Shown here: piece after piece, positions 1 to 64,000 of the stretch | Layout: every line of letters begins with the position of its first letter | Numbering within the stretch: the first letter of the stretch is position 1 | Assembly (NCBI GenBank): GCA_009841145.1 | Contig: VXMJ01000063.1 | Span: 1-64,000, forward strand | Direction of reading: 5' to 3' | Source of the DNA: Caldilineaceae bacterium SB0661_bin_34 | GTDB taxonomy: Bacteria > Chloroflexota > Anaerolineae > Caldilineales > Caldilineaceae | DNA length: 64,000 nt | Notes under the pieces: generated by a model | Databases searched by the model: none | What the model was told of the DNA's origin: nothing | What the model saw: only the letters and a program-made list of their open reading frames with translations | Translations under genes and position numbers: made by a program

Positions 1-148
1 CGAACCAGGCCAGTTGGAAACGCCCCCGCGCCCAGTTCGCCGCCACCCGCGCCCAGCCCGCGTGCTCCAGCATCCGCGTCGCCTGCTTGTCGGTCGGGTC
101 CAGGGCGATCCGGTGGGACTTGCCCAGCCCTTGCAGATGCTTGCTCAT
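1..148 (-). CDS. tnpB: TnpB-like protein of an IS607-type element, N-terminal part only (runs off window start)
   Basis: Minus-strand ATG at 148 overlaps the tnpA stop (ATGA). Translation MSKHLQGLGKSHRIALDPTDKQATRMLEHAGWARVAANWARGRFQLAWF resembles an OrfB/TnpB N-terminus, and the gene order is that of IS607. Confidence 0.65.
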   Translation of the reverse strand, partial: MSKHLQGLGKSHRIALDPTDKQATRMLEHAGWARVAANWARGRFQLAWF

Positions 149-792
149 GGGGCCGTGGCAGGCCCGTCTTCGGACTTCAGGACTTCGAGCAGCTGGCGCG
201 CCTTGGGCGACCGGCGGCCGTACAGACGCGCCGAGAACTCCGTGATGATCGCGAGCACGTCCCGGGCCAGTTCCTCCTCGAAGGAGGGGGGATCGGTCCG
301 ATGGATCACCACCACTTCGACCCCCTGCTTCTCGCACAAGGCAAACACCAACTCGGCCCCGAAGCGCAGCAGCCGATCCCCGTGGGTCAGCACCAGACGC
401 TGCATCCGGCGGCGCAGGATCAGGTCCAGCAATCGCTGCAGGCCGGGCTTGTCATACTGCAACCCACTGCCCAGGTCGCGGATGATCTCGGTGCGCCAGC
501 CCCGGGCCGCGCAGTACGCTTCCAGGGCGGCGTGCTGACGGTCCAGATCGGCCTTTTGGTCAGGGCCGGACACACGGGCATAGCCGACGGTCGCGGCCGA
601 TTCGTTGCTTGTGCCCAGCAACGCGGCGCGGTCATAGTAGCGCGTCCCCGCTGCCGACTTGCGCGCCGGCAGCAACTCGCCGGTCTCCTCCCACTTGCGC
701 ATAGTCTTCACGCCCACGCCCATCAGCGCGGCGGCCTCGCCTATGCGTATCAGTCGGTTTTGATGCTTGGCCATAAGACAGTATACTACCAT
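145..792 (-). CDS. tnpA: IS607-family serine recombinase (MerR-like HTH plus resolvase domain)
   Basis: RIGEAAALMGVGVKTMRKWEETGELLPARKSAAGTRYYDR (MerR-type HTH) followed by VGYARVSGPDQKADLDRQ and LVLTHGDRLLRFGAEL (serine recombinase). Confidence 0.88.
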   Translation of the reverse strand: MVVYCLMAKHQNRLIRIGEAAALMGVGVKTMRKWEETGELLPARKSAAGTRYYDRAALLGTSNESAATVGYARVSGPDQKADLDRQHAALEAYCAARGWRTEIIRDLGSGLQYDKPGLQRLLDLILRRRMQRLVLTHGDRLLRFGAELVFALCEKQGVEVVVIHRTDPPSFEEELARDVLAIITEFSARLYGRRSPKARQLLEVLKSEDGPATAP

Positions 793-804
793 ATAATACC
801 CATT

Positions 805-978
805 TCAGAGAACTGTTACTACCCCCATCGTGATCAGCAATTGCGGCCGGTCTGCACATGCGACCGACCCGGAACAGGTATCGTCGAAGATGCGTTCGCA
901 GCCCGCGGCCCGCAGGGCGTCGATTTGCAGATCGTGGTTTTGTTCGTGGGTCGAAACCCTGGTGTAGCCAACCTTCAT
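805..978 (-). pseudogene. Truncated serine recombinase/resolvase
   Basis: MKVGYTRVSTHEQNHDLQIDALRAAGCERIFDDTCSGSVACADRP is a resolvase N-terminus. Homology stops abruptly next to the IS607-like element. Confidence 0.75.
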
Positions 979-1085
979 CTGTAACTCCCTGCGGATTGTG
1001 GTTCGGAACCGTTCACGATCGCGGACAGTATCAAAAACGGTGTATGGTGTGGATAACGGAACGGCAAACCCCCTATAATCGACGC

Positions 1086-1934
1086 ATGAACCAGGTTGTC
1101 GCACAGGCCACTGCCCACGACGCGCACGCCTGCCGCGTGGCGCAGGTCGTCGAACAGGTCGAGGGCGTCGAACGGGTGATTCTGTTCGGTTCGCGCGCCC
1201 GTGGCGATTTCCAGCCTGGTTCAGACCTCGACCTGTTGGTCGTGTACGCGCCGGGGTGTTCCCGAAGCGACGTCTTCCTTCCGTGCGTGCAGGCGGCGAA
1301 GGCGGCGACAGTCGGCGAGTACGGCCGCTCCGTCAGCGTCGACATCACGCCGCTGGCGTCCGACCACTTCGACTTCATGCAGCACGGCATCAACCATGTG
1401 GCCGCCCATGCGGCCAGGGAAGGGATTACGCCGATGGGCGATGTCTACCGGCCACCGTCCGAACCCCGGGAACCAGCCTTGCCGGAACATCAAAGGCGGG
1501 AATCAATGGAACGTGCCTTCCATGCGGTTGGCCACCTCGACGCCCTGGAGGGATTGTTCGAGCTGGGACCGGACCACTATCGGCGACCCCAACAGTGGGA
1601 GATCAATGTCGGCACACAGGCCCAAAGGGTTTTGGAACATGGCCTCAAGACCGTGATCGCCGCACATGGCGACGCCTATGAATGGCGGCATCCCTTGGGC
1701 GGACAACTCGAACATGCGCAGCGGCACGTACCCGGCCTCTCGCTCCGGTCGAACCTGGCCGTGCTGACCACCTTTTCCGGCGGTGATGTTTACGACACGC
1801 CGGAACTCGAAGTCGGGGCTGACGAATTGCTTGCAGACATACGCGCCGATGTGCAGACCCTGTTCGCCATCTGTGCCGAGAAGGCCGGTTTCGACCCCTG
1901 GGCAATCGACAGGTCGGACTTTCAATCGGCGTAG
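1086..1934 (+). CDS. Nucleotidyltransferase (MNT) fused to a C-terminal HEPN-like helical domain
   Basis: VERVILFGSRARGDFQPGSDLDLLVV is the nucleotidyltransferase GS...D.D signature. The C-terminal ~140 aa look HEPN-like (ERAFHAVGHLDALEGLFE...VLEHGLKTVIAAHG). In-frame ATG at 1086. Confidence 0.75.
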   Translation: MNQVVAQATAHDAHACRVAQVVEQVEGVERVILFGSRARGDFQPGSDLDLLVVYAPGCSRSDVFLPCVQAAKAATVGEYGRSVSVDITPLASDHFDFMQHGINHVAAHAAREGITPMGDVYRPPSEPREPALPEHQRRESMERAFHAVGHLDALEGLFELGPDHYRRPQQWEINVGTQAQRVLEHGLKTVIAAHGDAYEWRHPLGGQLEHAQRHVPGLSLRSNLAVLTTFSGGDVYDTPELEVGADELLADIRADVQTLFAICAEKAGFDPWAIDRSDFQSA

Positions 1935-2626
1935 CCCGTCCCCCCTGTCGCGGTTTGCAGTCCCGTACCGTGCCAAAAACATGCCGGGGGCGTGTGGCGG
2001 GACGATGAATTCGGGACGGGTTTAGGAACGACGGCGGCCAAACGGCCCGGCGCGGGGCCCTGAAGCGCGAAAGATGTGGATCTTGTGTTCCTGGGCATCA
2101 TCGTTCTCGCCGTCACCTTGACGATCGCGAGTCCGAAAAGGGACGATACCGCCTCAACCAATAGGGAAAGATCGGCTGTCATGGATACACACTCACAGAT
2201 GAAGTGGGAAGGCGCATGACCGGACCTTCGGCCACTCAGGCAGAAACCGTCCTGAACGGTAAGCTGGGCGACCTGCTCATTGCGCGGCATCCCAGATGGA
2301 ACGAGCACAACGTGTTCATCTCGTGGCTGCTCTTGAAGCAATGCGGGACGATCCAAGATGTCGGGTTTCCGAATCCGGGTTGGCTGTTCGCATACGGCGA
2401 TTGGGTAATTGAGCTGTGATATCCACCTGTACATCACCTGAGCTCAAATCATTCGCCGAGTCCAACTTCAATGTTGGAAGCTTTGAGGTCGGCTCAACTG
2501 ACTACAATCTCGACCCTGTCTCAACCACCGAACCGGTGAGCAAGGAGTGTTCGGCCTGGCACAGGAAGATGAAGCAGGTGCAGAACAAGCGTTCAGAACC
2601 GATCGCCTTGCGCTATCTAACGCAGT

Positions 2627-3793
2627 CTACATAGGGGTACTGTGGTCCGCGTCGACCTCTCGACCTTCGGGCTCAACGAGTAAGGTGCGCCAAGCCGCGG
2701 GGTCGGCCATCACGACAGCGATCCGATCTATGGCGTCGGCGGGCGAACCGAACTTTTGCCAATGGGATTCGGTGCGCGTCAACTGGGAATCCGTCAGGAT
2801 ATTGCCAAGCAGTTTCCGCAGTGCGTTGATGTGGGTCGCATCAAGCACCTCCTGCTGAAACTGTTGCTTTTCCCTGTCGCTGAGTTTGTGGCGGGCGTAG
2901 TGGGCAAGCGGCAGCGTGCCGAAGCCTCCCAGCACATCATCGCCCACATACTCGCTGTAACCCACCTCGCGGGGCATTTTGCCCGTCGCTGCCAACGCGT
3001 GGTCGGCCATCGCCAGACAGGCACCCTGCGCCGCAGCAACCAACGTTTCGGTAGGCAGCGTAGGCCACTCCACCTGCGAGTCCTGGCTGTAGCGCGACGT
3101 TTGGTAATAGGCATCCAGCTGCCTCAGATGGGACGCCGGCGCGGCAGTGAGCAGGACGCTGTGCGGATCGGCGGGCAGCAGACCGGCGAGCGTCGTCAAT
3201 GTATGCCGACCTCTATTGTCCTTGACGACATCGAAAACATCGATGCCCAATGCACCCAGCGCGGCTTTTACGCATCGTTCGAGCGCGTTGTGTGCGGCCA
3301 TGACCGCATCGCCTTCGGCTTCGTCGGAGCCGAAGGCGACCAACGCATATTTCAAATATCGCCGTCCGGCTTGCAGCAGATCCCTGACTCCTTCCCAAGT
3401 ATCGTTTTGCTCCATGGGGGGTAGCGGTTCTCCTGCAGGGGTCATTCCGTGTCGCTGCACCTGCCCGGCGATGTGGGGCAGCGACGTGCGGCACTTGTCG
3501 AACTCGGCGCGCGTGAAGTGGAATATCTGTGTAGAGGGCAACTCCGCATACGGCTGCCCTTGGGCGCAGATTTGCGCCAATGCTTCCTCGGCGGTATCCC
3601 TGTCGCCGCCAATCACCGCCAGATCGATGTCCGAACCCGACTGCCAGTTACCGGCGGCACGCGAACCGAAGAGCAGCACCTGCGCGTCGGGCAAACTTGC
3701 CTGCAGATCGCCCGCCAACGCCAAGGCGCGGGGATCGGGGCCGCCATGACCTTGCGTCGGGTCGGCGGTGAATCGTTCCAAAGCAGCGGCCAT
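2627..3793 (-). CDS. Second MNT-HEPN fusion protein
   Basis: DAQVLLFGSRAAGNWQSGSDIDLAVIGG, then a HEPN-like segment (AHNALERCVKAALGALGIDVFDVVKDNRGRHTLTTLAGLL) and an extra C-terminal domain. Confidence 0.75.
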   Translation of the reverse strand: MAAALERFTADPTQGHGGPDPRALALAGDLQASLPDAQVLLFGSRAAGNWQSGSDIDLAVIGGDRDTAEEALAQICAQGQPYAELPSTQIFHFTRAEFDKCRTSLPHIAGQVQRHGMTPAGEPLPPMEQNDTWEGVRDLLQAGRRYLKYALVAFGSDEAEGDAVMAAHNALERCVKAALGALGIDVFDVVKDNRGRHTLTTLAGLLPADPHSVLLTAAPASHLRQLDAYYQTSRYSQDSQVEWPTLPTETLVAAAQGACLAMADHALAATGKMPREVGYSEYVGDDVLGGFGTLPLAHYARHKLSDREKQQFQQEVLDATHINALRKLLGNILTDSQLTRTESHWQKFGSPADAIDRIAVVMADPAAWRTLLVEPEGREVDADHSTPM

Positions 3794-4321
3794 GTTGCGG
3801 TTTCCGATTTACGTTCGCAAGGAGGAGATACCGACAACGGAGGATTGTACGCCACGTACGAAGGCAGTCCTGGGGGTATGGTCCATGCGCAGGAAGCGGA
3901 CCATGCGCGTCAACACTTGGTCGAACTCCCCGTGAGGCCCTTCCATGCATTCGATGCAGTTTGGATCAGGTAGAGCTTGGTGTGTATCCAATTGCAGGGA
4001 TCCCAAAGGCGGATCGGCACTTGGGAAAGGCGTTCTTGGCGTTCACAAATGGCCCTGCACTGCGCCCGTTCCCGTCCCAAGCGCCGGTTGACCGAGCAAG
4101 GGTTCTGATACAGGGTTCTTGGGCCATAGGGTTGCTTATGCGGCAATCAAGCCGATAGCCCCATACCTGAGAATTCGACACCACAGATCCCGCTACCATT
4201 CGCCCCGGAATTTGGCAACGCTCGGAGCATACCGAACCGTACCAATACAACGGCAGCAGTCCCCACCGCTGTGCGGGGCTTCTGTTTGGCAATTGCAGGT
4301 GCTTTTGGGCGGGGAGCGGTG

Positions 4322-5950
4322 TCAGCCGGAATTGAAGATGCTTTCCATGAAGGCGTGGACATCCGGTGCCCTTTGCAGCAACGCAAACCTGCCCCAGCTC
4401 CCGGGCATGCCGAAATCCGACAACCTCCAGGTGGCGTTGAAGTACAGCGTGGTGAAGACGGCAAAAAACTCCTCGACGTTCAACATCGCATAGGTGCCCT
4501 CAAAGCGCCCCAGCCGCCGGGCCCGCTCGTAGAGGGCCTCGATTTGCACGTGATCGGCCGGAGTGAAGCAGAGGTTTTGAATGAGGTGCGCGAACTCGTG
4601 GATCGTCACGTCCGACCATGCGCCGGTGTCGCTCGACAGGGCGAGCAGATTGTCCTCCGGGATGCCGGACACGGGCTGGCCCGGAATCCCGCCAAGGCCG
4701 AGGTACGTATCGTACGGGTCCCCGACCTCATCGGGCTGCCCCTTCAAATACGCAAATTCCGGCAAGTCGGTCACGTAGCCGTCGCCGGGGTAGATCGCCA
4801 ACTCCGCACCCGCCTCCGCCAGACAGTCGGGAATGCCGGGTCGCACATTGGCCAGCATCTGTTCCACCCGGTCGCCCGCGGCGTGCAGGGCCCGCGGGTC
4901 GACCTGGGCGGGTGCTTTGATCCACACGTCCCCGCGTTGCAGGAACTGCGCGTAGTAGGACGGCACCGCAACCACGCTCAGGCTGTTGAGCAACGACCGC
5001 CCAATGCTGTCGGCCTCTTCGCTTGCGCATATGCGATGCTGCGCGCGGAAGGCGCGGGCCGGCCCGACCTGCGAACCGCCCACCATGATCACCTCCTCGA
5101 CATCGAGCAGGCACGCACCGGGGCTTTCCCGCACGCGGTATTTGAGAACGTACCGTGCCCGGCCGACCGCGTCCCGCTTCTCGAACGATTCGACCTCGAA
5201 CACCAGCGCATGCGGCCAGTCCGCGCGCAGATTGGCCCGTATCGTTGCTGCCAGACTGTCGAGCGAGGCGCCGTCCGGATGGGAGTGCGAACGAAGTCGC
5301 AGGCTGCCGTCGCCCACCCACTCCGAATCGGCGACGTACGACCACTCCCGTGTCCAGCCGGCGGGAATGTCGACCGCGAACGCGTAGTCGTGGTTCCGGA
5401 TTACGATGCCGGTGTCGATGATCGTCGCCTGCCGTGGCGGGCCCGCGGTCTTGGCGAGCGCATCCATGATCGACCGCACGGCGTCTGCGAGGGTGGGTGT
5501 GGCGCGGGCAATGGGTGTGGGCGAGCGCACAGGACGTGCCGTCGCCGTTGGCAGCGGCACCGACGGATCGATTGAATCCAGGTACGCCTGCCAGCCCCCC
5601 ACGTGGCGCGACATGATCCAACCGACTTCCCCGGTCTCGGTCTTCAGCTTCAGAAGCGTCCATCCGGCACCGCCTCCCGACCTCCCCGTCACGCAGACCT
5701 GAAGCCCGGGTTCAAGTTCCCGGCTGGAGTAGTTGAACGTCGCCGGTATCGAGCCTTGCAACACATACTGAAGCTCGCCTTCACACTCCATCCGCGGGGC
5801 CGGTGGCGTCGCCTTGGTCGCCACCACGGTCGACCGTGTGAATCCAAGGCCCAGACCGCAGGCGACGACTGCGATCAGGATCCCGCTGACAAGGTACCTA
5901 ATACAACTGCGACGAGACTTCGACACTGTGGGACCATCCGTGGAAAGCAT
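4322..5950 (-). CDS. Secreted or membrane-anchored putative zinc metallopeptidase with an SH3-like N-terminal region
   Basis: N-terminal hydrophobic segment, SH3b-like LQVCVTGRSGGGAGWTLLKLKTETGEVGWI, HExxH motif in VTIHEFAHLIQN with downstream NVEEFFAVF. Confidence 0.6.
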   Translation of the reverse strand: MLSTDGPTVSKSRRSCIRYLVSGILIAVVACGLGLGFTRSTVVATKATPPAPRMECEGELQYVLQGSIPATFNYSSRELEPGLQVCVTGRSGGGAGWTLLKLKTETGEVGWIMSRHVGGWQAYLDSIDPSVPLPTATARPVRSPTPIARATPTLADAVRSIMDALAKTAGPPRQATIIDTGIVIRNHDYAFAVDIPAGWTREWSYVADSEWVGDGSLRLRSHSHPDGASLDSLAATIRANLRADWPHALVFEVESFEKRDAVGRARYVLKYRVRESPGACLLDVEEVIMVGGSQVGPARAFRAQHRICASEEADSIGRSLLNSLSVVAVPSYYAQFLQRGDVWIKAPAQVDPRALHAAGDRVEQMLANVRPGIPDCLAEAGAELAIYPGDGYVTDLPEFAYLKGQPDEVGDPYDTYLGLGGIPGQPVSGIPEDNLLALSSDTGAWSDVTIHEFAHLIQNLCFTPADHVQIEALYERARRLGRFEGTYAMLNVEEFFAVFTTLYFNATWRLSDFGMPGSWGRFALLQRAPDVHAFMESIFNSG

Positions 5951-6212
5951 TATGGATCTACTCCGAATCGCCCGCACGTGACCAGCGCGCCCATTCGGTG
6001 GACAAGGCTCCGCCGCCGAAGGCCCGCATCGAACCTGGAATTGACGGAATCACCTGCTTCCCGGCAAATCGGCATACCTAGGAAGGCCGAGACGGCCGCA
6101 TTCAGGCGTCCTGCGCCCTATGGCACTCCGAAGCTTCGACGGTTTTCAGTCGGATCGGTGCCTATTGGCACGCGGAGGCGACCTCGGTGAACATGCGCTG
6201 CAGTGCGGCGCT

Positions 6213-7961
6213 TCAAGGTTCACCGCCGGAGACCGTAGATAATTCGCCAATCCGTTGCCGGATGCGCCTGGAGGCAACTGCAACTGCCAGGCCCACATCC
6301 ACTGTTCGGTTACCCAGCTGTTGATAGCCGACACTGAATTCAAGTTCAGCGATGGGGTCCAGATCGATGGTTGCAGACTGCGTTAGCTTTGCGCCGTCAA
6401 GTCGCCACAGCATGGAGAACTCCACACTGAACCCGCGGGCTGTGTTGCCGGTGTATGTCTCGAATCTGTAGGCATGCCTAATCTCCAATGACCTTGTACT
6501 GCTCAATTTGAAACCGTCGGCAACAATGCCCGTCTTCGTCTTTGGCCAGTAATGAGCTTTCAACAGCTCGCTGGAATTGCTCTCGCTGCCATCCATGGAT
6601 ACATAAGAGATCGAAACGACTCTGCGAAACAGCTCGGAGATTTGATCCAGTTCCGTGTCCAGTTCGTCCAAGATCGGTCGAATGGATCGCGTGAATGCCA
6701 AGTCCAAAGCCCTGACGTCAGCTTCATCGGGAGCCGGCCCCTTGTTTCTGTCCACGAAGGCGGCGGTTTCGCGGCTCTCGTCAAGCCTGGCCAGGGTTCC
6801 GCCCAAGATGGCCAACGGTACCACTTCGCTGTCACTGCGGGACTGGGCCTCCGTGCCGCCGTACACTACAAACTTGGAAGTGACGTTGGGCACCAGCTCG
6901 GCCACGCGGTGAAGCGACTTGAAGTAGCCCGCACTGATGGTCGCACCCGACTTGACCTCGAAGGCGGCGATGTCTTGCCCGGCGGGATAGAGAAGATCGC
7001 ACTCCAACCGTTTCACGTCTCGGTAAAAGTGCAGGTTGTCAGCTCTTTTTCTGCGGTTGTAGCGATGCTTGACCGCCTCCGCCACCACCGCGTTTTCAAA
7101 GAGGGGACCGCGCAAGGGGTGGGTGGCAATTTGGTCGGCACTCTCTATGCCAATCAGGTAGGCAGCCAGTCCGACATCGTAGAAATAGAGCTTGGGGGAC
7201 TTGATCAGACGCTTCCTGATATTGGCGAAGTAGGGAGGAAGCCGGAAGACGATGTAGCTCTCCTCCAATATTGAGAGCCATGCCCGCACAGTGGTGCGGG
7301 ACACCCCCACATCGTCGGCCAACGAGTTGTAATTGACGAGCTGCCCCACCCGTCCGGCACACAGGCGCACGAAACGCCGGAAGTCGATCAGGTTGTGTAT
7401 TCCTGCGAACTGGCGTGCGTCACGCTCCACGTAGGTATTGACGTATTCGGCCAGCTCCTGGGTGGGATTGAGGTTCTGGTCGATGATGCGGGGATAGAAG
7501 CCGGCATAGAGAATGTCGTCCACTGCGTCACCGGCACCCGCCTGCTGACGTTCTGTCAACGACAAGGGCAGCAGGTGAAATGTAGCCTTTCTGCCGGCCA
7601 GGGATTGCTTGATCCTGCGGGAAAGCTCGAACTGCGCACTGCCTGTCAGAGTGAACAAGCTGTTCGACCCTTTTTCGTCCACGACCACCTGGATGTAGGA
7701 CAGGAGCCCCGGCACATGCTGCACCTCGTCGATGATGGCACCGCCATCAAGCCGGGCCAGGAATCCCCTGGGATCCGACTCGGCGAACTCCCGCTCGTCC
7801 AGAGCCTCCAGGTTGACGTACTTCAAGTCCGGGAATGTGGCCCGGCAGAGTGTCGTTTTCCCCGACTGCCGGGGACCGGTCACAGCGACAATCGGGTGCT
7901 GCTGAAAGGCCGGCTTCAGGTATCGAGCCAAGTCTCTTTTGATCATCGCTAATGGGTACAA
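6213..7961 (-). CDS. AAA ATPase/DUF4143 protein with an extra ~190-aa C-terminal region
   Basis: VAVTGPRQSGKTTLCRATFP (Walker A), GGAIIDEVQHVPGLL (Walker B), and DUF4143-like FEVKSGATISAGYFKSLHR. Confidence 0.85.
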   Translation of the reverse strand: MYPLAMIKRDLARYLKPAFQQHPIVAVTGPRQSGKTTLCRATFPDLKYVNLEALDEREFAESDPRGFLARLDGGAIIDEVQHVPGLLSYIQVVVDEKGSNSLFTLTGSAQFELSRRIKQSLAGRKATFHLLPLSLTERQQAGAGDAVDDILYAGFYPRIIDQNLNPTQELAEYVNTYVERDARQFAGIHNLIDFRRFVRLCAGRVGQLVNYNSLADDVGVSRTTVRAWLSILEESYIVFRLPPYFANIRKRLIKSPKLYFYDVGLAAYLIGIESADQIATHPLRGPLFENAVVAEAVKHRYNRRKRADNLHFYRDVKRLECDLLYPAGQDIAAFEVKSGATISAGYFKSLHRVAELVPNVTSKFVVYGGTEAQSRSDSEVVPLAILGGTLARLDESRETAAFVDRNKGPAPDEADVRALDLAFTRSIRPILDELDTELDQISELFRRVVSISYVSMDGSESNSSELLKAHYWPKTKTGIVADGFKLSSTRSLEIRHAYRFETYTGNTARGFSVEFSMLWRLDGAKLTQSATIDLDPIAELEFSVGYQQLGNRTVDVGLAVAVASRRIRQRIGELSTVSGGEP

Positions 7962-7991
7962 TTGTAATAGGGACTAGTCAATTGTACCCAT
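7952..7991. promoter_or_regulatory. Perfect 13-bp inverted repeat (ATGGGTACAATTG-N14-CAATTGTACCCAT) at the start of the AAA/DUF4143 gene
   Basis: Direct reading: arms 7952-7964 and 7979-7991, spacer taatagggactagt. Confidence 0.85.
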
Positions 7992-8296
7992 GATGGCCAA
8001 TGCTACGATCGTTTTGTCCCCTTCACGCGGCCTCCTCAATGAAGTGCTTTTGTAAGGGTTGCCGGTCCCACCCACTGAGGAAAATGAACTCGTGAGTCCA
8101 TCTTGGTGTTCCCGCTCGTGTCGGAACCCCTCACTGTCTTGAGGACGAGAACCCGATCCCGTCCACTGCGCACAACCAGGTCGATATCGCCTGAATCTGT
8201 CGATTTCCCTCGGCTGGGCCCAAACCACTTGCCCAACGTCCCTGTCCCATCCGCCTGTACCACGCGACAACCGGGATCATTCGGTACCAGGCGGCA

Positions 8297-8340
8297 CCAC
8301 GCGAAACCGACCGGAGGGGATTCCGGTCGGTTTCGCGTGG
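8297..8340. repeat. Perfect 19-bp inverted repeat with 6-nt loop downstream of ssrA
   Basis: CCACGCGAAACCGACCGGA-ggggat-TCCGGTCGGTTTCGCGTGG. Confidence 0.9.
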
Positions 8341-8380
8341 GCAATCAAGCCCTAAACAGTCTGTCTTGGTACGACAATCA

Positions 8381-8802
8381 GGTGGAGATGGCGGGAATCG
8401 AACCCGCGTCCGAAACAGTGTCCCGAAAACGTCTACAAGCTTAGTCGCCGGATTGTGGCTTTAGCCGACTTCGTATCCCCGGCGACGGGGACGAAGGGGC
8501 GAGTCGATGGTCTTGGGCAGCCCTATCGACATCCGGCTGCTGCATCCCCCAGTGTCTGACGGCCTCACGGAAACCTGCGGGCGGCATTCCCGTGGACCGA
8601 GACCCAACCGGAGTTGGGCCGGATGCCTAACTTTGGTCTACGCAGCCACGCCGCCAAGGGCGGGAGCAGCGGTGAAGCCAAAGTTGAAGCTCATACCTGT
8701 GTTCTTGGCACTTGTATGTTGTGTGCGCCTTTTTTACGTGGGAGTCGCTCCACGGCTTGCGGTTCGCGGATCCAGTTGCCCCGTCGAAGCCTGTTCATCC
8801 CC
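8381..8802 (-). ncRNA. ssrA: tmRNA (SsrA)
   Basis: 5' GGGGATGAACAGGCTTCGACGGGGC and 3' GGACGCGGGTTCGATTCCCGCCATCTCCACC on the minus strand. The tRNA-like acceptor stem pairs, and an internal tag ORF is present at 8709-8638. Confidence 0.95.
8638..8709 (-). other. ssrA: tmRNA tag-peptide ORF AKNTGMSFNFGFTAAPALGGVAA*
   Basis: Reading GCC AAG AAC ACA GGT ATG AGC TTC AAC TTT GGC TTC ACC GCT GCT CCC GCC CTT GGC GGC GTG GCT GCG TAG; ends in the hydrophobic VAA typical of tags. Confidence 0.85.
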
Positions 8803-8921
8803 CTGTGACCCTTGGTCGAGACAGGGCGGGATTGTACAACAAAATCCACGTTCCGAAAGGGGCCTGGCGAACCAAATCCGTGCGCCTGTTCAGGGAACCG
8901 TGCGCGTCGAGGTATCGGCCC

Positions 8922-9998
8922 CTACACGATTAGCATGGCGTCTCCGAAGCTGTAGAACCGATACCCCTCGCGTATGGCTGTGGCGTAGGCCTCCAGCAAC
9001 ATCGTCCGGCCGCGGTCGGGGTCCGCATGCAGCTCTCCGATGAAGGCGCTGATCATGAACAGCGGCGTGGACCGCGGCAGGTGGAAATTGGTCAGGATGC
9101 AGTCCACCGCCCTGAACCGAAATCCGGGATAGATGTAGGTGTCCGCCAGCCCGGCCGCCGGCCGGAGTTCCCGGCTTCCGGGATCGGCCCCGCCTTGCCG
9201 GACTGCCCATTCCAGCGTTCGGGTCGTCGTCGTTCCCACGCTCAGAACGCGTCCGCCGGCGTTCCTGCAGCAGTTGACGGCCTGCGCGGTGGCCTCCGGG
9301 ACTTCCACGGGCTCCCCCGACAGGGTGTGCTGTGTTAGATCGTCGGCCCGCACCGGGGCAAACGTGTCCCTGCCAACCTGCAGGGTCACCGAACACACTC
9401 CCATGGTGGCGGCGGCCACCGCGTCCAGCAGGTTCTTGGTGAAATGCAGGCCGGCCGTCGGGGCCGCCACACTGCCGGCTTCCCGGGCGTACACGGTCTG
9501 ATAGCGCTCCCGGTCCCCGGTGAAATCCTTGATATACGGCGGCAACGGCACGGTTCCATGCCTGGCCAGCACAGCGGCGTCCAAGGCACAAGACATGGTG
9601 ACGATGCGCGTGCCGTCGTCACCGATCTCCTGCACTACAGCCGGCATCTCGATCCCGTCGGAGCCAATCAGGGACAGACTTCCGCCCTGGGCAGGCACCG
9701 AACCGCGGATCAGGCACCGCCATGTCCGGCGTTCCGGATCAAGGGCCTCCAGCAGGGTCACCGACAGATGCCCGCCGGTGTCCCGGCGGGCGCGGAACTG
9801 GTACTCCGAGACCCGCGTGTTGTTGTGCACCAGCAGATCGGTCTTCCGCAACAGGCCGGGCAGCTGCCTGAATCGCAGGTGCCGGCAGGATCCCGTGCGG
9901 CGATCCAACACCAGGAGCCGACTAGAGTCCCGCGGTTCCGCAGGTTGTTGGGCAATCAAGCCTGCGGGAAGCTCGAAGTCGAAGCCTGCGGTGTCCAT
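8922..9998 (-). CDS. queA: S-adenosylmethionine:tRNA ribosyltransferase-isomerase
   Basis: FDFELPAGLIAQQPAEPRDSSRLLVLDR, AGSVAAPTAGLHFT, LTNFHLPRSTPLFMISAF. In-frame ATG at 9998. Confidence 0.93.
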   Translation of the reverse strand: MDTAGFDFELPAGLIAQQPAEPRDSSRLLVLDRRTGSCRHLRFRQLPGLLRKTDLLVHNNTRVSEYQFRARRDTGGHLSVTLLEALDPERRTWRCLIRGSVPAQGGSLSLIGSDGIEMPAVVQEIGDDGTRIVTMSCALDAAVLARHGTVPLPPYIKDFTGDRERYQTVYAREAGSVAAPTAGLHFTKNLLDAVAAATMGVCSVTLQVGRDTFAPVRADDLTQHTLSGEPVEVPEATAQAVNCCRNAGGRVLSVGTTTTRTLEWAVRQGGADPGSRELRPAAGLADTYIYPGFRFRAVDCILTNFHLPRSTPLFMISAFIGELHADPDRGRTMLLEAYATAIREGYRFYSFGDAMLIV

Positions 9999-10002
9999 GC
10001 AC

Positions 10003-11078
10003 CTAGTGCACCATTTCGTAAGTTCTTCGGGCATGCGCAATGCGGGCCAGGATGGCGTCCGCACTTTTCTTCCAGCGCGGGGGCAGGGCGTGGCGATTGC
10101 GGCCCCGCACATAGCGGCCGAGGGTGGCCCTCAGCGCCGCCGCGTCGACGAAGGAGCCGCGGGCCAGAACCTGCCGCTGCAAGGCGCTGAACCAGTGCTC
10201 GACCGGGTTCAGCCAGGAGGAACCGGTGGGGGTGAAGTGGAAGTGGAAGCGGGGGTTGACCTCCAGCCAGTCCCGCACCTTGCGGTGCTTGTGGGGTGAA
10301 TAGTTGTCGAGGATCAGGTGCACCTGCTGGGTGGGGAAGCGCCGAGCCAGCTGGCGCAGGAAGGCCAGCAGCTCCTGATGCCGGTGGCGCTGGGCACAGG
10401 CGTAGTAGACATTGCCGGTGTCGAGGTCCAGGGCTGCCAGCAGGGCCAGGGTGCCACCGCGGACGTAGTCGTGGGTGCGGGTGGCGGTGTGGCCGGGCAC
10501 GACGGGCAGGCCCGCCTGCGTGCGCGCCCGGGCCTGCATCTGGGGCTTCTCGTCGAAGGACAACCTCACGACACCGGGCTCCCTTTTTTTTCGAGCACCG
10601 CGATCACGTCCCGCAGCTTGGCCTCGAAGTGGGGGTCGTTGGACAGCTTGAAGGTGCGCACACGATGGGGCTGGAGGCCGGCCTCCCGCCACCAGCGGTG
10701 GATGCGGGCGGCCGAAAAGCCGGTCTCCCGGGCCATCAGGTTCACGCTCCAATGCGTGCGCCCGTCGGGCGGCGCCGACCGCAGCGTGCGCCACATGACC
10801 AGCGCGTCCGCCTCGGTGTAGACCGGCGGCCGACCGCGGCGGGGGCGGTCCTCGAGCCCCGCCAGGCCCTCGGCCAGGTAGCGGTCGCGCCAGGAGGCCA
10901 CCGTGTCGTGGGTGGCGCCGACCGCCGCGCCCACGGCCGCCAGGGTCCGGCCGTCCGCCAGCCCCAGCAGCATGCGCGCCCGCTGCACCTGGCGGTGGGG
11001 CCGGGTCCGAGACCGCGCCCACTGCTCCAGGACCGGACGGTCGCCGCTCCGAAGGGTCAAGCCGCGGGGATGGGCCAT
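10003..11078 (-). CDS. IS630-type transposase split over two frames with an A8 slippery run
   Basis: ORFA (HTH part, ...RDVIAVLEKKGSPVS*) and ORFB (...VVRLSFDEKPQMQAR...LILDNYSPHKHRKV...WLNPVEHWFSALQRQV) are joined at GAAAAAAAAGGG near 10580-10592. Confidence 0.85.
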
Positions 11079-11155
11079 GAGGTTTGCCGGCCTGGATTCA
11101 CGGGGGTGCAAGACCACCATCATGTTAACCCAACTACTTCCACAACGGTGCACTA
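10004..11155 (-). mobile_element. IS630-family insertion sequence flanked by TA
   Basis: Terminal inverted repeats TAGTGCACCATTTCGTAAGT (left) and TAGTGCACCGTTGTGGAAGT (right, reverse complement). TA at both ends; two-frame DDE transposase. Confidence 0.85.
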
Positions 11156-11185
11156 GCTTAATCAAAGAGAGCTTAATCAAAGAGA
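11156..11185. repeat. Two exact tandem 15-bp copies of GCTTAATCAAAGAGA at the IS630 flank
   Basis: Direct reading. Confidence 0.85.
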
Positions 11186-11204
11186 CCCGACTTGGTCGGG
11201 TCTC
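11182..11204 (-). terminator. Hairpin terminator for the 11232-12334 genes
   Basis: GAGACCCGAC-TTG-GTCGGGTCTC; on the minus strand it is followed by a T-rich stretch. Confidence 0.65.
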
Positions 11205-11231
11205 CTCGAAGGCAGTCCGGCAGGACGAAGG

Positions 11232-11447
11232 TCAGGCTGGGCGACGCTTGTTGTCGAATTCCCTCCACAGTTCCCTGGTCTTGCCGTTGGCCGCCTCAAT
11301 CCCTTCCTTCAGGGCCTTGTCAAGCCTCGACTGGTAGGTGTTGTCGTAGGCGGTGCCGGGATTGGGACCAAACACATGGCCTACCAGCCAGCCCACGGCC
11401 GCACCTACGCCCACACAAAACAGAAACTGTACGGTCCTCATGTTCAA
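11232..11447 (-). CDS. Small single-TM hypothetical protein
   Basis: MNMRTVQFLFCVGVGAAVGWLVGHVFGPNPGT...; overlaps the end of the upstream PspC gene. Confidence 0.55.
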   Translation of the reverse strand: MNMRTVQFLFCVGVGAAVGWLVGHVFGPNPGTAYDNTYQSRLDKALKEGIEAANGKTRELWREFDNKRRPA

Positions 11448-12334
11448 GCACCGGCCCGCAACCGGTCGGTAAGGCCCTCCAGACTGGTGGCCGACGGAGC
11501 AGAGGCATTCTCCGTTGAGGCCTCCGCTTCGATATTATCCTCGACCGGGATCACAATGGCCAGGAGCAGGTAGAAGAAGCCGATGCCGACAAAGGCCGTG
11601 GCAAAACCGAGCAGCACAAACCCGATGCGAATCAGCACCGGATCCACGCCCAGCGACTGACCCAGACCGCCGCAGACACCGAACAGCACCCGATCCTTGC
11701 GGGAACGGGACAGACCGGAGAAGCGGTGGAGTTTGGCGCCGACCTTTTGCCGGGCGGCTCCCAAGTCCGCCACCTGGTCGCGCATGGTCTCTCCATTGCT
11801 GCGATTGCGAAACTTCTTCAGGGCATAGAACCCGATGGCAATCAGAAGGATCGGTCCGATGGTCATGCTGCCCACGGAGATCAGGAAGTCGAAGATGCCG
11901 AGATTGGATGCCAGCAGCACAATCCCGACGGCAATCAGACCCCATGCAACCCACACGCCGTGCTTCGCCTTGAGGCTGGCGGTGGCCGGAGCCGTGATGC
12001 CCTCTTCCGACGTTCCCACCGGCAGGAACAGCCAAAACAGAATGTACAGGGGCAGGGCGCTGCCAATCGAGAATACAATCAAGCCAAGCCAAATCAGCCG
12101 CACGATGCCTTCCGACACCGACAGGTAGTCGGCCATGCCCCCGCATACGCCACCGAACACCTTCTTGCGAGGGTGTCGCATCCAGCGACGGCGGGGAGTG
12201 GCCCGAGGCTCCGGTTCCACCGGCTGATCGGCAGGTTGTCCGGAGGTCCCGACCTCTTCCGTAGCGTCCGGGTTCGCCGCATTCTCTTCCACCGACTGCG
12301 AGGCACTTTCCTCGATCGGTTCTTTCGTGTCCAT
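11444..12334 (-). CDS. Membrane protein with two PspC-like domains
   Basis: KVFGGVCGGMADYLSVSEGIVRLIWLGL and DRVLFGVCGGLGQSLGVDPVLIRIGFVLLGF. Confidence 0.82.
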   Translation of the reverse strand: MDTKEPIEESASQSVEENAANPDATEEVGTSGQPADQPVEPEPRATPRRRWMRHPRKKVFGGVCGGMADYLSVSEGIVRLIWLGLIVFSIGSALPLYILFWLFLPVGTSEEGITAPATASLKAKHGVWVAWGLIAVGIVLLASNLGIFDFLISVGSMTIGPILLIAIGFYALKKFRNRSNGETMRDQVADLGAARQKVGAKLHRFSGLSRSRKDRVLFGVCGGLGQSLGVDPVLIRIGFVLLGFATAFVGIGFFYLLLAIVIPVEDNIEAEASTENASAPSATSLEGLTDRLRAGA

Positions 12335-12608
12335 CCTATGCTCCTTCCCTGGAAATCCCGCTTGCGGGGCAATCATCCGCCGTCGTCGATTGTGCTGGAG
12401 ACCTGCACCGGACGCAAGCTCATTTGTACATACGCCCTTGGCGACCCGGCGGTTGCAGGATTGGCAACCGCAACGGACGAACCCATTCTCCGAGTTGCAA
12501 CGGGCATCGGACTGCCCAATCTGGTAGTCTGAATCCATACCCTCGACTTCCAGCCGCCGCAACTTCGGCGACAAGTCCACCACGGCCCGGAACCTTCCTT
12601 CCAAGCGC

Positions 12609-14063
12609 ATGCCCCTGCATCCCATCGCACCGGGACGGACCCGGCACACTCCGGTTTGGCGCCGTTCGGGTCTGCTCGTCCTGTGCCTGGCGGTGGCCGC
12701 AACAGTGTTGTCGCTCCAATCGCGTCTGGGCCTCGCCCAAACCAATTCCGTGCCGCCTGCCAACGACTTGGCGTACGTCTCCCGACTGCGCATCCACAAC
12801 CCGGACCCGGCTCAGGTTGTCGCGTGCGAACTGACTCTGATTGACGGTGTCGGCACCGAAGCAGGCCAGTCCCTCGCCGTCCGCCTTAGACCGCGCGTCA
12901 CCGAGATTGTGGACCTGAACGACTTGCCCAGCCTGGCGACCGGGGCCTACTCCGGCTATCTGGACTGCAGCCATGCTGTCTCTACGGTCCTCATCTACGG
13001 TGAACCGGGCGATCGCATCTATACCGCCTATGCCGGCACGGACGAACAGCAGACATCCCGGAAATGGCAGGTGTTGGAGGTCCACACCGGCTCCGGGAAC
13101 TCCGAATTTGCCTCCAGCATCATCGTCCAGAACGCAGGTGCGGAACCGAACGACCTGACCATCCGGTTCCTGTCCCGCAGGGACGGTAGCCTGATCCACA
13201 CGATCAGCCTGTCCGGGCTTCCGGCCTGGTCAGCGACTAAAGCTGACCTGGTGGACTTCCCTGCCCTGGCCGAGCATGAGACCGTGCGGGCCGAGGTGGC
13301 GAGTTCAGGCCCGTCCGCGGTCCTGGTCTTTCACCATGATGCCGGCGGCGACAACGACGGATCCGCCTTCCGCTTCCCCCGGGCCGCCTTTGTGCCTTCC
13401 CACGCAACGGCAACGCGCTTCGCCTACCCGGCCATGCTGGTGAACTATCAGGAATTGAACACCACCTTCGAGGTGCTGGGTTTGGGATCCGAACCCGTCC
13501 GCCTGTCGGTTGAATATCCAGGATTCGGCACGCAGGAGTGGGAACTGACCCCGGGACGGGTTACCACCATTGGCCGTCCCGCGTTCATGCCGAAAGGTTC
13601 CTACGTCGCGTCGGTGGTGATCACCGCCTCGCATCCGATCGCCATGCAGGCGCACACGCGCCACACCAACGGCAGCATCGCCGTCCTGACGGCCACCGAG
13701 CAGGCCGGCACCAAGGTCAGTGCGCCACTGATCCTGCGGCGCCGCGACGGCTTCAGTTCCATGGTTACCTGCCAGAACCTTGGCGACCAGGCCACCGAGG
13801 TCATTTTTGAACACGTCGGGCGGTTTGCCCGGATCAAATACGCCGAACCCGGCCACTCCATCACGCGGCACATGGCTCAGGAGAACCTCCTGCCCAACAA
13901 TTACGACGGGACGATGGTCATCCGGGCCGAGCAGCCCATCAAGTGCGTCGTGGCCCAGCTGCGGGACCCGCCCGCGGACGAAGCTGCGGGAGCGGCACCG
14001 GTCCTGTCGGAGGCTGCCGAAGTTCGGTCGCTTCTTGTGTACGAGGGGCTGGCCACCCCCTGA
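12609..14063 (+). CDS. Hypothetical secreted protein (beta-rich)
   Basis: Signal-like N-terminus SGLLVLCLAVAATVLSLQ; no recognised catalytic motif. Confidence 0.6.
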   Translation: MPLHPIAPGRTRHTPVWRRSGLLVLCLAVAATVLSLQSRLGLAQTNSVPPANDLAYVSRLRIHNPDPAQVVACELTLIDGVGTEAGQSLAVRLRPRVTEIVDLNDLPSLATGAYSGYLDCSHAVSTVLIYGEPGDRIYTAYAGTDEQQTSRKWQVLEVHTGSGNSEFASSIIVQNAGAEPNDLTIRFLSRRDGSLIHTISLSGLPAWSATKADLVDFPALAEHETVRAEVASSGPSAVLVFHHDAGGDNDGSAFRFPRAAFVPSHATATRFAYPAMLVNYQELNTTFEVLGLGSEPVRLSVEYPGFGTQEWELTPGRVTTIGRPAFMPKGSYVASVVITASHPIAMQAHTRHTNGSIAVLTATEQAGTKVSAPLILRRRDGFSSMVTCQNLGDQATEVIFEHVGRFARIKYAEPGHSITRHMAQENLLPNNYDGTMVIRAEQPIKCVVAQLRDPPADEAAGAAPVLSEAAEVRSLLVYEGLATP

Positions 14064-14194
14064 ACAGCCAGCTCGGCACAAACAAGTTCCTGCCAAACCC
14101 AACCGCGCGGTTCCGGATGCCAGGGACCCTGCGCGGATGCTTTCGTGAACGTTGCCCGAACCGCGCGGCACTCCCGTTCCGATCTCGGCGCCTC

Positions 14195-14725
14195 CTACGG
14201 ATCGTCGCCTCGCAACTTCCGGGCAATTTCGTCCGTCAGTTCCTCCACTTCCGTGTGGGGGTCCAGTTCTTCCGTGTGGGGAACCAGTTCCGCCAAGCTC
14301 ATGGCCGCCCACAGCTCCTCGGCGTCGATCTCTTTTAGTTTTAGTTGGGTGTCGGCATCCTGCTCGACAAACTGTGCTAAACGCAGAACCTGAGCCTTCG
14401 CTTCAGCCCGGACTGCCTCCAGGTGCCTTGCCGTCTTGGGGTAAACGAAGTCCGCTGCGTCTTCTTCGTCGTCGTCCCACAGCGGCAGAAGTCCCTCCAG
14501 GAAGTACATGACGCTGAACCGGAACGCCTCCACCAATCCCGAAGCCGTTACTTCCTCGGATTTTCGACGCGTCCGCGAGTCGTCGAACCTCGACGCCATG
14601 GCCTGAAGCTCATCCAAGTCGTTGAACAGTAGTCCCAGGGCTCCGTACAAATCCAGCATTGCCACGACCGAAATGCCCTGTGAGTCCATCTCGGCGCGCA
14701 AGCGTCGGTAATCCGAATTGGCCAT
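14195..14725 (-). CDS. Hypothetical acidic protein
   Basis: MANSDYRRLRAEMDSQGISVVAMLDLYGALGLLFNDLDEL...; no family recognised. Confidence 0.5.
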   Translation of the reverse strand: MANSDYRRLRAEMDSQGISVVAMLDLYGALGLLFNDLDELQAMASRFDDSRTRRKSEEVTASGLVEAFRFSVMYFLEGLLPLWDDDEEDAADFVYPKTARHLEAVRAEAKAQVLRLAQFVEQDADTQLKLKEIDAEELWAAMSLAELVPHTEELDPHTEVEELTDEIARKLRGDDP

Positions 14726-14933
14726 ATCCGCACCTTTGCCATCCGTTGTCTCTGCGCCATGGTAGCAATCCGGGCAGCTTTTCCCGGTTGTTCCCAACTC
14801 TCGGTCCGACGGCACGCCGGCGAATACCTGTCATCCACGGGGGGCGACCGCACCGGGCCAGCGATCGACCATCGCGGAACAAACAATGAGCGATCCATGC
14901 ATCCCGTGCTGTCCGGCAACATGTTTCGAGACG

Positions 14934-15824
14934 TCAGTTCACAACCGAAAAAGGCATGTGCAGCGGCGACCAATCAACGGGCCAGGGATTGCCTGCACCT
15001 TGATCCGCCCAGTCGGGCAGCGGAAGGATATGCGGCTGTAGGGTGGCGTTGGTAGGGGACAAGCGGAGTTCAAGCCAAGCATATGGACTGACGATGATCG
15101 GCGGAGCCACCACGAAAGTCACACCGCCAACCGGATGCACATCGTAGACGTGTACATGGCCCTGGAACACGGCCCGCACTTTGTCATGACGCTCCAGGAT
15201 GTCGAGAACCGAACGACGGTTGGCAGTGGTCTTCGAAGAAGCCGTCGGCGAATTCGCATTGCTCATCTCCATCAGCAATTGATGCGTAAACACGATCACA
15301 TTCCGACTCCCGGCCGATGAAAGGGCAGCCCCGAAACGCGCAAGCTCCTCCGGTTGCACGTACCCGTACGTTGGATCCAAAGGCAGGGCCTCATTGATCA
15401 TGTCGGCGTCGTGCCCCTGACTATGGAGCAGTTCCAGCTGGGCTCCGACTTCAGGCAGTTCGACGGTCCGGCCCAGTCCGGGTTCAAGGCCCAGCGCCCG
15501 CGACACCGCGTCATAGGTTTGGCCCAGCACCGCATCGTGGTTGCCAGGCAACAGATGGACCGGAAAGGGCAACTGTTGCAGGCCTTCCAGATACCAGTCC
15601 AGAGTCCTGTCGAACTCCGCCGCGGACATGCCAAAGTTCCCACCTCCACAGGTGATGTCTCCCAGATGCACTGCCAGATCCAGCTGGGCAGCCTGCAGTT
15701 CCTCCAACAGGACGGCCTGGATATGCCGCGTGTGTTGTTGGAGCTGTTGGCCGAATCCGTTGGGGCTGTCAAGCCAAAAGTGCGTGTCCGACACAATGCC
15801 GACGGTAACTGAATCCCGTTGCAT
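14934..15824 (-). CDS. Metallophosphoesterase
   Basis: VGIVSDTHFWLDS, LAVHLGDITCGG, HLLPGNHDAVLG, FQGHVHVYDVHPV. Confidence 0.85.
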   Translation of the reverse strand: MQRDSVTVGIVSDTHFWLDSPNGFGQQLQQHTRHIQAVLLEELQAAQLDLAVHLGDITCGGGNFGMSAAEFDRTLDWYLEGLQQLPFPVHLLPGNHDAVLGQTYDAVSRALGLEPGLGRTVELPEVGAQLELLHSQGHDADMINEALPLDPTYGYVQPEELARFGAALSSAGSRNVIVFTHQLLMEMSNANSPTASSKTTANRRSVLDILERHDKVRAVFQGHVHVYDVHPVGGVTFVVAPPIIVSPYAWLELRLSPTNATLQPHILPLPDWADQGAGNPWPVDWSPLHMPFSVVN

Positions 15825-15966
15825 GGCTGGTTCCTCCTGTAATCTTGGGCAGGCCTGTCGCCACCTGAGAGTCCGACGTTCCCAACCCGGAGTCGGGTTG
15901 ACCCCGGTATTCAAGGTGCGCGGACCAGCGTCCTTAGTCCTACCCCTTCAGTGCTCATTCTGCTCC

Positions 15967-17343
15967 ATGCCCAACATTCCTCAAGCACCAGGCGCACCGG
16001 TAATTGGCAACCTGCACGCCTTCACGTCCGATCTGCGGAGTTTTCTGACCGAACAGTACCTGGCCTTGGGCCCGGTCTTTCGGGTTTCAGTCCTTAACCA
16101 TCGGTACGTCGTGCTGGCCGGACCCGAGGCCAACGAGTTCGTGACACGGAAAGGCACCGACCATTTCGTGGCGCAGGAAATTTGGGATGGCGTCACCAAG
16201 GCTGTGGGTGGGGAGAATCCATCCATGATTGCCTTGGACGGACCCCGCCATGCAATCGTGCGCCGCGGCCTCAAGCCCGGCTATGCCGCAGGACCTCTCT
16301 ACTCCCGCATGGTCAAGCTGATCGGATGCCAGCTGGACCTCCTGAGGCAATGGCCCCGTGCCCAGCCGCTGACCGTGTTCCCGCAAGTAAAGCGTCTCGT
16401 GGCCATGCTGCTGGGTTACATGGCGACCAACGAGTCGGCGGAAGACGTCATGGACGACTTCATTTACCTGTTTAAGGCCATGTTGCAAATCCACGTCTTC
16501 AAGACCCGTCCGTCGTTCATGCAGCACCTGCCCAGATACACGCGATCGCGCCAGGCTATTCTCGACATGGCCCGGCGCATCTGGTTGGACCACACATATA
16601 TGGACGACATGGTGCCGGAGGGTGGGAACTTCGTGGATGTCGTGCGGCGCTTTCACGAAGAACACCCCGACCTCATGAACGAGCGGGATGCGATAGCGGC
16701 CCTCAACGGTCCGTTCATCGCCGGCCTTGACACCGCGGCCAGCACGATCTCGTTTCTGATCTATCACATTCTGGCCGACCGTGACTTGACGGCCGCAGCC
16801 ATTGAGGAAGCAGATGCCGTGTTTGCCGATGGGGTGCCCAATCGCAATTCGCTGCGATCCATGATCCGGGTCCGCTGGGCTGCCATGGAGACGCTGCGTC
16901 TGTATCCGCCGGCAACCGTCCTGTCCCGAAGTGTCAGCCAAGGTTTCCGGTTTGCGGGCTTCGATATTCCGGCCGGCACACATTGCATGTTGGCCCACAC
17001 CGTTACCCATGGCCTGCCCGAATTGTTCAAGGACCCGGACTGCTTCGACCCCGAGCGCTTTGGTCCCGAGCGCCGGGAACACATGCAGCCCAACGCCTTC
17101 GTGCCATACGGCCTCGGTCCGCACACATGCCTGGGTGCGTCGACCGCAGACCTTCTGTTTCTGATCGTGACCGCCACCCTGTTCCGCCACTATGAAGTGA
17201 CGATGGATCCGCCGGGGCACAAGGTCCGAATAAAGATGCAGCCGCTGCCAAGCCCCGACAACCGTTTCCGGCTAATCCTGCAATCGGTCCGCCATCCCGA
17301 ACCGGAATGGCTGCTGCCGGCACAGCCGGCCGTTGCTTCCTGA
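15967..17343 (+). CDS. Cytochrome P450
   Basis: I-helix FIAGLDTAASTISF, ExxR (METLRLYPPA), heme loop FVPYGLGPHTCLGAS. Confidence 0.9.
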   Translation: MPNIPQAPGAPVIGNLHAFTSDLRSFLTEQYLALGPVFRVSVLNHRYVVLAGPEANEFVTRKGTDHFVAQEIWDGVTKAVGGENPSMIALDGPRHAIVRRGLKPGYAAGPLYSRMVKLIGCQLDLLRQWPRAQPLTVFPQVKRLVAMLLGYMATNESAEDVMDDFIYLFKAMLQIHVFKTRPSFMQHLPRYTRSRQAILDMARRIWLDHTYMDDMVPEGGNFVDVVRRFHEEHPDLMNERDAIAALNGPFIAGLDTAASTISFLIYHILADRDLTAAAIEEADAVFADGVPNRNSLRSMIRVRWAAMETLRLYPPATVLSRSVSQGFRFAGFDIPAGTHCMLAHTVTHGLPELFKDPDCFDPERFGPERREHMQPNAFVPYGLGPHTCLGASTADLLFLIVTATLFRHYEVTMDPPGHKVRIKMQPLPSPDNRFRLILQSVRHPEPEWLLPAQPAVAS

Positions 17344-17353
17344 ACTCGGCTGC

Positions 17354-18160
17354 TCAGGATTCGGCCGCGACAAACTCCTGCCACAGCCGCTCCACGTCGC
17401 GCTGGAGGGCACGGTCCCGGAAGCCGTGCAGGTACGGATTGCGCCAACTCCGTTTTTTTGTGTTGTAAATGTCCACCATGCCGGGAAGGTCGACCAGTCT
17501 GACCCGGGCATAGATGTCGTGCACCGTAACCGGCTCGACCCCAAGGCCGTGACGTCGCAGAATTTCGCGAAAGGCCTCCGCCTTGACGGCCTGGAGGTCC
17601 CGAACCGCATCCTGCCTGCTGTCCGCGGACGGCTCACCCAGAGCGTCCTTGGCCAGCGAGTCCGCCTTTTCATTGAACCGATTGCCCCTGTGGGCCTTGA
17701 TCTTGACCCACCTGATCCTGACCGGCCAGTGCGGGGCGTCGCGGCGCAGGGCTCTGGTTGCCGGAACGTTGGCCTTCCACTTGCCCTGGGCCCACAGCGG
17801 CAGGCCCTTGAGATCGTGGGCAATGGTCACGTCCGCCACTCCGTATCGGACGCACCATTGCACGGCGCGGTAGACCGCCGCCACCTCACCCCCGATCTGA
17901 TGGGAGCCGGATGCCAGAACCGCGTCCAGATCGCGGCCGAAAACATCCCCCGCATCCTCCAGGCGACCATTCAGGACGGCGATTTCCCTATCGTTCCGGA
18001 CAATGGCCACGCCCCAGGTTGTGGTGCCGTTCCGATAGGACCCGTCGGTGAATGCCCAGTAGCCCGGATATTGCATGCTATTCCAATTGCCTCCTGTGGA
18101 TTGCCAGGCCCCGTTTCCAACTGGGGCCATGCAGCTGCCGTCACAAATCAAGAGGCCCAA
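17354..18160 (-). CDS. RNase H-like protein
   Basis: [53 protein letters not shown]. Real start probably 18076 (MQYPGYWAFTDGS). Confidence 0.75.
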   Translation of the reverse strand: MGLLICDGSCMAPVGNGAWQSTGGNWNSMQYPGYWAFTDGSYRNGTTTWGVAIVRNDREIAVLNGRLEDAGDVFGRDLDAVLASGSHQIGGEVAAVYRAVQWCVRYGVADVTIAHDLKGLPLWAQGKWKANVPATRALRRDAPHWPVRIRWVKIKAHRGNRFNEKADSLAKDALGEPSADSRQDAVRDLQAVKAEAFREILRRHGLGVEPVTVHDIYARVRLVDLPGMVDIYNTKKRSWRNPYLHGFRDRALQRDVERLWQEFVAAES

Positions 18161-18243
18161 GTCGATGGCATCAACTAGGCCGCGGGCGCGGAATCCGCGC
18201 CGGATCCGGTGCTATACTGCCTCGTTCCCCGCCCGAGCACATA

Positions 18244-19032
18244 ATGTATTCCCCTCCCAGCAACCCTTTTGAAGGCCGCCGGCCCGAGCGCGGCTGGCGC
18301 AGTTGGTCCCAGCGAACCTGGATCCTGATTCTGGTGGTGGCGGTCCTGGGATTCTGGTTCTTCAGAGACAGCTTCTCGTCCCTGGCCGCAGGGCAGGGTT
18401 CGCTGATTCGATTGGCCGGCCGCTTCCTCGCCCCCCTGATCGTCATCCTGGCGGCCATGCCCGTGCACGAGGCAGCGCATGCCGCGGCCGCCGTCTGGCT
18501 GGGGGACGAAACACCCCGGGAACAGGGTCGGCTCACACTCAATCCCCTGCGCCACCTGGATCCGCTGGGCACCATCCTGCTGCTCGTGGTGGGCATGGGC
18601 TGGGCCAAACCCGTCATCTGGAATCCGTCCCGCATCAACGTGGACATTCGGATCGGCACCGTCGTGGTCGCCGTGGCCGGCCCGCTGAGCAATCTGCTGA
18701 TGGCCTTCATTGCCCTGTTGCTGTTGCACGAAGGCGTCTTCGACAATGTGGGCACCGGCGCCTGGACCTACCTGACACCCATCGTCGTTAGTGCCTTTGT
18801 CCAAATCAACATCCTGCTGGCCGTCTTCAACCTGATCCCGGTTCCGCCGCTGGACGGCTCGCATGTACTCTTCGCCCTGCTGCCGGCCAGCGCCCGCAAC
18901 CTGCAGTTCGTCCTCAGCCAGTACGGCATCCTGGTCATCATGTTCATTGTCTGGTTTGCCCCCGGCCTCATCCGCGACACGGCCGACGTCCTTTACGATC
19001 AGATGAATACCGTGGCCAGGATGCTGGCCTAG
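18244..19032 (+). CDS. Site-2 protease (M50 family) membrane metalloprotease
   Basis: AAMPVHEAAHAAAAVWLGD (HExxH), FNLIPVPPLDGSHVL (NPxPPLDG), multiple TM segments. Confidence 0.88.
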   Translation: MYSPPSNPFEGRRPERGWRSWSQRTWILILVVAVLGFWFFRDSFSSLAAGQGSLIRLAGRFLAPLIVILAAMPVHEAAHAAAAVWLGDETPREQGRLTLNPLRHLDPLGTILLLVVGMGWAKPVIWNPSRINVDIRIGTVVVAVAGPLSNLLMAFIALLLLHEGVFDNVGTGAWTYLTPIVVSAFVQINILLAVFNLIPVPPLDGSHVLFALLPASARNLQFVLSQYGILVIMFIVWFAPGLIRDTADVLYDQMNTVARMLA

Positions 19033-19068
19033 CTGAACCGCAGTACCCTCCCGAACCCCGACTCCGCC

Positions 19069-20058
19069 ATGCCCGAACTGACCGCCGCGATTGTTGGTCT
19101 GGGAACGACCGGAACGAGCCTTGGTCTGGCCCTCAAGCAGGCCCGCACGGAGTTCCATGTGCTGGGCCACGATCGCGACCGTGGCCGCCTGGCGGTGGCC
19201 AGCAAGCTGGGTGCGGTCGACAAGACCCACTGGAACCTGCACCGCACGGTGGAACCGGCGGACCTGACCGTGCTGGCGGTGCCCGGCTCCGAACTGCCGG
19301 ACCTGCTCCCCTTGCTGGACGAAACCTGGAAACCACGCAGTCTGGTCGTCATCCTGACGTCCGCCATGCAGCCGGTCCTGGCCCTGGCCGAAGAGCACCT
19401 GCCCGAACAGGTGGCCTGGGTGCTGGCCAACCCCGTGCTAACCGGCATCAATGCCCCTGTCCGCGAACGGGAGGACCTCTTCAAGGATGTTCTGTTCTGT
19501 CTGGTTCCCGGCCGAGACACGGCCCCGGAGACCATGCAAGTGGCCCACAACCTGATTGAGCACCTGGGAGCCAAGCCGCACTACGTGGACGCCCTGGAGC
19601 ATGACGGCCTGGTGGCCGGCGTGGAACACACGGCCCACCTTCTGGCCGCGGCCTACATGCACGCGGCCGCCAGCGGTGCCGGCTGGTCGGACGCCCGCAA
19701 GCTGGCCGGCCGGGCTTTTCATCAGGCCACGGACAGCACACTCAGCCCGCAGCACCTGCAGGCGACACTGCTGGCCAACCGGGAGTATGTCTCCACCTGG
19801 CTGACCATCATGCAGCGCGAACTGGCCGAGTGGCAACAGCTGCTGACCGGGGACGGAGACGAACTGCTGGCCCGCCTGGAGGATCAGGACGAGGCCCGCG
19901 TCCGGTGGCTGAAGGGCGCCTCATTGCAGGATTGGAGCGAGGACCGCGCGCCGGTGGTGGAGACTTCGGCAGGCGGTGTCATGCGCCAGATGTTCCTGGG
20001 CCGGCTGGGCAGTCGCCGGCGCCTGCCGCAGGACGACGGAACGGATCGGGAACGCTAA
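19069..20058 (+). CDS. Prephenate dehydrogenase-like NAD(P)-binding protein
   Basis: ELTAAIVGLGTTGTSLGLALKQ Rossmann motif; TyrA-like middle region (VLANPVLTGINAP...). Confidence 0.65.
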   Translation: MPELTAAIVGLGTTGTSLGLALKQARTEFHVLGHDRDRGRLAVASKLGAVDKTHWNLHRTVEPADLTVLAVPGSELPDLLPLLDETWKPRSLVVILTSAMQPVLALAEEHLPEQVAWVLANPVLTGINAPVREREDLFKDVLFCLVPGRDTAPETMQVAHNLIEHLGAKPHYVDALEHDGLVAGVEHTAHLLAAAYMHAAASGAGWSDARKLAGRAFHQATDSTLSPQHLQATLLANREYVSTWLTIMQRELAEWQQLLTGDGDELLARLEDQDEARVRWLKGASLQDWSEDRAPVVETSAGGVMRQMFLGRLGSRRRLPQDDGTDRER

Positions 20059-20138
20059 GGTAGAGCCCGGAGGCCGGGACGGTCCCGGCGCCGGGACCGC
20101 AATCATGTCCGGTACCCGCCGCCCGGACGGCGGAATGC

Positions 20139-20720
20139 TCAGACGCCCGCGAGATCCAGTTCGGTAGCGGCCTCCTGCATCGCGGTCAGGACCCGCTGCA
20201 CGTGCTCCTCGAAGGGTTCGCCCAGGGCTTCGATGTAGGCCATGTTCTCGTCCCGGTCGATGGCCGCCGTGAACGCCTTGTCCTTCCACTTGCGGCGCAC
20301 GGACCGCAGCTTGACCGATGCCAGGGCCCTGTCCGGCCGCACGTAGGCACAGGCCAGGATTAGCCCCGTCAGCTCATCGCAGGCCAACAGGGCCTTGTCC
20401 AGCCTGGACTCGCAGGGCACCCCCAGAAACGTGGCATGGGCCTCCACAGCGTGAATCAACCGGGCGTCCCAGTTGCGTTCCCGGAACAGGCGCAGGGCCG
20501 AGCGCGGGTGGCCGTTCTCGGTGTCCTCCATTTCGGGATGGCGTTCGTAGTCCAAGTCGTGCAACAGGCCGGTCAGGCCCCACAACTCCTCGTCCTCCCC
20601 GTAATGGCGGGCATAGGCCCGCATGGCGGCTTCGACCGCCAGCATGTGCCGGCGCAGGTTCTGGTTCTCGACCCACTCCTCGAGCAGGACCTTGGCTTCC
20701 GTGCGGCTGGGCAGGGACAT
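20139..20720 (-). CDS. HD/HDIG-domain protein
   Basis: LRRHMLAVEAAMRAYARHYGEDEELWGLTGLLHDLDYERHPE. Confidence 0.78.
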   Translation of the reverse strand: MSLPSRTEAKVLLEEWVENQNLRRHMLAVEAAMRAYARHYGEDEELWGLTGLLHDLDYERHPEMEDTENGHPRSALRLFRERNWDARLIHAVEAHATFLGVPCESRLDKALLACDELTGLILACAYVRPDRALASVKLRSVRRKWKDKAFTAAIDRDENMAYIEALGEPFEEHVQRVLTAMQEAATELDLAGV

Positions 20721-20798
20721 GGAATCGCATCCTGAAATTGACTTCCGTTCGACCGTGTCATTTTAGTACCCGCGTCCCCGAATCGGTGCCGGCAACAA

Positions 20799-20824
20799 AA
20801 GAGGGGCGCCAAAGCGCCCCTCTT
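20799..20824 (-). terminator. Rho-independent terminator of groESL
   Basis: AAGAGGGGCGC-CAAA-GCGCCCCTCTT; minus strand continues TTTTGTT. Confidence 0.85.
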
Positions 20825-20853
20825 CCAACTGTCGACCTGATGGTCCGGGTGAA

Positions 20854-22494
<1,641 letters not shown>

Positions 22495-22552
22495 TTGTTG
22501 TCTTGCTCCTTTTCTGTAAACCATCGACAGCCACGCGGGCCGCCGGGAATAA

Positions 22553-22840
22553 CTAACCGACCAGGGCCAGCACGTCGGATTCCTTGAGAATCAGGATTTC
22601 CTCGCCGTCCACCTTGATGGTGGTGCCGGAGTACTTGGCATAGAGCACTGTGTCGTCCACGCCAACCTCCATGGGAATGCGCTCGCCGTTGTCGTCCCGG
22701 GCTCCCGGTCCAACCGCCAGCACGGTGCCTTCCTGAGGCTTTTCCTTGGCCGTCTCCGGCAGGAAAATGCCCGATGAGGTCTGCTCCTCGCCCTCGTTCG
22801 GACGAACGACCAGACGGTCGCCCAACGGTTTCAGGTTCAT
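22553..22840 (-). CDS. groES: Co-chaperonin GroES
   Basis: [44 protein letters not shown]. Confidence 0.97.
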
Positions 22841-22895
22841 ATCGCTACTTTGCCTCCTGCTTGATGGCCGCACCCCGGTGCCGCCCTTGCCTGGA

Positions 22896-22922
22896 TTGGC
22901 ACTCTCGCTGTCCGAGTGCCAA
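22896..22922 (-). promoter_or_regulatory. CIRCE operator (HrcA site)
   Basis: TTGGCACTC-N9-GAGTGCCAA, a perfect inverted repeat just upstream of groES. Confidence 0.95.
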
Positions 22923-23061
22923 CGGACAGGTTACCAAAGTACCGGGCCGGAACCCAAGATTCCGGTGGCGGCAATCGGTGGGCGAACAGCACCCGCGAGG
23001 CGCGTGTTCACATGGGCTCATAGGCTACGCCAGATCCCGGCGGCGGTGTGTTGGATCTTGG

Positions 23062-25305
23062 TTAACGTTTGTCGGACGTACGGTCCGGGCGCCGGGACGC
23101 AGCTCCGGCCAGCCGTTGCCGGCACTGATCCAAAAACCGGCTTTCCTCGCGTGCGAAGTCCGGAAACTGGAAGGCCGTGTACGTCTGCAGGGCGGCCTCG
23201 AATTCCAGGGCGGCGGCTTCCCATTCCTCCATGCCCTGGTAGACCTGGCCCAGATTGTGATGCACGGTGGCCGCATCCAGCCACGACTCCTGGTCCTGAT
23301 GCCGCTCCAGGGCCTGCCGGAACCAATCCGCGGCGGCCGGCAGATCCTCCACCTGGAAGGCCAGTGTGCCCAGGTTGGTCAGCGTCGTAGCTTCACCGTC
23401 CACCTGCCTCAGATAGCGGTACAACTCCAGCGCGTTCAGGTAGACATGGCGGGCCAGTTCCGTACGGTCCAGTGCTTCCAGGGCCAACCCCATGCTGTTG
23501 TAGATGTTGGCAATTTGGTGTCGGTTGTCGTTGCGCCGCGCCAGCAGCAGCGCCTGCTCCAGCCGTGCCAGGGCCTGCGGATACTTCTCAAGGGCCAGAT
23601 GGAGACTGCCCAGACTGCGATAGGCGCGCACCAGTTCGGTCAGGGTACTGCCCTGGGACAGGTATTCGTAGGCCTTGTCGCAATGCTCGAGTGCAGCCGT
23701 CAGCTGGTTTTGTTCCCTGTACACGGTGCTGATGTCGGTGTGCACAATCGCCAACTGGGTCACCAGCTCGCGCCGTTCCAGCACAACGCGGGCCCGTTCC
23801 AGCCAAGCCAGGGCCTGTTCGTGCTCCTCGCGGTGGTAGAGCAGACGCCCCATCTGTACCAGCAGGTGCCCGAAAGCCTCGTGGCGGCTCTGGGCCGCGC
23901 TGGCCACGGCGCCGGCCGCGGTCCAGGACAGGCCCCGCGGCATGTGCCGCCATCGGGCGTGCAGCACCAGGGAACGGGCATAGCGGCTGACCAGTTCCAA
24001 TTGGGACGGGGACACATTCAGTTTGAACCGGGTCAGATCGGGGGTGGCAGCCAGGGAGGCGGCCAGCGTCTCCAGGTCGTCGCCGCAGACCTCCCGCATG
24101 ATGTGCACGCACCAGTCCGCGGCTTGGCGAATGTTGCCCCACTCGGGTTCGAGCGCCGACCAGTACAGCTGATCGGGACGTTCGAACCAGGACACGAACC
24201 GCACGTAGTAACGGGCATGGGCGTTGCGCCAGTCCCGGGACTGCGCGTGGCGGTCGGCTTCCAGCCGCCGCCGCACGGCGGGATGAATCACGACCCGGGC
24301 CTGGGTCGGCACATCCTCCAGCAATGCCCTGTCCTGCAGCAGTTCGAGGACGCGCTGCAATCCCGGCCCCAGTTGAGTTTTTGAACCAACGGTCCACTGG
24401 GGTGCCTCCGCCACGTGCAGAACCATGTCCGAGTCGCCAGGCCAGAACAGGTCGCGGATGGCCAGGTAGGAAGCACCTCCCGACGCCATGTTGAGACGCT
24501 CCAGCACCTGCATGGCGTCGGTACTTTCCTGCGCCACGCGGTCCGCGGCCAGGCGAATGAGCACATCAAGGGATGGCTCCGAACTGGTCTCCACCGCGCG
24601 GATCACCTGTTCCAGGCATGCCGGACGGGCTTTGAGCAGGCCCGCCAACAGGCGAATGGCCAAGGGCCCACCACCCGTTAGGTCGTGCACCGTCCCCGCA
24701 TCGGTGGCCGGTGCCTGCAACGCCTGCCAGAACACCTCGGTGTCATATCGGCTCAGTCCGCCAAGGTGCAGAACCGTTTCCTGGGCCAGTTCCTCCATTT
24801 CCGGGGTCAGCCGGTCCGCGATCAGCACGACGCGGGACGGTGTGTCGGCGGTCTCCAGGTTCCGGAACGTCTGCAGAAGCAGCTGGCGGTCGGCCTCCGA
24901 AACGGATTCGAGTTCATCCAGGACCAGCACTCGGCGACGGCGGTAGAGCAGTTCCCGAATGCCAGTGCTCCACTGCGCCCGGATATGCCAGGAATGGTCG
25001 AAGCCCAACACGGACGTCAGGCTGTGAACGATGTCCTGGAAACGGAAACGCTCCAGGCCGGCGGCCGCCGCCCAAACACAACCGTCCGGAAATTCGTTGA
25101 TGGCCGACCACACAGCCGCGGTCACCAGGGCGCTTTTGCCCACGCCGGGCGGGCCGACCACCGCAATCACGGGCGTGGTTCCGGGATCGCCCAGCCGGCC
25201 CTGCAGCTGGCGCAGGGCCGAACGCCGGCCGCTGAACCCCCGCAGCCGGTACAGGCCGAGGTTGTGTCGAATGTCTCTTTCCGACGAGATCGCCTGGCGC
25301 TCCAT
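23062..25305 (-). CDS. STAND-like NTPase with C-terminal TPR repeats
   Basis: PVIAVVGPPGVGKSALVTAA (P-loop), VLVLDELESVSEADRQ (Walker B), many TPR-like repeats. Confidence 0.8.
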   Translation of the reverse strand: MERQAISSERDIRHNLGLYRLRGFSGRRSALRQLQGRLGDPGTTPVIAVVGPPGVGKSALVTAAVWSAINEFPDGCVWAAAAGLERFRFQDIVHSLTSVLGFDHSWHIRAQWSTGIRELLYRRRRVLVLDELESVSEADRQLLLQTFRNLETADTPSRVVLIADRLTPEMEELAQETVLHLGGLSRYDTEVFWQALQAPATDAGTVHDLTGGGPLAIRLLAGLLKARPACLEQVIRAVETSSEPSLDVLIRLAADRVAQESTDAMQVLERLNMASGGASYLAIRDLFWPGDSDMVLHVAEAPQWTVGSKTQLGPGLQRVLELLQDRALLEDVPTQARVVIHPAVRRRLEADRHAQSRDWRNAHARYYVRFVSWFERPDQLYWSALEPEWGNIRQAADWCVHIMREVCGDDLETLAASLAATPDLTRFKLNVSPSQLELVSRYARSLVLHARWRHMPRGLSWTAAGAVASAAQSRHEAFGHLLVQMGRLLYHREEHEQALAWLERARVVLERRELVTQLAIVHTDISTVYREQNQLTAALEHCDKAYEYLSQGSTLTELVRAYRSLGSLHLALEKYPQALARLEQALLLARRNDNRHQIANIYNSMGLALEALDRTELARHVYLNALELYRYLRQVDGEATTLTNLGTLAFQVEDLPAAADWFRQALERHQDQESWLDAATVHHNLGQVYQGMEEWEAAALEFEAALQTYTAFQFPDFAREESRFLDQCRQRLAGAASRRPDRTSDKR

Positions 25306-25324
25306 ATCGCTTGCCGCCCGCGTA

Positions 25325-26455
25325 TTACACGGGACAACTCTCCAGTCCCTCCAGGGCCGGTCCGCTTTCGGGGTCGATCTCCAGAGCGGCCAGCAACCAG
25401 GGCTTGGCCTTGTCGCACTCGGAAGGATCCTTGTAGACATAGGCCAGACCCAACTGGTACAGGAACTCAATGCGGGGCGTGCCCTCGATCAGTTCCAGGG
25501 CCTCGGACAGAATGCCGACCGCACCCTCGTAGTTGCGCATGCGGTAGTAGACCGTGCCCAAGTGGGCCATGGCCAGCCCGTCCTGTGGATTGACCTCGAC
25601 GGCCCGTTCCAAGTTGCGCCGGGCCTCCAGGTCGTTGCCCACCTTGAAGTGGCCGTAGCCCAGGGCATCCCACGTGAGCGAGATATTCGGGTTCAGCTCC
25701 AGGGCCCGTTCATAGGCTTCCAGGGCATTCTCCCATTCGAACAATGCCTCGTAGAGCCGCCCCTTGTGGAGCTCCAGGTACCAGGCCGACGGATCCACGG
25801 CCAGACCCTGATCCAACGCGGCCAAGCCGTCGGTGTACTCGCCGCGGTATTCGTGCAGCAGGGCCTTGTTGCGCCATACCAGGACATCCAGCGGTGCCAG
25901 TTCGGCCGCCTGATCGAGGTAGGACTCGGCCTTGTACCAGTTTCCGACGTCGGCGTAGATCTCCCCCAGGATGGCCAGCGTCCGGCTGTTGTCCGGGGAG
26001 AGCACCAGAGCATCCACCGCCGTGTTGACCGCCTCCTCGTACTCCCCGGACCAGTCCAGGGCGCGCGCCAGCGCATTCAGGCTGTCCACATGGCGGTCGT
26101 CCCGGCGAACCGCCTCCTCGGCCGCAGCCAGTGCCTTGGGCACCTGGTTGAGCAGGATGTACAGGCGCGACTGGTCCACCAGCGGCTGTGGGTTCCAGGT
26201 TTCGATTGCGGCCACCTGCCCGTAGAACTCCGCCGCCTTGAGCAGGTCGCCCTGCGATTCATGGACGCGGGCCTGGGCCAAGGGATTCACGGCACTGGGT
26301 GTGGGAGTCGGATCTGGCAGTACGAAGGTGGCCCGTTCCACGAGCAGTTCGCGCCGGTTCCACAAGCTGATACAGGCCAACACCAGCAGCGCCAGGGCCC
26401 ACATGGGGACGCGCCAGCGCCGGCGGCTGGTGTAACGAACCGAACGCAACTCCAT
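25325..26455 (-). CDS. TPR-repeat protein with N-terminal TM anchor
   Basis: WALALLVLACISLW TM segment followed by repeated TPR motifs. Confidence 0.8.
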   Translation of the reverse strand: MELRSVRYTSRRRWRVPMWALALLVLACISLWNRRELLVERATFVLPDPTPTPSAVNPLAQARVHESQGDLLKAAEFYGQVAAIETWNPQPLVDQSRLYILLNQVPKALAAAEEAVRRDDRHVDSLNALARALDWSGEYEEAVNTAVDALVLSPDNSRTLAILGEIYADVGNWYKAESYLDQAAELAPLDVLVWRNKALLHEYRGEYTDGLAALDQGLAVDPSAWYLELHKGRLYEALFEWENALEAYERALELNPNISLTWDALGYGHFKVGNDLEARRNLERAVEVNPQDGLAMAHLGTVYYRMRNYEGAVGILSEALELIEGTPRIEFLYQLGLAYVYKDPSECDKAKPWLLAALEIDPESGPALEGLESCPV

Positions 26456-26483
26456 GGGAATTCAACCGGAACGCACCGGGACG

Positions 26484-27020
26484 CTACTTGAGCAGCGGCC
26501 AGGCGGACACCAGCGTCACCACGAGGAACACCAGAAGGGCCGGGCTCAGGAACAGGCGCCCTGTGAGCACAAAGAGCACCACGCTGCCCAGCAGGCAGCC
26601 CAACAGAACACCAACCACCGCGAACAGGCCCAGCCGGCGACCCCGCCGGCGTTGGACGGCCTGCCGCACAATCCGGGCCAGCAGGGCACCGGCGGCCCCG
26701 CCGGTCAGAAAAGCGATCAACAAACCCAGGAAGGTTCCAACCAAACCGGACACGAACCCGGCCACGGGCAGGCCGACCGCGGCCAGTACCATTCCGGTGC
26801 CCATGGCGATCCAAGGATCGCCTGGCTCCATGTTGTAGGCCCGATCCTGGTGTTCGCGGATGCAGTCCCGGCAGCGGTAGCCGACCGGCGTATGCACCGC
26901 GCAGCGGGTGCACATCGGTTCGTCGCACCGGTTGCAGCGCAGCCGGGTTTCAACCTCGGGATGACGCTTGCAGCGGAGTGGGGCGACAACTGGGGGCTGC
27001 AGGGCGTGGGAGTCGGCCAT
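26484..27020 (-). CDS. B-box-type zinc finger membrane protein
   Basis: CKRHPEVETRLRCNRCDEPMCTRCAVHTPVGYRCRDCIREHQDRAY then TM helices. Confidence 0.78.
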   Translation of the reverse strand: MADSHALQPPVVAPLRCKRHPEVETRLRCNRCDEPMCTRCAVHTPVGYRCRDCIREHQDRAYNMEPGDPWIAMGTGMVLAAVGLPVAGFVSGLVGTFLGLLIAFLTGGAAGALLARIVRQAVQRRRGRRLGLFAVVGVLLGCLLGSVVLFVLTGRLFLSPALLVFLVVTLVSAWPLLK

Positions 27021-27937
27021 CAGTACGTCGTGCCCAACTTGCCGACCAGGGTCTGGTAAAAGTTCTGGCGACTGCCGGTGCGCACGTAGCGGGCCGGATG
27101 CTCGCTGGCCACCACCGTCACCTCGTCCCCCTCCTCCATGTCGAGATGGAAGTGGCCGTCCACCGTCAGCATGGCCTCGTAATCCCAAGTGGCACGCACC
27201 CGGACCTCGGTGCCCTCGGACAACACAAGTGGTCGGTTCAGGGACAGGTGGGGTGCGACCGGAACAATGACGATGTTGCGCAGTTCCGGCGGCAGAATCG
27301 GCCCTCCGGCCGCCAGTGCATAGCCGGTGCTGCCGGTTGGTGTAGCCACAATCAGGCCGTCGCAGGTAATGGCAGCCAGGTTCTCGCCATCCAGTCGGAT
27401 GCGGGTCTCAATCACGCGGGCCAGGCTGCCGCGGCTGATCACGGCATCGTTCAGCGCCGCGAAGGTGTGCACCGTCTGCAAGCCGCCGGTACTGGGATCC
27501 TTTCGATCCACGCGCACGCTGATCATGAGCCGTTCTTCCAGCCAGCAGTTCCAGGCCAGCATGGCTTCGATGGCAGGGCGCCATTGATCCGGCTGCACTT
27601 CGGACAGAAATCCGACCTTGCCCATGTTGATGCCCAGGACCGGAACCCCCCAGGCGGCTCCGCTGCGGCCTGCCCGCAACATGGTGCCGTCGCCGCCAAT
27701 GGCGACGATGACATCGACGTGCGGCAGACGTGGGCTCAGGGTGTCGGGCTCCCAACTGGACGAGTGGCACACCTCGTACAGACCCTGCATGGTTAGCCAG
27801 TCCCCAATCTCGGAGGCCAGCAGGGCCGCATCCGCCTTGTGCGGATGATGCAATACGCAGATGTTGCGCCAAGGGGCGGCGAAAGGAGACCGGGTCGCAA
27901 CCCGACCGTCGAGAAACGCATCGTTCATGACGAACAT
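27020..27937 (-). CDS. nadK: NAD kinase
   Basis: VDVIVAIGGDGTMLRAGR, VLGINMGKVGFLSE, CDGLIVATPTGSTGYALAAGGPI. Confidence 0.93.
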   Translation of the reverse strand: MFVMNDAFLDGRVATRSPFAAPWRNICVLHHPHKADAALLASEIGDWLTMQGLYEVCHSSSWEPDTLSPRLPHVDVIVAIGGDGTMLRAGRSGAAWGVPVLGINMGKVGFLSEVQPDQWRPAIEAMLAWNCWLEERLMISVRVDRKDPSTGGLQTVHTFAALNDAVISRGSLARVIETRIRLDGENLAAITCDGLIVATPTGSTGYALAAGGPILPPELRNIVIVPVAPHLSLNRPLVLSEGTEVRVRATWDYEAMLTVDGHFHLDMEEGDEVTVVASEHPARYVRTGSRQNFYQTLVGKLGTTY

Positions 27938-28080
27938 TGTAGATTGACGGGAGTGTCCTTTTTGTCCCAACCCGACGGGACCCCGGTGGTCGCCGGGTTG
28001 TCACGCCCCCTATTGCTATACTTGCCGATGCTTGGTGCCCGGGCCCGCCGGGGCCGCGCCCTTCTCCCGGTTGGCGCGAC

Positions 28081-28872
28081 ATGCGCATTCTGGTCCTTTC
28101 GGATATCCACGCCAACTTCGCCGCCCTGGAGGCCGTTATCGCCCGCACCAGGGACCGTTGGGACGAACTTTGGTGCCTGGGCGACATTGTCGGCTACGGC
28201 CCGCGTCCCAACGAATGCGTCGACCTGATTCGCGCGCAGGCCAGCCTGTGTGTGCCAGGCAACCACGACCGGGCCGTTCTCGACGACAACACCAGCCGCC
28301 AGTTCAACGACATGGCGCGGGAGGCGATCGACTGGACCCGCGCCGAACTTACCACCAGTAATAGCGCCTACCTGGAATCCCTGTTGCCCGAGCCGGTCCC
28401 GGTCGACAGCCTGGATCTACTAGCCACCCACGCCTCGCCCCGCGATCCGGTCTTTGAGTACATGGACGGCATCGACACGGCGCTCGCCAACTGGCGACGA
28501 CCCGAGTTCGCCGCCAAGTTCTGCCTGGTGGGGCACACCCATCTGCCGGACATCTTCCGCCTGCGCGTGGCCCAAGCGGATCCCGACGATGCAGACCGAC
28601 GGGAAGCCCGCGTGGAACGTATGCGGGCCCGGCCCGAAACGCCGGTCAACCTGCAGCCCGAACTGAACCACCGCGTCATCCTGAACCCGGGCAGCGTGGG
28701 CCAGCCGCGGGACAAGAACAAGCGCGCCTCCTTCGCCCTGCTGGTGCAGGACGGACCGGAACTGATCTGGCACTACGAACGGACGGACTATCCCATCGAA
28801 CTGACCCAGACCCAGATGCAACAGGCCGGCCTGCCCCGGATTCTGATCGACCGCCTCAGCTACGGCTGGTAG
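28081..28872 (+). CDS. Metallophosphoesterase (YfcE/MJ0936-like)
   Basis: MRILVLSDIHANFAALEAV, LWCLGDIVGYGPRPNECV, CVPGNHDRAV, LVGHTHLPDIF. Confidence 0.9.
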   Translation: MRILVLSDIHANFAALEAVIARTRDRWDELWCLGDIVGYGPRPNECVDLIRAQASLCVPGNHDRAVLDDNTSRQFNDMAREAIDWTRAELTTSNSAYLESLLPEPVPVDSLDLLATHASPRDPVFEYMDGIDTALANWRRPEFAAKFCLVGHTHLPDIFRLRVAQADPDDADRREARVERMRARPETPVNLQPELNHRVILNPGSVGQPRDKNKRASFALLVQDGPELIWHYERTDYPIELTQTQMQQAGLPRILIDRLSYGW

Positions 28873-30772
28873 AGCCGGACCCGAGATGGTCCTGCACGGC
28901 CTGCGCCACTTTGCGGGTCATGCCAGGCAGACCGGCCAGAACGTCCAAGTCCGCTTGGCGAAGGCGCTCCAGATCACCCTCGCAGAAAGCCAGCAGACCC
29001 TTGCGCCGGGCCGGCCCCACTCCCGGCACGTCGTCCAGGACCGTGCGTGTCATGGCCTTGCCGCGCAGGGTGCGGTGGTGGGTGATGGCGAAACGGTGGG
29101 CCTCGTCCCGAATGCGCTGCAGCAGGAACAGTCCCTGGCTGTCGCGCGGAAGCAGGATTGCCTCCGGCTTCCCCGGTACGAAGACCTCCTCGCTCCGCTT
29201 GGCCAGACCGACGACGGGGACGACATGCAGGAGGTCGTACTTGCGGAGTACGGCCACGGCCTGGCTCAGCTGTCCCTTGCCCCCGTCCACAATCACCAGA
29301 TCCGGCAGCACGTTCCAGGCGGTCTTTCCCTTGCGCCCCGGGTCCAGGCCCTTTTCGCCGGCGCGCGCGAAGCGGCGGTCGAGCATCTCGCGCATGCTGG
29401 CAAAGTCGTCGGGTACGCCGCGGGCGCCGGCGCCGCGGATCCGAAAGCGGCGATAGTCGCTCTTGCGCGGCACGCCGCGGGCGAAGACCACCATGGAGCC
29501 GGATGTGTGGTTCCCCTGCAGCGTGCTGATGTCGTAGCACTCCATGCGCACCGGTGGACGCGGCAGTTGCAGGGCTTCTTCCAGTTCGGCAATTGCGGTC
29601 TGCTGCCGATTGGTATCGGTCCGGGCCGTGGCCTGCTGGATCCGCAGGTACTCCAGGTTGTTTTCCAGTCCCGACTCCATTAGGCGCCGCTTGGGACCGC
29701 GCAGGGGTACGTTCAGCCGCACCTTGGTGCCGCGCTGCTCCGAAAGCCACTGTTCCAACCAAGCCTGATCGGGAGGCATGGCCTGCACCAGAATCAGGGA
29801 GGGCACATAGGCCGCCTTGGCGTAGAACTGCTGCAGGAATGAACCAATCAGGTCTCCCCGACGCTCGTCGGCGGCTCCGGGCTCCTGGGACTTGCCCAGT
29901 TCCAGGCGGTAGTGGTCGCGTCCCACCAGCCGTCCTTGGCGCACAAACATGATTTGGACCACCGCCGTACCCGATTCCGGATCGGGCACGGTGGTAATGC
30001 AGTCCTCGTTGTCCGGCTGGGCGCCAATCAGTACCTGCTGGCCCACAATGCGTTCGGCAGCCTTGATCCGGTCGCGGATCAGGGCCGCGCGTTCGAAGTC
30101 CAGATTCTCGGCGGCCTGTTCCATGCGTTCCCTGAGCAACCGCATGACCTGGCCTGTGTCGCCCCGCAGGAACCGCATCATCTGGCGCAGGCTGTCGCGA
30201 TACTGTTCCGAGCCTTGGGCACCAATGCAGGGCCCGCCGCACATCTTCAGGTGGTAGTACAGGCAGGGCCGTTCATCCTGGCCGGTGATTTTTCGATCGC
30301 AGTCGAGATAGGGAAAGATGCGCCGGATGCCCTCCAGGGTCCGATAGATGGCACGGGCATTCGTGTAGGGGCCGAAATAACGGGCCCCGTCCTTGCGCAT
30401 GGTGCGCGTGACCTCGATTTTGGGGAACGGGTCCTGCCAGTTGATTTTCAGATAGGGGAAAGTCTTGTCGTCCTTGAGCAGGACGTTGAAGGGCGGCTGG
30501 TGCTCCTTGATAAGGTTGTTTTCGAGCGTAAGCGCCTGCAGTTCGTTGGTGGTGATCCACCAGGACACGTCCGTGATTTCCGGCACCAGACGCTCAACCC
30601 TGGGATCGCCGCGCTGGCTGGGGGTGAAGTAGCTGCGCACGCGCGAGCGCAGGACCTTGGCCTTGCCGACGTACAGGACCTCGCCCGCGGATCCATGCAT
30701 GAGGTAGCAGCCGGGCGCGCGCGGCAGTTCGTCCAGCTTCCGTTGCACCAGGGGCGGTACCGAGTAGGCCAT
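28856..30772 (-). CDS. uvrC: Excinuclease ABC subunit C
   Basis: LPRAPGCYLMHGSAGEVLYVGKAKVLRSRVRSYF (GIY-YIG), UVR motif, C-terminal HhH. Confidence 0.97.
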   Translation of the reverse strand: MAYSVPPLVQRKLDELPRAPGCYLMHGSAGEVLYVGKAKVLRSRVRSYFTPSQRGDPRVERLVPEITDVSWWITTNELQALTLENNLIKEHQPPFNVLLKDDKTFPYLKINWQDPFPKIEVTRTMRKDGARYFGPYTNARAIYRTLEGIRRIFPYLDCDRKITGQDERPCLYYHLKMCGGPCIGAQGSEQYRDSLRQMMRFLRGDTGQVMRLLRERMEQAAENLDFERAALIRDRIKAAERIVGQQVLIGAQPDNEDCITTVPDPESGTAVVQIMFVRQGRLVGRDHYRLELGKSQEPGAADERRGDLIGSFLQQFYAKAAYVPSLILVQAMPPDQAWLEQWLSEQRGTKVRLNVPLRGPKRRLMESGLENNLEYLRIQQATARTDTNRQQTAIAELEEALQLPRPPVRMECYDISTLQGNHTSGSMVVFARGVPRKSDYRRFRIRGAGARGVPDDFASMREMLDRRFARAGEKGLDPGRKGKTAWNVLPDLVIVDGGKGQLSQAVAVLRKYDLLHVVPVVGLAKRSEEVFVPGKPEAILLPRDSQGLFLLQRIRDEAHRFAITHHRTLRGKAMTRTVLDDVPGVGPARRKGLLAFCEGDLERLRQADLDVLAGLPGMTRKVAQAVQDHLGSGSTSRS

Positions 30773-31726
30773 GGCGCTGATGTTAGCACCGGCCTGCCGA
30801 CGGGAGCGGACGGATACGCGTTCCGGTTCCCCGCATCCGGGTCCAATCGCACTGGCGGGATTCCCTACGCCCGGCAGCGTATATGCAGTGGGACTATCCA
30901 ACTTGACAACCATGGGGCCGTGGCAAGTAGCGTAGGTATTGGAAGATTGGGAGAGCACCGGTGGGTAACGACCCGCGCCAGGATGTCCTGATCACCAAGG
31001 ACCGCCATCTCCTACGGAACGGACAGGACGCAGCGAGGTCCCCAGCAAGCCGCTGAACCCGCGGTGGCACGACCGGCACAGCCGGTCACGGTCAAGCCGG
31101 CCGATTGTCCGCCTCCACAGTCCAGGCCCACCGGTCGGTATTCGGAACTCAGCGACCTCCCGCATTAGGGTTCTTGCACGCACGTGGGAGAACAGCCTGT
31201 TGCACGAACACAGCGCCCCCTGCAACGTCCGCCCTCCACGCCCCCATGGAAAGTTGTCGAATAGAAGAGGGAGGAACGACCGGGCTTTCCACATGCAGCG
31301 GCCGCCAGGAGTCCATCGCCAAGGAAGCCGCTCCCCTTAAGCACAAACAAGCCGGCTGGAGCGACCAGTGCCTTGTTGGGAGCCCGTCACACTGGAAGAC
31401 GATTGCTCTGGGGCGGCAGTGGGACGGATGGGCCCCGGGAAACGGACAGCCCCCCAATGGGCAGTACATCACCACACTATGGATTTCTTTCAACAACCCG
31501 ATTGCGGGCGCCTTGATTTGATCAAGGCCGCCACAGTCACATTACATCGGGCGCATCGGCCACACAACACTCGGAAGTTGGATCCGCAACGACCACCACA
31601 CCAGCTAGGCATTCAACAAGCGGGTTGTGGTGATTAGGGCAGGCCAATCAAAACAACCGTTTGGGATGCCCGAACGCAGCCACGAGGAGACGCACTACTT
31701 TCGCCTGTCACCACGCCGGGCACCCC

Positions 31727-31760
31727 AAACGGTACACTTCCAAGTGGAGGTGTACCGTTT
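31727..31760. terminator. Strong hairpin downstream of the 31784-33253 gene
   Basis: AAACGGTACACTTCC...GGAGGTGTACCGTTT, 11 bp perfect outer stem. Confidence 0.6.
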
Positions 31761-31783
31761 CATGAAACCTCACATCAACACAG

Positions 31784-33253
31784 CTACTTCAACACCGTGA
31801 ACTCGGTGGTGGTGAGGCCGTCAATTCCCGCAGCCGTCATCTTGTAGTCCGTGACAGTGACAGTACCACTGCGCTCGGTGTCCTTGGGCCGCACCTTCAG
31901 TGTGGCCACCGGACTGATGACCTCGTCGTCTTCGTTGATCGCCCAAGCCGTGATCGTATAGGTCGTGTCACTTGTGAACGTGTCGATGGGGAAGTCCCGA
32001 TGCTCGTTCGGTGCTTCCGCAAACACGGTGCCGTCAATATCAGCCGCCGTAGTAGTTAGAGCGTAAGAGGCGTCGTTGCCGTTGTCATCTGCGTCAGGGG
32101 CACTAGTGTCGGGGACAGCGGGGGTGATAGTGCCAGTGTTAGCGAGATCAAAGGAGTCAACCTTGACCATGGAGAGATAGCCCGGTACCAGTCCTCCATT
32201 CCGGTTAATCACCGCACTGCTGACGTGCGCCGCCACCGTGATGTCATCACCGTCCACGATCCGAACGTTGCTCAGAGCGTAGTCGTTTATCGTGCGCTCC
32301 TCAGGTTTGTCCGATGTCGCGAACGTTGGATCCTGGGTCACGCCATACAGGAACAGTGCCACCGGCGTCTTGAGTGAGAACGCGTCGGTCGTGTCTACCC
32401 CATCGTGGTTGAGTTCGACGGCATCCCTGTCGCTCTTGTAGCTGCTCGCCACCGTGGCCACGTCGTCACCTTCACTCACCACATCGCCGTCTTCGTCCTC
32501 GATGCGGATGATGTAGGCGTCGAATTCCACGTCCTCCCGCTCGACATCGGTCTCGTTGCTGGAGTGCGCCAGGCCAATCCTCAGCCGCGCGGTTGACGGG
32601 GTCGTCACCATATCGGAGTCATCCGACTTGTAGTTGCCGAAGTTCTCGTTGTAGCCGACGTAGTACAGCATGCCGGCCACTGCTTGGGAATTGACTTTGA
32701 GGTCCCCGGCCTTGCCTGTCCTCGTGGGAAGTGTCACCCCGGTCACCTGGCGCCATGCGGTTGAGAAGGCCGGCTCGGTCAGGCTCTGGTTAATGCGCTT
32801 CTCCAGAATGTCGCTGATCAGGTACTTGCCATCCGCGGTATCGACCACGATCGCCATCTGAACCGTCACCACTCTGCCGGTGTCAACGTTATCAAAGGTG
32901 ACCTTCGTCGTACCCAGCGACTCGGACTCGGTATGGGAGATGCCGTCGTCCAGAATCACTACGAGGGACGTGCGAAATTTGTTGGGCCCCAAACCCCAGG
33001 TTTCGGGATCGGTGGTCGCCCACGAAACGTTGACCTCATCCTCTTCATCAGAGTCGCGGTTCACGGACAAGTCTGAAATCTGACCATCCCGCAAACGGGT
33101 CTTATGGGGGCAGTCCTTGTAGTCGTTGTCGAACAGGTCGCCAGCCGCCAAGCTGCCGCCACTGATCACGGCCAACGCCAGAAGCGCCAGGAAAAGCCTG
33201 GCCAAGCACTTGCCGGGTGCGGAACTCAGAAACTGGGGAAAGGAGTGAGCCAT
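31784..33253 (-). CDS. Secreted acidic protein with FnIII/Ig-like segments
   Basis: Signal peptide LARLFLALLALAVISGGSLAAG; repeated beta-sandwich-like stretches (VNVSWATTDPETWGLG..., TYTITAWAINEDDEVISPVATLKV). RBS aggagg. Confidence 0.7.
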   Translation of the reverse strand: MAHSFPQFLSSAPGKCLARLFLALLALAVISGGSLAAGDLFDNDYKDCPHKTRLRDGQISDLSVNRDSDEEDEVNVSWATTDPETWGLGPNKFRTSLVVILDDGISHTESESLGTTKVTFDNVDTGRVVTVQMAIVVDTADGKYLISDILEKRINQSLTEPAFSTAWRQVTGVTLPTRTGKAGDLKVNSQAVAGMLYYVGYNENFGNYKSDDSDMVTTPSTARLRIGLAHSSNETDVEREDVEFDAYIIRIEDEDGDVVSEGDDVATVASSYKSDRDAVELNHDGVDTTDAFSLKTPVALFLYGVTQDPTFATSDKPEERTINDYALSNVRIVDGDDITVAAHVSSAVINRNGGLVPGYLSMVKVDSFDLANTGTITPAVPDTSAPDADDNGNDASYALTTTAADIDGTVFAEAPNEHRDFPIDTFTSDTTYTITAWAINEDDEVISPVATLKVRPKDTERSGTVTVTDYKMTAAGIDGLTTTEFTVLK

Positions 33254-33342
33254 GGAATTGCCTCCTGCTCAGAGGGCGGTCAAACAGTGGGGCCGGATAC
33301 GAGAACCGTTCGGGCAGTGTCTGCACAGGCCCTGCATGCAAA

Positions 33343-33399
33343 AGGATAGCAGAAGTCTACGTGAATACCAAGTGATGATTTAGTGATCAAGTAGGTGAT
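33343..33399 (-). promoter_or_regulatory. Four GTGA repeats (TCAC on the minus strand) spaced 11/11/12 bp, followed by extended -10 TGCTATCCT
   Basis: GTGA at 33361, 33372, 33383, 33395 on + strand; AGGATA (TATCCT on -) at 33343-33348. Confidence 0.6.
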
Positions 33400-33939
33400 T
33401 GAAATTACCAATGGGATCCGGAACGGTGGCAAGGTACGGAGAATGGGTGCAGCGGCGTGCAAAGGGGGCCAAGCGACAGGATGCGGGTCGTTACCCCTTT
33501 CACTGCCTGTGACGCACCATTCACGGATACATGTCACGCCTCAGGACGCTACGACCGATGGGCCGTCCCGTCCACGGTTCTGTGGACGGGAGCCGACCTC
33601 GGGAGGCATCGGACCGCGACTGCCTTGCGGCACCACTACAGCAGCCCGGGCGCGTACCCCTTCCGGATCGCCTGCGGCCGCAGTACGGTTATGGGTGCTC
33701 CGTAACGGAGCACCGTCTGTGGAGTGCCATCCAGCACCGGGGTGGGTTCTTCATCCGCGAACAGTGCGTCGCGCAACTGTGCAAATGGTGGTGATGGGAA
33801 GTCAATCCGAGCGGTGATGGTATGGAACAACCCACAACTGATCGCTTGGACCTCTGCGCGCGCCACTGCATCGATTCCCACGCACATGGCAACTGGCACA
33901 ACCAGCATCGGTCGCACCTGAAGTCACTCTAACTTGTGC

Positions 33940-34316
33940 TGCAATGGCGATGACGCGCAGTGCCCGGAGCACGGTGGCGGCCCCCAGCATCAACTTCAAG
34001 GCCAAGACCGATCTCAACCGGCAGATCCTGGCGACCGGCTGGAACAGCGGCTGGCCTACAAATGGGGCCATTTAGCCAAGGTGGACCCAGCCTCCACGTC
34101 GCAGACCGGGTGCGGCCTACGGCCAGATTCACAGGGACAACCGGTCATCGCAGGCGGTGTTTGGGTGCGGAGCCTGTGGGTACCGGGCACATGCCAACCA
34201 CAAGGCAGCGGTCAACATCCTGGCCCGGTGGCCACCACCAACCCGTACGGCCCGCGGGACCGGAGCTTCTGCATGGCGAGGGGCGTTCCCGTCAGCGACT
34301 CCAACGATCCGTGAAC
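33940..34316 (+). pseudogene. Decayed TnpB, C-terminal zinc-ribbon/RuvC region
   Basis: Across frames: LEQRLAYKWGHLAKVDPASTSQTG, then DNRSSQAVFGCGACGYRAHANHKAAVNILARW. Confidence 0.75.
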
Positions 34317-34971
34317 ACGATGTGTCGGCACTGTTTCAATCTCATTGACATTGGGTGGCAGCGAGTAGTTGGGGGCCGGGCTGAACGTACGCAATCAAGA
34401 GCGAAATCCCGACGGTGACCGGGCTTTCACCCGTCAAGCGCAGGGACATGCGACAGGGCCAACCAGTCCGGTTCCATGACACAAGCCCCCGAGACCAGCC
34501 ACCGGATGCTCCGAGCACTGTTGCTGTTTCGTTGATTTGGGTCCGGACCCGAAAAGGATAAGGGAGCTCTCGGCGCGGACTGCATCCCGGTGCCTATCCG
34601 TCCTGCAGGACCGCGCACTGTTCCCGGGCTGTCCGGGGTCGGCAGTCAACACCGTCCCGCCGCCCAGGGCGTCCACATCGTGGCCTCTGCACCCCCGCCC
34701 GGGCCCGATGGCCGCTGTGCTCCCCGGCGTCCGCATCAGAAGGGGGCTGGGACGGCGCCAAGCCGTCTCCATCGGCACCAGGACGGAACACCCGCCCCGA
34801 ATACTCCCGGGGAATACCGGTGGGTGCTCCATTCCGGTCGGACCGCCATCGGTGACACCCGCGTCCGCGATTTCATTCCATTGCAACTTTGATCTGTTTT
34901 TTGCCAATCGGCACCAACCGCACATAGAATCGCACCTTCGGAACCGCGGCAGTCTGGTGGTTGCTTCAGCC

Positions 34972-36033
34972 ATGGCAGTGCACGACAGGCGCTACAAGCG
35001 CATTCTCACCAGTCCCGTCTTTGCCTACGACGTGGCCCGCCTGTTGGCCGACGAGTTCAACCTCGGCACCGTCGCACGGCCCTCCCTGCAGGCCGGTCCC
35101 ACCAGTTCGGTCCGGGAGTCCGAGCGCGAACGCATCGCCGACGCCGCCTGGACCTTCGACACCGAGCGCCAGCGCACGGTCATGATGATCGTCGAGGCCC
35201 AGTCCGCGCGCCAGCGCCATCTGGCCGTGCGCCTGCTGCGCTATGTCGTCGACCGCCTCCTCGAGCTGTGCGAGGACCGGGAGCGGTACGACCCGGCCGG
35301 GGGCCTGCCGCCGGTGGTCGTGGCCGTCCTCTACACCGGGCCGGACCGGTGGCGGATGCCCTCGCTGTCGGACCTGTTCAGCCCCGTGGCCCAGGCCCTC
35401 ATGCGGTTCGAGTTCCCGCTGCGGTACTACGACATCCACCACATGGACCGCCGCGAGGACCCCGAACAGCCGCTGTTGCGCCTGGTTTTCGCCATCGAGC
35501 GGGCCGGGGACCCGGGCGAGACCGTATCGGTGGCGGAGGCCGTCCGGGCCCTGCCGGACGAGGAGGCGTACGCGCTCATGACGCGGTTCCTGTCGGATAA
35601 AATGCGGCAGTGGATCAATCTCAGGGATGCCCGGGGACGGCGTTTGGTGGATGACGGCCGCCTGGACGACCGCCGTTCGCTCAAGGAAGTGGAGAGGGAA
35701 ATGGAGACCATTCAGGAACGCTTCAATCGTCTTATGGACGAACGGCACACCGCAGGACGGGCCGAGGGGGAGATTGTGGGAGTGCTGATCAGCTTCCGGC
35801 GCGCCCTGGCCGACAGTGGCCTGGACCCCCGGCTCGCGGCGGAGGTGGAGACCCATGCCGACCGGATCGTCGAAGCAGCCCGGCGCGGCGTCCGCTTCGA
35901 CCTGGACGACATCCCGGATGCCGCACGTCTGCTTGCCGCCATCCGGGATGGTGGCGGACCAACACGGGTACCCGACGAGCGAATTTGGGCCCTGCTGCCG
36001 CACATCCCGGAAGAGGACGCGGAGCCGGAGTAG
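34972..36033 (+). CDS. Rpn/YhgA-like PD-(D/E)XK nuclease family protein
   Basis: MAVHDRRYKRILTSPVFAYDVARLLADEF...; RQRTVMMIVEAQSARQRHLAVRLLRYVV core; VVVAVLYTG. Confidence 0.7.
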   Translation: MAVHDRRYKRILTSPVFAYDVARLLADEFNLGTVARPSLQAGPTSSVRESERERIADAAWTFDTERQRTVMMIVEAQSARQRHLAVRLLRYVVDRLLELCEDRERYDPAGGLPPVVVAVLYTGPDRWRMPSLSDLFSPVAQALMRFEFPLRYYDIHHMDRREDPEQPLLRLVFAIERAGDPGETVSVAEAVRALPDEEAYALMTRFLSDKMRQWINLRDARGRRLVDDGRLDDRRSLKEVEREMETIQERFNRLMDERHTAGRAEGEIVGVLISFRRALADSGLDPRLAAEVETHADRIVEAARRGVRFDLDDIPDAARLLAAIRDGGGPTRVPDERIWALLPHIPEEDAEPE

Positions 36034-36284
36034 CACAAGTCCGACACCGTCCTCGGACCGCCGTACCCAACGCAGGGCCGCTCTGGCCGGGCGCGCCTGC
36101 CCTGTTCGACCCGCGGCTTCCATGGTGCCCGGGGAACATCAACGAGATTGAAATAGTGCCCAATGTATCGGCTGTCTAGCCAGGTTGTACAGATCCCCAT
36201 ACAATTAAATGTGTTGTCCGGCCCCGCCCTTCAGGCATCCGGGGCCGGAAACCTGCCATCCCGCCTGCGAACACGGAAACCCCA

Positions 36285-37316
36285 ATGAAGAGATCGTCCG
36301 CATCCAGAAGAAACAGCCTCGACCACACGCTGCAGGATCTGGAGAAGCGCTTCGGCGACGGCATCGTCATGAAGCTGGGCGAGAACCCCGCCCTGAAGGT
36401 GGAGTCCATTCCGACGGGAGCCCTTTCCCTCGACATTGCCCTGGGTGTGGGCGGTGTGCCGGTGGGCCGCATCCTCGAGGTGTACGGCCATGAAAGTTCC
36501 GGCAAGACCACGCTCTGTCTGCACGTCATCGCCGAGGCCCAAAAAGCCGGGGGACTGTGCGGTTTCGTGGACGTCGAACATGCGTTGGACCCCGACTACG
36601 CCAAGCGCATCGGGGTCGACGTCAACGAACTCTATGTCAGCCAGCCGGACACCGGCGAGGCAGCGCTGGAAGTGGCCGAGGCCTTGGTCACCTCGGGCGA
36701 ACTGGCCGTCGTGGTGGTCGACAGCGTGGCCGCGCTGGTGCCGAAGCAGGAAATCGACGGCGAAATGGGCGATGCCCACGTGGGCCTTCAGGCGCGGCTC
36801 ATGAGCCAAGCCCTGCGCAAGTTGACGGCTCCGGTCAAGAACAGCGGCTGTACCCTGATCTTCACCAATCAAATTCGGCAGCGTGTCGGAGTGATGTTCG
36901 GGAACCCGGAGACCACGTCCGGCGGAATGGCCCTGCGCTTCTACGCCAGTGTGCGCATGGAGATACGGCGGCAGCAGGCCATCAAGGACGGCACGGAGAC
37001 CATCGGCAACAAGACGAAGGTCACCGTGCGCAAGAACAAGGTTGCGCCGCCCTTCAGAATCGCCGAATTCGACATCATGTACAATCAGGGAATCAGTTCC
37101 GACGCGGACATCCTGAACCTGGCCATCGAACACGATCTCATCGATCAGCGCGGTTCCTTCTTCCGGTACAACGACGAGTTGCTGGGACAGGGACGGGCGG
37201 CGGCCGTGAACAGTCTGTCGGAGCAACCGGAACTAACCGCGCATCTGCGCGACCTGATTTGCCAGAAAGTCGGATTGACCTCGCCTGAATCCCCGGACGG
37301 CGACACAGGCGCCTAA
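36285..37316 (+). CDS. recA: Recombinase RecA
   Basis: [67 protein letters not shown]. Confidence 0.98.
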
Positions 37317-37326
37317 CCTGCGAACC

Positions 37327-37357
37327 AACCGGCACCGGACCGGTTCCGGTGCCGGTT
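37327..37357 (+). terminator. recA downstream hairpin
   Basis: AACCGGCACCGGA-ccggt-TCCGGTGCCGGTT, perfect 13-bp stem. Confidence 0.7.
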
Positions 37358-37480
37358 TCCCTGCCCGTCCGCGGTCGGCGGAGCCGTTTTTCGCTTACCG
37401 CACCCACCCGGTCGTTGCCCCGTTGCCGGGGCAATCGCGCGCAGCGTTCGGAGCCGGGTGCAGCAGAACCCGAAAGCAAC

Positions 37481-39049
37481 ATGGACCTCACGATTTGGCA
37501 TGTATTGATCGTCTTTCTGCTGGGTGCAATCCTGGCGGGAACTGTCATCGGCTGGTTTGCCTACCGCCGGGGCCGCCAGGAGCGGGACATCGGTGAGGAG
37601 CGCATCCACAAGGAACTGCAGCTCCAAAGGGAAGCCATCGCCAAGGAGAAGGCGGAGGGCGTCGCGGCCATTCAGCGCGAACGGCTCGCGCTGAACGAAC
37701 ACGAGATCCAGCAGCACGAAAAGCTGGAGGCCGAATGGTCGCGCTTGAACCAGGAATCGGCCCGGCAGAACCAGAGCCTGCGGGACCGGAGCCGCAGCCA
37801 GGATCAAAAGCAGGAGACCCTCGACCAGCGCGAACAGGAGCTGGAACAGCACATGGAGCGCCTCGAGGACCGGGAACGCGAGCTGGCCAGCCACAAGGAA
37901 CGCCAGGACCAGGAACTGGAACGCCTGGCCGAACTGACCCGGGAGCAGGCGCGCAGGGAGGTCGTTGCCCGCGCCGAGACCGAAGCCCGCCAGGAGGTGG
38001 CCCGGACCATCCGGGACATCGAAGCCCAAAGCCAGGAGATGGCGGAACAGAGGGCGCGGGAAATCATCACCCTGGCCATGGAACGCGTGGCGCACGACAG
38101 CGTGCCGGACCAGGCCGCCTCCAGTATCTCCCTGCCTTCGGACGACATGAAGGCGCGCATCATCGGCCGCATGGGCCGCAACATCCGATCGCTGGAAATG
38201 GCGCTCGGCGTGGACATCATCGTGGACGATACGCCGGGGGCCATCGTCATTTCATGCTTTGATCCCATCCGGCGCGAGATCGCCCGTCTGGCCCTGGCCA
38301 ACCTCGTCCAGGACGGTCGCATTCACCCTGCCCGGATCGAGAACGAGGTCAAGGCGGCGGAACGGGAAGTGGACCAAATCATCCTGGACTCGGCCCAGAA
38401 GGCGATGCTCGAAGTCGGCATCCCGGGGCTGCACCGGGAACTGCAAGTGCTGCTCGGGCGTCTCAACTACCGCACCAGCTACAGCCAGAACCAGCTGTAC
38501 CACGCCATTGAGACGGCCCACCTATCCGCCATGATTGCCGAGGAACTGCACGGGGACGTGCAGACGGCCCGCATCGGCGGCCTCCTGCACGACATCGGCA
38601 AGGCCGTCAGCCACGAGGTGGAGGGTCCCCATGCCATCGTCGGCGCCGCCATTGCACGCCGCTACGGCATCAACGAAAAGATTGCCAACTGCATCGAGGC
38701 CCACCATCACGAAGTGGAGATGGCGTCCATGGAGGCCGTTATCGTGGCCACGGCGGATGCCGTCAGCGGAGCCCGACCCGGCGCGCGCCGCATTTCGGTC
38801 GAACGGTACTACGAGCGCATCAAGGAACTGGAGGATGTGGCCCGCGGCTACGACGCTGTCAAGGAGAGCTATGCCCTGCAGGCCGGCCGCGAACTGCGCG
38901 TGCTGGTGCAGCCCAAGGACATCGACGACAAGGGGTGCGTGGAACTGGGCCGAGACATCGCGGAGCAGATCCACGATACCTTGCAGTACCCGGGTCAAAT
39001 CAAGGTCACCGTGATCCGCGAAACCCGGTTCGTAGCGGTTGCATCCTGA
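37481..39049 (+). CDS. rny: Ribonuclease Y
   Basis: N-terminal TM, long coiled coil, KH domain (KARIIGRMGRNIRSLEMALGVDIIVDDTPG), HD domain (GGLLHDIGKAVSHEVEGPHA). Confidence 0.96.
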   Translation: MDLTIWHVLIVFLLGAILAGTVIGWFAYRRGRQERDIGEERIHKELQLQREAIAKEKAEGVAAIQRERLALNEHEIQQHEKLEAEWSRLNQESARQNQSLRDRSRSQDQKQETLDQREQELEQHMERLEDRERELASHKERQDQELERLAELTREQARREVVARAETEARQEVARTIRDIEAQSQEMAEQRAREIITLAMERVAHDSVPDQAASSISLPSDDMKARIIGRMGRNIRSLEMALGVDIIVDDTPGAIVISCFDPIRREIARLALANLVQDGRIHPARIENEVKAAEREVDQIILDSAQKAMLEVGIPGLHRELQVLLGRLNYRTSYSQNQLYHAIETAHLSAMIAEELHGDVQTARIGGLLHDIGKAVSHEVEGPHAIVGAAIARRYGINEKIANCIEAHHHEVEMASMEAVIVATADAVSGARPGARRISVERYYERIKELEDVARGYDAVKESYALQAGRELRVLVQPKDIDDKGCVELGRDIAEQIHDTLQYPGQIKVTVIRETRFVAVAS

Positions 39050-39148
39050 CGAATCGGGAAGGGGGTAGTAACGGCTCGCTGAAATCCGTGGGTATCCGCG
39101 GGCAGTGGGTGTCATGGTACCGTCTTCATCGCGGTTGCCATACGCCCC

Positions 39149-39388
39149 GTGAAGCAGTCGCTGCTGCTCTCGGAGTGCACGTACCACTGTCGGCAATGTG
39201 GCTTCGCGTGCGATCAGGACGAGAACGCAGCCCGGAACATCCAGGCGTTTACTTCGGCGGCCAGGTCGGTCGTCGCAGATGTAGAGACTCGTAAGACGGA
39301 CCGGAACATCAGCCCGCCAAGGTCAACAAAACGTCAATTGGACAGGCAGTCCCCTCCCGATGTACGCAGGAAATTGAGATTGCCATAG
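39149..39388 (+). pseudogene. TnpB C-terminal fragment
   Basis: LSECTYHCRQCGFACDQDENAARNIQAF matches a TnpB zinc ribbon/RuvC-III; no upstream remainder. Confidence 0.75.
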
Positions 39389-39600
39389 GTTCTGGAGACC
39401 GGAGCAATGACTGGCACAGTACAGTTTCAGATCTGTTGATGACGGGTCCGGGACGACAGGCGGTCATGGTCACGCTGTGCCGACATGTCGTCGAAAACGG
39501 ACGGTAGCGGACGCGGTGGGCCGGACAACCGGCCTCTCCAAAGCGGTCCCTGCATCGACGAGACTGAAACCTTGCCCATGGACTTCCGGCCCTGCCTGCG

Positions 39601-40803
39601 GTGGCTATATGTGGGCACATGGAGCAGGCAGCAGGAGGCCGCCTGTCCGACGTCGCCAAGAGCGCAACCGAAACCGCGCAGCCACAGAGCGCCCACGCGG
39701 CTCCGCAGGAGGCATTGCCACACTGGAGTTTGGCTCCGTCCACTTGGCCGGGGGCGGACACGCCGGCCTCCTATCCCGCGCGCGCCAAGCGCGCGCGGGC
39801 CCGCGTGCAGGTGTGGCCAGCCTGGCAGGCATGTCTGCAAGCCCTCTCACACTACGACCCGGACCACGTATACGATCCGGGGCGCGAGTACGAGGAGGAT
39901 TGGACCACGGACCCCACCTACCGCCGGGACGGGGTGCGCCTGTACCGGTTTGACAGGGAGGGGTACCTAATCCCGCCTGGCAGTTTCCACAGCCGGTTCA
40001 TCGACCTTGGTCTCCGAACCCTGTGTTTGGTCCTGGGGAGTCGTGTGTGCCGCGAGCCGGACCTGCACTTTCCGTCCCGGCTGGGCCAGGACCTGGGTCT
40101 GTTGACCCAGAGGGGAGAGCCCCGCAGGCTTGTCGTTCCGGATCTGGCGGTCATGCCTCCATCGTGGACGCTCAGCGAGGCGCGGGAGCGGACGGTGGAC
40201 GAACGTATCATCCGCATGGATGGGGACGACCCGGCCCCGGAACTGGTCGTGGAAGTGGTCCCGCGCTCCACCGAAGCCAAGGACTTCGAGGATAACCTGT
40301 CCCTGTATGCGGCCCTGGGCATCCCCGAATACCTGCTTATCGACACCGGGGAATTCAAGACCGACCCCAACATGTGGCTGTTTCGGCGCGCCGCAACGGA
40401 CGGGGCCTACCGCATGGCGGAGAGTGGTCTCACCTTGACCGCCTGCGGCGTCCCCATGCGCCTGCGGCCCGCGGAGGTGCCCGGCAACGTGCCCGTGTTC
40501 CAGTGCCGGGATCCGGACACCCGGCATTGGCATGATTACGAGGGCAGCATCGAACGCCGAGGGGAAGTCCACACCGCCCTGCAGGTGCTGGATGCCGTCC
40601 TGCCCGCCCTGTCCCCGACCGACAGGGCGCGCATCGAAGCCTCCTGGCTGGAGGCCGGCTTGCCCGCCGCGGCCGTGCAACGCATCCTGGCCCTGCAGGG
40701 CGAGCCCGACCGCTGGCGCGAACTCCTGGCCACGCCGTTCGCAGGCTCCGGCACGAACGAATCCGAACATCAACCCGCCATTCCTCCCCGCGAACCCCGG
40801 TAG
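39601..40803 (+). CDS. Uma2-family (PD-(D/E)XK) endonuclease-like protein
   Basis: LVVPDLAVMP...PELVVEVVPRSTEAKDFEDNLSLYAALGIPEYLLID is the Uma2 core. The true start may be downstream of 39601. Confidence 0.82.
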   Translation: MAICGHMEQAAGGRLSDVAKSATETAQPQSAHAAPQEALPHWSLAPSTWPGADTPASYPARAKRARARVQVWPAWQACLQALSHYDPDHVYDPGREYEEDWTTDPTYRRDGVRLYRFDREGYLIPPGSFHSRFIDLGLRTLCLVLGSRVCREPDLHFPSRLGQDLGLLTQRGEPRRLVVPDLAVMPPSWTLSEARERTVDERIIRMDGDDPAPELVVEVVPRSTEAKDFEDNLSLYAALGIPEYLLIDTGEFKTDPNMWLFRRAATDGAYRMAESGLTLTACGVPMRLRPAEVPGNVPVFQCRDPDTRHWHDYEGSIERRGEVHTALQVLDAVLPALSPTDRARIEASWLEAGLPAAAVQRILALQGEPDRWRELLATPFAGSGTNESEHQPAIPPREPR

Positions 40804-40929
40804 GACACAGCCGCCCCGCCGTTCCCGCCACCGACAACGGGCCGGAAGAGCCCACAGGCACACGATCAGGGCTGCGGCGGAGTGGTGGGCAGCCTCCAAA
40901 TCCCCACCGCGCAAGGCCTGCCGCGTTGG

Positions 40930-41570
40930 CACCTAGTCTGGGTTATCGGGGTAACCTCCCGCCAGTGCCCGCAGGCCTTCCAAGCAACTGGTAGCCCAGC
41001 TGTATTGCGGCCGGCTGGGCAAGATCGCCAACTCCCAGACGGGGCTTTGCTGATCCACCGGCGGCAGCTGTTCCAGACCAAGTCCTGGGCTGGAGACGCG
41101 GCCAATGCGGCACGCCGGCGGATGCGACCTTCCGCATCCAGCCGCAACTGGCCCTGAAACTACTGACCGGTCCTGGCACCCGACAGCGCGCTGGTGAACT
41201 GTGACGAGGGCTACGGCCAGTCGGTCGGCTTTTGAGACAGGGTGGCGGCCTTGGGCCTGGACTACATGGTGGAGGTGCCCAGCGACACGCGGCTCTGGCT
41301 GAAACGACTGCAGACCGCGGTACCCCGCATCCGGCTTCGGCTGGCACCCGAGTCCCCAGCGGCCCCCGAGGCACGGACGATTGCGGTTCGGCTGGGCGCG
41401 GATGCTTGGACGCGCCGCCGCGTGCGGGATGGCGACCGCGGTACCGAGTACGCCGACTCCGCCATCCGGCGAGTGGTCGCGCCCGGAGGTGGCCTGCCGG
41501 GTGCGAGGTCCGGCTCGTGCTACACCCCGTTCCAACAGGATGCCCAATGTTTCCGGCAACACTGAGCCGC
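40930..41570 (+). pseudogene. Decayed DDE transposase, IS701/IS4-like
   Basis: CDEGYGQSVGF*DRVAALGLDYMVEVPSDTRLWLKR with in-frame stops and frameshifts. Confidence 0.5.
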
Positions 41571-41802
41571 CGACAACAGGCCAGCCGGATGAGGCTTCCA
41601 AGTCAAGGGCCCTGCCGTTGAGTGGCAGGAATGCCTGTGCACCGATGTACCCATGGACAGGACACCCCGGCAACCAGGTGGGAGACCGTGAGAGACCGGT
41701 ACACGGACCGGCGTTGTCTTGACACCATTGCGCAGGATTTTGTCACGTATGGAGTCCATATGATGGCTTCAGGGCAGCATATACGACTTTGCAACGATTG
41801 TC

Positions 41803-41843
41803 TTCACCTGTTGTTCACCTCAAATTCACATTCATGCTACAAT
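41803..41843 (+). promoter_or_regulatory. Three TTCAC direct repeats with exact 11-bp period plus extended -10 (TGCTACAAT)
   Basis: TTCACCTGTTG|TTCACCTCAAA|TTCACATTCAT starting at 41803, 41814, 41825; TACAAT at 41838-41843. Confidence 0.75.
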
Positions 41844-41961
41844 GATTATTGGATGCCCATCCGACCCGCCCCCACAGGGCAATCACAGGTTTCCACACTG
41901 GGGAGGAGGATTGTGGTGGTGCCCGCGTCGGCGTGAATCAGTACAACTGAGGAGACACATT

Positions 41962-43314
41962 GTGATCAAGGGAACTCGCTACTTGCTCAGGAGTGCCTCG
42001 CTGGCGCTCCTAGCCCTGACGTTGATGGTAGCCATGGCGTTGCCGTCCTCGGCGGCCGATGATAAGTGCAGCCCCAGCCAGATGTTGGATGAAGTTGAGA
42101 TCGTCAGTGTTGCGGCCAAGGAAGCTCCGGCTGTCTGGAGCGCCCAGGACTTGGTGAACTTCGACTATGACGGCGACATCGAGAACGGGCTCTTGGAAGT
42201 CAGCTTCAAGGACATTCCCACCGACTTCGACTTCGATGGCTACATCATTGAGGCTGTACCCGGCGACGATGACCCCGGCGACTCCAAAGCGTTGGGGGTG
42301 GCCGCCTACACAACTTCTTCGCTGATCGCACGACCCTCCGTTGTCGGTTCCACGGTTACGGAGATTCTGAACCTCGAGCCCGGCACGAAGTACTACGTGA
42401 CGGTCTATGCCATCAACCACAATACGGTGCAAATCAGCCCGAACCAGCGTGCACAAGACAGCAGTTCGGCCACGACGCTGCTGAGTGCTCCGTTCCTAGG
42501 GGCACTCGAGGTGGGGAGAGGGGCTGTTCATACTGAAGATACTGCTTCCACTTGGACCCTTGACGTTCCATTGACTGATTGTGCAACTCCAGCGGCCAAC
42601 TCTGCCTGCCAAACCGTCGATTGGTGGGATGTTGACTTGGAAGACAAGGATTATCAGGGCGCGCACTTTGCGTTCTACGATGCAGAGGACGAAGCGGGAC
42701 AGCACTACTTCCGCTGGCTGAACCCCGGCGACTACGGTCCCTTTGACCATGTCCTAGCCAAGAAGGATAACAAGCAGGCCGACATGTTATCCCTTGACAA
42801 GGACGGCGACGTGGAAAACCACTGCGATGCTGATGATATCGGCGGCGACTGCGGTCATACCCACTACCAGTTCAAGGCCGTGGACGACAACGGCAACACC
42901 GTGGCCAGCGAACTGGTGGAGACCGACGGCAAGTTCACGATGAATTCTGGTACCGGTAGGGGTTACTTCCAGACGGTGTTTACCGCCGAGAATGGCGATC
43001 TGACCCTGTCCGTCTCACTGGGACGCATGGTCGGCGGCAAGTACAAGGCCATGAGCGACACCGCGTCCGTGATGTTCGAGGCTCCGGGTGATCTGAGGGC
43101 TCTTGACCAGACATATAACGAGTACGCGCGGGTCAACGCGGATATCGCCAAGGACGTGAACGAGGTAGATGACATCGAAAGGTATCTCGATTCGGTCTTT
43201 GCTGAACTCACAAGCATCGATGAGCAGGCCGAGCGTTTCAAGAACGACAAGCAGGTAGATGGTGCACCAGCCAACAACAAGATGGTGGCCTATCTCAACA
43301 ACCAGTTGAAGTAA
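41962..43314 (+). CDS. Secreted acidic protein with FnIII-like segment
   Basis: GTG start in frame; signal peptide IKGTRYLLRSASLALLALTLMVAMALPSSAA; FnIII-like VTEILNLEPGTKYYVTVYAINHNT. Confidence 0.72.
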   Translation: MIKGTRYLLRSASLALLALTLMVAMALPSSAADDKCSPSQMLDEVEIVSVAAKEAPAVWSAQDLVNFDYDGDIENGLLEVSFKDIPTDFDFDGYIIEAVPGDDDPGDSKALGVAAYTTSSLIARPSVVGSTVTEILNLEPGTKYYVTVYAINHNTVQISPNQRAQDSSSATTLLSAPFLGALEVGRGAVHTEDTASTWTLDVPLTDCATPAANSACQTVDWWDVDLEDKDYQGAHFAFYDAEDEAGQHYFRWLNPGDYGPFDHVLAKKDNKQADMLSLDKDGDVENHCDADDIGGDCGHTHYQFKAVDDNGNTVASELVETDGKFTMNSGTGRGYFQTVFTAENGDLTLSVSLGRMVGGKYKAMSDTASVMFEAPGDLRALDQTYNEYARVNADIAKDVNEVDDIERYLDSVFAELTSIDEQAERFKNDKQVDGAPANNKMVAYLNNQLK

Positions 43315-43344
43315 ACCCCAAAAACTGACTAGGAGACCAACATA

Positions 43345-43449
43345 ATGCGCACTTGGACAAAGCCCGTATTGGTGAAGCTGGACATCGCTGAGACCCTCAG
43401 GGGTCAAGGCCCCTGTCCCGATGGCGACGGTGGCTCGGAAGCCATGTAG
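43345..43449 (+). CDS. 34-aa RiPP/lasso-precursor-like peptide (not in supplied ORF track)
   Basis: MRTWTKPVLVKLDIAETLRGQGPCPDGDGGSEAM*; RBS AGGAGA at 43331; terminator 43 bp after the stop. Confidence 0.6.
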   Translation: MRTWTKPVLVKLDIAETLRGQGPCPDGDGGSEAM

Positions 43450-43492
43450 CCATTCCAAACTTCGAGCCGAATGCCTCCCATGGCTCGGTTGG

Positions 43493-43524
43493 ACAGCCTC
43501 GGCGAAAGCCGGGGCTGTTTCTTT
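43493..43524 (+). terminator. Rho-independent terminator of the 41962-43449 unit
   Basis: ACAGCCTCGGC-GAAA-GCCGGGGCTGT followed by TTCTTT. Confidence 0.88.
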
Positions 43525-45439
43525 ATGCTCCAAGGTGAAGCGATGTCGCTGTCCCGGTAGCCCATCGCAATACCCTATGAAGGAACCACAGAACAGTGAG
43601 GTTCAACGGTAGGCGGTTTGGTGGACTGCAGAACCTGGATCGCACGCAGGACGACCAAGTGAATGGATTGAATGCGGGACGGATGAAGGGCGGGTCCGTG
43701 TCGTTTACCGGAACCGAGTTGCCCTCAACACGGAACAGGTGGTCCAGCAACATCGCGGATCGAAGGTGCCTGTTGGCCCATTGAGCCACCAATTCGGACG
43801 CGGACCGACGATCCCAAACCTCGTCCCGATGGGCTGACAGTCGGATTGGTGCACCTGTACCCCACAATCTTCAGTCCATGGGGCCGAACCTCCGACAAAT
43901 CGGAGTCCCCTCCTGCGCCGCTCTCCCGCCTTCGCGTCCATACCGATAGTGGGCCTGGTCACTGCGTTGTGGCCCCGACACATACGGACAGGCTATGCCT
44001 GTCCCCCTCCTCCCAACCTTCAAGGGACGCAAGCAGCACGGGATGATCAGGCAGCCGACCTGGCACTCTTGCCTCGGACATTAACCGATACCGCCGTTCA
44101 AGTTGGTCCAAGCGGAATGCGGCCGGCATGAGCCACTGGAACAGTTCCAGGGACTGGACCCACTTGGACAGGTGGCTCAAGCGGATGTCCCGCCGAACCT
44201 TGAACGGCCACACGCGTTCCCTGAAATACACCGTCAGATCCGGCTCGGAACAGAGGCCCCACGGATCGTCCGCCCGTTCCGGACTGGACGGAGGCCGGTC
44301 GTCAACCGGAATGTCCAGGGACAACAGATGGCCCCGGCTTCCAGAATCGCAGCCGCATGGCGAACCGCCCCACGGTGCGACAGCACCCAAGGCAACTCCG
44401 ACTTTGCTGGCCCGGCATCGAACTGTTTCCGGTACCAATCCCTGCCGGCAGGCGTCAGAGGTTGTAAAGCGGCCGGCCTCTGCCCTGCTTGAAGTGCCGG
44501 CGCAACGGCACTGCACCCGACGATGCCGGCCTGATGTACCCCGCCTGCTCCAGCTTGCGCTACCGGCCCCGGAATGCATTGCCGGTCCAGGACATCCGGT
44601 CCGGCCCGTGGGTCCGGACCGGACACCAACTGCGGATGCATCCGGTTGCACCCATGAGCCAAGCAGACAAGAGGCCAGGGCACTGGGCAAGGGTCGAGTC
44701 GGGACGCAGGATCCGGTTCGGTGACAGTGTGTTGAATGCACGTGAACAAATATTCACCCAACAAACAGATCAGTATGCAACCGCATCCGGGGGTGACCCA
44801 TCCCCCAACCTTGATGGCATAAGTGGCAAGTACCTCGAACTCGCGGCAACAGCACTGTTTCGGTTTCGTTGATGTTGGTCCGAGTCCAGAGACAAGGGGG
44901 CCCTGTACTGTCTCGCCAAACCAAAGGATCCTTGTGGTGATCGCCAGTCAAACCCGGTCCGCCCGAGGTTTGCCCCCACTGTAGCCGCCACGTTTGGCAA
45001 TGCCACAGCTCCTTCGCGCGCTGGCGGGTCGTCCGGGAAGGTGTCAAGGTTCAGTGCTGGCTTTACCAGACCTGACAGCACACAAACTCCCGAACCCCTC
45101 CGGGCATGACCGCATCGGTCGCAGCGCACGCAGTCCTCCCAGTCGCCGGCGGTTCTGCTGCACGCGCTGTCGGTCAGCAACCAGGCTCTATCGGTGGTAC
45201 TGGTCGGTCTTGGACTGCGGGGGAAGCAAACGCCACCACCTAGCTCACGCTCGAGGACCGCAAGCGACCGGCAATGGACGTCACCGGCCGCCAACTGGAA
45301 GTCCGACTGATGAAGCCGGGCTCGGGCCAACATCAACAAAACTGGAACAGTGCCGGAAAGCACCATGCCACCCCATTTTCCTATCCTGCTGGGATGCTGA
45401 TTGAGATGCCCCGTGTAGACATTCCGCGCGGCCCGGCGG

Positions 45440-45640
45440 CCGTCATTGGCCACCGCAGACGTGCGGTGACCAATGACGGGCAGATCGATTCGGGGCCGGG
45501 GTCGCCGTGGACACGGGAGCCAAAGAGCAGTACGCGCGCCACTCCGGGCATCTGCGCTGCGGCGGCCACAACCTGCCGGGCACGCGGAACGTGGCGCAAA
45601 TCGCGGCCGGGTTTGGGCTCGACAATCCAAGTGGCCGGGA
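45440..45640 (-). pseudogene. Decayed nucleotidyltransferase (MNT) N-terminal fragment
   Basis: ARQVVAAAAQMPGVARVLLFGSRVHGDPGPES retains the GSR...GD motif; the ORF then loses similarity. Confidence 0.55.
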
Positions 45641-46050
45641 TCAGCGTCGACGGGGAGTGATTATCGCCGGAAGGCGGGCGCAGCTTCACGAACATGCCTT
45701 CACATACGGAGCGTGGCGGCGGTGCCGCAGGGTGTCGGCCGTGCCCCCGTCCGCCTACGACATCCGCGATGCCTGAATAACCGAGGGCTGCGCCTAGCCC
45801 GGACTTCCCTGCCTGCTTGGGCAAGGCGGTACCAGCCGACGCGTTGGGCAACAGGGCCGCCGCCCGCGAAGCATCCGGGAAGCGTCTCAAGCAGTCCGTG
45901 TCACAACGCGCCCGCAGTAACCAGTCCGAACGGCACCGCTGGATGCGGAAGCATGGGAAGGGCGGATGGTCCAGTGACCAACTGGCTCGGCACCAATGAA
46001 CAATGAAGTGTAGGGCCCGGCATCGGCGACCGCTTCCTGCGGTCAAGCCC

Positions 46051-48447
46051 TCACCCGTCCCGCTCTTCCTTGGCCGGCCCCAGCCGGTAACCTGCTCTGG
46101 GCTCGTTGAAGATGTACTTGGGATTGGCGGCACTCTCCCCCAGCTTCTGGCGCAGTCGCTTCACGTAGGCTCGCACCACGCTGAAATCGGCGGCCTCCCG
46201 CACCGACCAGACACGGCTCATCAAGTGCTCTCGGTTCAGCACCTGCCCTGCGTTCACTGCAAGCTCGCAGAGCAAACGATACTCCGTTGCGGTCAACTCC
46301 ACCACCCGGTCGCCCACCGTCACCCGGTGCCGGACGTAGTCGATGACCAGTTCCCCCAACCGGAAGGATTCCTGGTACAACTCCCTTTCCGGCGCCTCCC
46401 GGCGCCGCAGCGCAGCCCCCACCCGGGCCACCAACTCGGTGGGCGAGAAGGGCTTGGCGATGTAGTCGTCGGCTCCCGCCTCGAAGGCCAACGCAGGATC
46501 CTGCCCCTGCTCCGACAGCACCATCACCGGTGCATCGGTTACCTTCAACACGCGCTGCATCAGTTCCAACCCGTCGGTCCCGGACAGCGTCGAGGCCAGC
46601 AGCACCAGGTGGGGCCGCTCCACCTTAATGAGCCGCTCCATCTCCTCAGGGTCCCAGGTGACGATCAGGGTGTAGCCCGTTTCTGTCAGCGTATTGCGTA
46701 TGTGCCACAGCATCTGGGGGTCGTCGTCCACCACCAACACGCGTCCCTGCCCACGGACTGCTCGCCGCGCGCCGGCAGAAGACCGGCGCGACGCGGTCTC
46801 CTCGGCCACCGGCAGGGTGAAGAGAAACCGGGCCCCCAGGCCGGGCCCGTCGCTCTCGGCCCAGATGCGGCCTCCGTGGGCCTCCACGATACCCCGGCAC
46901 ACCGCCAGGCCCAAGGCGTCTCTTCCGGTCCCGTTCCGGTCGTCCCCCGCCTGCCGCCGGGAGGACCTGCGAAACAGCAGGGGCAAGGGCTGGAACGGTA
47001 TGCCCCGGCCCTGGTCGGTTATGCACACCGCCACGTGCGGATCCTCCTGGCGGGCGTTCACCGTGACCACGGATCCCTCCGCGGAGTAGTCGGAGGCGTT
47101 GGCCAGGAGGTGTTCCAGCACTTGGAGCACCCGCTGCCGGTCTGCCATTACCCGGGGTAGCTCCAAGGGCAGGTCCACCTCCACCGGATTGTCGGCCCTG
47201 CCCCCCAGAAACGATACCTTGGCCTGGCTCACCAGGGATGCCAGGTCCGTGGGTTCGGGGGTCAGGAACAGCATTCCCGCCTCGATGCGGGCTGCCTCCA
47301 GCAGATCCCAGATCAGGCCCCGCATCCGGTCAGCCTGCCACTCGATGATGCCGAAGAACTGGCGGGCTTTGGTTAGGTCCAGTCGAGCCAGGTCCTCCAG
47401 CACGGCGGCGGCGGAACCCTTGATGGAGGTCAGGGGCGTCAACAGTTCCTGGCTCACCGTGTCCAGGAACTCAGCTCGCTGTCGGCCCAACTCCTTCATG
47501 GGTGCCAAATCTTGCAGGGTGACCACCAGCGATGCCACACCGCCTTCCTCGGAGAGGATGGGCGTGGCGTTGATGAGGACGTTGACCCGGCGTCCGTCGG
47601 GGACCCTGAGGACGATCTCCTCGGCTCGTATCGTTTCTCCGGAGTTCAGCATCCGGATCAGCGGGTACGTCTTCAGGGAGATCTCCCGCCCGTCAGCCCG
47701 CTGGAAGGTCAACACCTCCAGCAACTGCTCCAGACTTTGGTCCGGGTCGCGCAGCCCGCCCACGATCCGCTGGGCCTCCCGGTTGCATGACAACAGTGTT
47801 CCCGTTCCGGTGTCGAAAATCGCCACGCCCACCAACGGGGTGTTGACCAGCGTCTCTAGGTCGGTCCGGGCCTGCTGCATCTCCCGGTATTGGCGGGAAT
47901 TGGCGACGGCCAAGGCCGCCTGGGAGGTGAAGAGCACCAGCACCCCCTCGTCCTCCGAGGTGAACGCAGCCTCCCCCTCCTTGCCTGCCAGGTAGAGGCT
48001 TCCCACCCGGTGTCCCAAGTGCCGGATGGGGGCTCCCAGGAAGGCTGCCATCGGCCCCAGGGGTGGACCGATAGCGGGCAGACCCACGGCCCGCGCGTAG
48101 GCGGAGAAGTCCGTAACCCGCAACGGTTCCGGCAGACCGCCCATGTGCTCGAAGAACTCCAACCCGCCGGGCAGGGCCACCACCAACTGGTGCTCCTCCG
48201 GGGTCAGGCCGGAGGTGATGATGTGCTGCAACTGCCCGCTGTCGTCCAGGATGATGATGCCGCCGTGACGAGCTCCGGTCAGGGAACAAACTTCGTCCAC
48301 CACGCTCTGCAGCATGGTGTCCAAGTCCAGGGTCTCGGTGATGCGGATGTTGTTCTGGCTCATGCGGGCGAGGCGATTGCCGGCATGAGCTGGACTTTCG
48401 GGTTCCAGCTTCGCTGCTTGGTTCAGGGCACCCTCCGCCCGTAGCAC
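46051..48447 (-). CDS. GAF/PAS hybrid histidine kinase-response regulator with C-terminal OmpR/PhoB-type DNA-binding domain
   Basis: GAF (MLQSVVDEVCSLTGARHGGIIILDD), HATPase (ITDQGRGIPF...LGLAVCRGIVEAHGGRIWAES), REC-like (RVLVVDDDPQMLWHIRNTL), wHTH (VVELTATEYRLLCELAVNAGQVLNREHLMSRVW...). Confidence 0.9.
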   Translation of the reverse strand: MLRAEGALNQAAKLEPESPAHAGNRLARMSQNNIRITETLDLDTMLQSVVDEVCSLTGARHGGIIILDDSGQLQHIITSGLTPEEHQLVVALPGGLEFFEHMGGLPEPLRVTDFSAYARAVGLPAIGPPLGPMAAFLGAPIRHLGHRVGSLYLAGKEGEAAFTSEDEGVLVLFTSQAALAVANSRQYREMQQARTDLETLVNTPLVGVAIFDTGTGTLLSCNREAQRIVGGLRDPDQSLEQLLEVLTFQRADGREISLKTYPLIRMLNSGETIRAEEIVLRVPDGRRVNVLINATPILSEEGGVASLVVTLQDLAPMKELGRQRAEFLDTVSQELLTPLTSIKGSAAAVLEDLARLDLTKARQFFGIIEWQADRMRGLIWDLLEAARIEAGMLFLTPEPTDLASLVSQAKVSFLGGRADNPVEVDLPLELPRVMADRQRVLQVLEHLLANASDYSAEGSVVTVNARQEDPHVAVCITDQGRGIPFQPLPLLFRRSSRRQAGDDRNGTGRDALGLAVCRGIVEAHGGRIWAESDGPGLGARFLFTLPVAEETASRRSSAGARRAVRGQGRVLVVDDDPQMLWHIRNTLTETGYTLIVTWDPEEMERLIKVERPHLVLLASTLSGTDGLELMQRVLKVTDAPVMVLSEQGQDPALAFEAGADDYIAKPFSPTELVARVGAALRRREAPERELYQESFRLGELVIDYVRHRVTVGDRVVELTATEYRLLCELAVNAGQVLNREHLMSRVWSVREAADFSVVRAYVKRLRQKLGESAANPKYIFNEPRAGYRLGPAKEERDG

Positions 48448-48531
48448 TGACTCCGGGAGTCAGTATAGCACGGTAAATTGCCCCAGCGGGCTGCAAGCAA
48501 CCTATATTATCACTAAAATAATTACTCTTTT

Positions 48532-48550
48532 TTCACCTATAATTCACATA
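48532..48550 (+). promoter_or_regulatory. Two TTCAC direct repeats with 11-bp spacing in an AT-rich island
   Basis: TTCACCTATAA|TTCACATATAT at 48532 and 48543; shares TTCACCT-NN-AATTCACAT with 41814-41831. Confidence 0.55.
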
Positions 48551-48717
48551 TATTTGTATTGCAGTGCTTGTTGGTCTCTATTCGTAATTTTCCTCCTAAA
48601 TTCCATCAAAAGTGTTCCCTCGTAGCTGCCTGCGAAGGACAGTGTCCGAGTGAGCGTGTCACAGCATTAGGAACGCCGTGAAAACCGATCCGGATCGATC
48701 AAGCCCTTCCGATTCGC

Positions 48718-49215
48718 ATGTTAAGACGGACGATCCTCCTTCCGTTCCTGCTGACGCAGGTCGGCCTCATTCTCTCCGGCGACGGCGCGTGGGACTCGCA
48801 CACCCTGTCCGCTGTGCGCTTGCCTCCCGAACAGGGTGCGTGTGGAACGGGCCGGCAAAGACGACGAACTACAGATAATATGGGACACTCCCAATCCAGC
48901 GGCCTGGGGACTGAACGGCTACACGGCAACGATCACGGTCATCGTGGTTGCGAGGGAATGCGATCACCTCCTTGACCGCAGAGTTCCATGTCTTCTCCCA
49001 CATCTGCACTGTCAATTTCAACGACGAAGTCAGTTGCTAGGAAGCAACTTCACAGGTCTACGGAGGTCCTGTCACCACGATACCTGTGGGACTGAAGGAA
49101 TCCAATGTAACCATGGGCCTATACCACCTATGTGCACCGAAGCTGTGGGACTCGAAACCGGTTTGCCGGGGCAAGTCGGCGGACCCAATCCCAATTCCCC
49201 GCCGTGGTCAAGTTG
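48718..49215 (+). pseudogene. Decayed relative of the secreted acidic protein family
   Basis: MLRRTILLPFLLTQVGLILSG, then in another frame ERAGKDDELQIIWDTPNPAAWGLNGYTATITVIV, resembling DEEDEVNVSWATTDPETWGLGPNKFRTSLVVIL of 31784-33253. Confidence 0.55.
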
Positions 49216-50229
49216 AGCCGTATTTCCTGCCCGGGACCGCAGTCCCGGGGGACTGTTTGGGTTTCGTTGATGCGGGTTTGAGCTCGAGACCTCGGCTCCG
49301 CGCGCGAAGAAAGTCCCATCTGCTCGGCTTAGGCCTTGGTGACCGCGGTCCCCAAGGGGCTACTCGTCCAGGATGGCCAGCTCGACTACCACGGCCGGCG
49401 CTCTCTCCCTCCGTGCTCCCAAAGCGGTTGCCAAGGACCCGCAGGAACGGGATCACATCCCCGGTGTCAGCTGTTGTCCCTATGTGAACGATCATCCCCC
49501 GCGATGGCACACAACGCGTGAAGCAAGCCCCCAGCTGTTTGGAATCCAGCCGCGCGAAGACGCGCCCGAAGGTGTCTTGCAAGGGGGCCATGGTGCAGGT
49601 CCAGGAAGATCTCCGTCCGAACCTGCTTCTGGCGATCACACAGTTCCCCCTCGATCCCGCGGCCGGTGCCACAGATCACGGCTGGGCTCGCAATCAGGAG
49701 GATGCTTTCCAGCGAATGACACCAAGCCCGGAACCGACGGGGAACGTCCACCCCGACACTGTTTCATTCTCGTTGATGCTGCTCCGAAGCCCGGTGAGGA
49801 GAAAGGCCCCGCGTTATCGGGTTTCCCCCAAAAGAACCAACAAGGGACCTTTGCCGTGGACTTCATCCCGGCTCCCGGGTCCGGTGCGGCGTGCGATTGG
49901 TCGTTGCCGGTGAGAATGCCCGGGACCGGCGGTTGGATTGGCCGAAATCATCACTAATTCAATCACCCGAAGTTTACTCTATACTCACTGATAGTTTTGC
50001 TGGCATGACCACTGAACGCCGCCCAATTGGCCTCCGTATCCAGCCCGGAGACGCTTCTTGGCCAAGAGTGTGTAAGGAGATTTTGGCATGTCGACACAGA
50101 CCCGCGTCCTGGACGTGTGCGCCTCCCCCCTCCCCGAATTTTCGGGAAGGCAGGACCATGAGCCGGTGCCTGCGCTGGAGACTGCTATGCCTGCTGGTGT
50201 CGCTCGTGCTCGGTCTGGAGACCGCGGGG

Positions 50230-50688
50230 TGCGGGCCGACGAGCATCGCTTTGAGACGGACTGCATCCTCTGTCCGGCGCCTCAGGATCTGTGGGCGGCC
50301 CGACACCGCCGCAAGGACACCCGCCGCCAGCTGGGCGGCTGGACGAAGGGCGTGATTTCCGACACACTCAAGGCCATGTCCCTGCACAAAGGTTCTGCGC
50401 GGAGGTTGTCAATCCAGCCTGCACATCGCAAATCGCCCCGCGGACGGGCCTGCTTCAGGGCACGCGCCGGGGTAATCGGTTTTTGCTGTGTCGACGGAGT
50501 TGTGGGAGGCGCATGTCAACGCCGTCTGCAACATCCGGGACCGGTTGGACGACCCTGAGATTGAGTTGTACACGCCATGCCGTGAGGCCAAGACCTTGCT
50601 CTTGAAACGAACCAGGCCGCTGGTGGAGCCTGCTCCACCCGGACTCGAGCTGCAAGGTCACACACCCCTATCAAACGAGATCCAATGA
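50230..50688 (+). pseudogene. Decayed TnpB-like gene, C-terminal half
   Basis: WTKGVISDTLKAMSLHKGSARRL... then (other frame) ELWEAHVNAVCNIRDRLDDPEIELYTPCREAKTLLLKR. Confidence 0.6.
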
Positions 50689-50858
50689 CTCGCACTGGTG
50701 CTGAAGTATGCCAGTTAAAGAAACAGGAAGTTTGCCAATTGATGTAACAGTTTGCAGTCGCCTGCGTCTTATATGGAAGGGGTATTGAGTCGTCCGCGGT
50801 CGATTCACCGCCTTTGTCAGCTTCCCATACGTCACACTCCTACTTTGAGGCTGCAGTA

Positions 50859-51227
50859 ATGACCGAACTCATCAAGGTCTCCAAGACCTCCCGTCCGACG
50901 GCCGTGGCCGGAGCCATTGCCGGCGTGATGCGCAAGGGCGGGTATGCCGAAATCCAGGCCATCGGGGCCGGGGCCGTAAACCAGTCCGTCAAGGCCCTGG
51001 CCACGGCGCGCAACTACCTGAAGGAGGATGGCATCGATCTCGCGGCCGTACCCAGCTTCACGGAAGTCGAGATCGACGGTTCCATAAAGACGGCCGTACA
51101 CATGGCCATCTACAAGCAGTCCGACGTGCTGGACTCGGAACTGGACGAGGAGGATGAGGAAGAGGACATGGTCCATCCCGTGGTGAACAACGGGATCCAC
51201 AACGGCGAAACCCATCTGGCCCTTTAG
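50859..51227 (+). CDS. spoVS: SpoVS-family protein with acidic C-terminal tail
   Basis: MTELIKVSKTSRPTAVAGAIAGVMRKGGYAEIQAIGAGAVNQSVKALATARNYL...EVEIDGSIKTAVHMAIYK. Confidence 0.88.
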   Translation: MTELIKVSKTSRPTAVAGAIAGVMRKGGYAEIQAIGAGAVNQSVKALATARNYLKEDGIDLAAVPSFTEVEIDGSIKTAVHMAIYKQSDVLDSELDEEDEEEDMVHPVVNNGIHNGETHLAL

Positions 51228-51390
51228 CGCGTCCAACCGGCCGTGTGCGGAACCTCCACCGGCTGCAGTTAGGATTCGGGTGCTTGCAGGCAGCACTTGA
51301 CGCAATCCCGCCAGCCTGGCCCCTGCAAACCGGGCCGGGCTTGGCCGCACGGGTGCCTCCCCATGAAGCCGTCCTCCGGCCCGTTCCGCC

Positions 51391-53331
51391 GTGTCCCTGC
51401 CCAAACACCAAGCCGCCCGACCAGGAAACGGTGGCAAACTCGTCGCTGCCGTGTTGGCAGCGGTTCTGGTCCTGTCTGGCCTCTCGACGGCCGAAGCCCA
51501 ATCCGGGATTGAGACGCAGACGGCCTACCGGCAGTCTCCGTTCCTGCCCGCACCGCCGCACCTGGAGACCGTCCAGGACCGGCTGCCGCCGGACCCCGTG
51601 GTCCTGGATCCGGCATCCCTGTTCCCAGCCCCGGCCAACGAAGGAATGAGACCGGGAGAGTTCGGCGGGAACCTGGTGCTCGTGCGCGATCCGTACGCGC
51701 GGGTCGATGTCCCGGCACTGGCATTGCGCGAGAACCTCCTGAGCGCGCCGGCATGGGATCCTGCCGACCCGCGTCCCAACATCCTCACCCGATGGCATGT
51801 CCATCCGGACCGCCGGCACTTCCGCCTCGAACTCCGGACCGGCCTGCGCTGGTCCGATGGCGTACCCGTCACCACGCGCGACGTTGCCTTCGCGTTCAAC
51901 GATCTCTGGCTCGACCCGGAGATGAACTTCCTGGGCATGCCGGACGTGATCCGCGCCGGTGGAGACGGCAACGGCACGCCAGTGTCACTGCGCATCCAGG
52001 ACGACGTGGTCTTCTATCTGGAGTTCGATGAACCCTACGGCGGTTTCGTACGCGCCTTGACCGAGTTGCACCCGGCGGGTTACACGGACTTCCTCAAACC
52101 GGCTCACCACCTGGCCAACTTCCATCCCGATTACGCCGCCGCCGCCGATCTGCGCTCCCGCATGCAAACCTCCGGCACCAAGTACGCGTGGGAGCTGCTG
52201 CAGGCTGCGGACTGTCAGCCCCCTGAATTGGGACAGGACGCCTGCACCAGCTTTCCAGGGCTGCAGCCCTGGATCCAAACCGAAGTGGAACCGGACGGCA
52301 CCGTCCGCCTGGAACGCAATCCCTGGTACTTCAAGGTGGATCCGGCCGGCCGGCAGCTGCCCTACATTGACACACTGGCAGTGCTGCCACCCGCGGACCC
52401 GCAGTCCCCATCTTCGACCGCGGCCCTTGGGGCCGATCTGGCCACGCCCGCGGACGGCTGGCACAGGCGAACCGACTATCTCGCACTGGGCGAGCTCGGC
52501 CGACACGGCATTCGCATCCTGGAGAGTGCGCAGGATCCGGTCGCACTGCACCTGAACCACACGGGCAAGGGCGAACGTTGGCAGGCCCTGGTCGCCATAC
52601 CCGACTTCGGGCGAGCCCTGCCCCTGGCCATCAACCGGCCGGGACTGGCTGCGGCCCTATCCCTGCCCGATGCCGGCACCGTCCATGATTCCGAGGCGGC
52701 CAACCGCCTGCTGGACGGGATGGGGCTGACCGAACGCACAGAACAGGGCATGCGCATGGGACCCAGCCGTCAAACCGCGGCCCTGACGCTGGCCTACGCG
52801 GCCGAGGAGTCGGGTTTGCACCGGATTGCGGAGCGGATCGTGGGCGATCTGGCTGCCGTGGGCTTGGACGTGTCGGCCGAACCACTGCCTTCCCGCCTGT
52901 TGACCATCCGGATGCACAGCAATCAGCTGCAGATGTCCCTGGGCCCCTCCGGCGGACCAGGCTGGGCCACCGGTACAGCTCAGGACCACCTGCCCAACGG
53001 CGCCACCGGGCGCCAGTGGCAGCTCTGGCACGACAGCGATGGCAGTCTGGGAACCGAACCGCCCATTCCCATTCTGGAGTTGTACGAACTGGCTTCCGTC
53101 CTGGCCTCGGTCCTGCCATCGGATCAGGCTGCGCGCCAGGCACGGGCGCGGTTGGGCCCCATCAACGAAGAACAATTCCTGATCCTGCCGCTGACACCGG
53201 AGGCCGGTCAGCTGGTGGTGTTCGCGACCGGGTTGGGAAACCTTGCCCGAGGGGGACCGGTCAAGGCGGCCGTCGCCGCCGCTGAACTCTTCCATTGGAC
53301 CGCGCCCGACAACACGGCGACAAGCCGGTGA
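51391..53331 (+). CDS. ABC transporter substrate-binding protein, family 5 type
   Basis: NILTRWHVHPDRRHFRLELRTGLRWSDGVPVTTRDVAFAFNDLW...; signal peptide LVAAVLAAVLVLSGLSTAEAQ. Confidence 0.82.
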   Translation: MSLPKHQAARPGNGGKLVAAVLAAVLVLSGLSTAEAQSGIETQTAYRQSPFLPAPPHLETVQDRLPPDPVVLDPASLFPAPANEGMRPGEFGGNLVLVRDPYARVDVPALALRENLLSAPAWDPADPRPNILTRWHVHPDRRHFRLELRTGLRWSDGVPVTTRDVAFAFNDLWLDPEMNFLGMPDVIRAGGDGNGTPVSLRIQDDVVFYLEFDEPYGGFVRALTELHPAGYTDFLKPAHHLANFHPDYAAAADLRSRMQTSGTKYAWELLQAADCQPPELGQDACTSFPGLQPWIQTEVEPDGTVRLERNPWYFKVDPAGRQLPYIDTLAVLPPADPQSPSSTAALGADLATPADGWHRRTDYLALGELGRHGIRILESAQDPVALHLNHTGKGERWQALVAIPDFGRALPLAINRPGLAAALSLPDAGTVHDSEAANRLLDGMGLTERTEQGMRMGPSRQTAALTLAYAAEESGLHRIAERIVGDLAAVGLDVSAEPLPSRLLTIRMHSNQLQMSLGPSGGPGWATGTAQDHLPNGATGRQWQLWHDSDGSLGTEPPIPILELYELASVLASVLPSDQAARQARARLGPINEEQFLILPLTPEAGQLVVFATGLGNLARGGPVKAAVAAAELFHWTAPDNTATSR

Positions 53332-53344
53332 GTCCTCCTGCCGG

Positions 53345-53471
53345 GAACCCGGTCGCACTGCTCCGGTCCCCAGGCGTAATCCCGCTGAAATACCGGAATC
53401 ACAAATTGCTTGGGGCCATTGATTATCTGAGCGAAACCGTGTTTGACGGCCTGCATGAATGCATTCCTCAT
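53345..53471 (-). pseudogene. DUF262 (GmrS-type) N-terminal fragment
   Basis: VKHGFAQIINGPKQFVIPVFQRDYAWGPEQCDR matches the DUF262 ..(V/I)P.FQR.Y.W signature; no catalytic remainder follows. Confidence 0.6.
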
Positions 53472-53533
53472 GAATGTTCAGATACCGAGATGAGTTTCCG
53501 TCAGACCGACCCCTGTCCCGGACGGACCGCGTT

Positions 53534-56500
53534 TCAGGTTGCGGGTTCAAGTTCCTCCGGGGTCAGTTCCACGAAGGTCGGTTCCGGTTCCAGCAGTCCC
53601 AACCAAGCCGTTGGCCGAACGCCGTTGAAGGCTTCGGCAACAGCCCGGACGTATTCACCCATTTGCTTCCGGAAGACCTTCCGCGCCGCGTCGGGCCGTC
53701 GGGACCAGTCCCCGGTCTTCCAGTCCACGATGTGCCAATCCCCGCGCTCATCCTGAAAGAGCAGATCCAGCCTCAGGTTGCGGGCCCCTTCCGCCGTCGC
53801 CACGGACATCGGCATCTCTGTGACAAGGCGCCGGGCTGCACGGATCCGCTTGCCGAACGGAAGTTCCCGCAATCGCAGCAGACACTGATGGATGTCCCTA
53901 GCGTCCGCGGTTGCAAGCATGGGATGGCCCGAAAGACGAGAAACGATGAAATCCATCAGGTCGTCCTCGGACAGGGGGAACCATCGGTGCCACTGGCCAA
54001 GGACCCCATGGGCCAGATCGCCCCGCTGCTGTTGCTTCGGGCTTTCAGGCAGGACACGATCCGATACGGCCGCCTTGGCATGGACGGTCAGGCTGTTGGC
54101 CACGGCCGGTTCCCGCGCCAGTTTCAAGTCGATTGCGATGTCGGGCTCGGCGCCCGGCCGTTCCGTCGACGCAGGTAACCATGGGGCCGCTTCGATTTCC
54201 CGGAGATCCCTGTAGTCGGCCAGGTCACATTCATGCCAACACTCCTGAATCACCGGGGTGGCGGTAGCAAACAGCGGCATGGCCGGTGGGTGCGGCTGTG
54301 GGTCCTCCTGTTCCTGCTCCTTGGCTTGTGCCAAGGCGTCCGCAAGTTCCATCGACCAAGAAGAGTCCTTCTTGGTGTCCCAACCGCTGAGAACAAGCAG
54401 GTCCGCGGCGCGGGTGCAGGCCACGTAGAAGAGACGCCGGCTCTCCGCGTGCTGCCTCCGCGCCTCCATGTCCTTGGCCAATTGGAAGCTGAAGGGCTCG
54501 GCCAGTTCCCCGTTTTCGTCCGGAACCTTGCAGACCAGATTGTTCGGATTGAAGGCCAGGACCGGCGGGCGGTGACGGGGTCCGGCCCTAGCCCAGTCAT
54601 ACTCCAGGTTCGGCACGAAGACCACGGGAAACTCCAGCCCCTTGGCCCCGTGGACCGTCATGATTTGAACGGCTTCCCCATCCTCCGGTTCGGTGCCCCC
54701 TTCCCGCTGATTGGCCTGCCGATCCTGGGCTGCCAGCCGGCGCAGGAACTCGCCCATGCCCGTTGTGCGGCATTGGAACGCCAACCATTGCAGCGACTCG
54801 AGATCGTCCAGGCAGTCCCTGGCCCGGAGCGTGTCCCTGTTGCCGAGCAGGACGCTTTCGTACCCGGTCTCGCACAGGACCTCCGCCAGCAGCCAATCCG
54901 GGGAGAGCACCAGCGCCTTGCCCCGGAGCGTGGACAGAACCCGATGGGCGTGCCGAACCCTGTCCTGTTGCTCGGCATCCGGAATCGACAACGCAGCACC
55001 GTCTAGGTTCGACAAACCTGCATGGGCCGGGTTTCCGGCCAGCAGGAACAGGGTCTCGTCGCTGAGGCCGAACAGCGGCGAGCGCAGGGCCGCCGCCAAG
55101 CTGAAATGATCGGAGGACCGATGTAGCCACCGCAACAGGGCCACCACACTGCGAATGTGGGCCTGAACCTTCAGATCCGTGCCGTCGACCACCCGGAAGG
55201 GAACCCCGTGTTCGTGCAGAACCTCCTCCAATAGCGAGAGATGGGTGCGGGCCCGCAGGAGGATGGCCGCATCGCTGTAGCGGAAGCTCCGGACATCCCT
55301 CTCCACCGGATGGGACAGATCCACGACGCGGCGCCCGGATTCCCGGATTTCCCGGAGGCGGCTCGCGATGAGGTCAAACTCGGCCACCCGTTTCGCATCC
55401 GCGGTATCGTCCGACGGTCTCCGACGGACACCGGCATCCGCCGGTTCCTCTGATTCGGCTTGCGAAAATGTATGCACCTCGAGGGACGGCTGCCGCGCAG
55501 GAGCTTCCCGGCCGGACCTCAGAGCCATGGGTTTGGCTTCATAGTCCTGATAGCCGTTTTTGCCCAGCGGCCGAAACAGCTTGTCGAAAATCGCATTGGT
55601 GGCCGCGATCAGTTCCCGGTGTGTCCGGAAGGATTCCGACAGGTTGCCCAGCGGCTGGGCCGATCGACTCCGGATGCCTTCAGCCAGCTTCACGAACTCC
55701 GATACTTCGGCACCCCGGAAGCGATAGATGCTCTGCTTGGTGTCCCCCACGGCAAACAGCCGTCCCTGACGCCTGCCTTCCGCCACCACATGGCCCGTCA
55801 GGGCCGCCAGACAGCCGATGATTTCCTGTTGCAGGGGATTGATGTCCTGATACTCGTCCACCAACAGGTGGTTGATGCCCAGAATGGCGGATCCAACCCG
55901 TGAGGCCGGCTGGGCCGCATGGACCTTGAGCAGGTGCAACGCCTTGAGTTCCAAGTCGTCGAAGGTCAGCAGGTTCCGTTCGCGCTTGATGTCGTCCAGA
56001 TGGCGGTTGGCCCGTTTCCACGCCGAGTGCCAAAGGCCCAGCAACCGCAGCGCCTTCCGGTCCTGTTGGTCCGGCTCCTCGCCGACGGAGCCGGCCCGGA
56101 CACGTTCGAGGCGATTGCACGTTTCATGTACGAGGCGCCAAGCCTTGTTGCAAAGCCGCTTGAAATCCGGACCCATCTTGCCGCCGCCCACATCCCGGAT
56201 GGACTTGGGCCATGTCTCGGCGTTGAAAGCCGCCCGCGCCCGGATCCAATCACCGTTCATCAGGTGCTCCATCGTCCCCAACGCCCAGCCGCACCGCGTG
56301 CCCAGCGCCCCCTTGACGTCGGGATCGCGGATCGCGGCCTGCAAAACCCTCCGCGTTTCCGCCAATTCCGGTTGGCGGCTCATGATCTCCGCGGTGACCG
56401 CCGCCTCCACTTCGGCGTGGGCTGCCTCCCAGGCCTTGCGCAGATACCCCTCGACCGATCCCGATGCCTCCAATTGGACCATCAGGTGCTCCTTTGTCAG

Positions 56501-57004
56501 CAGATCCGCCAGGACCTGCCGGAACACCGCAGGCCGGAAGAGAACGACCAGTTCGCTTTCGGGTGGCTCCGAACGATCCAGCTCGTGGGAGTAGCGTCGC
56601 ACCGCCTCGTCGAGCAGGGATGATGCTTCCGTCTCATCAGCGACCGCGAAATCCGGATCGATGCCGGCCTCCACCGCATGTTCGGTCAAGAACCGCTGGC
56701 AGAAGCTGTGAACCGTGGCCACCTGCAGCGCATCGAGTTCATCGAGACGGTGTCGCCACACCCCGGGATTGCAGTCCGCCCTGGCCCTTATCTCCCGGCG
56801 AATGCGCTGGCGCATGGACATGGCCGCCGCCTTCGTAAACGTCACCGCCGCCACCGAGCGCAGGGGCCAGTCCGGTTTGTGTTCCAGCACATGCAGGAAC
56901 CGCTGGACCAAGACGAGAGTCTTGCCCGTTCCGGCTCCCGCCATCACGGATTGGTTGCGGTCCATCGAGGTGATGGCCAATTGTTGTTCCGCCGTAATGC
57001 TCAT
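53534..57004 (-). CDS. addA: UvrD-family helicase-nuclease AddA
   Basis: QLAITSMDRNQSVMAGAGTGKTLVLVQRFLHVL, VDEYQDINPLQ, GDTKQSIYRFRGAEV, C-terminal nuclease LRLDLLFQDERGDWHIVDWKTGDW. Confidence 0.92.
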   Translation of the reverse strand: MSITAEQQLAITSMDRNQSVMAGAGTGKTLVLVQRFLHVLEHKPDWPLRSVAAVTFTKAAAMSMRQRIRREIRARADCNPGVWRHRLDELDALQVATVHSFCQRFLTEHAVEAGIDPDFAVADETEASSLLDEAVRRYSHELDRSEPPESELVVLFRPAVFRQVLADLLTKEHLMVQLEASGSVEGYLRKAWEAAHAEVEAAVTAEIMSRQPELAETRRVLQAAIRDPDVKGALGTRCGWALGTMEHLMNGDWIRARAAFNAETWPKSIRDVGGGKMGPDFKRLCNKAWRLVHETCNRLERVRAGSVGEEPDQQDRKALRLLGLWHSAWKRANRHLDDIKRERNLLTFDDLELKALHLLKVHAAQPASRVGSAILGINHLLVDEYQDINPLQQEIIGCLAALTGHVVAEGRRQGRLFAVGDTKQSIYRFRGAEVSEFVKLAEGIRSRSAQPLGNLSESFRTHRELIAATNAIFDKLFRPLGKNGYQDYEAKPMALRSGREAPARQPSLEVHTFSQAESEEPADAGVRRRPSDDTADAKRVAEFDLIASRLREIRESGRRVVDLSHPVERDVRSFRYSDAAILLRARTHLSLLEEVLHEHGVPFRVVDGTDLKVQAHIRSVVALLRWLHRSSDHFSLAAALRSPLFGLSDETLFLLAGNPAHAGLSNLDGAALSIPDAEQQDRVRHAHRVLSTLRGKALVLSPDWLLAEVLCETGYESVLLGNRDTLRARDCLDDLESLQWLAFQCRTTGMGEFLRRLAAQDRQANQREGGTEPEDGEAVQIMTVHGAKGLEFPVVFVPNLEYDWARAGPRHRPPVLAFNPNNLVCKVPDENGELAEPFSFQLAKDMEARRQHAESRRLFYVACTRAADLLVLSGWDTKKDSSWSMELADALAQAKEQEQEDPQPHPPAMPLFATATPVIQECWHECDLADYRDLREIEAAPWLPASTERPGAEPDIAIDLKLAREPAVANSLTVHAKAAVSDRVLPESPKQQQRGDLAHGVLGQWHRWFPLSEDDLMDFIVSRLSGHPMLATADARDIHQCLLRLRELPFGKRIRAARRLVTEMPMSVATAEGARNLRLDLLFQDERGDWHIVDWKTGDWSRRPDAARKVFRKQMGEYVRAVAEAFNGVRPTAWLGLLEPEPTFVELTPEELEPAT

Positions 57005-60000
57005 ATGGACTTCAGGCGGCGACGCCCCTTGTAGCGGCTCCGCCACGAAGGCTGACAGAATTCGGCCTTTCGACACCAGGGAGCACAGGAGAACGTCTCC
57101 CGGTCCATGCGCCGCGGCGCGCCTGGGAACCTGCCGGCCGTGACATCGGCCACGACGTTGTCCAGTTGTTCCAGCACGGCCTCGACAAGCGGATCACCCT
57201 CGTTGTGCGGTTCCGCGATCTCCGGGCTGGTCTTGCGGGTCCCGCTGCGCGCTCCCCGCGGCTCCAAGTTGCGGACATTCCAGTAGGCGCTGTACGTGAC
57301 CGGCCCAATTGCGTTGTGCACTGCCCGTCCGTACAGGACCGCCTGCAGCGTCTTGCCCTCCCCCACGTCGCGTTGGGTTTTCCCGGAACGCTTGTAGTCG
57401 ATCACGCGCAGGTTGCCGGCGCTGTCCACATCGATGCGGTCGACAATGCCCCGCAGCCGGACGGATCCGGTCTCCTTCAGGAGGTCGCTGTCCTCGGTCC
57501 ACTCCATGCGCTCTTCCTGGTACATGGGTATCCACGCGTCCGCGGCCAGATGGTCTGCCTCCTCACGGTCCCTGAGCACCAGTTCAACCAGGTTCCGTCG
57601 AATCTCTTCCAAGTCATGGCGTGCCAGCGGATAGGGCTGGTACTTCAACCGGACATGCCGGGAACTCTCGCCCTCGGCCAGTACTTCAGACACCAGAGCC
57701 TCAACCTGTTCCCGGCTCAGGTGTGCCAAGCTCCCTTCCTTCAACCTGCCGTAGATGCCTTCTAGGGCATCGTGGTAGATGTTGCCTTCTACGACCGGCG
57801 GCATCCCTTCCTCAGGAGTTTCATCAGGCTTCAGACCCAGTACCCTTTCGGCGAAAAACCCCAAGGGACAGACCGGAAAGTTCTCGAGGGCACTGGGACT
57901 CCAACGGTAGTCCACGCCGAACTTATTCCGCAGCCGCCTCAGAACCGCCGGGCCGGACAGGATGCCTTCGTAACAGGTTGGCGCCGCGGTGCCGGTGCGC
58001 AGCGCGTCCACACGGGCCAAGTCCGCGACCCGTTCCATGTCCGCTCCCATGCCGGCTGCAACGGCCAGCGGCACCTTGGACTCCCCGCCTTGGACCGCGA
58101 ACCGAAGCAGTTCCCGCTCGGAGGCGGGAGGTGTTGGTTCCGGCTGGGCATGTTCGCCGTCCGGCCAAAAGGGCGAGGCCGGGACGAGGCCGGACTCCAG
58201 CGCACCGCCGGCAATGGTCCTGCGGGCGCGGCTTAGGCGAAGCCGACCCGCGCATCCGGCCACAAGCATGTCCCACTTCAGCCAGGCCGTTCGATGATCA
58301 TGGGTGCGAAGGTCAAGTGCATGGCTGTCCCGTTCACGGACCGAGAAAACCGGGTCGGTCGGAGGCCCGGCCGGCAGCGACCGTTCGTTGAGACCCATTA
58401 CAAACAGATGCCGGGTCGGCACCATCCAGCCGTTGTCGAAATCGAGAACCCTTACGGATTCGTTGGGTTCGTACAGGGGGACGGAGAGCCTCTCCATTCG
58501 ATCCAGCAGGCGACGCCTCAAATCCGGCCACCGTACGCGCCGAGTGGCCGGAGACGCGCGCAGCATGTCGGTGACCATGCGATCCAGTGCCTGGCGAACC
58601 GCTTTGGCCAAGGCTTGATCCGGGGAGGCAGTGCCTTCCGGAATGCCGATGCCAACACCTTCAGGCTGCAAGAGGCCCCTCACCCAGGACAGCAGGTTGC
58701 GCTCATCCTCGGTGTCCGGAGGCGTCAATCCATCCAACAGGCGTTGGGCGAAATCCTCCAAGTCCTGTCGAAGTCCGGTCGGCTCTTCCTTCAGGCCCAT
58801 GTCCCGCAGCAGATGCCGATCCCAATCGGCATCCGCGTGAAAGGGACTGAGCCACTGTTCCCTCCCCCGGATCACGCCAAAGGCATGGGTCAGGATGCTC
58901 AGGTATTCCAGGCCGTCATGCTTCGCGCCCGGGTGGTGAAGCCAAGGTGACAGCAGCAGGTCCCAGGTCTCCGCCAGCGGAAACAAGGGCGCCGCCCCCA
59001 GCGCCTGCCGGAATGCCAGGCACAACGGGTGTTCCGGGAGCGGCAGGGGCAAGTGCAGCGGAATTCGATACTCCTCTGCCACCCGGCGCAGCAGGGAATT
59101 CCAGTCGCGCATGGCCGGAACACACAGGGTGATGTCCTGCAGACCGGTGAAGCCGGTCTGCAGCATCTGCTTGACGCGGCGCAGAACCCAGCGCACCTCG
59201 TCCTCGGCCGTGGACAACTCGACCGTTTCAAAGGCGTGTTCGGGCGCGGGTTCGCGGGCCGTCGCGGGACTGCCGGGTTCCCCAAACTCCCTGGCCAAAT
59301 TGTCGGACCGGGCACGGCCCAACTGCGATCGGCCAACAGGCAGAAACACCCGGACCTCCGTACCGCGCCGCTGCATCACCTGCAGGAAATGCCGCTGCAA
59401 GGGGGTGAACCCGGCAAAGCCGGCCACCAGGAGGCCGATGCCGGGATCCAGGCCGGCGGAGTCGGCCTGCAACAGCGAACACACGCGGGTCAGGGCAACT
59501 GCCGGATCCAGTTGCCCGGTCCGCACCTGCTGCTCAACATACCGGTCGTACAGCGAGGCCAGATCCCGGTTCCGCGGCCCGACACCGGATACGGCCCAGT
59601 TCCGGAAGGCGTCGGGTGAGATGGCCTGATGCTGCATCTCCTGGAACCAGGCCAGCAGTCGGCGCTGGAAGCCCGGCAGGAGCAGCGAGTCCTGAATCTC
59701 GCTATCCAGTCCCTCGGCGTGGACCTCCTCGGCGAGGGTCTCCACGAACAGCAACTGGTCTCCCGGCTGCAGGATCCCGAAATCGGGGCCGGCCCGGTCC
59801 AGCAGTTGGGCCGTCAGCCTGCCAAAGTTGAAGGAGTGTACATTCAGCCACTTGGCGGGTCGCTTCCACCACACCACCTCCAGTGCAGGCGGCAGCAGCA
59901 CCCAGACCTCGGCCAGGGGATCGTTGGCCTGCAGCCGGCCGATTCCTTCCTCAATGCCCTTCAGTGCCTGTTCGTTGGTCTTGATCCAGACGACCTGCAG

Positions 60001-60015
60001 GCCGGGTATGGGCAT
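57001..60015 (-). CDS. addB: AddB-like PD-(D/E)XK nuclease subunit
   Basis: Overlaps addA start; LLVAGFAGFTPLQRHFLQVM, RLRGIVDRIDVDSAGNLRVIDYKRSGKT, C-terminal CAPWCRKAEFCQ. Confidence 0.85.
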   Translation of the reverse strand: MPIPGLQVVWIKTNEQALKGIEEGIGRLQANDPLAEVWVLLPPALEVVWWKRPAKWLNVHSFNFGRLTAQLLDRAGPDFGILQPGDQLLFVETLAEEVHAEGLDSEIQDSLLLPGFQRRLLAWFQEMQHQAISPDAFRNWAVSGVGPRNRDLASLYDRYVEQQVRTGQLDPAVALTRVCSLLQADSAGLDPGIGLLVAGFAGFTPLQRHFLQVMQRRGTEVRVFLPVGRSQLGRARSDNLAREFGEPGSPATAREPAPEHAFETVELSTAEDEVRWVLRRVKQMLQTGFTGLQDITLCVPAMRDWNSLLRRVAEEYRIPLHLPLPLPEHPLCLAFRQALGAAPLFPLAETWDLLLSPWLHHPGAKHDGLEYLSILTHAFGVIRGREQWLSPFHADADWDRHLLRDMGLKEEPTGLRQDLEDFAQRLLDGLTPPDTEDERNLLSWVRGLLQPEGVGIGIPEGTASPDQALAKAVRQALDRMVTDMLRASPATRRVRWPDLRRRLLDRMERLSVPLYEPNESVRVLDFDNGWMVPTRHLFVMGLNERSLPAGPPTDPVFSVRERDSHALDLRTHDHRTAWLKWDMLVAGCAGRLRLSRARRTIAGGALESGLVPASPFWPDGEHAQPEPTPPASERELLRFAVQGGESKVPLAVAAGMGADMERVADLARVDALRTGTAAPTCYEGILSGPAVLRRLRNKFGVDYRWSPSALENFPVCPLGFFAERVLGLKPDETPEEGMPPVVEGNIYHDALEGIYGRLKEGSLAHLSREQVEALVSEVLAEGESSRHVRLKYQPYPLARHDLEEIRRNLVELVLRDREEADHLAADAWIPMYQEERMEWTEDSDLLKETGSVRLRGIVDRIDVDSAGNLRVIDYKRSGKTQRDVGEGKTLQAVLYGRAVHNAIGPVTYSAYWNVRNLEPRGARSGTRKTSPEIAEPHNEGDPLVEAVLEQLDNVVADVTAGRFPGAPRRMDRETFSCAPWCRKAEFCQPSWRSRYKGRRRLKSI

Positions 60016-60035
60016 AGCAAGGGTTGGGGCAGGTT

Positions 60036-61199
60036 TCAGCCGGCGGCTAGCTGTCGGGACCGCACCAGGTGCACGAATTCCGCAAACAGCCGATCAGCAT
60101 CGTGCGGTCCGGGACTTGCCTCCGGATGGTATTGAACGCTGAACACGGGCTTGTCCTTCAGGCGCAGGCCCTCCACCGTCTTGTCGTTCAGGTTCCAGTG
60201 GGTGATTTCCACGTTGTCCGGCAGGCCGTCGTGCTGCACACTGTAGTTGTGGTTCTGCGAAGTGATCTGAACATTGCCGGCCGCCAGGTCGCTGACCGGT
60301 TGGTTGCCCCCGTGGTGGCCGAACTTGAGCTTGTAGGTCTCCGCGCCCAGCGCCTGGGCAATGATTTGGTGGCCCAGGCAGATGCCGAACAGGGGCACCC
60401 TGCTCTCAATCAACTGCCGGGCCGTCTCCGTCACGTAGTGCAGGGCACCGGGATCGCCCGGGCCGTTGCTCAGGAAAAGGCCATCGGGATTCATCGCCAG
60501 GACCTCGGCCGCGGAGGTGGAGGCCGGCACCACCTCGACCCGGAAGCCCTGGCTGGCCAGGCGGCGCAGGATGTTGTACTTGATGCCCAGGTCCCAGGCC
60601 ACGACCAAAGGCTGCCGTTCCATCTCGACCAGTTCCGGCAATTCCCCCGAAGCCACCGGCTCCCAAGGGGAATCGGTTGTCTCAGCCCAGGCATAGGGTT
60701 CGGTGCAGGTCACTTCGCGCACCAGGTCCCGGCCTTCCAGTCCCTCGAAGTCCCGAGCCCGAGCCAGGAGCTGTTCCTGGGTTAAGGAACCGTCCGTGCA
60801 CAGGGCCGCGTGCACCACTCCCTGCTCGCGGATGTGACGGGTCAACAGCCGGGTGTCGATGTCGCTGATACCGGGCACGCCGGCTTCGGCCAGCCAATCC
60901 GGCAGGGACCGCGTAGCCCGCCAGCTGGACACATTGCGGCTGACTTCGCGCACGATCAGGGCCGTCAGGCGGGGACGTGCGCTTTCGATGTCCTCTTCGT
61001 TGATGCCGGTGTTGCCGATGTGGGGCGTGGTCATGCAGACCATCTGTCCCTGATAGGAAGGATCCGTGATCACTTCCTGGTATCCGGTCAGGCAGGTGTT
61101 GAACACCACCTCCCCCACCGCCACCGTCTCCGCGCCGAACCCCTGGCCGACGAACACAGTGCCGTCCGACAGCACCAGATGGGCGCGCTGTCCATTCAT
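60036..61199 (-). CDS. carA: Carbamoyl-phosphate synthase small subunit
   Basis: [65 protein letters not shown]. Confidence 0.97.
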
Positions 61200-64000
61200 G
61201 GGACCGGCTCCGCCATGGCGTAGTTCTGCAGGCTGCGTACATCCGCATCCTGTTCCTGCAGGGCCCGGATGCCGGTCACGGCCGCCGCGGCCGCGGGCAT
61301 GGTGGTCAGAATCGGAATGGCCAGCCGGGTGGCCAAGGCCCGGATTCGGGCACCGTGGCGCCGGCTGCGCGGCCCCTTGGGCGTGTTGACCACCAAGTCC
61401 ACTTGTCCGTCCTGCATGGCCTCGATCACGGTACGCCCCTCCTCTCCGGCCTTGCGCACCTGTTGGACTTCCAAGCCCGCCGCCTGAAAGAACGCCGCTG
61501 TGCCCTGAGTGGCCAGCAGTCGGAACCCGAGCACATGCAGTTCGCGGGCGATGGACAGGGCATCCGGCTTGTCCTGATCATTGACGGTCAGCAACGCACC
61601 GCCACGCACCGGCAACGGCGATCCGGCCTGTTCCTGGCTCTTGGCGAAGGCATTGCCGAAGTCCGGTGCGTGCCCCATCACCTCGCCGGTGGAGCGCATT
61701 TCCGGTCCCAGGATGGTGTCCACACCAGTGAACTTCTTCCAAGGCAGCACCGCCTCCTTGACAAAGAAGCCGCTCACCGTCGGTTCCTCCGTCAAACCCA
61801 GTTCCTCCAGCGTGGACCCCAGCATGACCTTGGCGGCGATCTTGGCCAATTGCACACCCGTGGCCTTGGATACGTAGGGAACGGTGCGGCTGGCCCGCGG
61901 ATTCACCTCCAGGACATACACCTGATCACCTTGGATGGCGTACTGCACGTTCATCAGGCCTCGCACGTGCAGGGCCATGCCCAGCCGGTGCGTATGGCTG
62001 CGCAACAGGGCCAGGACGTTGGCCGACAACCGATGCGGCGGCAGAACGCAGGCACTGTCGCCACTGTGCACTCCGGCACCCTCCACGTGCTGCATGATAC
62101 CGCCGATCACCACCTGCCGCCCGTCGCAAATCGCGTCGACATCCACCTCGATCGCCCCATTCAGGAACTGATCGACGTAGAGGGGATGATGGGGGGACAC
62201 CTGAGCCGCGGCCTGGATATAGGTCTTGAGATCAACCTCGTCGTGCACGATGGCCATGGCCCGGCCGCCCAATACGAACGAAGGGCGCACCACCACCGGA
62301 TAGCCGATGGTCTCCACCACCGCCAGGGCCTGCTCCAGATTGCGCGCCAGACCGTGGGCCGGCGCGGGGATATCCAGTTCCGCCAGCAGGTCGCTGAAGC
62401 GGTCCCGGTCCTCGGCCAGATCGATGCTGGTGGGCGAGGTGCCGAGGATCGGCACGCCGTCCCTTTCCAGGTCCGTTGCCAGGTTCAACGGAGTCTGTCC
62501 GCCGTATTGGACGATGACCCCCGCCAGAGCACCGTTGGCGGCTTCCCGCTGGACGATGTGCAGGACGTCCTCGCGCGTCAGTGGCTCGAAGTAGAGGCGG
62601 GTACTGGTGTCGTAGTCCGTGCTCACCGTCTCCGGGTTGCAGTTGACCATGATGGTCTCGTAACCCATCTCCTGCAGCGCGAAGCTGGCGTGGACACAGC
62701 AGTAGTCGAACTCGATGCCCTGTCCGATGCGGTTGGGCCCGCCGCCCAGGATCACCACTTTCCGGCGATCGGTGGGCAAGGCCTCGTCGCCTTCGTCATA
62801 GCTGCTGTACAGGTAGGGCGTGAAGGCCTGAAATTCCGCGGCACAGGTATCCACCTGGTGATAGGTGGGTCGGATGTCCTGTTGACGGCGCGCCTCCCTG
62901 ACATCCAACTCCGACCATGATTCAGACCGACTGTGCGAGAGCAACTCGGCCAGTTGTGAATCGCTGAAGCCCTGGCGCTTGGCCTCCCTAAGGCTTTCAG
63001 CGTCCGCCCCGGAAACCCGGCCGGCGGTTTCAAACAACTGCTGCATCTGGTCCAGGAACCAGATGTCGAACCCGGTCATGCAGGCAAGGGCTTCCAGATC
63101 CCACTGCCGTTCCAAGGCGGTATACACCGCAAACAACCGATCGCGGTTGGGCGTTCGGAGCAGGTCTTCCAACTCGTTGTCGGTGACCGGTCCTTCCAGC
63201 GATCCCCAGCCGTTGCGGCCGATTTCAAGGCTGCGAATGCCCTTTTGCAGGGCTGCCTTGAAGGTGCGGCCAATGGACATCACCTCGCCCACGGACTTCA
63301 TCTGCGGACCCAGGCTGGACTCCACGCCGCTGAACTTTTCAAAGGCCCAGCGGGGAATCTTCACGACCACGTAGTCAATGGACGGCTCGAAGGCCGCCAC
63401 GGTCTGCCGCGTGATGTCGTTGGTCAACTCGTCCAAGTTGTAGCCCACCGCCACCAGGGCGGCCCACTTGGCGATGGGGAATCCGGTCGCCTTGGATGCC
63501 AACGCGCTCGAGCGCGAGACCCGTGGATTCATCTCGATGACCACGACCCGGCCGGTTTCCGGGTGCACGGCAAACTGAACGTTGGACCCGCCGGTCTCAA
63601 CGCCTACGGCCCGCATGACCAGGCGTGCCTGATCGCGCAGCCGTTGCAGTTCCCGGTCCGTGAGAGTCTGGGCCGGAGCCACGGTGATGCTGTCCCCGGT
63701 ATGGACGCCCATGGCATCCAGGTTCTCGATGGAACAGACCACGACGAAGTTGTCCGCGCCGTCGCGCATCACCTCGAGCTCGAATTCCTTCCAGCCGATC
63801 AGCGACTCCTCAATCAGGACGCTGCCGACCGGGCTTTCGCGCAGGCCCCAGGCCACCTTGACATCGAACTCATCCGGGGTATGGACGGTGCCGGCGCCGC
63901 TGCCGCCCAGGGTGAAGCTGGGACGGATGAAGATGGGGAATCGGCCAATCGTTTCCGCGTGGCTGCGTGCCTCCTCCAGGGTCGTGGCCAGGAAGGAGTG
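61196..64000 (-). CDS. carB: Carbamoyl-phosphate synthase large subunit (N-terminus beyond window)
   Basis: [49 protein letters not shown]. Frame stays open to the window end ([12 protein letters not shown]...). Confidence 0.97.

Follow-up and report, generated by a model that had tools for sequence, protein, structure and literature searches.

A short open reading frame downstream of a secreted-protein gene (S) in the window, that is, the whole stretch of 64,000 nucleotides analyzed here, quite probably encodes the 34-amino-acid precursor of a lasso-type RiPP that is matured in trans. The predicted chemistry and the enzymes are of a known kind; the new part appears to be the dispersal of the core pathway over the chromosome. 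The positions of the features in the window and of related exported proteins are collected in Table 1.

Table 1. Features of the S-peptide unit and exported proteins at lasso loci of relatives.
Feature	Position	Strand	Basis
34-aa lasso-type precursor gene (putative), type A, MRTWTKPVLVKLDIAETLRGQGPCPDGDGGSEAM	43345..43449	+	ATG..TAG; copies, omega, profile recovery
Predicted leader MRTWTKPVLVKLDIAETL (W-15, P-12, L-10, T-2)	43345..43398	+	Alignment with C/K-adjacent precursors of relatives; RRE motif; predicted cleavage point
Predicted core RGQGPCPDGDGGSEAM with putative ring acceptor Asp8 (codon 43420-43422)	43399..43446	+	Columns of relatives' precursors; predicted cleavage and ring
Ribosome-binding site of the peptide, AGGAG	43331..43335	+	Sequence; GGAGA block kept in 8/8 copies, upstream spacer diverged
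Intrinsic terminator hairpin ending the S-peptide unit	43491..43520	+	13-pair stem, MFE -24.3 kcal/mol, z = -4.1
S, 450-aa exported protein, N-terminal signal peptide, weak fn3	41962..43314	+	GTG start behind AGGAG 41950-41954; homologues share start region
Promoter-like site TTCACC-18-TACAAT, extended TG, upstream of S	41814..41843	+	Consensus scan 9/12; 1 found versus 0.8 expected, weak
Peptidase_C25 proteins	L025:1294-4509 (G028:C97), L156:2789-6871 (G018:C92), L157:1036-4374 (G021:C22)		PF01364 E 1e-73 or better where scanned; PorU/gingipain-like

The original prediction had placed a 34-amino-acid peptide with its own ribosome-binding site between the S stop codon and a terminator, and this arrangement was confirmed: the frame begins 30 nt past the stop codon, and an imperfect T-run follows the hairpin. 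A terminator scan of the region is by itself not significant (2 found versus 1.6 expected). A similar hairpin lies 3' of all eight intact copies of the peptide gene, each of which also has a ribosome-binding site and a stop codon. These copies are distributed over four congeneric genomes, namely the window's own genome (G000, three copies) and the three congeners searched (G001, G002 and G003 with two, two and one, respectively). Besides the window copy, the own genome contains copies at G000:C35:1142-1243 (97% identical) and G000:C33:74152-74253 (91%). Additional weak matches in G001:C1 and G002:C72 had low scores or stops and were dismissed as noise.

Two forms of the peptide can be distinguished. 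Type A begins with MRTW and is found in the window and at G000:C35, G001:C87 and G002:C77, each time downstream of S, while type B begins with MQKW, has no S upstream and occupies a locus whose synteny is shared by the four genomes. Between the two types, 13 to 16 synonymous changes stand against only three to five nonsynonymous ones, with a dS of ~0.9-1.6 (synonymous sites near saturation) and an omega of ~0.03-0.05. Since synonymous changes far outnumber nonsynonymous ones, the peptide appears to be translated and kept, and the comparison points to strong purifying selection between the paralogue types. The eight copies together with the omega values rule out a chance open reading frame. A PHROGs search with the peptide and with S returned no match for either.

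Lasso leaders contain an RRE motif of the form [Y/W]xxPx[L/V/I/A/F/Y] (PMC13381572), which is matched by WTKPVL in eight of eight copies. With the cleavage point predicted such that Thr stands at position -2, the Trp of the window peptide falls at -15, as does the leader Trp of the paeninodin-like PbaA (W-15; PMC13381572). The Asp suspected earlier at core position 7 or 8 then becomes core residue 8, and a Thr penultimate in the leader is combined with an acidic residue 7-9 positions into the core. Precursors encoded beside a lasso cyclase or kinase in other genera show W-x-x-P-x-[L/V], mostly with a Thr near the leader end, and the acceptor column of the cyclase-adjacent ones is occupied by Asp or Glu, mostly followed by Gly. 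Among these precursors, G018, G021 and G028 have the leaders most similar to that of the window peptide (W-x-x-P-[V/I]-L-x-K-T-P-I-A-E-T-A, versus W-T-K-P-V-L-V-K-L-D-I-A-E-T-L in the window). A profile was built from seven precursors adjoining the cyclase or kinase gene in other genera, with the peptides of the window's genus left out. When applied to 3,746 small ORFs, it ranked three variants from the window's genus third to fifth (E 0.013-0.053), behind two precursors from G028 lasso clusters containing the kinase, and in a phylum-wide sample of 301 genomes it matched three, namely the own genome, G050 and G322. Spacing and profile recovery thus bear out the paeninodin-type leader proposed initially. 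The NCBIfam paeninodin family NF033524 reached 15.3 bits (cut-off 27; E 0.012) over residues 3-22 only.

The predicted core reads RG(Q/S)GPCPDGDGGSEAM and, assuming a cut after T-x, begins with Arg. A search for a conserved leader with a variable core had been suggested as a check; the core is almost invariant among the copies and not diversified. Its tail, GDGGSEAM, contains no aromatic or other bulky plug residue, and the single Cys of the peptide leaves no internal disulfide. For both reasons threading is doubtful, and a branched, unthreaded ring is possible instead of a lasso. All copies end in GSEAM and lack the C-terminal Ser that is the site for known lasso kinases, unlike the precursors of the sister cyclases, which have it; those of G018, G021 and G028 do end in Ser. 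More speculatively, the conserved Cys6 might allow a disulfide with a partner.

No maturation genes were found in the 64-kb window, in agreement with the earlier observation that had raised the possibility of maturation in trans. A genome-wide search for lasso enzymes recovered one B1, one B2, one kinase (K) and one cyclase (C) gene in G000, and B1, B2, K and a lasso-clade C lie at unlinked loci in four of four genus members, which supports that possibility. The single PF13471 gene of G000, on contig C6, is a lasso B2 (NF033537, 5.9e-28, above the cut-off). On the same contig, B1 is a PqqD-type protein (PF05402, 1.7e-17) whose closest relatives of solved structure are a PqqD chaperone of a lasso system (9x90 chain B, the best match, 7.5e-11), TbiB1 and TfuB1. 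K is an HprK-like kinase (Hpr_kinase_C, E 1.7e-8) with His104, a GPSGAGKS loop at residues 119-126 and DD142-143, fitting the His-Lys-Asp-Asp motif of HprK-like lasso tailoring kinases (PMC9266682). The genes are arranged on one strand in the order HlyD, FtsX, two ABC ATPase genes, K, B1 and B2. Within the limits of the contigs, order and spacing are the same in the four genomes; the K-B1-B2 operon contains no C.

The only Asn_synthase-type gene in G000 encodes C (G000:C94, 627 aa). In NCBIfam, C scores best against the lasso cyclase model NF033535 (9.8e-46; 156.5 bits versus a cut-off of 525), SGGLDS is present and Cys2 is absent. In a tree of 35 homologues, C falls inside the clade of cyclases adjoining A/K/B1/B2 (98/98 and 100/98), and Cys2-type asparagine synthetases form a separate group (100/100). 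Tree position and the missing Cys2 rule out an ordinary asparagine synthetase. A long stem branch (1.61 changes per column) leads to the C of the genus, so that a shift in the specificity of this enzyme is conceivable. Among G000-G003, C is 93-95% identical with an omega of 0.11-0.18; B1, B2 and K are intact in the same genomes, and most enzyme comparisons give an omega well under 1. The congeners recovered with C as query are the Caldilineaceae/Caldilineales MAGs JAPPAJ01, JAAXGZ01 and MPMO01; isolate names such as IRC1 hint at a possible sponge origin.

The pathway genes of G000 are spread over four contigs, with the window precursor on C62, the type-B precursor on C33, C on C94 and K-B1-B2 on C6. 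The distance of each to the nearer end of its contig is 16 kb or more, which puts a minimum of ~53 kb between any pair; the C35 precursor copy, which is near a contig end, is not counted in this bound. In G001-G003, one C and one B2 each were found on contigs other than those of the precursors, and the dispersed set of one C, one B2, one to three precursors and an intact K-B1-B2 is present in all four genus members. A single gene cluster of precursor, B and C, which is the usual though not a chemical mark of lasso pathways, was not found in G000-G003. The assemblies are fragmented MAGs; a contig break masking a normal cluster was ruled out, given how far inside separate contigs the genes are and that four MAGs show the same pattern. 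No other precursor candidates were found near C or K-B1-B2, where the conserved small ORFs all sit inside larger genes and a hidden local precursor was rejected, and a profile scan of the rest of the genome gave no other well-scoring precursor-like ORF. The gene neighbourhoods of the type-B, C and K-B1-B2 loci are constant across the genus; transposase-like ORFs occur near G000:C35.

Among relatives, the precursor adjoins C and/or K in G006, G008, G013, G018, G021 (where the cluster spans a contig end), G023, G028, G032, G050 and G322. In some of them (G018, G023) B2 already lies apart from C, and the loosening of the cluster may for this reason predate the window's genus. A lasso-type B2 apart from B1, K and C was seen at G009:C52:152525-152908 (L096), G018:C24, G021:C12 and G023:C87; G009 has no cyclase match at all. 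At G050:C235 (L114:1450 and 1843), C and K are accompanied by two precursor genes in tandem, whose leaders are nearly identical but whose tails differ, which is a more usual, diversifying lasso locus.

The secreted protein S matches PF00041 (fn3) with an E of 1.3e-4, under the family cut-off, and its AlphaFold model, built from four sequences, has a mean pLDDT of 34.5, too low to be of use. Its start appears better placed at GTG 41962, with AGGAG upstream, than at ATG 41842, which overlaps the sole promoter-like -10 hexamer of the region. The close homologues of S at G000:C35, G001:C87 and G002:C77 are 69-75% identical, compared with 97% for the peptide, and all four members of this set, including the window, have the peptide downstream. 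Together with the omega values above, this provides both the small ORF beside S homologues and the codon-level conservation on which the original prediction hinged. When the window is compared with the remaining type-A loci, similarity is confined to the S-peptide block (~41983-43520) and the flanks are unrelated, so that the pair has been moved or copied as a unit. S is confined to the window's genus (61 genomes searched), and no close homologue was found in G003. Since type-B copies stand alone in four of four genomes, S is not required for the peptide, and its candidacy as an essential partner is weakened by these copies and by G003. The S-peptide pairing singled out before was therefore recovered at every close S homologue, but is not obligatory. 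A distant S paralogue (~29% identical) occurs once per genome, at L034:6882-7682 (G000:C6), G001:C201, G002:C87 and G003:C52, with no precursor downstream of the one in G000.

A K-B1-B2 operon without C and a core without plug residues would also be compatible with a linear modified peptide, from which B1 and B2 strip the leader and in which K phosphorylates a Ser without ring formation, as in the LPPs of Bacillota, whose systems pair an RRE with an HprK-like kinase and have no cyclase (PMC13381572); C would then act on another substrate or be declining. We consider this improbable, since C is intact, is the sole gene of its type in G000 and is under purifying selection in all four genomes, since no other precursor for it was found, since homologous precursors adjoin C in other genera, and since Asp8 is conserved. 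It is also unlikely that the peptide is a non-RiPP small protein, such as a signal, a chaperone or a partner of S, with an accidental likeness to a leader, and that an overlooked precursor is the true substrate of the lasso enzymes. The fixed sequence and invariant core fit a functional small protein, and type-A copies are always found downstream of S. However, the peptide is picked up by the profile built from cyclase-adjacent precursors and agrees with these in leader spacing and acceptor column, no alternative precursor was found, and type-B copies exist without S. Transposase-like ORFs near G000:C35 and S-peptide cassettes in unrelated flanks could finally suggest the relic of a once clustered lasso pathway that was scattered by mobile elements and is no longer one working unit. 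This appears very improbable, as all parts are intact in four species, omega is far below 1 for the peptide and most enzyme comparisons, and the type-B, C and K-B1-B2 neighbourhoods are held across the genus.

If the peptide is a lasso-type precursor matured in trans, it would be made from up to three unlinked loci, type A probably by cotranscription with the gene for the exported S. The PqqD-like B1 from the K-B1-B2 operon would bind the WxxPxL leader, and B2, a protease with a Cys-His transglutaminase fold, would cleave after Thr-Leu. The unlinked asparagine-synthetase-like C would join the new N-terminus (R1) to Asp8, giving an eight-residue macrolactam that carries the conserved Cys6. K may phosphorylate a Ser, and export may fall to the proteins encoded by the neighbouring HlyD/FtsX/ABC genes. 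Only tentatively can the proposal be extended to an unclustered lasso-type pathway with one nearly fixed product and several dispersed precursor genes. Two of those in the own genome would each travel in a cassette with the gene for an exported fn3 protein, and the macrolactam with its Cys might act jointly with that protein at the cell surface and not as a diversified antibiotic.

The system shares with the paeninodin type (PadeA/PbaA with B1, B2, C and kinase; Bacillota) the WxxPxL leader with W-15 and T-2, a discrete PqqD-like B1, a separate B2, an HprK-like kinase and an Asp acceptor in ring range. It differs in its unclustered genes, its occurrence outside Bacillota, a core starting with Arg if cut after T-x, the missing C-terminal Ser and a score under the NF033524 cut-off. 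Clustered lasso loci of other Caldilineaceae and Chloroflexota (such as G013:C24, G028:C97, G050:C235 and G322:C153) have homologous precursors, C, K, B1 and B2, with cyclases of the same clade; in these loci C and/or K adjoin the precursor, whereas the window's genus has separate loci, duplicated precursors and an almost invariant core. In the prochlorosins, ProcM acts on precursors encoded elsewhere, one promiscuous enzyme of lanthipeptide chemistry serving many diverse cores. The window's genus likewise has one enzyme set for precursors at several loci, but the enzymes are of the lasso type and the core is nearly fixed. The citrulassin deiminase is a RiPP tailoring enzyme encoded outside its cluster (PMC8498205), and lanthipeptide proteases can be unclustered (PMC8960859); in these cases only the tailoring enzyme or the final protease is unlinked, whereas cyclase, leader-processing module and precursors are all separated here. 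LPP systems, with YxxP leaders, an SpI peptidase and no cyclase (PMC13381572), resemble the present one in their discrete RRE, HprK-like kinase and aromatic-xxP leader, but the window's genus has B2, C and a WxxP leader.

Within its incomplete coverage, our literature search revealed neither a lasso core pathway in which precursor, cyclase and B module are all unlinked nor a lasso study on Caldilineaceae. Nearly all known lasso cases keep the processing enzymes with the precursor, unlike the window's genus, which would represent a pathway split over the chromosome. Lasso genome mining, which searches next to the cyclase or protease, would miss all eight precursors. If the enzymes act in trans, unclustered lasso systems are being overlooked, a fixed product under strong selection makes the role of lasso peptides for their producers testable, and the genus offers a natural case of RRE-guided recognition without gene linkage.

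In clustered lasso loci of other Caldilineaceae, an exported Peptidase_C25 protein of 1071-1360 aa adjoins K near the precursor. Since these neighbours belong to another family than S, the association of a precursor with an exported protein appears recurrent, yet not with one protein family. Two further proteins of lasso loci, L025:4822-7215 and L156:9663-10706, contain an N-terminal PqqD (RRE-like) domain, an apparent Tat signal and an exported region, which suggests that an additional RRE-like domain has been joined to a secreted protein.

Follow-up and report, generated by a model that had tools for sequence, protein, structure and literature searches.

PHO boxes are built of direct repeats with a unit length of 11 nt; their sequence is CTGTCAT in E. 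coli, and S. coelicolor has GTTCACC (PMC4415409). PhoP of M. tuberculosis recognizes TCACAGC repeats with a 7+4 bp period and a strict 4-bp spacer, and three or four such motifs in a row are bound better than two (PMC4832192). The HTCS of Bacteroides are fused kinase-regulators that act as membrane sensors and use phosphorylation (PMC11253607), while RitR of Streptococcus pneumoniae is a regulator with an aspartate-less receiver (PMC5965902; for pseudo-receivers in general see PMC12632262). How such pseudo-systems are switched was called a mystery and an open question in a 2025 review (PMC12632262). Our literature search returned no paper on the fused-regulator family treated here or on its operators, and no described regulatory sites for uncultured bacteria related to the sponge-associated SAR202.

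The locus described here lies within a 64,000-nucleotide stretch of contig VXMJ01000063.1 from Caldilineaceae bacterium SB0661_bin_34, the whole of which is called the window. The TTCAC repeats at 41803-41843 are probably one of four operators (S1-S4) belonging to a small, cis-encoded local regulon which would be read by a fused regulator. Similarly to the PHO boxes of E. coli PhoB and Streptomyces PhoP, S1-S4 carry, over a core promoter, direct repeats that recur every 11 nt, and their TTCAC core is that of GTTCACC (PMC4415409). Unlike a PHO box, the local operator has four units with one 12-bp step, is restricted to one locus, is not found at pst and has a candidate regulator that is no PhoB ortholog. 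It resembles the M. tuberculosis PhoP operator in the TCAC core and in the 11-bp tandem period (PMC4832192).

An array TTCACCTGTTG-TTCACCTCAAA-TTCACATTCATGCTACAAT followed by an extended -10 had been claimed for 41803-41843 in an earlier note, and both are present in the sequence of the plus strand, the repeats with start-to-start distances of 11 and 11 bp and the -10 as TGC-TACAAT. A scan of the window for the motif TTCAC-N6-TTCAC gave three occurrences (0.09 expected), one of which, at 48532, is near the start of the fused sensor-regulator gene. The exact triple TTCAC repeat occurs once in the 4.34-Mb genome, with two further instances at one mismatch. The latter, on contigs C18 and C49 of G000, were not returned by the operator profile and were taken as chance. 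The repeats are thus not frequent at random positions in the genome, as judged by pattern and profile searches of its full length, which removes one of the grounds on which the earlier reading could have been rejected.

The triple repeat belongs to a larger module, in which four (A/T)TCAC units follow one another at 12/11/11 bp, a plan which S1 shares with sites at 33.4, 48.5 and 50.0 kb that are absent from the earlier note (Table 1). On a 20-point scale S2 scores 20, S4 19, S3 18 and S1 17, the latter owing its rank to the poor most upstream unit (GCAAC, 41791), its three TTCACs being perfect. In first-order Markov resamples of the window, amounting to one genome-equivalent, a score of at least 18 was never seen and a score of 17 about three times per genome-equivalent. 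A pattern search of all 102 contigs of the genome (4.34 Mb; up to three mismatches) found the four sites on this contig and one other place, a four-unit pattern with three mismatches on contig C6 of G000, taken as chance since the profile did not return it. The profile, built from six sites, returned only S1-S4 in the genome (27.6-29.9 bits), with no other match at E<=10. When each site was held out in turn, it still ranked first among the remaining positions of the window, with 24-40 bits versus 12-13 for the best unrelated position (for S1, 24.5 versus 12.3). All four sites in the genome lie at 33.4-50.0 kb of the contig, a span of 17 kb with the regulator gene in its midst. A profile match in G185 (E=0.004) lacks a clean TTCAC array and is probably a chance match.

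Table 1 Features of the S1-S4 locus (positions in the window)
Feature	Position	Strand	Description
Secreted-protein gene downstream of S2	31784-33253	-	about 10 paralogs in each genome of the genus
-10 of S2 promoter	33343-33348	-	TATCCT (extended TGC), 17 bp from start of last TTCAC
Operator S2	33361-33399	-	four perfect units, ATCAC-12-ATCAC-11-ATCAC-11-TTCAC
Operator S1	41791-41829	+	weak GCAAC 41791, TTCAC 41803, 41814, 41825; spacing 12/11/11
Extended -10 of S1 promoter	41835-41843	+	TGC-TACAAT, 13 bp from start of last TTCAC
Secreted protein downstream of S1	41962-43314	+	signal peptide and fibronectin-III-like part; GTG start 41962 after AGGAG
34-aa peptide	43345-43449	+	MRTWTKPVLVKLDIAETLRGQGPCPDGDGGSEAM, paeninodin-lasso-leader-like; forms a unit with the secreted gene behind S1
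Fused regulator, 798 aa	46051-48447	-	GAF-PAS-HisKA-HATPase-REC-Trans_reg_C in one chain (Pfam)
Winged-helix DNA-binding domain, residues 707-790	46078-46329	-	Trans_reg_C, E=4e-19; recognition helix VVRAYVKRLRQKLGE
-10 of the regulator's own promoter	48463-48468	-	TATACT (extended TGC), about 40 bp from S4; aligns with TACACT at L072 9967
Operator S4	48509-48547	+	between divergent regulator gene and decayed secreted-protein gene; position matches L072 9887-9925
Remnant of S2-family secreted-protein gene	48842-48979	+	downstream of S4; tblastn E=7e-6, frame broken
Operator S3	49950-49988	+	ATCAC-12-ATCAC-11-TTTAC-11-CTCAC; TGC-TGGCAT (50001-50006) at 17 bp

The last unit starts 13 bp from the -10 at S1 and 16-17 bp from it at S2, S3 and their counterparts in the related genomes bin127 and G003; S4 shows no good -10 of its own. 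The difference does not correspond to one helical turn, and given this geometry S1 may be regulated differently from S2, S3 and the bin127 sites. The approximately 11-bp period (12/11/11 for the module, 11/11 for the perfect repeats) and the location at the core promoter are those of an OmpR/PhoB-type direct-repeat operator.

S2 precedes an intact secreted-protein gene and S4 a decayed one, and S3 lies in one further promoter. The assignment of a fibronectin-III-like part to the secreted protein behind S1 draws on an fn3 match below the Pfam cut-off (E=1e-4) and on a profile comparison with fibronectin structures (E=4e-6), the AlphaFold model (pLDDT 36) being too poor for use. The 34-aa peptide scores 15.3 bits with the NCBIfam paeninodin lasso precursor model, below the cut-off of 27; its counterparts behind the three homologs of the S1 secreted gene are all 97% identical, the products of those genes only 72-75%. 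The family of the secreted protein behind S2 was found, among 37 genomes, in this genus only. Paralogs of this protein (upstream regions L046, L048, L045 and L070) have a different conserved promoter, TTGGCA-N17-TACAAT, that lacks the operator repeats. No intact gene follows S3 in this genome; in the aligned segment of the sister species G003 (contig C66) the 12/11/11/17 geometry of operator and promoter is kept, the -10 is better (an intact TGC-TAGAAT), and the promoter stands before an MPAB_Lcp_cat oxygenase gene.

The most likely binder of S1-S4 is the putative fused regulator encoded in their midst. Its winged-helix domain has YycF, MtrA, KdpE, PhoP and PhoB as relatives in the PDB, and the distance of about 40 bp between the -10 of its own gene and S4 fits shared divergent control. 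Alignment from the residues named for M. tuberculosis PhoP (PMC4832192) indicates that the local regulator retains the Val and the Tyr by which the 5' T-C is read. The other helix residues differ, and PhoP, unlike the local protein, is a separate response regulator with no fused kinase. The closest relative that we found, from SAR202 cluster bacterium bin127 (locus L072), is 67% identical and has an identical recognition helix VVRAYVKRLRQKLGE, while the helix is different in about 20 paralogs (42-53% identity), near none of which a TTCAC array was found. In a comparison of the window protein with its bin127 ortholog, helix and wing, a segment of only 26 codons, have a dN/dS of 0.05; the value rises to 0.16 over the whole DNA-binding domain and to 0.51 in the GAF sensor. 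The promoters of sister-genus paralogs carry TGTCA pairs, 19 of them at distance 11 versus 3-9 at each of the other distances (in random stretches the mean was 1.5 and the maximum 7), several of the counted promoters being mutually related.

Conservation of the repeats in related genomes, by which the claim of the earlier note was to be judged, fails for the secreted-protein/peptide unit and holds with the regulator in bin127 and at S3 in G003. The promoters of the three homologs of the unit (in G002, in G001 and on contig C35 of the same genome) have a different upstream sequence and no TTCAC repeats, and at about 30 loci of secreted-protein homologs no operator was found outside this contig; the operator is therefore not a feature of the secreted-protein gene family. 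In bin127, two 12/11/11 operators lie beside the regulator ortholog, one of them divergent like S4, and each has CCCTATAAT downstream, 16 bp from where the last unit begins. They are the only two profile matches in that genome (34 bits), both at the regulator locus, and they also come first in that locus when the profile is trained solely on the window sites. The two operators are a duplicated pair (81% over 265 bp) and were therefore counted as one independent conservation. The genes behind them encode a membrane protein and a lipoprotein-like protein, unlike the proteins behind S1 and S2 and with no Pfam family match. As the pairing is kept in bin127 with unlike genes downstream, and as homologs of the unit have no repeats, the operator travels with the regulator and not with the secreted unit. 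The nature of the operator proposed in the earlier note, that of an OmpR/PhoB-type winged-helix protein, finds support in the 11-bp repeats over the core promoter, in the regulator gene amid the sites and in the bin127 pairing. At L072 7640-7810 the 5' end of the regulator gene has been duplicated together with the divergent operator and now stands before the lipoprotein-like gene, a case in which a new target has acquired a copy of an operator.

Similarly to the Bacteroides HTCS, the local regulator has a sensor kinase, a receiver and a DNA-binding domain in one polypeptide (PMC11253607), as a hybrid two-component system does; unlike them it has a winged-helix output, a GAF/PAS input and neither phospho-His nor phospho-Asp. 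Alignment of the H-box and D-box places Q333 (codon CAG) at the phospho-His and A618 (codon GCC) at the phospho-Asp position. The H-box reads VSQELLTP in the window regulator and VSQELLAP in that of bin127, so that His is replaced by Gln in both, and the receiver motif is LLA in the former (Asp to Ala) and LLD in the latter (Asp kept). Most sister-genus paralogs retain both residues (SHEL.TP and LLD). In another group, from this genus (G000:C56, G003:C104 and G001:C192), His is replaced by Arg, Asp by Ser and Lys by Arg; G001:C155 likewise carries Arg in place of His. The proteins without the His group together in the tree, with moderate support (92 SH-aLRT) and on long branches; His may have been lost once or several times, the tree fitting either. 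With Ala at the Asp position, the receiver is still recognized as Response_reg (E=7e-19) and is of the aspartate-less kind. The local regulator is like RitR in having lost the phosphorylated Asp and kept the DNA-binding domain (PMC5965902) and differs from it in the fused kinase part, the His of which is also lost (to Gln). The loss of both residues suggests a local switch that would be independent of phosphorylation.

In the proposed mechanism the fused regulator would read all four sites, its winged-helix domains binding head to tail on the four (A/T)TCAC half-sites, which the 12/11/11-bp spacing would present on one face of the DNA. A signal sensed by the GAF/PAS part would bring about a conformational change in the dimeric polypeptide which would be passed to the DNA-binding part without phosphorylation; we infer conformational signalling because His (Q333) and Asp (A618), required for phosphotransfer, are gone. 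S4 would be a divergent control region shared with the regulator gene, which is then probably autoregulated, and the regulator would control nearby secreted-protein genes, including the secreted-protein/peptide unit behind S1. For promoters lacking a -35 (S2, S3 and bin127), activation would be the more likely sign of control.

A PHO box, by which PhoB/PhoP-type phosphate control would act on the secreted-protein/peptide unit, is suggested by the likeness of the S1 core to the Streptomyces PHO box GTTCACC with its 11-nt units (PMC4415409), but it is a very improbable reading, for contig C68 carries the pst operon (PstS-PstC-PstA-PstB-PhoU) together with its own PhoBR-like pair, which shares about 26% identity with the local regulator, and the promoter upstream of pstS has no TTCAC array. 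The operon was located through PstB, the PstS family TIGR00975 having no match in the genus despite a PstS-like gene next to pstB. The genome-wide profile matches are the four local sites only, none at pst, and the local regulator reaches 141 bits against a cut-off of 296 for TIGR02154 (PhoB) and is thus not a PhoB ortholog; the phosphate control that the earlier note had considered possible is not borne out. Hardly more credible is an ordinary promoter in an AT-rich intergenic stretch, with repeats that resemble a -35 by chance or are left over from duplicated DNA. The TTCACC at 41814 does occupy the -35 position of the S1 promoter (18-bp spacer), and GC around the repeats is 49.5% versus 63% for the window. 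Chance expectation, as given above, is far below the observed number of repeats and modules, and the operator is conserved at the same place in another genome, that of bin127. Duplication is disfavoured by the 400-bp flanks of S1-S4, between which no similarity was found; the sites are therefore not recent copies, what has been preserved is the repeats themselves, and the idea of one duplicated unit behind all four was given up.

More weight is due to a different OmpR/PhoB-type response regulator, encoded elsewhere, that would bind the sites while the fused regulator merely shares the locus, although we consider this unlikely. TTCAC arrays are found in G001 (contigs C14 and C29) and in G003 (C66), with no ortholog of the regulator detected nearby. 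Those of G001 have a spacing of 11/11/10 and 13 bp to TGCTAGGAT/TGCTAGAAT, a geometry to which S1, with its 13 bp to the -10, is closer than to the bin127 sites. No such fused regulator lies within about 10 kb of the G001 arrays, and none was detected in the draft assembly of G003, which has the S3 counterpart. It may be that these draft assemblies lack the regulator gene or that the genus has a second OmpR-type protein that reads TTCAC. A trans-acting regulator, in turn, would not need every site to be within 17 kb of the fused-regulator gene, and in both genomes that have this gene all profile matches are beside it.

An operator is here paired with its probable regulator by sequence alone, in uncultured SAR202-related bacteria, and both DNA and protein are open to testing in vitro. 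The regulator represents a natural two-component protein seemingly without phosphotransfer on both sides, its DNA recognition being under selection. We put forward, tentatively, that in a lineage of fused sensor-regulators of sponge-associated SAR202-like bacteria the phosphorelay has been given up, with helix and operator kept under strong selection, and that these proteins have become one-molecule, phosphorylation-independent switches of adjacent genes only, each paralog having its own 11-bp-phased operator. The series of paralogs, some intact and some degenerate and with different operators, would let this step be traced.

Two minor observations concern mobile or repetitive DNA. An IS5-like transposase remnant (L107 1547-1990) is directly behind the TTCAC-array promoter of G001:C29. 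A dispersed 25-36-bp repeat (GGCACTGTTTCGGTTTCGTTGATGTTGG and its complement), MITE- or REP-like, occurs between genes in the window (34329, 34516, 36135, 44853, 45318, 49251 and 49757) and in related genomes.

Follow-up and report, generated by a model that had tools for sequence, protein, structure and literature searches.

A hybrid histidine kinase-response regulator with both phosphoacceptor residues replaced, and its predicted operator, in a Chloroflexota genome

Architecture and active sites of the regulator

The window analysed here is a 64,000-nt stretch of contig VXMJ01000063.1 from Caldilineaceae bacterium SB0661_bin_34. Its minus strand carries, at 46051–48447, an ORF that was assigned by Pfam and alignment as a hybrid GAF-PAS-HisKA-HATPase-REC-wHTH regulator, with Gln in place of the phospho-His and Ala in place of the phospho-Asp. 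Counted from GTG 48447, the protein has 798 aa, and all six domains scored above the Pfam curated cut-offs: GAF (residues 40–181), PAS (about 196–314), HisKA (323–391), HATPase_c (436–548), the receiver (Response_reg, 570–676) and an OmpR-type winged helix (Trans_reg_C, 714–789). Sensor and DNA-binding output are thus joined in a single chain, which is the architecture of a one-component regulator. The reading frame was full-length, with no stop or frameshift, and the GC content at the three codon positions was 0.70/0.45/0.84 (GC3 0.84). Translation may instead begin at CTG 48426, judging from the ortholog L001 (described below), which starts at a TTG behind a Shine-Dalgarno-like sequence.

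The regions flanking the gene on both sides (43315–46050 and 48450–50800) were gene-poor and showed no coding GC3 signature. Divergent from the regulator gene, the plus strand carries what is probably the remnant of a related gene for a secreted protein (48755–49213; weak profile match, E 0.003). Further along, a SpoVS-domain protein (50814–51227; Pfam PF04232, E 2e-33) precedes a solute-binding protein of family 5. The GAF domain was also compared with that of DevS, at the position of the heme-ligand His. The regulator reads AIGPPLGP in this region of the alignment; the heme His appears to be absent, and heme sensing by a DevS-like GAF domain was unsupported.

An initial sequence-only reading had proposed that both phosphoacceptors were lost. 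The two motifs on which it was based were found in this ORF, and in the family alignment Q333 falls in the phospho-His column of the H-box and A618 in the phospho-Asp column of the receiver. The conserved neighbouring columns align on both sides, and the phosphoacceptors were not displaced to other positions. By alignment, codon 333 (CAG) lies at 47449–47451 (48447 − 3 × 332) and codon 618 (GCC) at 46594–46596 (48447 − 3 × 617), both on the minus strand. With the window protein counted, 69 family proteins could be scored at both positions, and 60 of these carry the canonical His and Asp. The remaining nine combinations were Q/A (window), Q/D, R/S (three proteins), R/D (two), R/A and N/E; none of the 69 combined a His with a non-Asp receiver. 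Around the two substitutions, the window protein retains the acidic pair (VVDDDP), the Ser of VLSEQ and the Lys of AKPF in the receiver, together with the Glu and Thr of the H-box (QELLT). The Thr has been lost in the ortholog (QELLA).

The ATP-binding region, initially read as intact, is so only in part. The window protein retains G1 (DQGRGIP) and the N-box Asn, but the glycines of the G2 box and lid have been lost, the sequence reading GTGRDALGLAV where the family motif is GSGLGLAI (approximate region 46885–46938, minus strand, placed by alignment in a part of the structural model with low pLDDT). In the ortholog, the G2 box is likewise altered and G1 is damaged too (VADRGRDIP). The protein therefore lacks the phospho-His, the full N/G1/F/G2 set and the receiver phospho-Asp of a functional HisKA-class hybrid kinase. 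It has the characters of a pseudo-histidine kinase, namely HisKA/HATPase homology with the phospho-His lost and the protein kept under selection, as well as those of an atypical OmpR/PhoB regulator, in which a receiver without the active-site Asp is joined to an OmpR-type wHTH.

Relatives and the order of residue loss

Searches for the family covered 46 genomes from the order and 396 from the class. In the sister genus (g2) it has expanded to as many as eight copies in one genome, whereas it was sparse in the genus of the window (g1) and nearly absent from the rest of the sampled class. One clear ortholog, L001, was identified in SAR202 cluster bacterium bin127 with 67% identity. Its Gln is likewise encoded by CAG, and it retains the Asp (GAC) in surroundings that have drifted. 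Conservation between orthologs, which had been suggested as a check, therefore holds for H→Q, while D→A was seen in this genome only, which is a single MAG. There was no synteny between the window and the L001 locus beyond the regulator gene itself. Next to L001, at positions 2533–2800, the promoter and its operator are duplicated ahead of a truncated N-terminus that belongs to the same regulator family.

The genome of the window (98% complete) contains the regulator gene, the R/S protein L005 and a truncated REC-wHTH protein, L006, and no canonical full-length copy. L006 (G000:C53:36752-37456) is a stump that has lost the sensor-kinase part and keeps an intact Asp. It shares 88% identity with the C-terminal portion of the canonical L018 of a sister species and lies near a cluster of secreted-protein paralogs.

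Besides the window protein and L001, four lineages have lost the His, replaced by Arg or Asn, and three of them have also lost the Asp in at least one member. L005 (G000:C56:259-2040), L029 and L078, from three species of the genus, show His→Arg, Asp→Ser, DD→DA and Lys→Arg; they represent a second degenerate paralog, without a GAF domain. L071 and L042 both have His→Arg, with Asp→Ala in one and the Asp retained in the other, and L086 has His→Arg with the Asp retained. In L046 (G016:C111:32068-34365), His→Asn and Asp→Glu occur alongside intact ATP-site motifs, and the Glu might mimic the phosphorylated state. The family thus includes intermediates, in which the His is gone and the Asp kept, as well as fully canonical close relatives.

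Non-Asp receivers were tied to loss of the His (Fisher test, 7e-7, calculated on related sequences that are not independent). The simplest order suggested by these sequences is that the kinase His was lost first and the receiver Asp second, because L001 shares the Gln yet keeps the Asp. In a joint tree of all members, eight of the nine His-lost proteins grouped together with L046 apart, an arrangement for which the program warned of long-branch joining. When placed singly, the His-lost lineages fell at different spots with modest support. The number of independent His losses would accordingly be at least two, and possibly five.

Predicted operators and putative targets

Upstream of the regulator gene, four GTGA-type units lie 11–12 nt apart on the minus strand (48506–48550). 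These units, TATGTGAATTA TAGGTGAAAAA AGAGTAATTAT TTTAGTGATAA, have a spacing of 11/11/12 and were recognised as a putative own-promoter operator from the repeats and their conservation in L001, where a matching arrangement is present at 4884–4940, at about equal distance from the gene. Among 71 family upstream regions ranked against dinucleotide shuffles, those of the window and L001 came first and second, and none of 60 shuffles was as good. The self-similarity of the upstream regions of 70 members, calculated with no prior motif, reached its maximum of 15.99 when the lag was 11 nt; other lags gave 13.1–14.5, except for 15.03 at lag 12. This peak suggests that tandem 11-nt repeats are a feature of the family, which fits a wHTH of the OmpR/PhoB type. 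The operator survives between the two genomes although the flanking genes do not. At the level of sequence, the gene has the tandem direct-repeat operator of atypical OmpR/PhoB regulators and has it, as is often the case for these, in its own promoter. The own-promoter repeats overlap a possible -10 box (GATAAT). This box and those of the putative targets were assigned by eye; a Sigma-70 and terminator scan was uninformative.

Further sites were sought with patterns and matrices, using sampled stretches and pattern searches as the background. A pattern search of the whole genome returned eight matches at up to three mismatches compared to six for the reversed control pattern; with so loose a pattern, this count does not exceed chance. 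The best three were the own promoter, 41801–41829 of the window and C49:27987; the last of these lies inside a penicillin-binding-protein gene and was taken as chance. A scoring matrix added one site, 33358–33403. With a matrix built from just the two promoters of L001, the three window sites scored 31.5, 27.1 and 25.5. Apart from the preselected C49 match, the background, which comprised 389 kb from the own genome and from the same genus, reached at most 17.4. A mixed matrix found no site of at least 17 bits in 264 kb of own background, nor in the 113 kb that surround some 16 homologs, within the genus, of the gene at 31784–33253. The Poisson probability of three further sites in 64 kb was 0.0007–0.015, a rough guide that counted a weak fourth site (49947–49991, minus strand). 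That site scored 19.9 with the mixed matrix; the ortholog-only matrix gave it 13.2, a score within the background, and it is not claimed. It lies ahead of a broken ORF whose start, near 50160, resembles a signal peptide.

One putative target operator (41800–41832, minus strand; three units, spacing 11) precedes a plus-strand gene (41842–43314) for a secreted protein with a signal peptide and, by Pfam, a weak fibronectin type III match. The true start of this gene is probably near 41960. Read along the gene, TTCAC lies 8 nt upstream of TACAAT. The other (33358–33403, plus strand; four units, spacing 11/11/12) precedes a minus-strand gene (31784–33253) for a secreted 489-aa protein with a signal peptide and no Pfam match, and here TTCAC lies 12 nt upstream of TATCCT. 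The two L001 promoters have the same layout, TTCAC-11-TATAAT. No homology between the two putative targets was detectable.

The 31784–33253 protein belongs to a family of multicopy secreted proteins of about 425–530 aa in the genus of the window, with no Pfam match. Paralogs are present on contigs C53, C37, C41 and C77 of the same genome (G000), with four clustered on C53. The idea that this secreted family generally accompanies the regulator family was rejected: the secreted family was absent from the three g2 genomes tested, and the operator was absent at the eight own-genome paralogs. About 16 same-genus homologs lack the operator as well. The operator and the regulon are sequence predictions, and the regulon would be small and local.

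Interpretation and comparison with known systems

The gene probably encodes a retained transcription factor, derived from a hybrid histidine kinase that is now incapable of His-to-Asp phosphorelay. To assess selection, the window gene was compared with L001 by the Nei-Gojobori method. Overall dN/dS was 0.34 at a dS of about 0.6, near the top of the range for canonical pairs of the same family (0.06–0.35). By domain, the values were 0.21 for the wHTH, 0.23 for both HisKA and the receiver, 0.38 for the HATPase and 0.49 for GAF. These values indicate purifying selection on the DNA-binding domain and on the helices of the dimer interface. The HisKA helices have lost their His but remain under constraint, which would fit a role in dimerisation. 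Sensing could be fading, since dN/dS is highest in GAF. The reading frame appears free of visible decay, and the substitutions are not simply private to this genome: D→A is, whereas H→Q is common to L001.

An unlikely alternative is that this is a degenerating paralog, in which the phosphorelay died first and the remainder is drifting to a pseudogene, the frame and operator being leftovers. The gene-poor flanks with their relic would fit such a history, as would the high GAF value, the truncated duplicate in the L001 neighbourhood and an own genome that holds only the regulator, L005 and the truncated L006 with no canonical full-length copy. Drift is, however, difficult to reconcile with a dN/dS well below 1 in each domain at this divergence, an intact frame with strong codon-position GC, and an operator conserved between genomes whose flanking genes are not. 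Moreover, the wHTH of the other degenerate lineage (L005, L029 and L078) is 97–98% identical with a dN/dS of 0.06–0.11, making it the most constrained domain. The sequence-only reading had left a phosphorelay-independent sensor/transcription factor and a degenerate paralog side by side; the former is favoured by the purifying selection, by an operator conserved between genomes and by the putative targets nearby.

Structural modelling bears on a second alternative. The AlphaFold model (pLDDT 76, pTM 0.58) preserved the domain folds, while the placement of domains relative to each other is unreliable. The ATP lid (residues 496–508) was disordered, with low pLDDT. The HisKA-HATPase portion matched the DivL structure 4q20 (TM 0.87 to target, rmsd 2.4) and was also like HK853. 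The protein might then be a DivL-like pseudokinase that acts via a partner kinase or response regulator through its HisKA/HATPase or REC domains, with its own DNA binding secondary. In addition to the DivL match, the remaining Glu and Thr of QELLT leave room for phosphatase action on a partner, and the genome encodes L006 with its intact Asp. This alternative is rather improbable, as the 98%-complete genome has no canonical family partner kinase, L001 has lost the Thr and has a broken G1, which makes a conserved catalytic role unlikely, and the operator evidence favours direct action on DNA.

That one or both codons are artefacts of sequencing or assembly that hide a canonical protein is very hard to credit: the genome is a MAG, either change is one base from the canonical codon and Ala618 occurs only here, but the Gln is common to the independent genome of L001, the G2 box is altered in both proteins, the residues around 618 have drifted as well (ASTLSG compared to DLMLPG) and the same positions have been lost in other lineages.

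The data are best read as describing a transcription factor that would dimerise by itself, act without a phosphorelay and control a small set of genes nearby. The HisKA helices would keep the regulator a permanent dimer, and the paired winged helices would bind the tandem repeats without phosphorylation. Judged by promoter geometry only, the regulator probably activates the two secreted-protein genes, because a -10-like box follows 8–12 nt after the last repeat, the geometry of promoters activated in the manner of PhoB. By the same type of evidence, it probably represses its own gene, since there the repeats overlap the possible -10. GAF and PAS may tune the activity by conformation, making the protein a one-component sensor; alternatively, it could be active at all times, with an output that depends on how much of it is made. 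Counting against this reading, receiver Asp→Ala changes usually weaken OmpR/PhoB regulators in laboratory mutants.

A broader proposal can be put forward only tentatively: that in one Chloroflexota family phosphorelay proteins may repeatedly have become phosphorylation-free one-component regulators, losing the His before the Asp and keeping a DNA operator and a small secreted-protein regulon. The window gene would be the case in which the dead switch and the live operator are seen together.

DivL acts on CckA/DivK and has neither a fused receiver nor a DNA-binding output, whereas the output of the regulator is its fused receiver and winged helix. The likeness to DivL, a pseudo-histidine kinase of Caulobacter (PMC4211667; PDB 4q20), lies in a HisKA-HATPase fold with the phospho-His replaced, on which the regulator model superposes well. 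A further pseudo-histidine kinase, ChrS, was evolved in the laboratory (PMC9491836). Phosphorylation-free OmpR-type regulators are represented by ChxR (PMC3960148) and HP1043 (PMC8345958), in which, as here, a receiver without the phospho-Asp is joined to an OmpR-type wHTH. Without phosphorylation, ChxR recognises direct repeats as well as several sites within its own promoter (PMC3960148). Unlike these stand-alone response regulators, the window regulator still shares its chain with sensor domains and a dead kinase. In this it resembles hybrid kinases with a DNA-binding output, where sensor, kinase, receiver and DNA-binding domain share one polypeptide; its canonical paralogs in the bacterial family are such proteins, but the window regulator has lost both phosphoacceptors.

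Pseudo-histidine kinases and phosphorylation-free OmpR-type regulators are each already known, and here a pseudo-kinase and a pseudo-receiver are found in one chain. In a limited literature search, no report was found of one chain with both phosphoacceptors lost and a conserved operator, and nothing was found on SAR202 regulators of this kind. The predicted operators can be compared to the Pho box of PhoB, which consists of two 11-bp direct repeats (PMC2648988). Both are tandem direct repeats with 11-nt spacing just upstream of the -10, and the predicted operators differ in having a GTGA/TTCAC-type repeat, three or four units and one 12-nt step. According to a 2025 review of pseudo-receivers, the phospho-His is missing in 0.9% of HisKA domains and the phospho-Asp in 2.0% of receivers, and the switching of pseudo-receivers is named as an open question (PMC12632262). 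In this single family, the His is missing in 9 of 70 members and the Asp in 6 of 70. With its predicted operator and targets, the family would make both the path from two-component to phosphorylation-free regulation and the switching testable on one small system.
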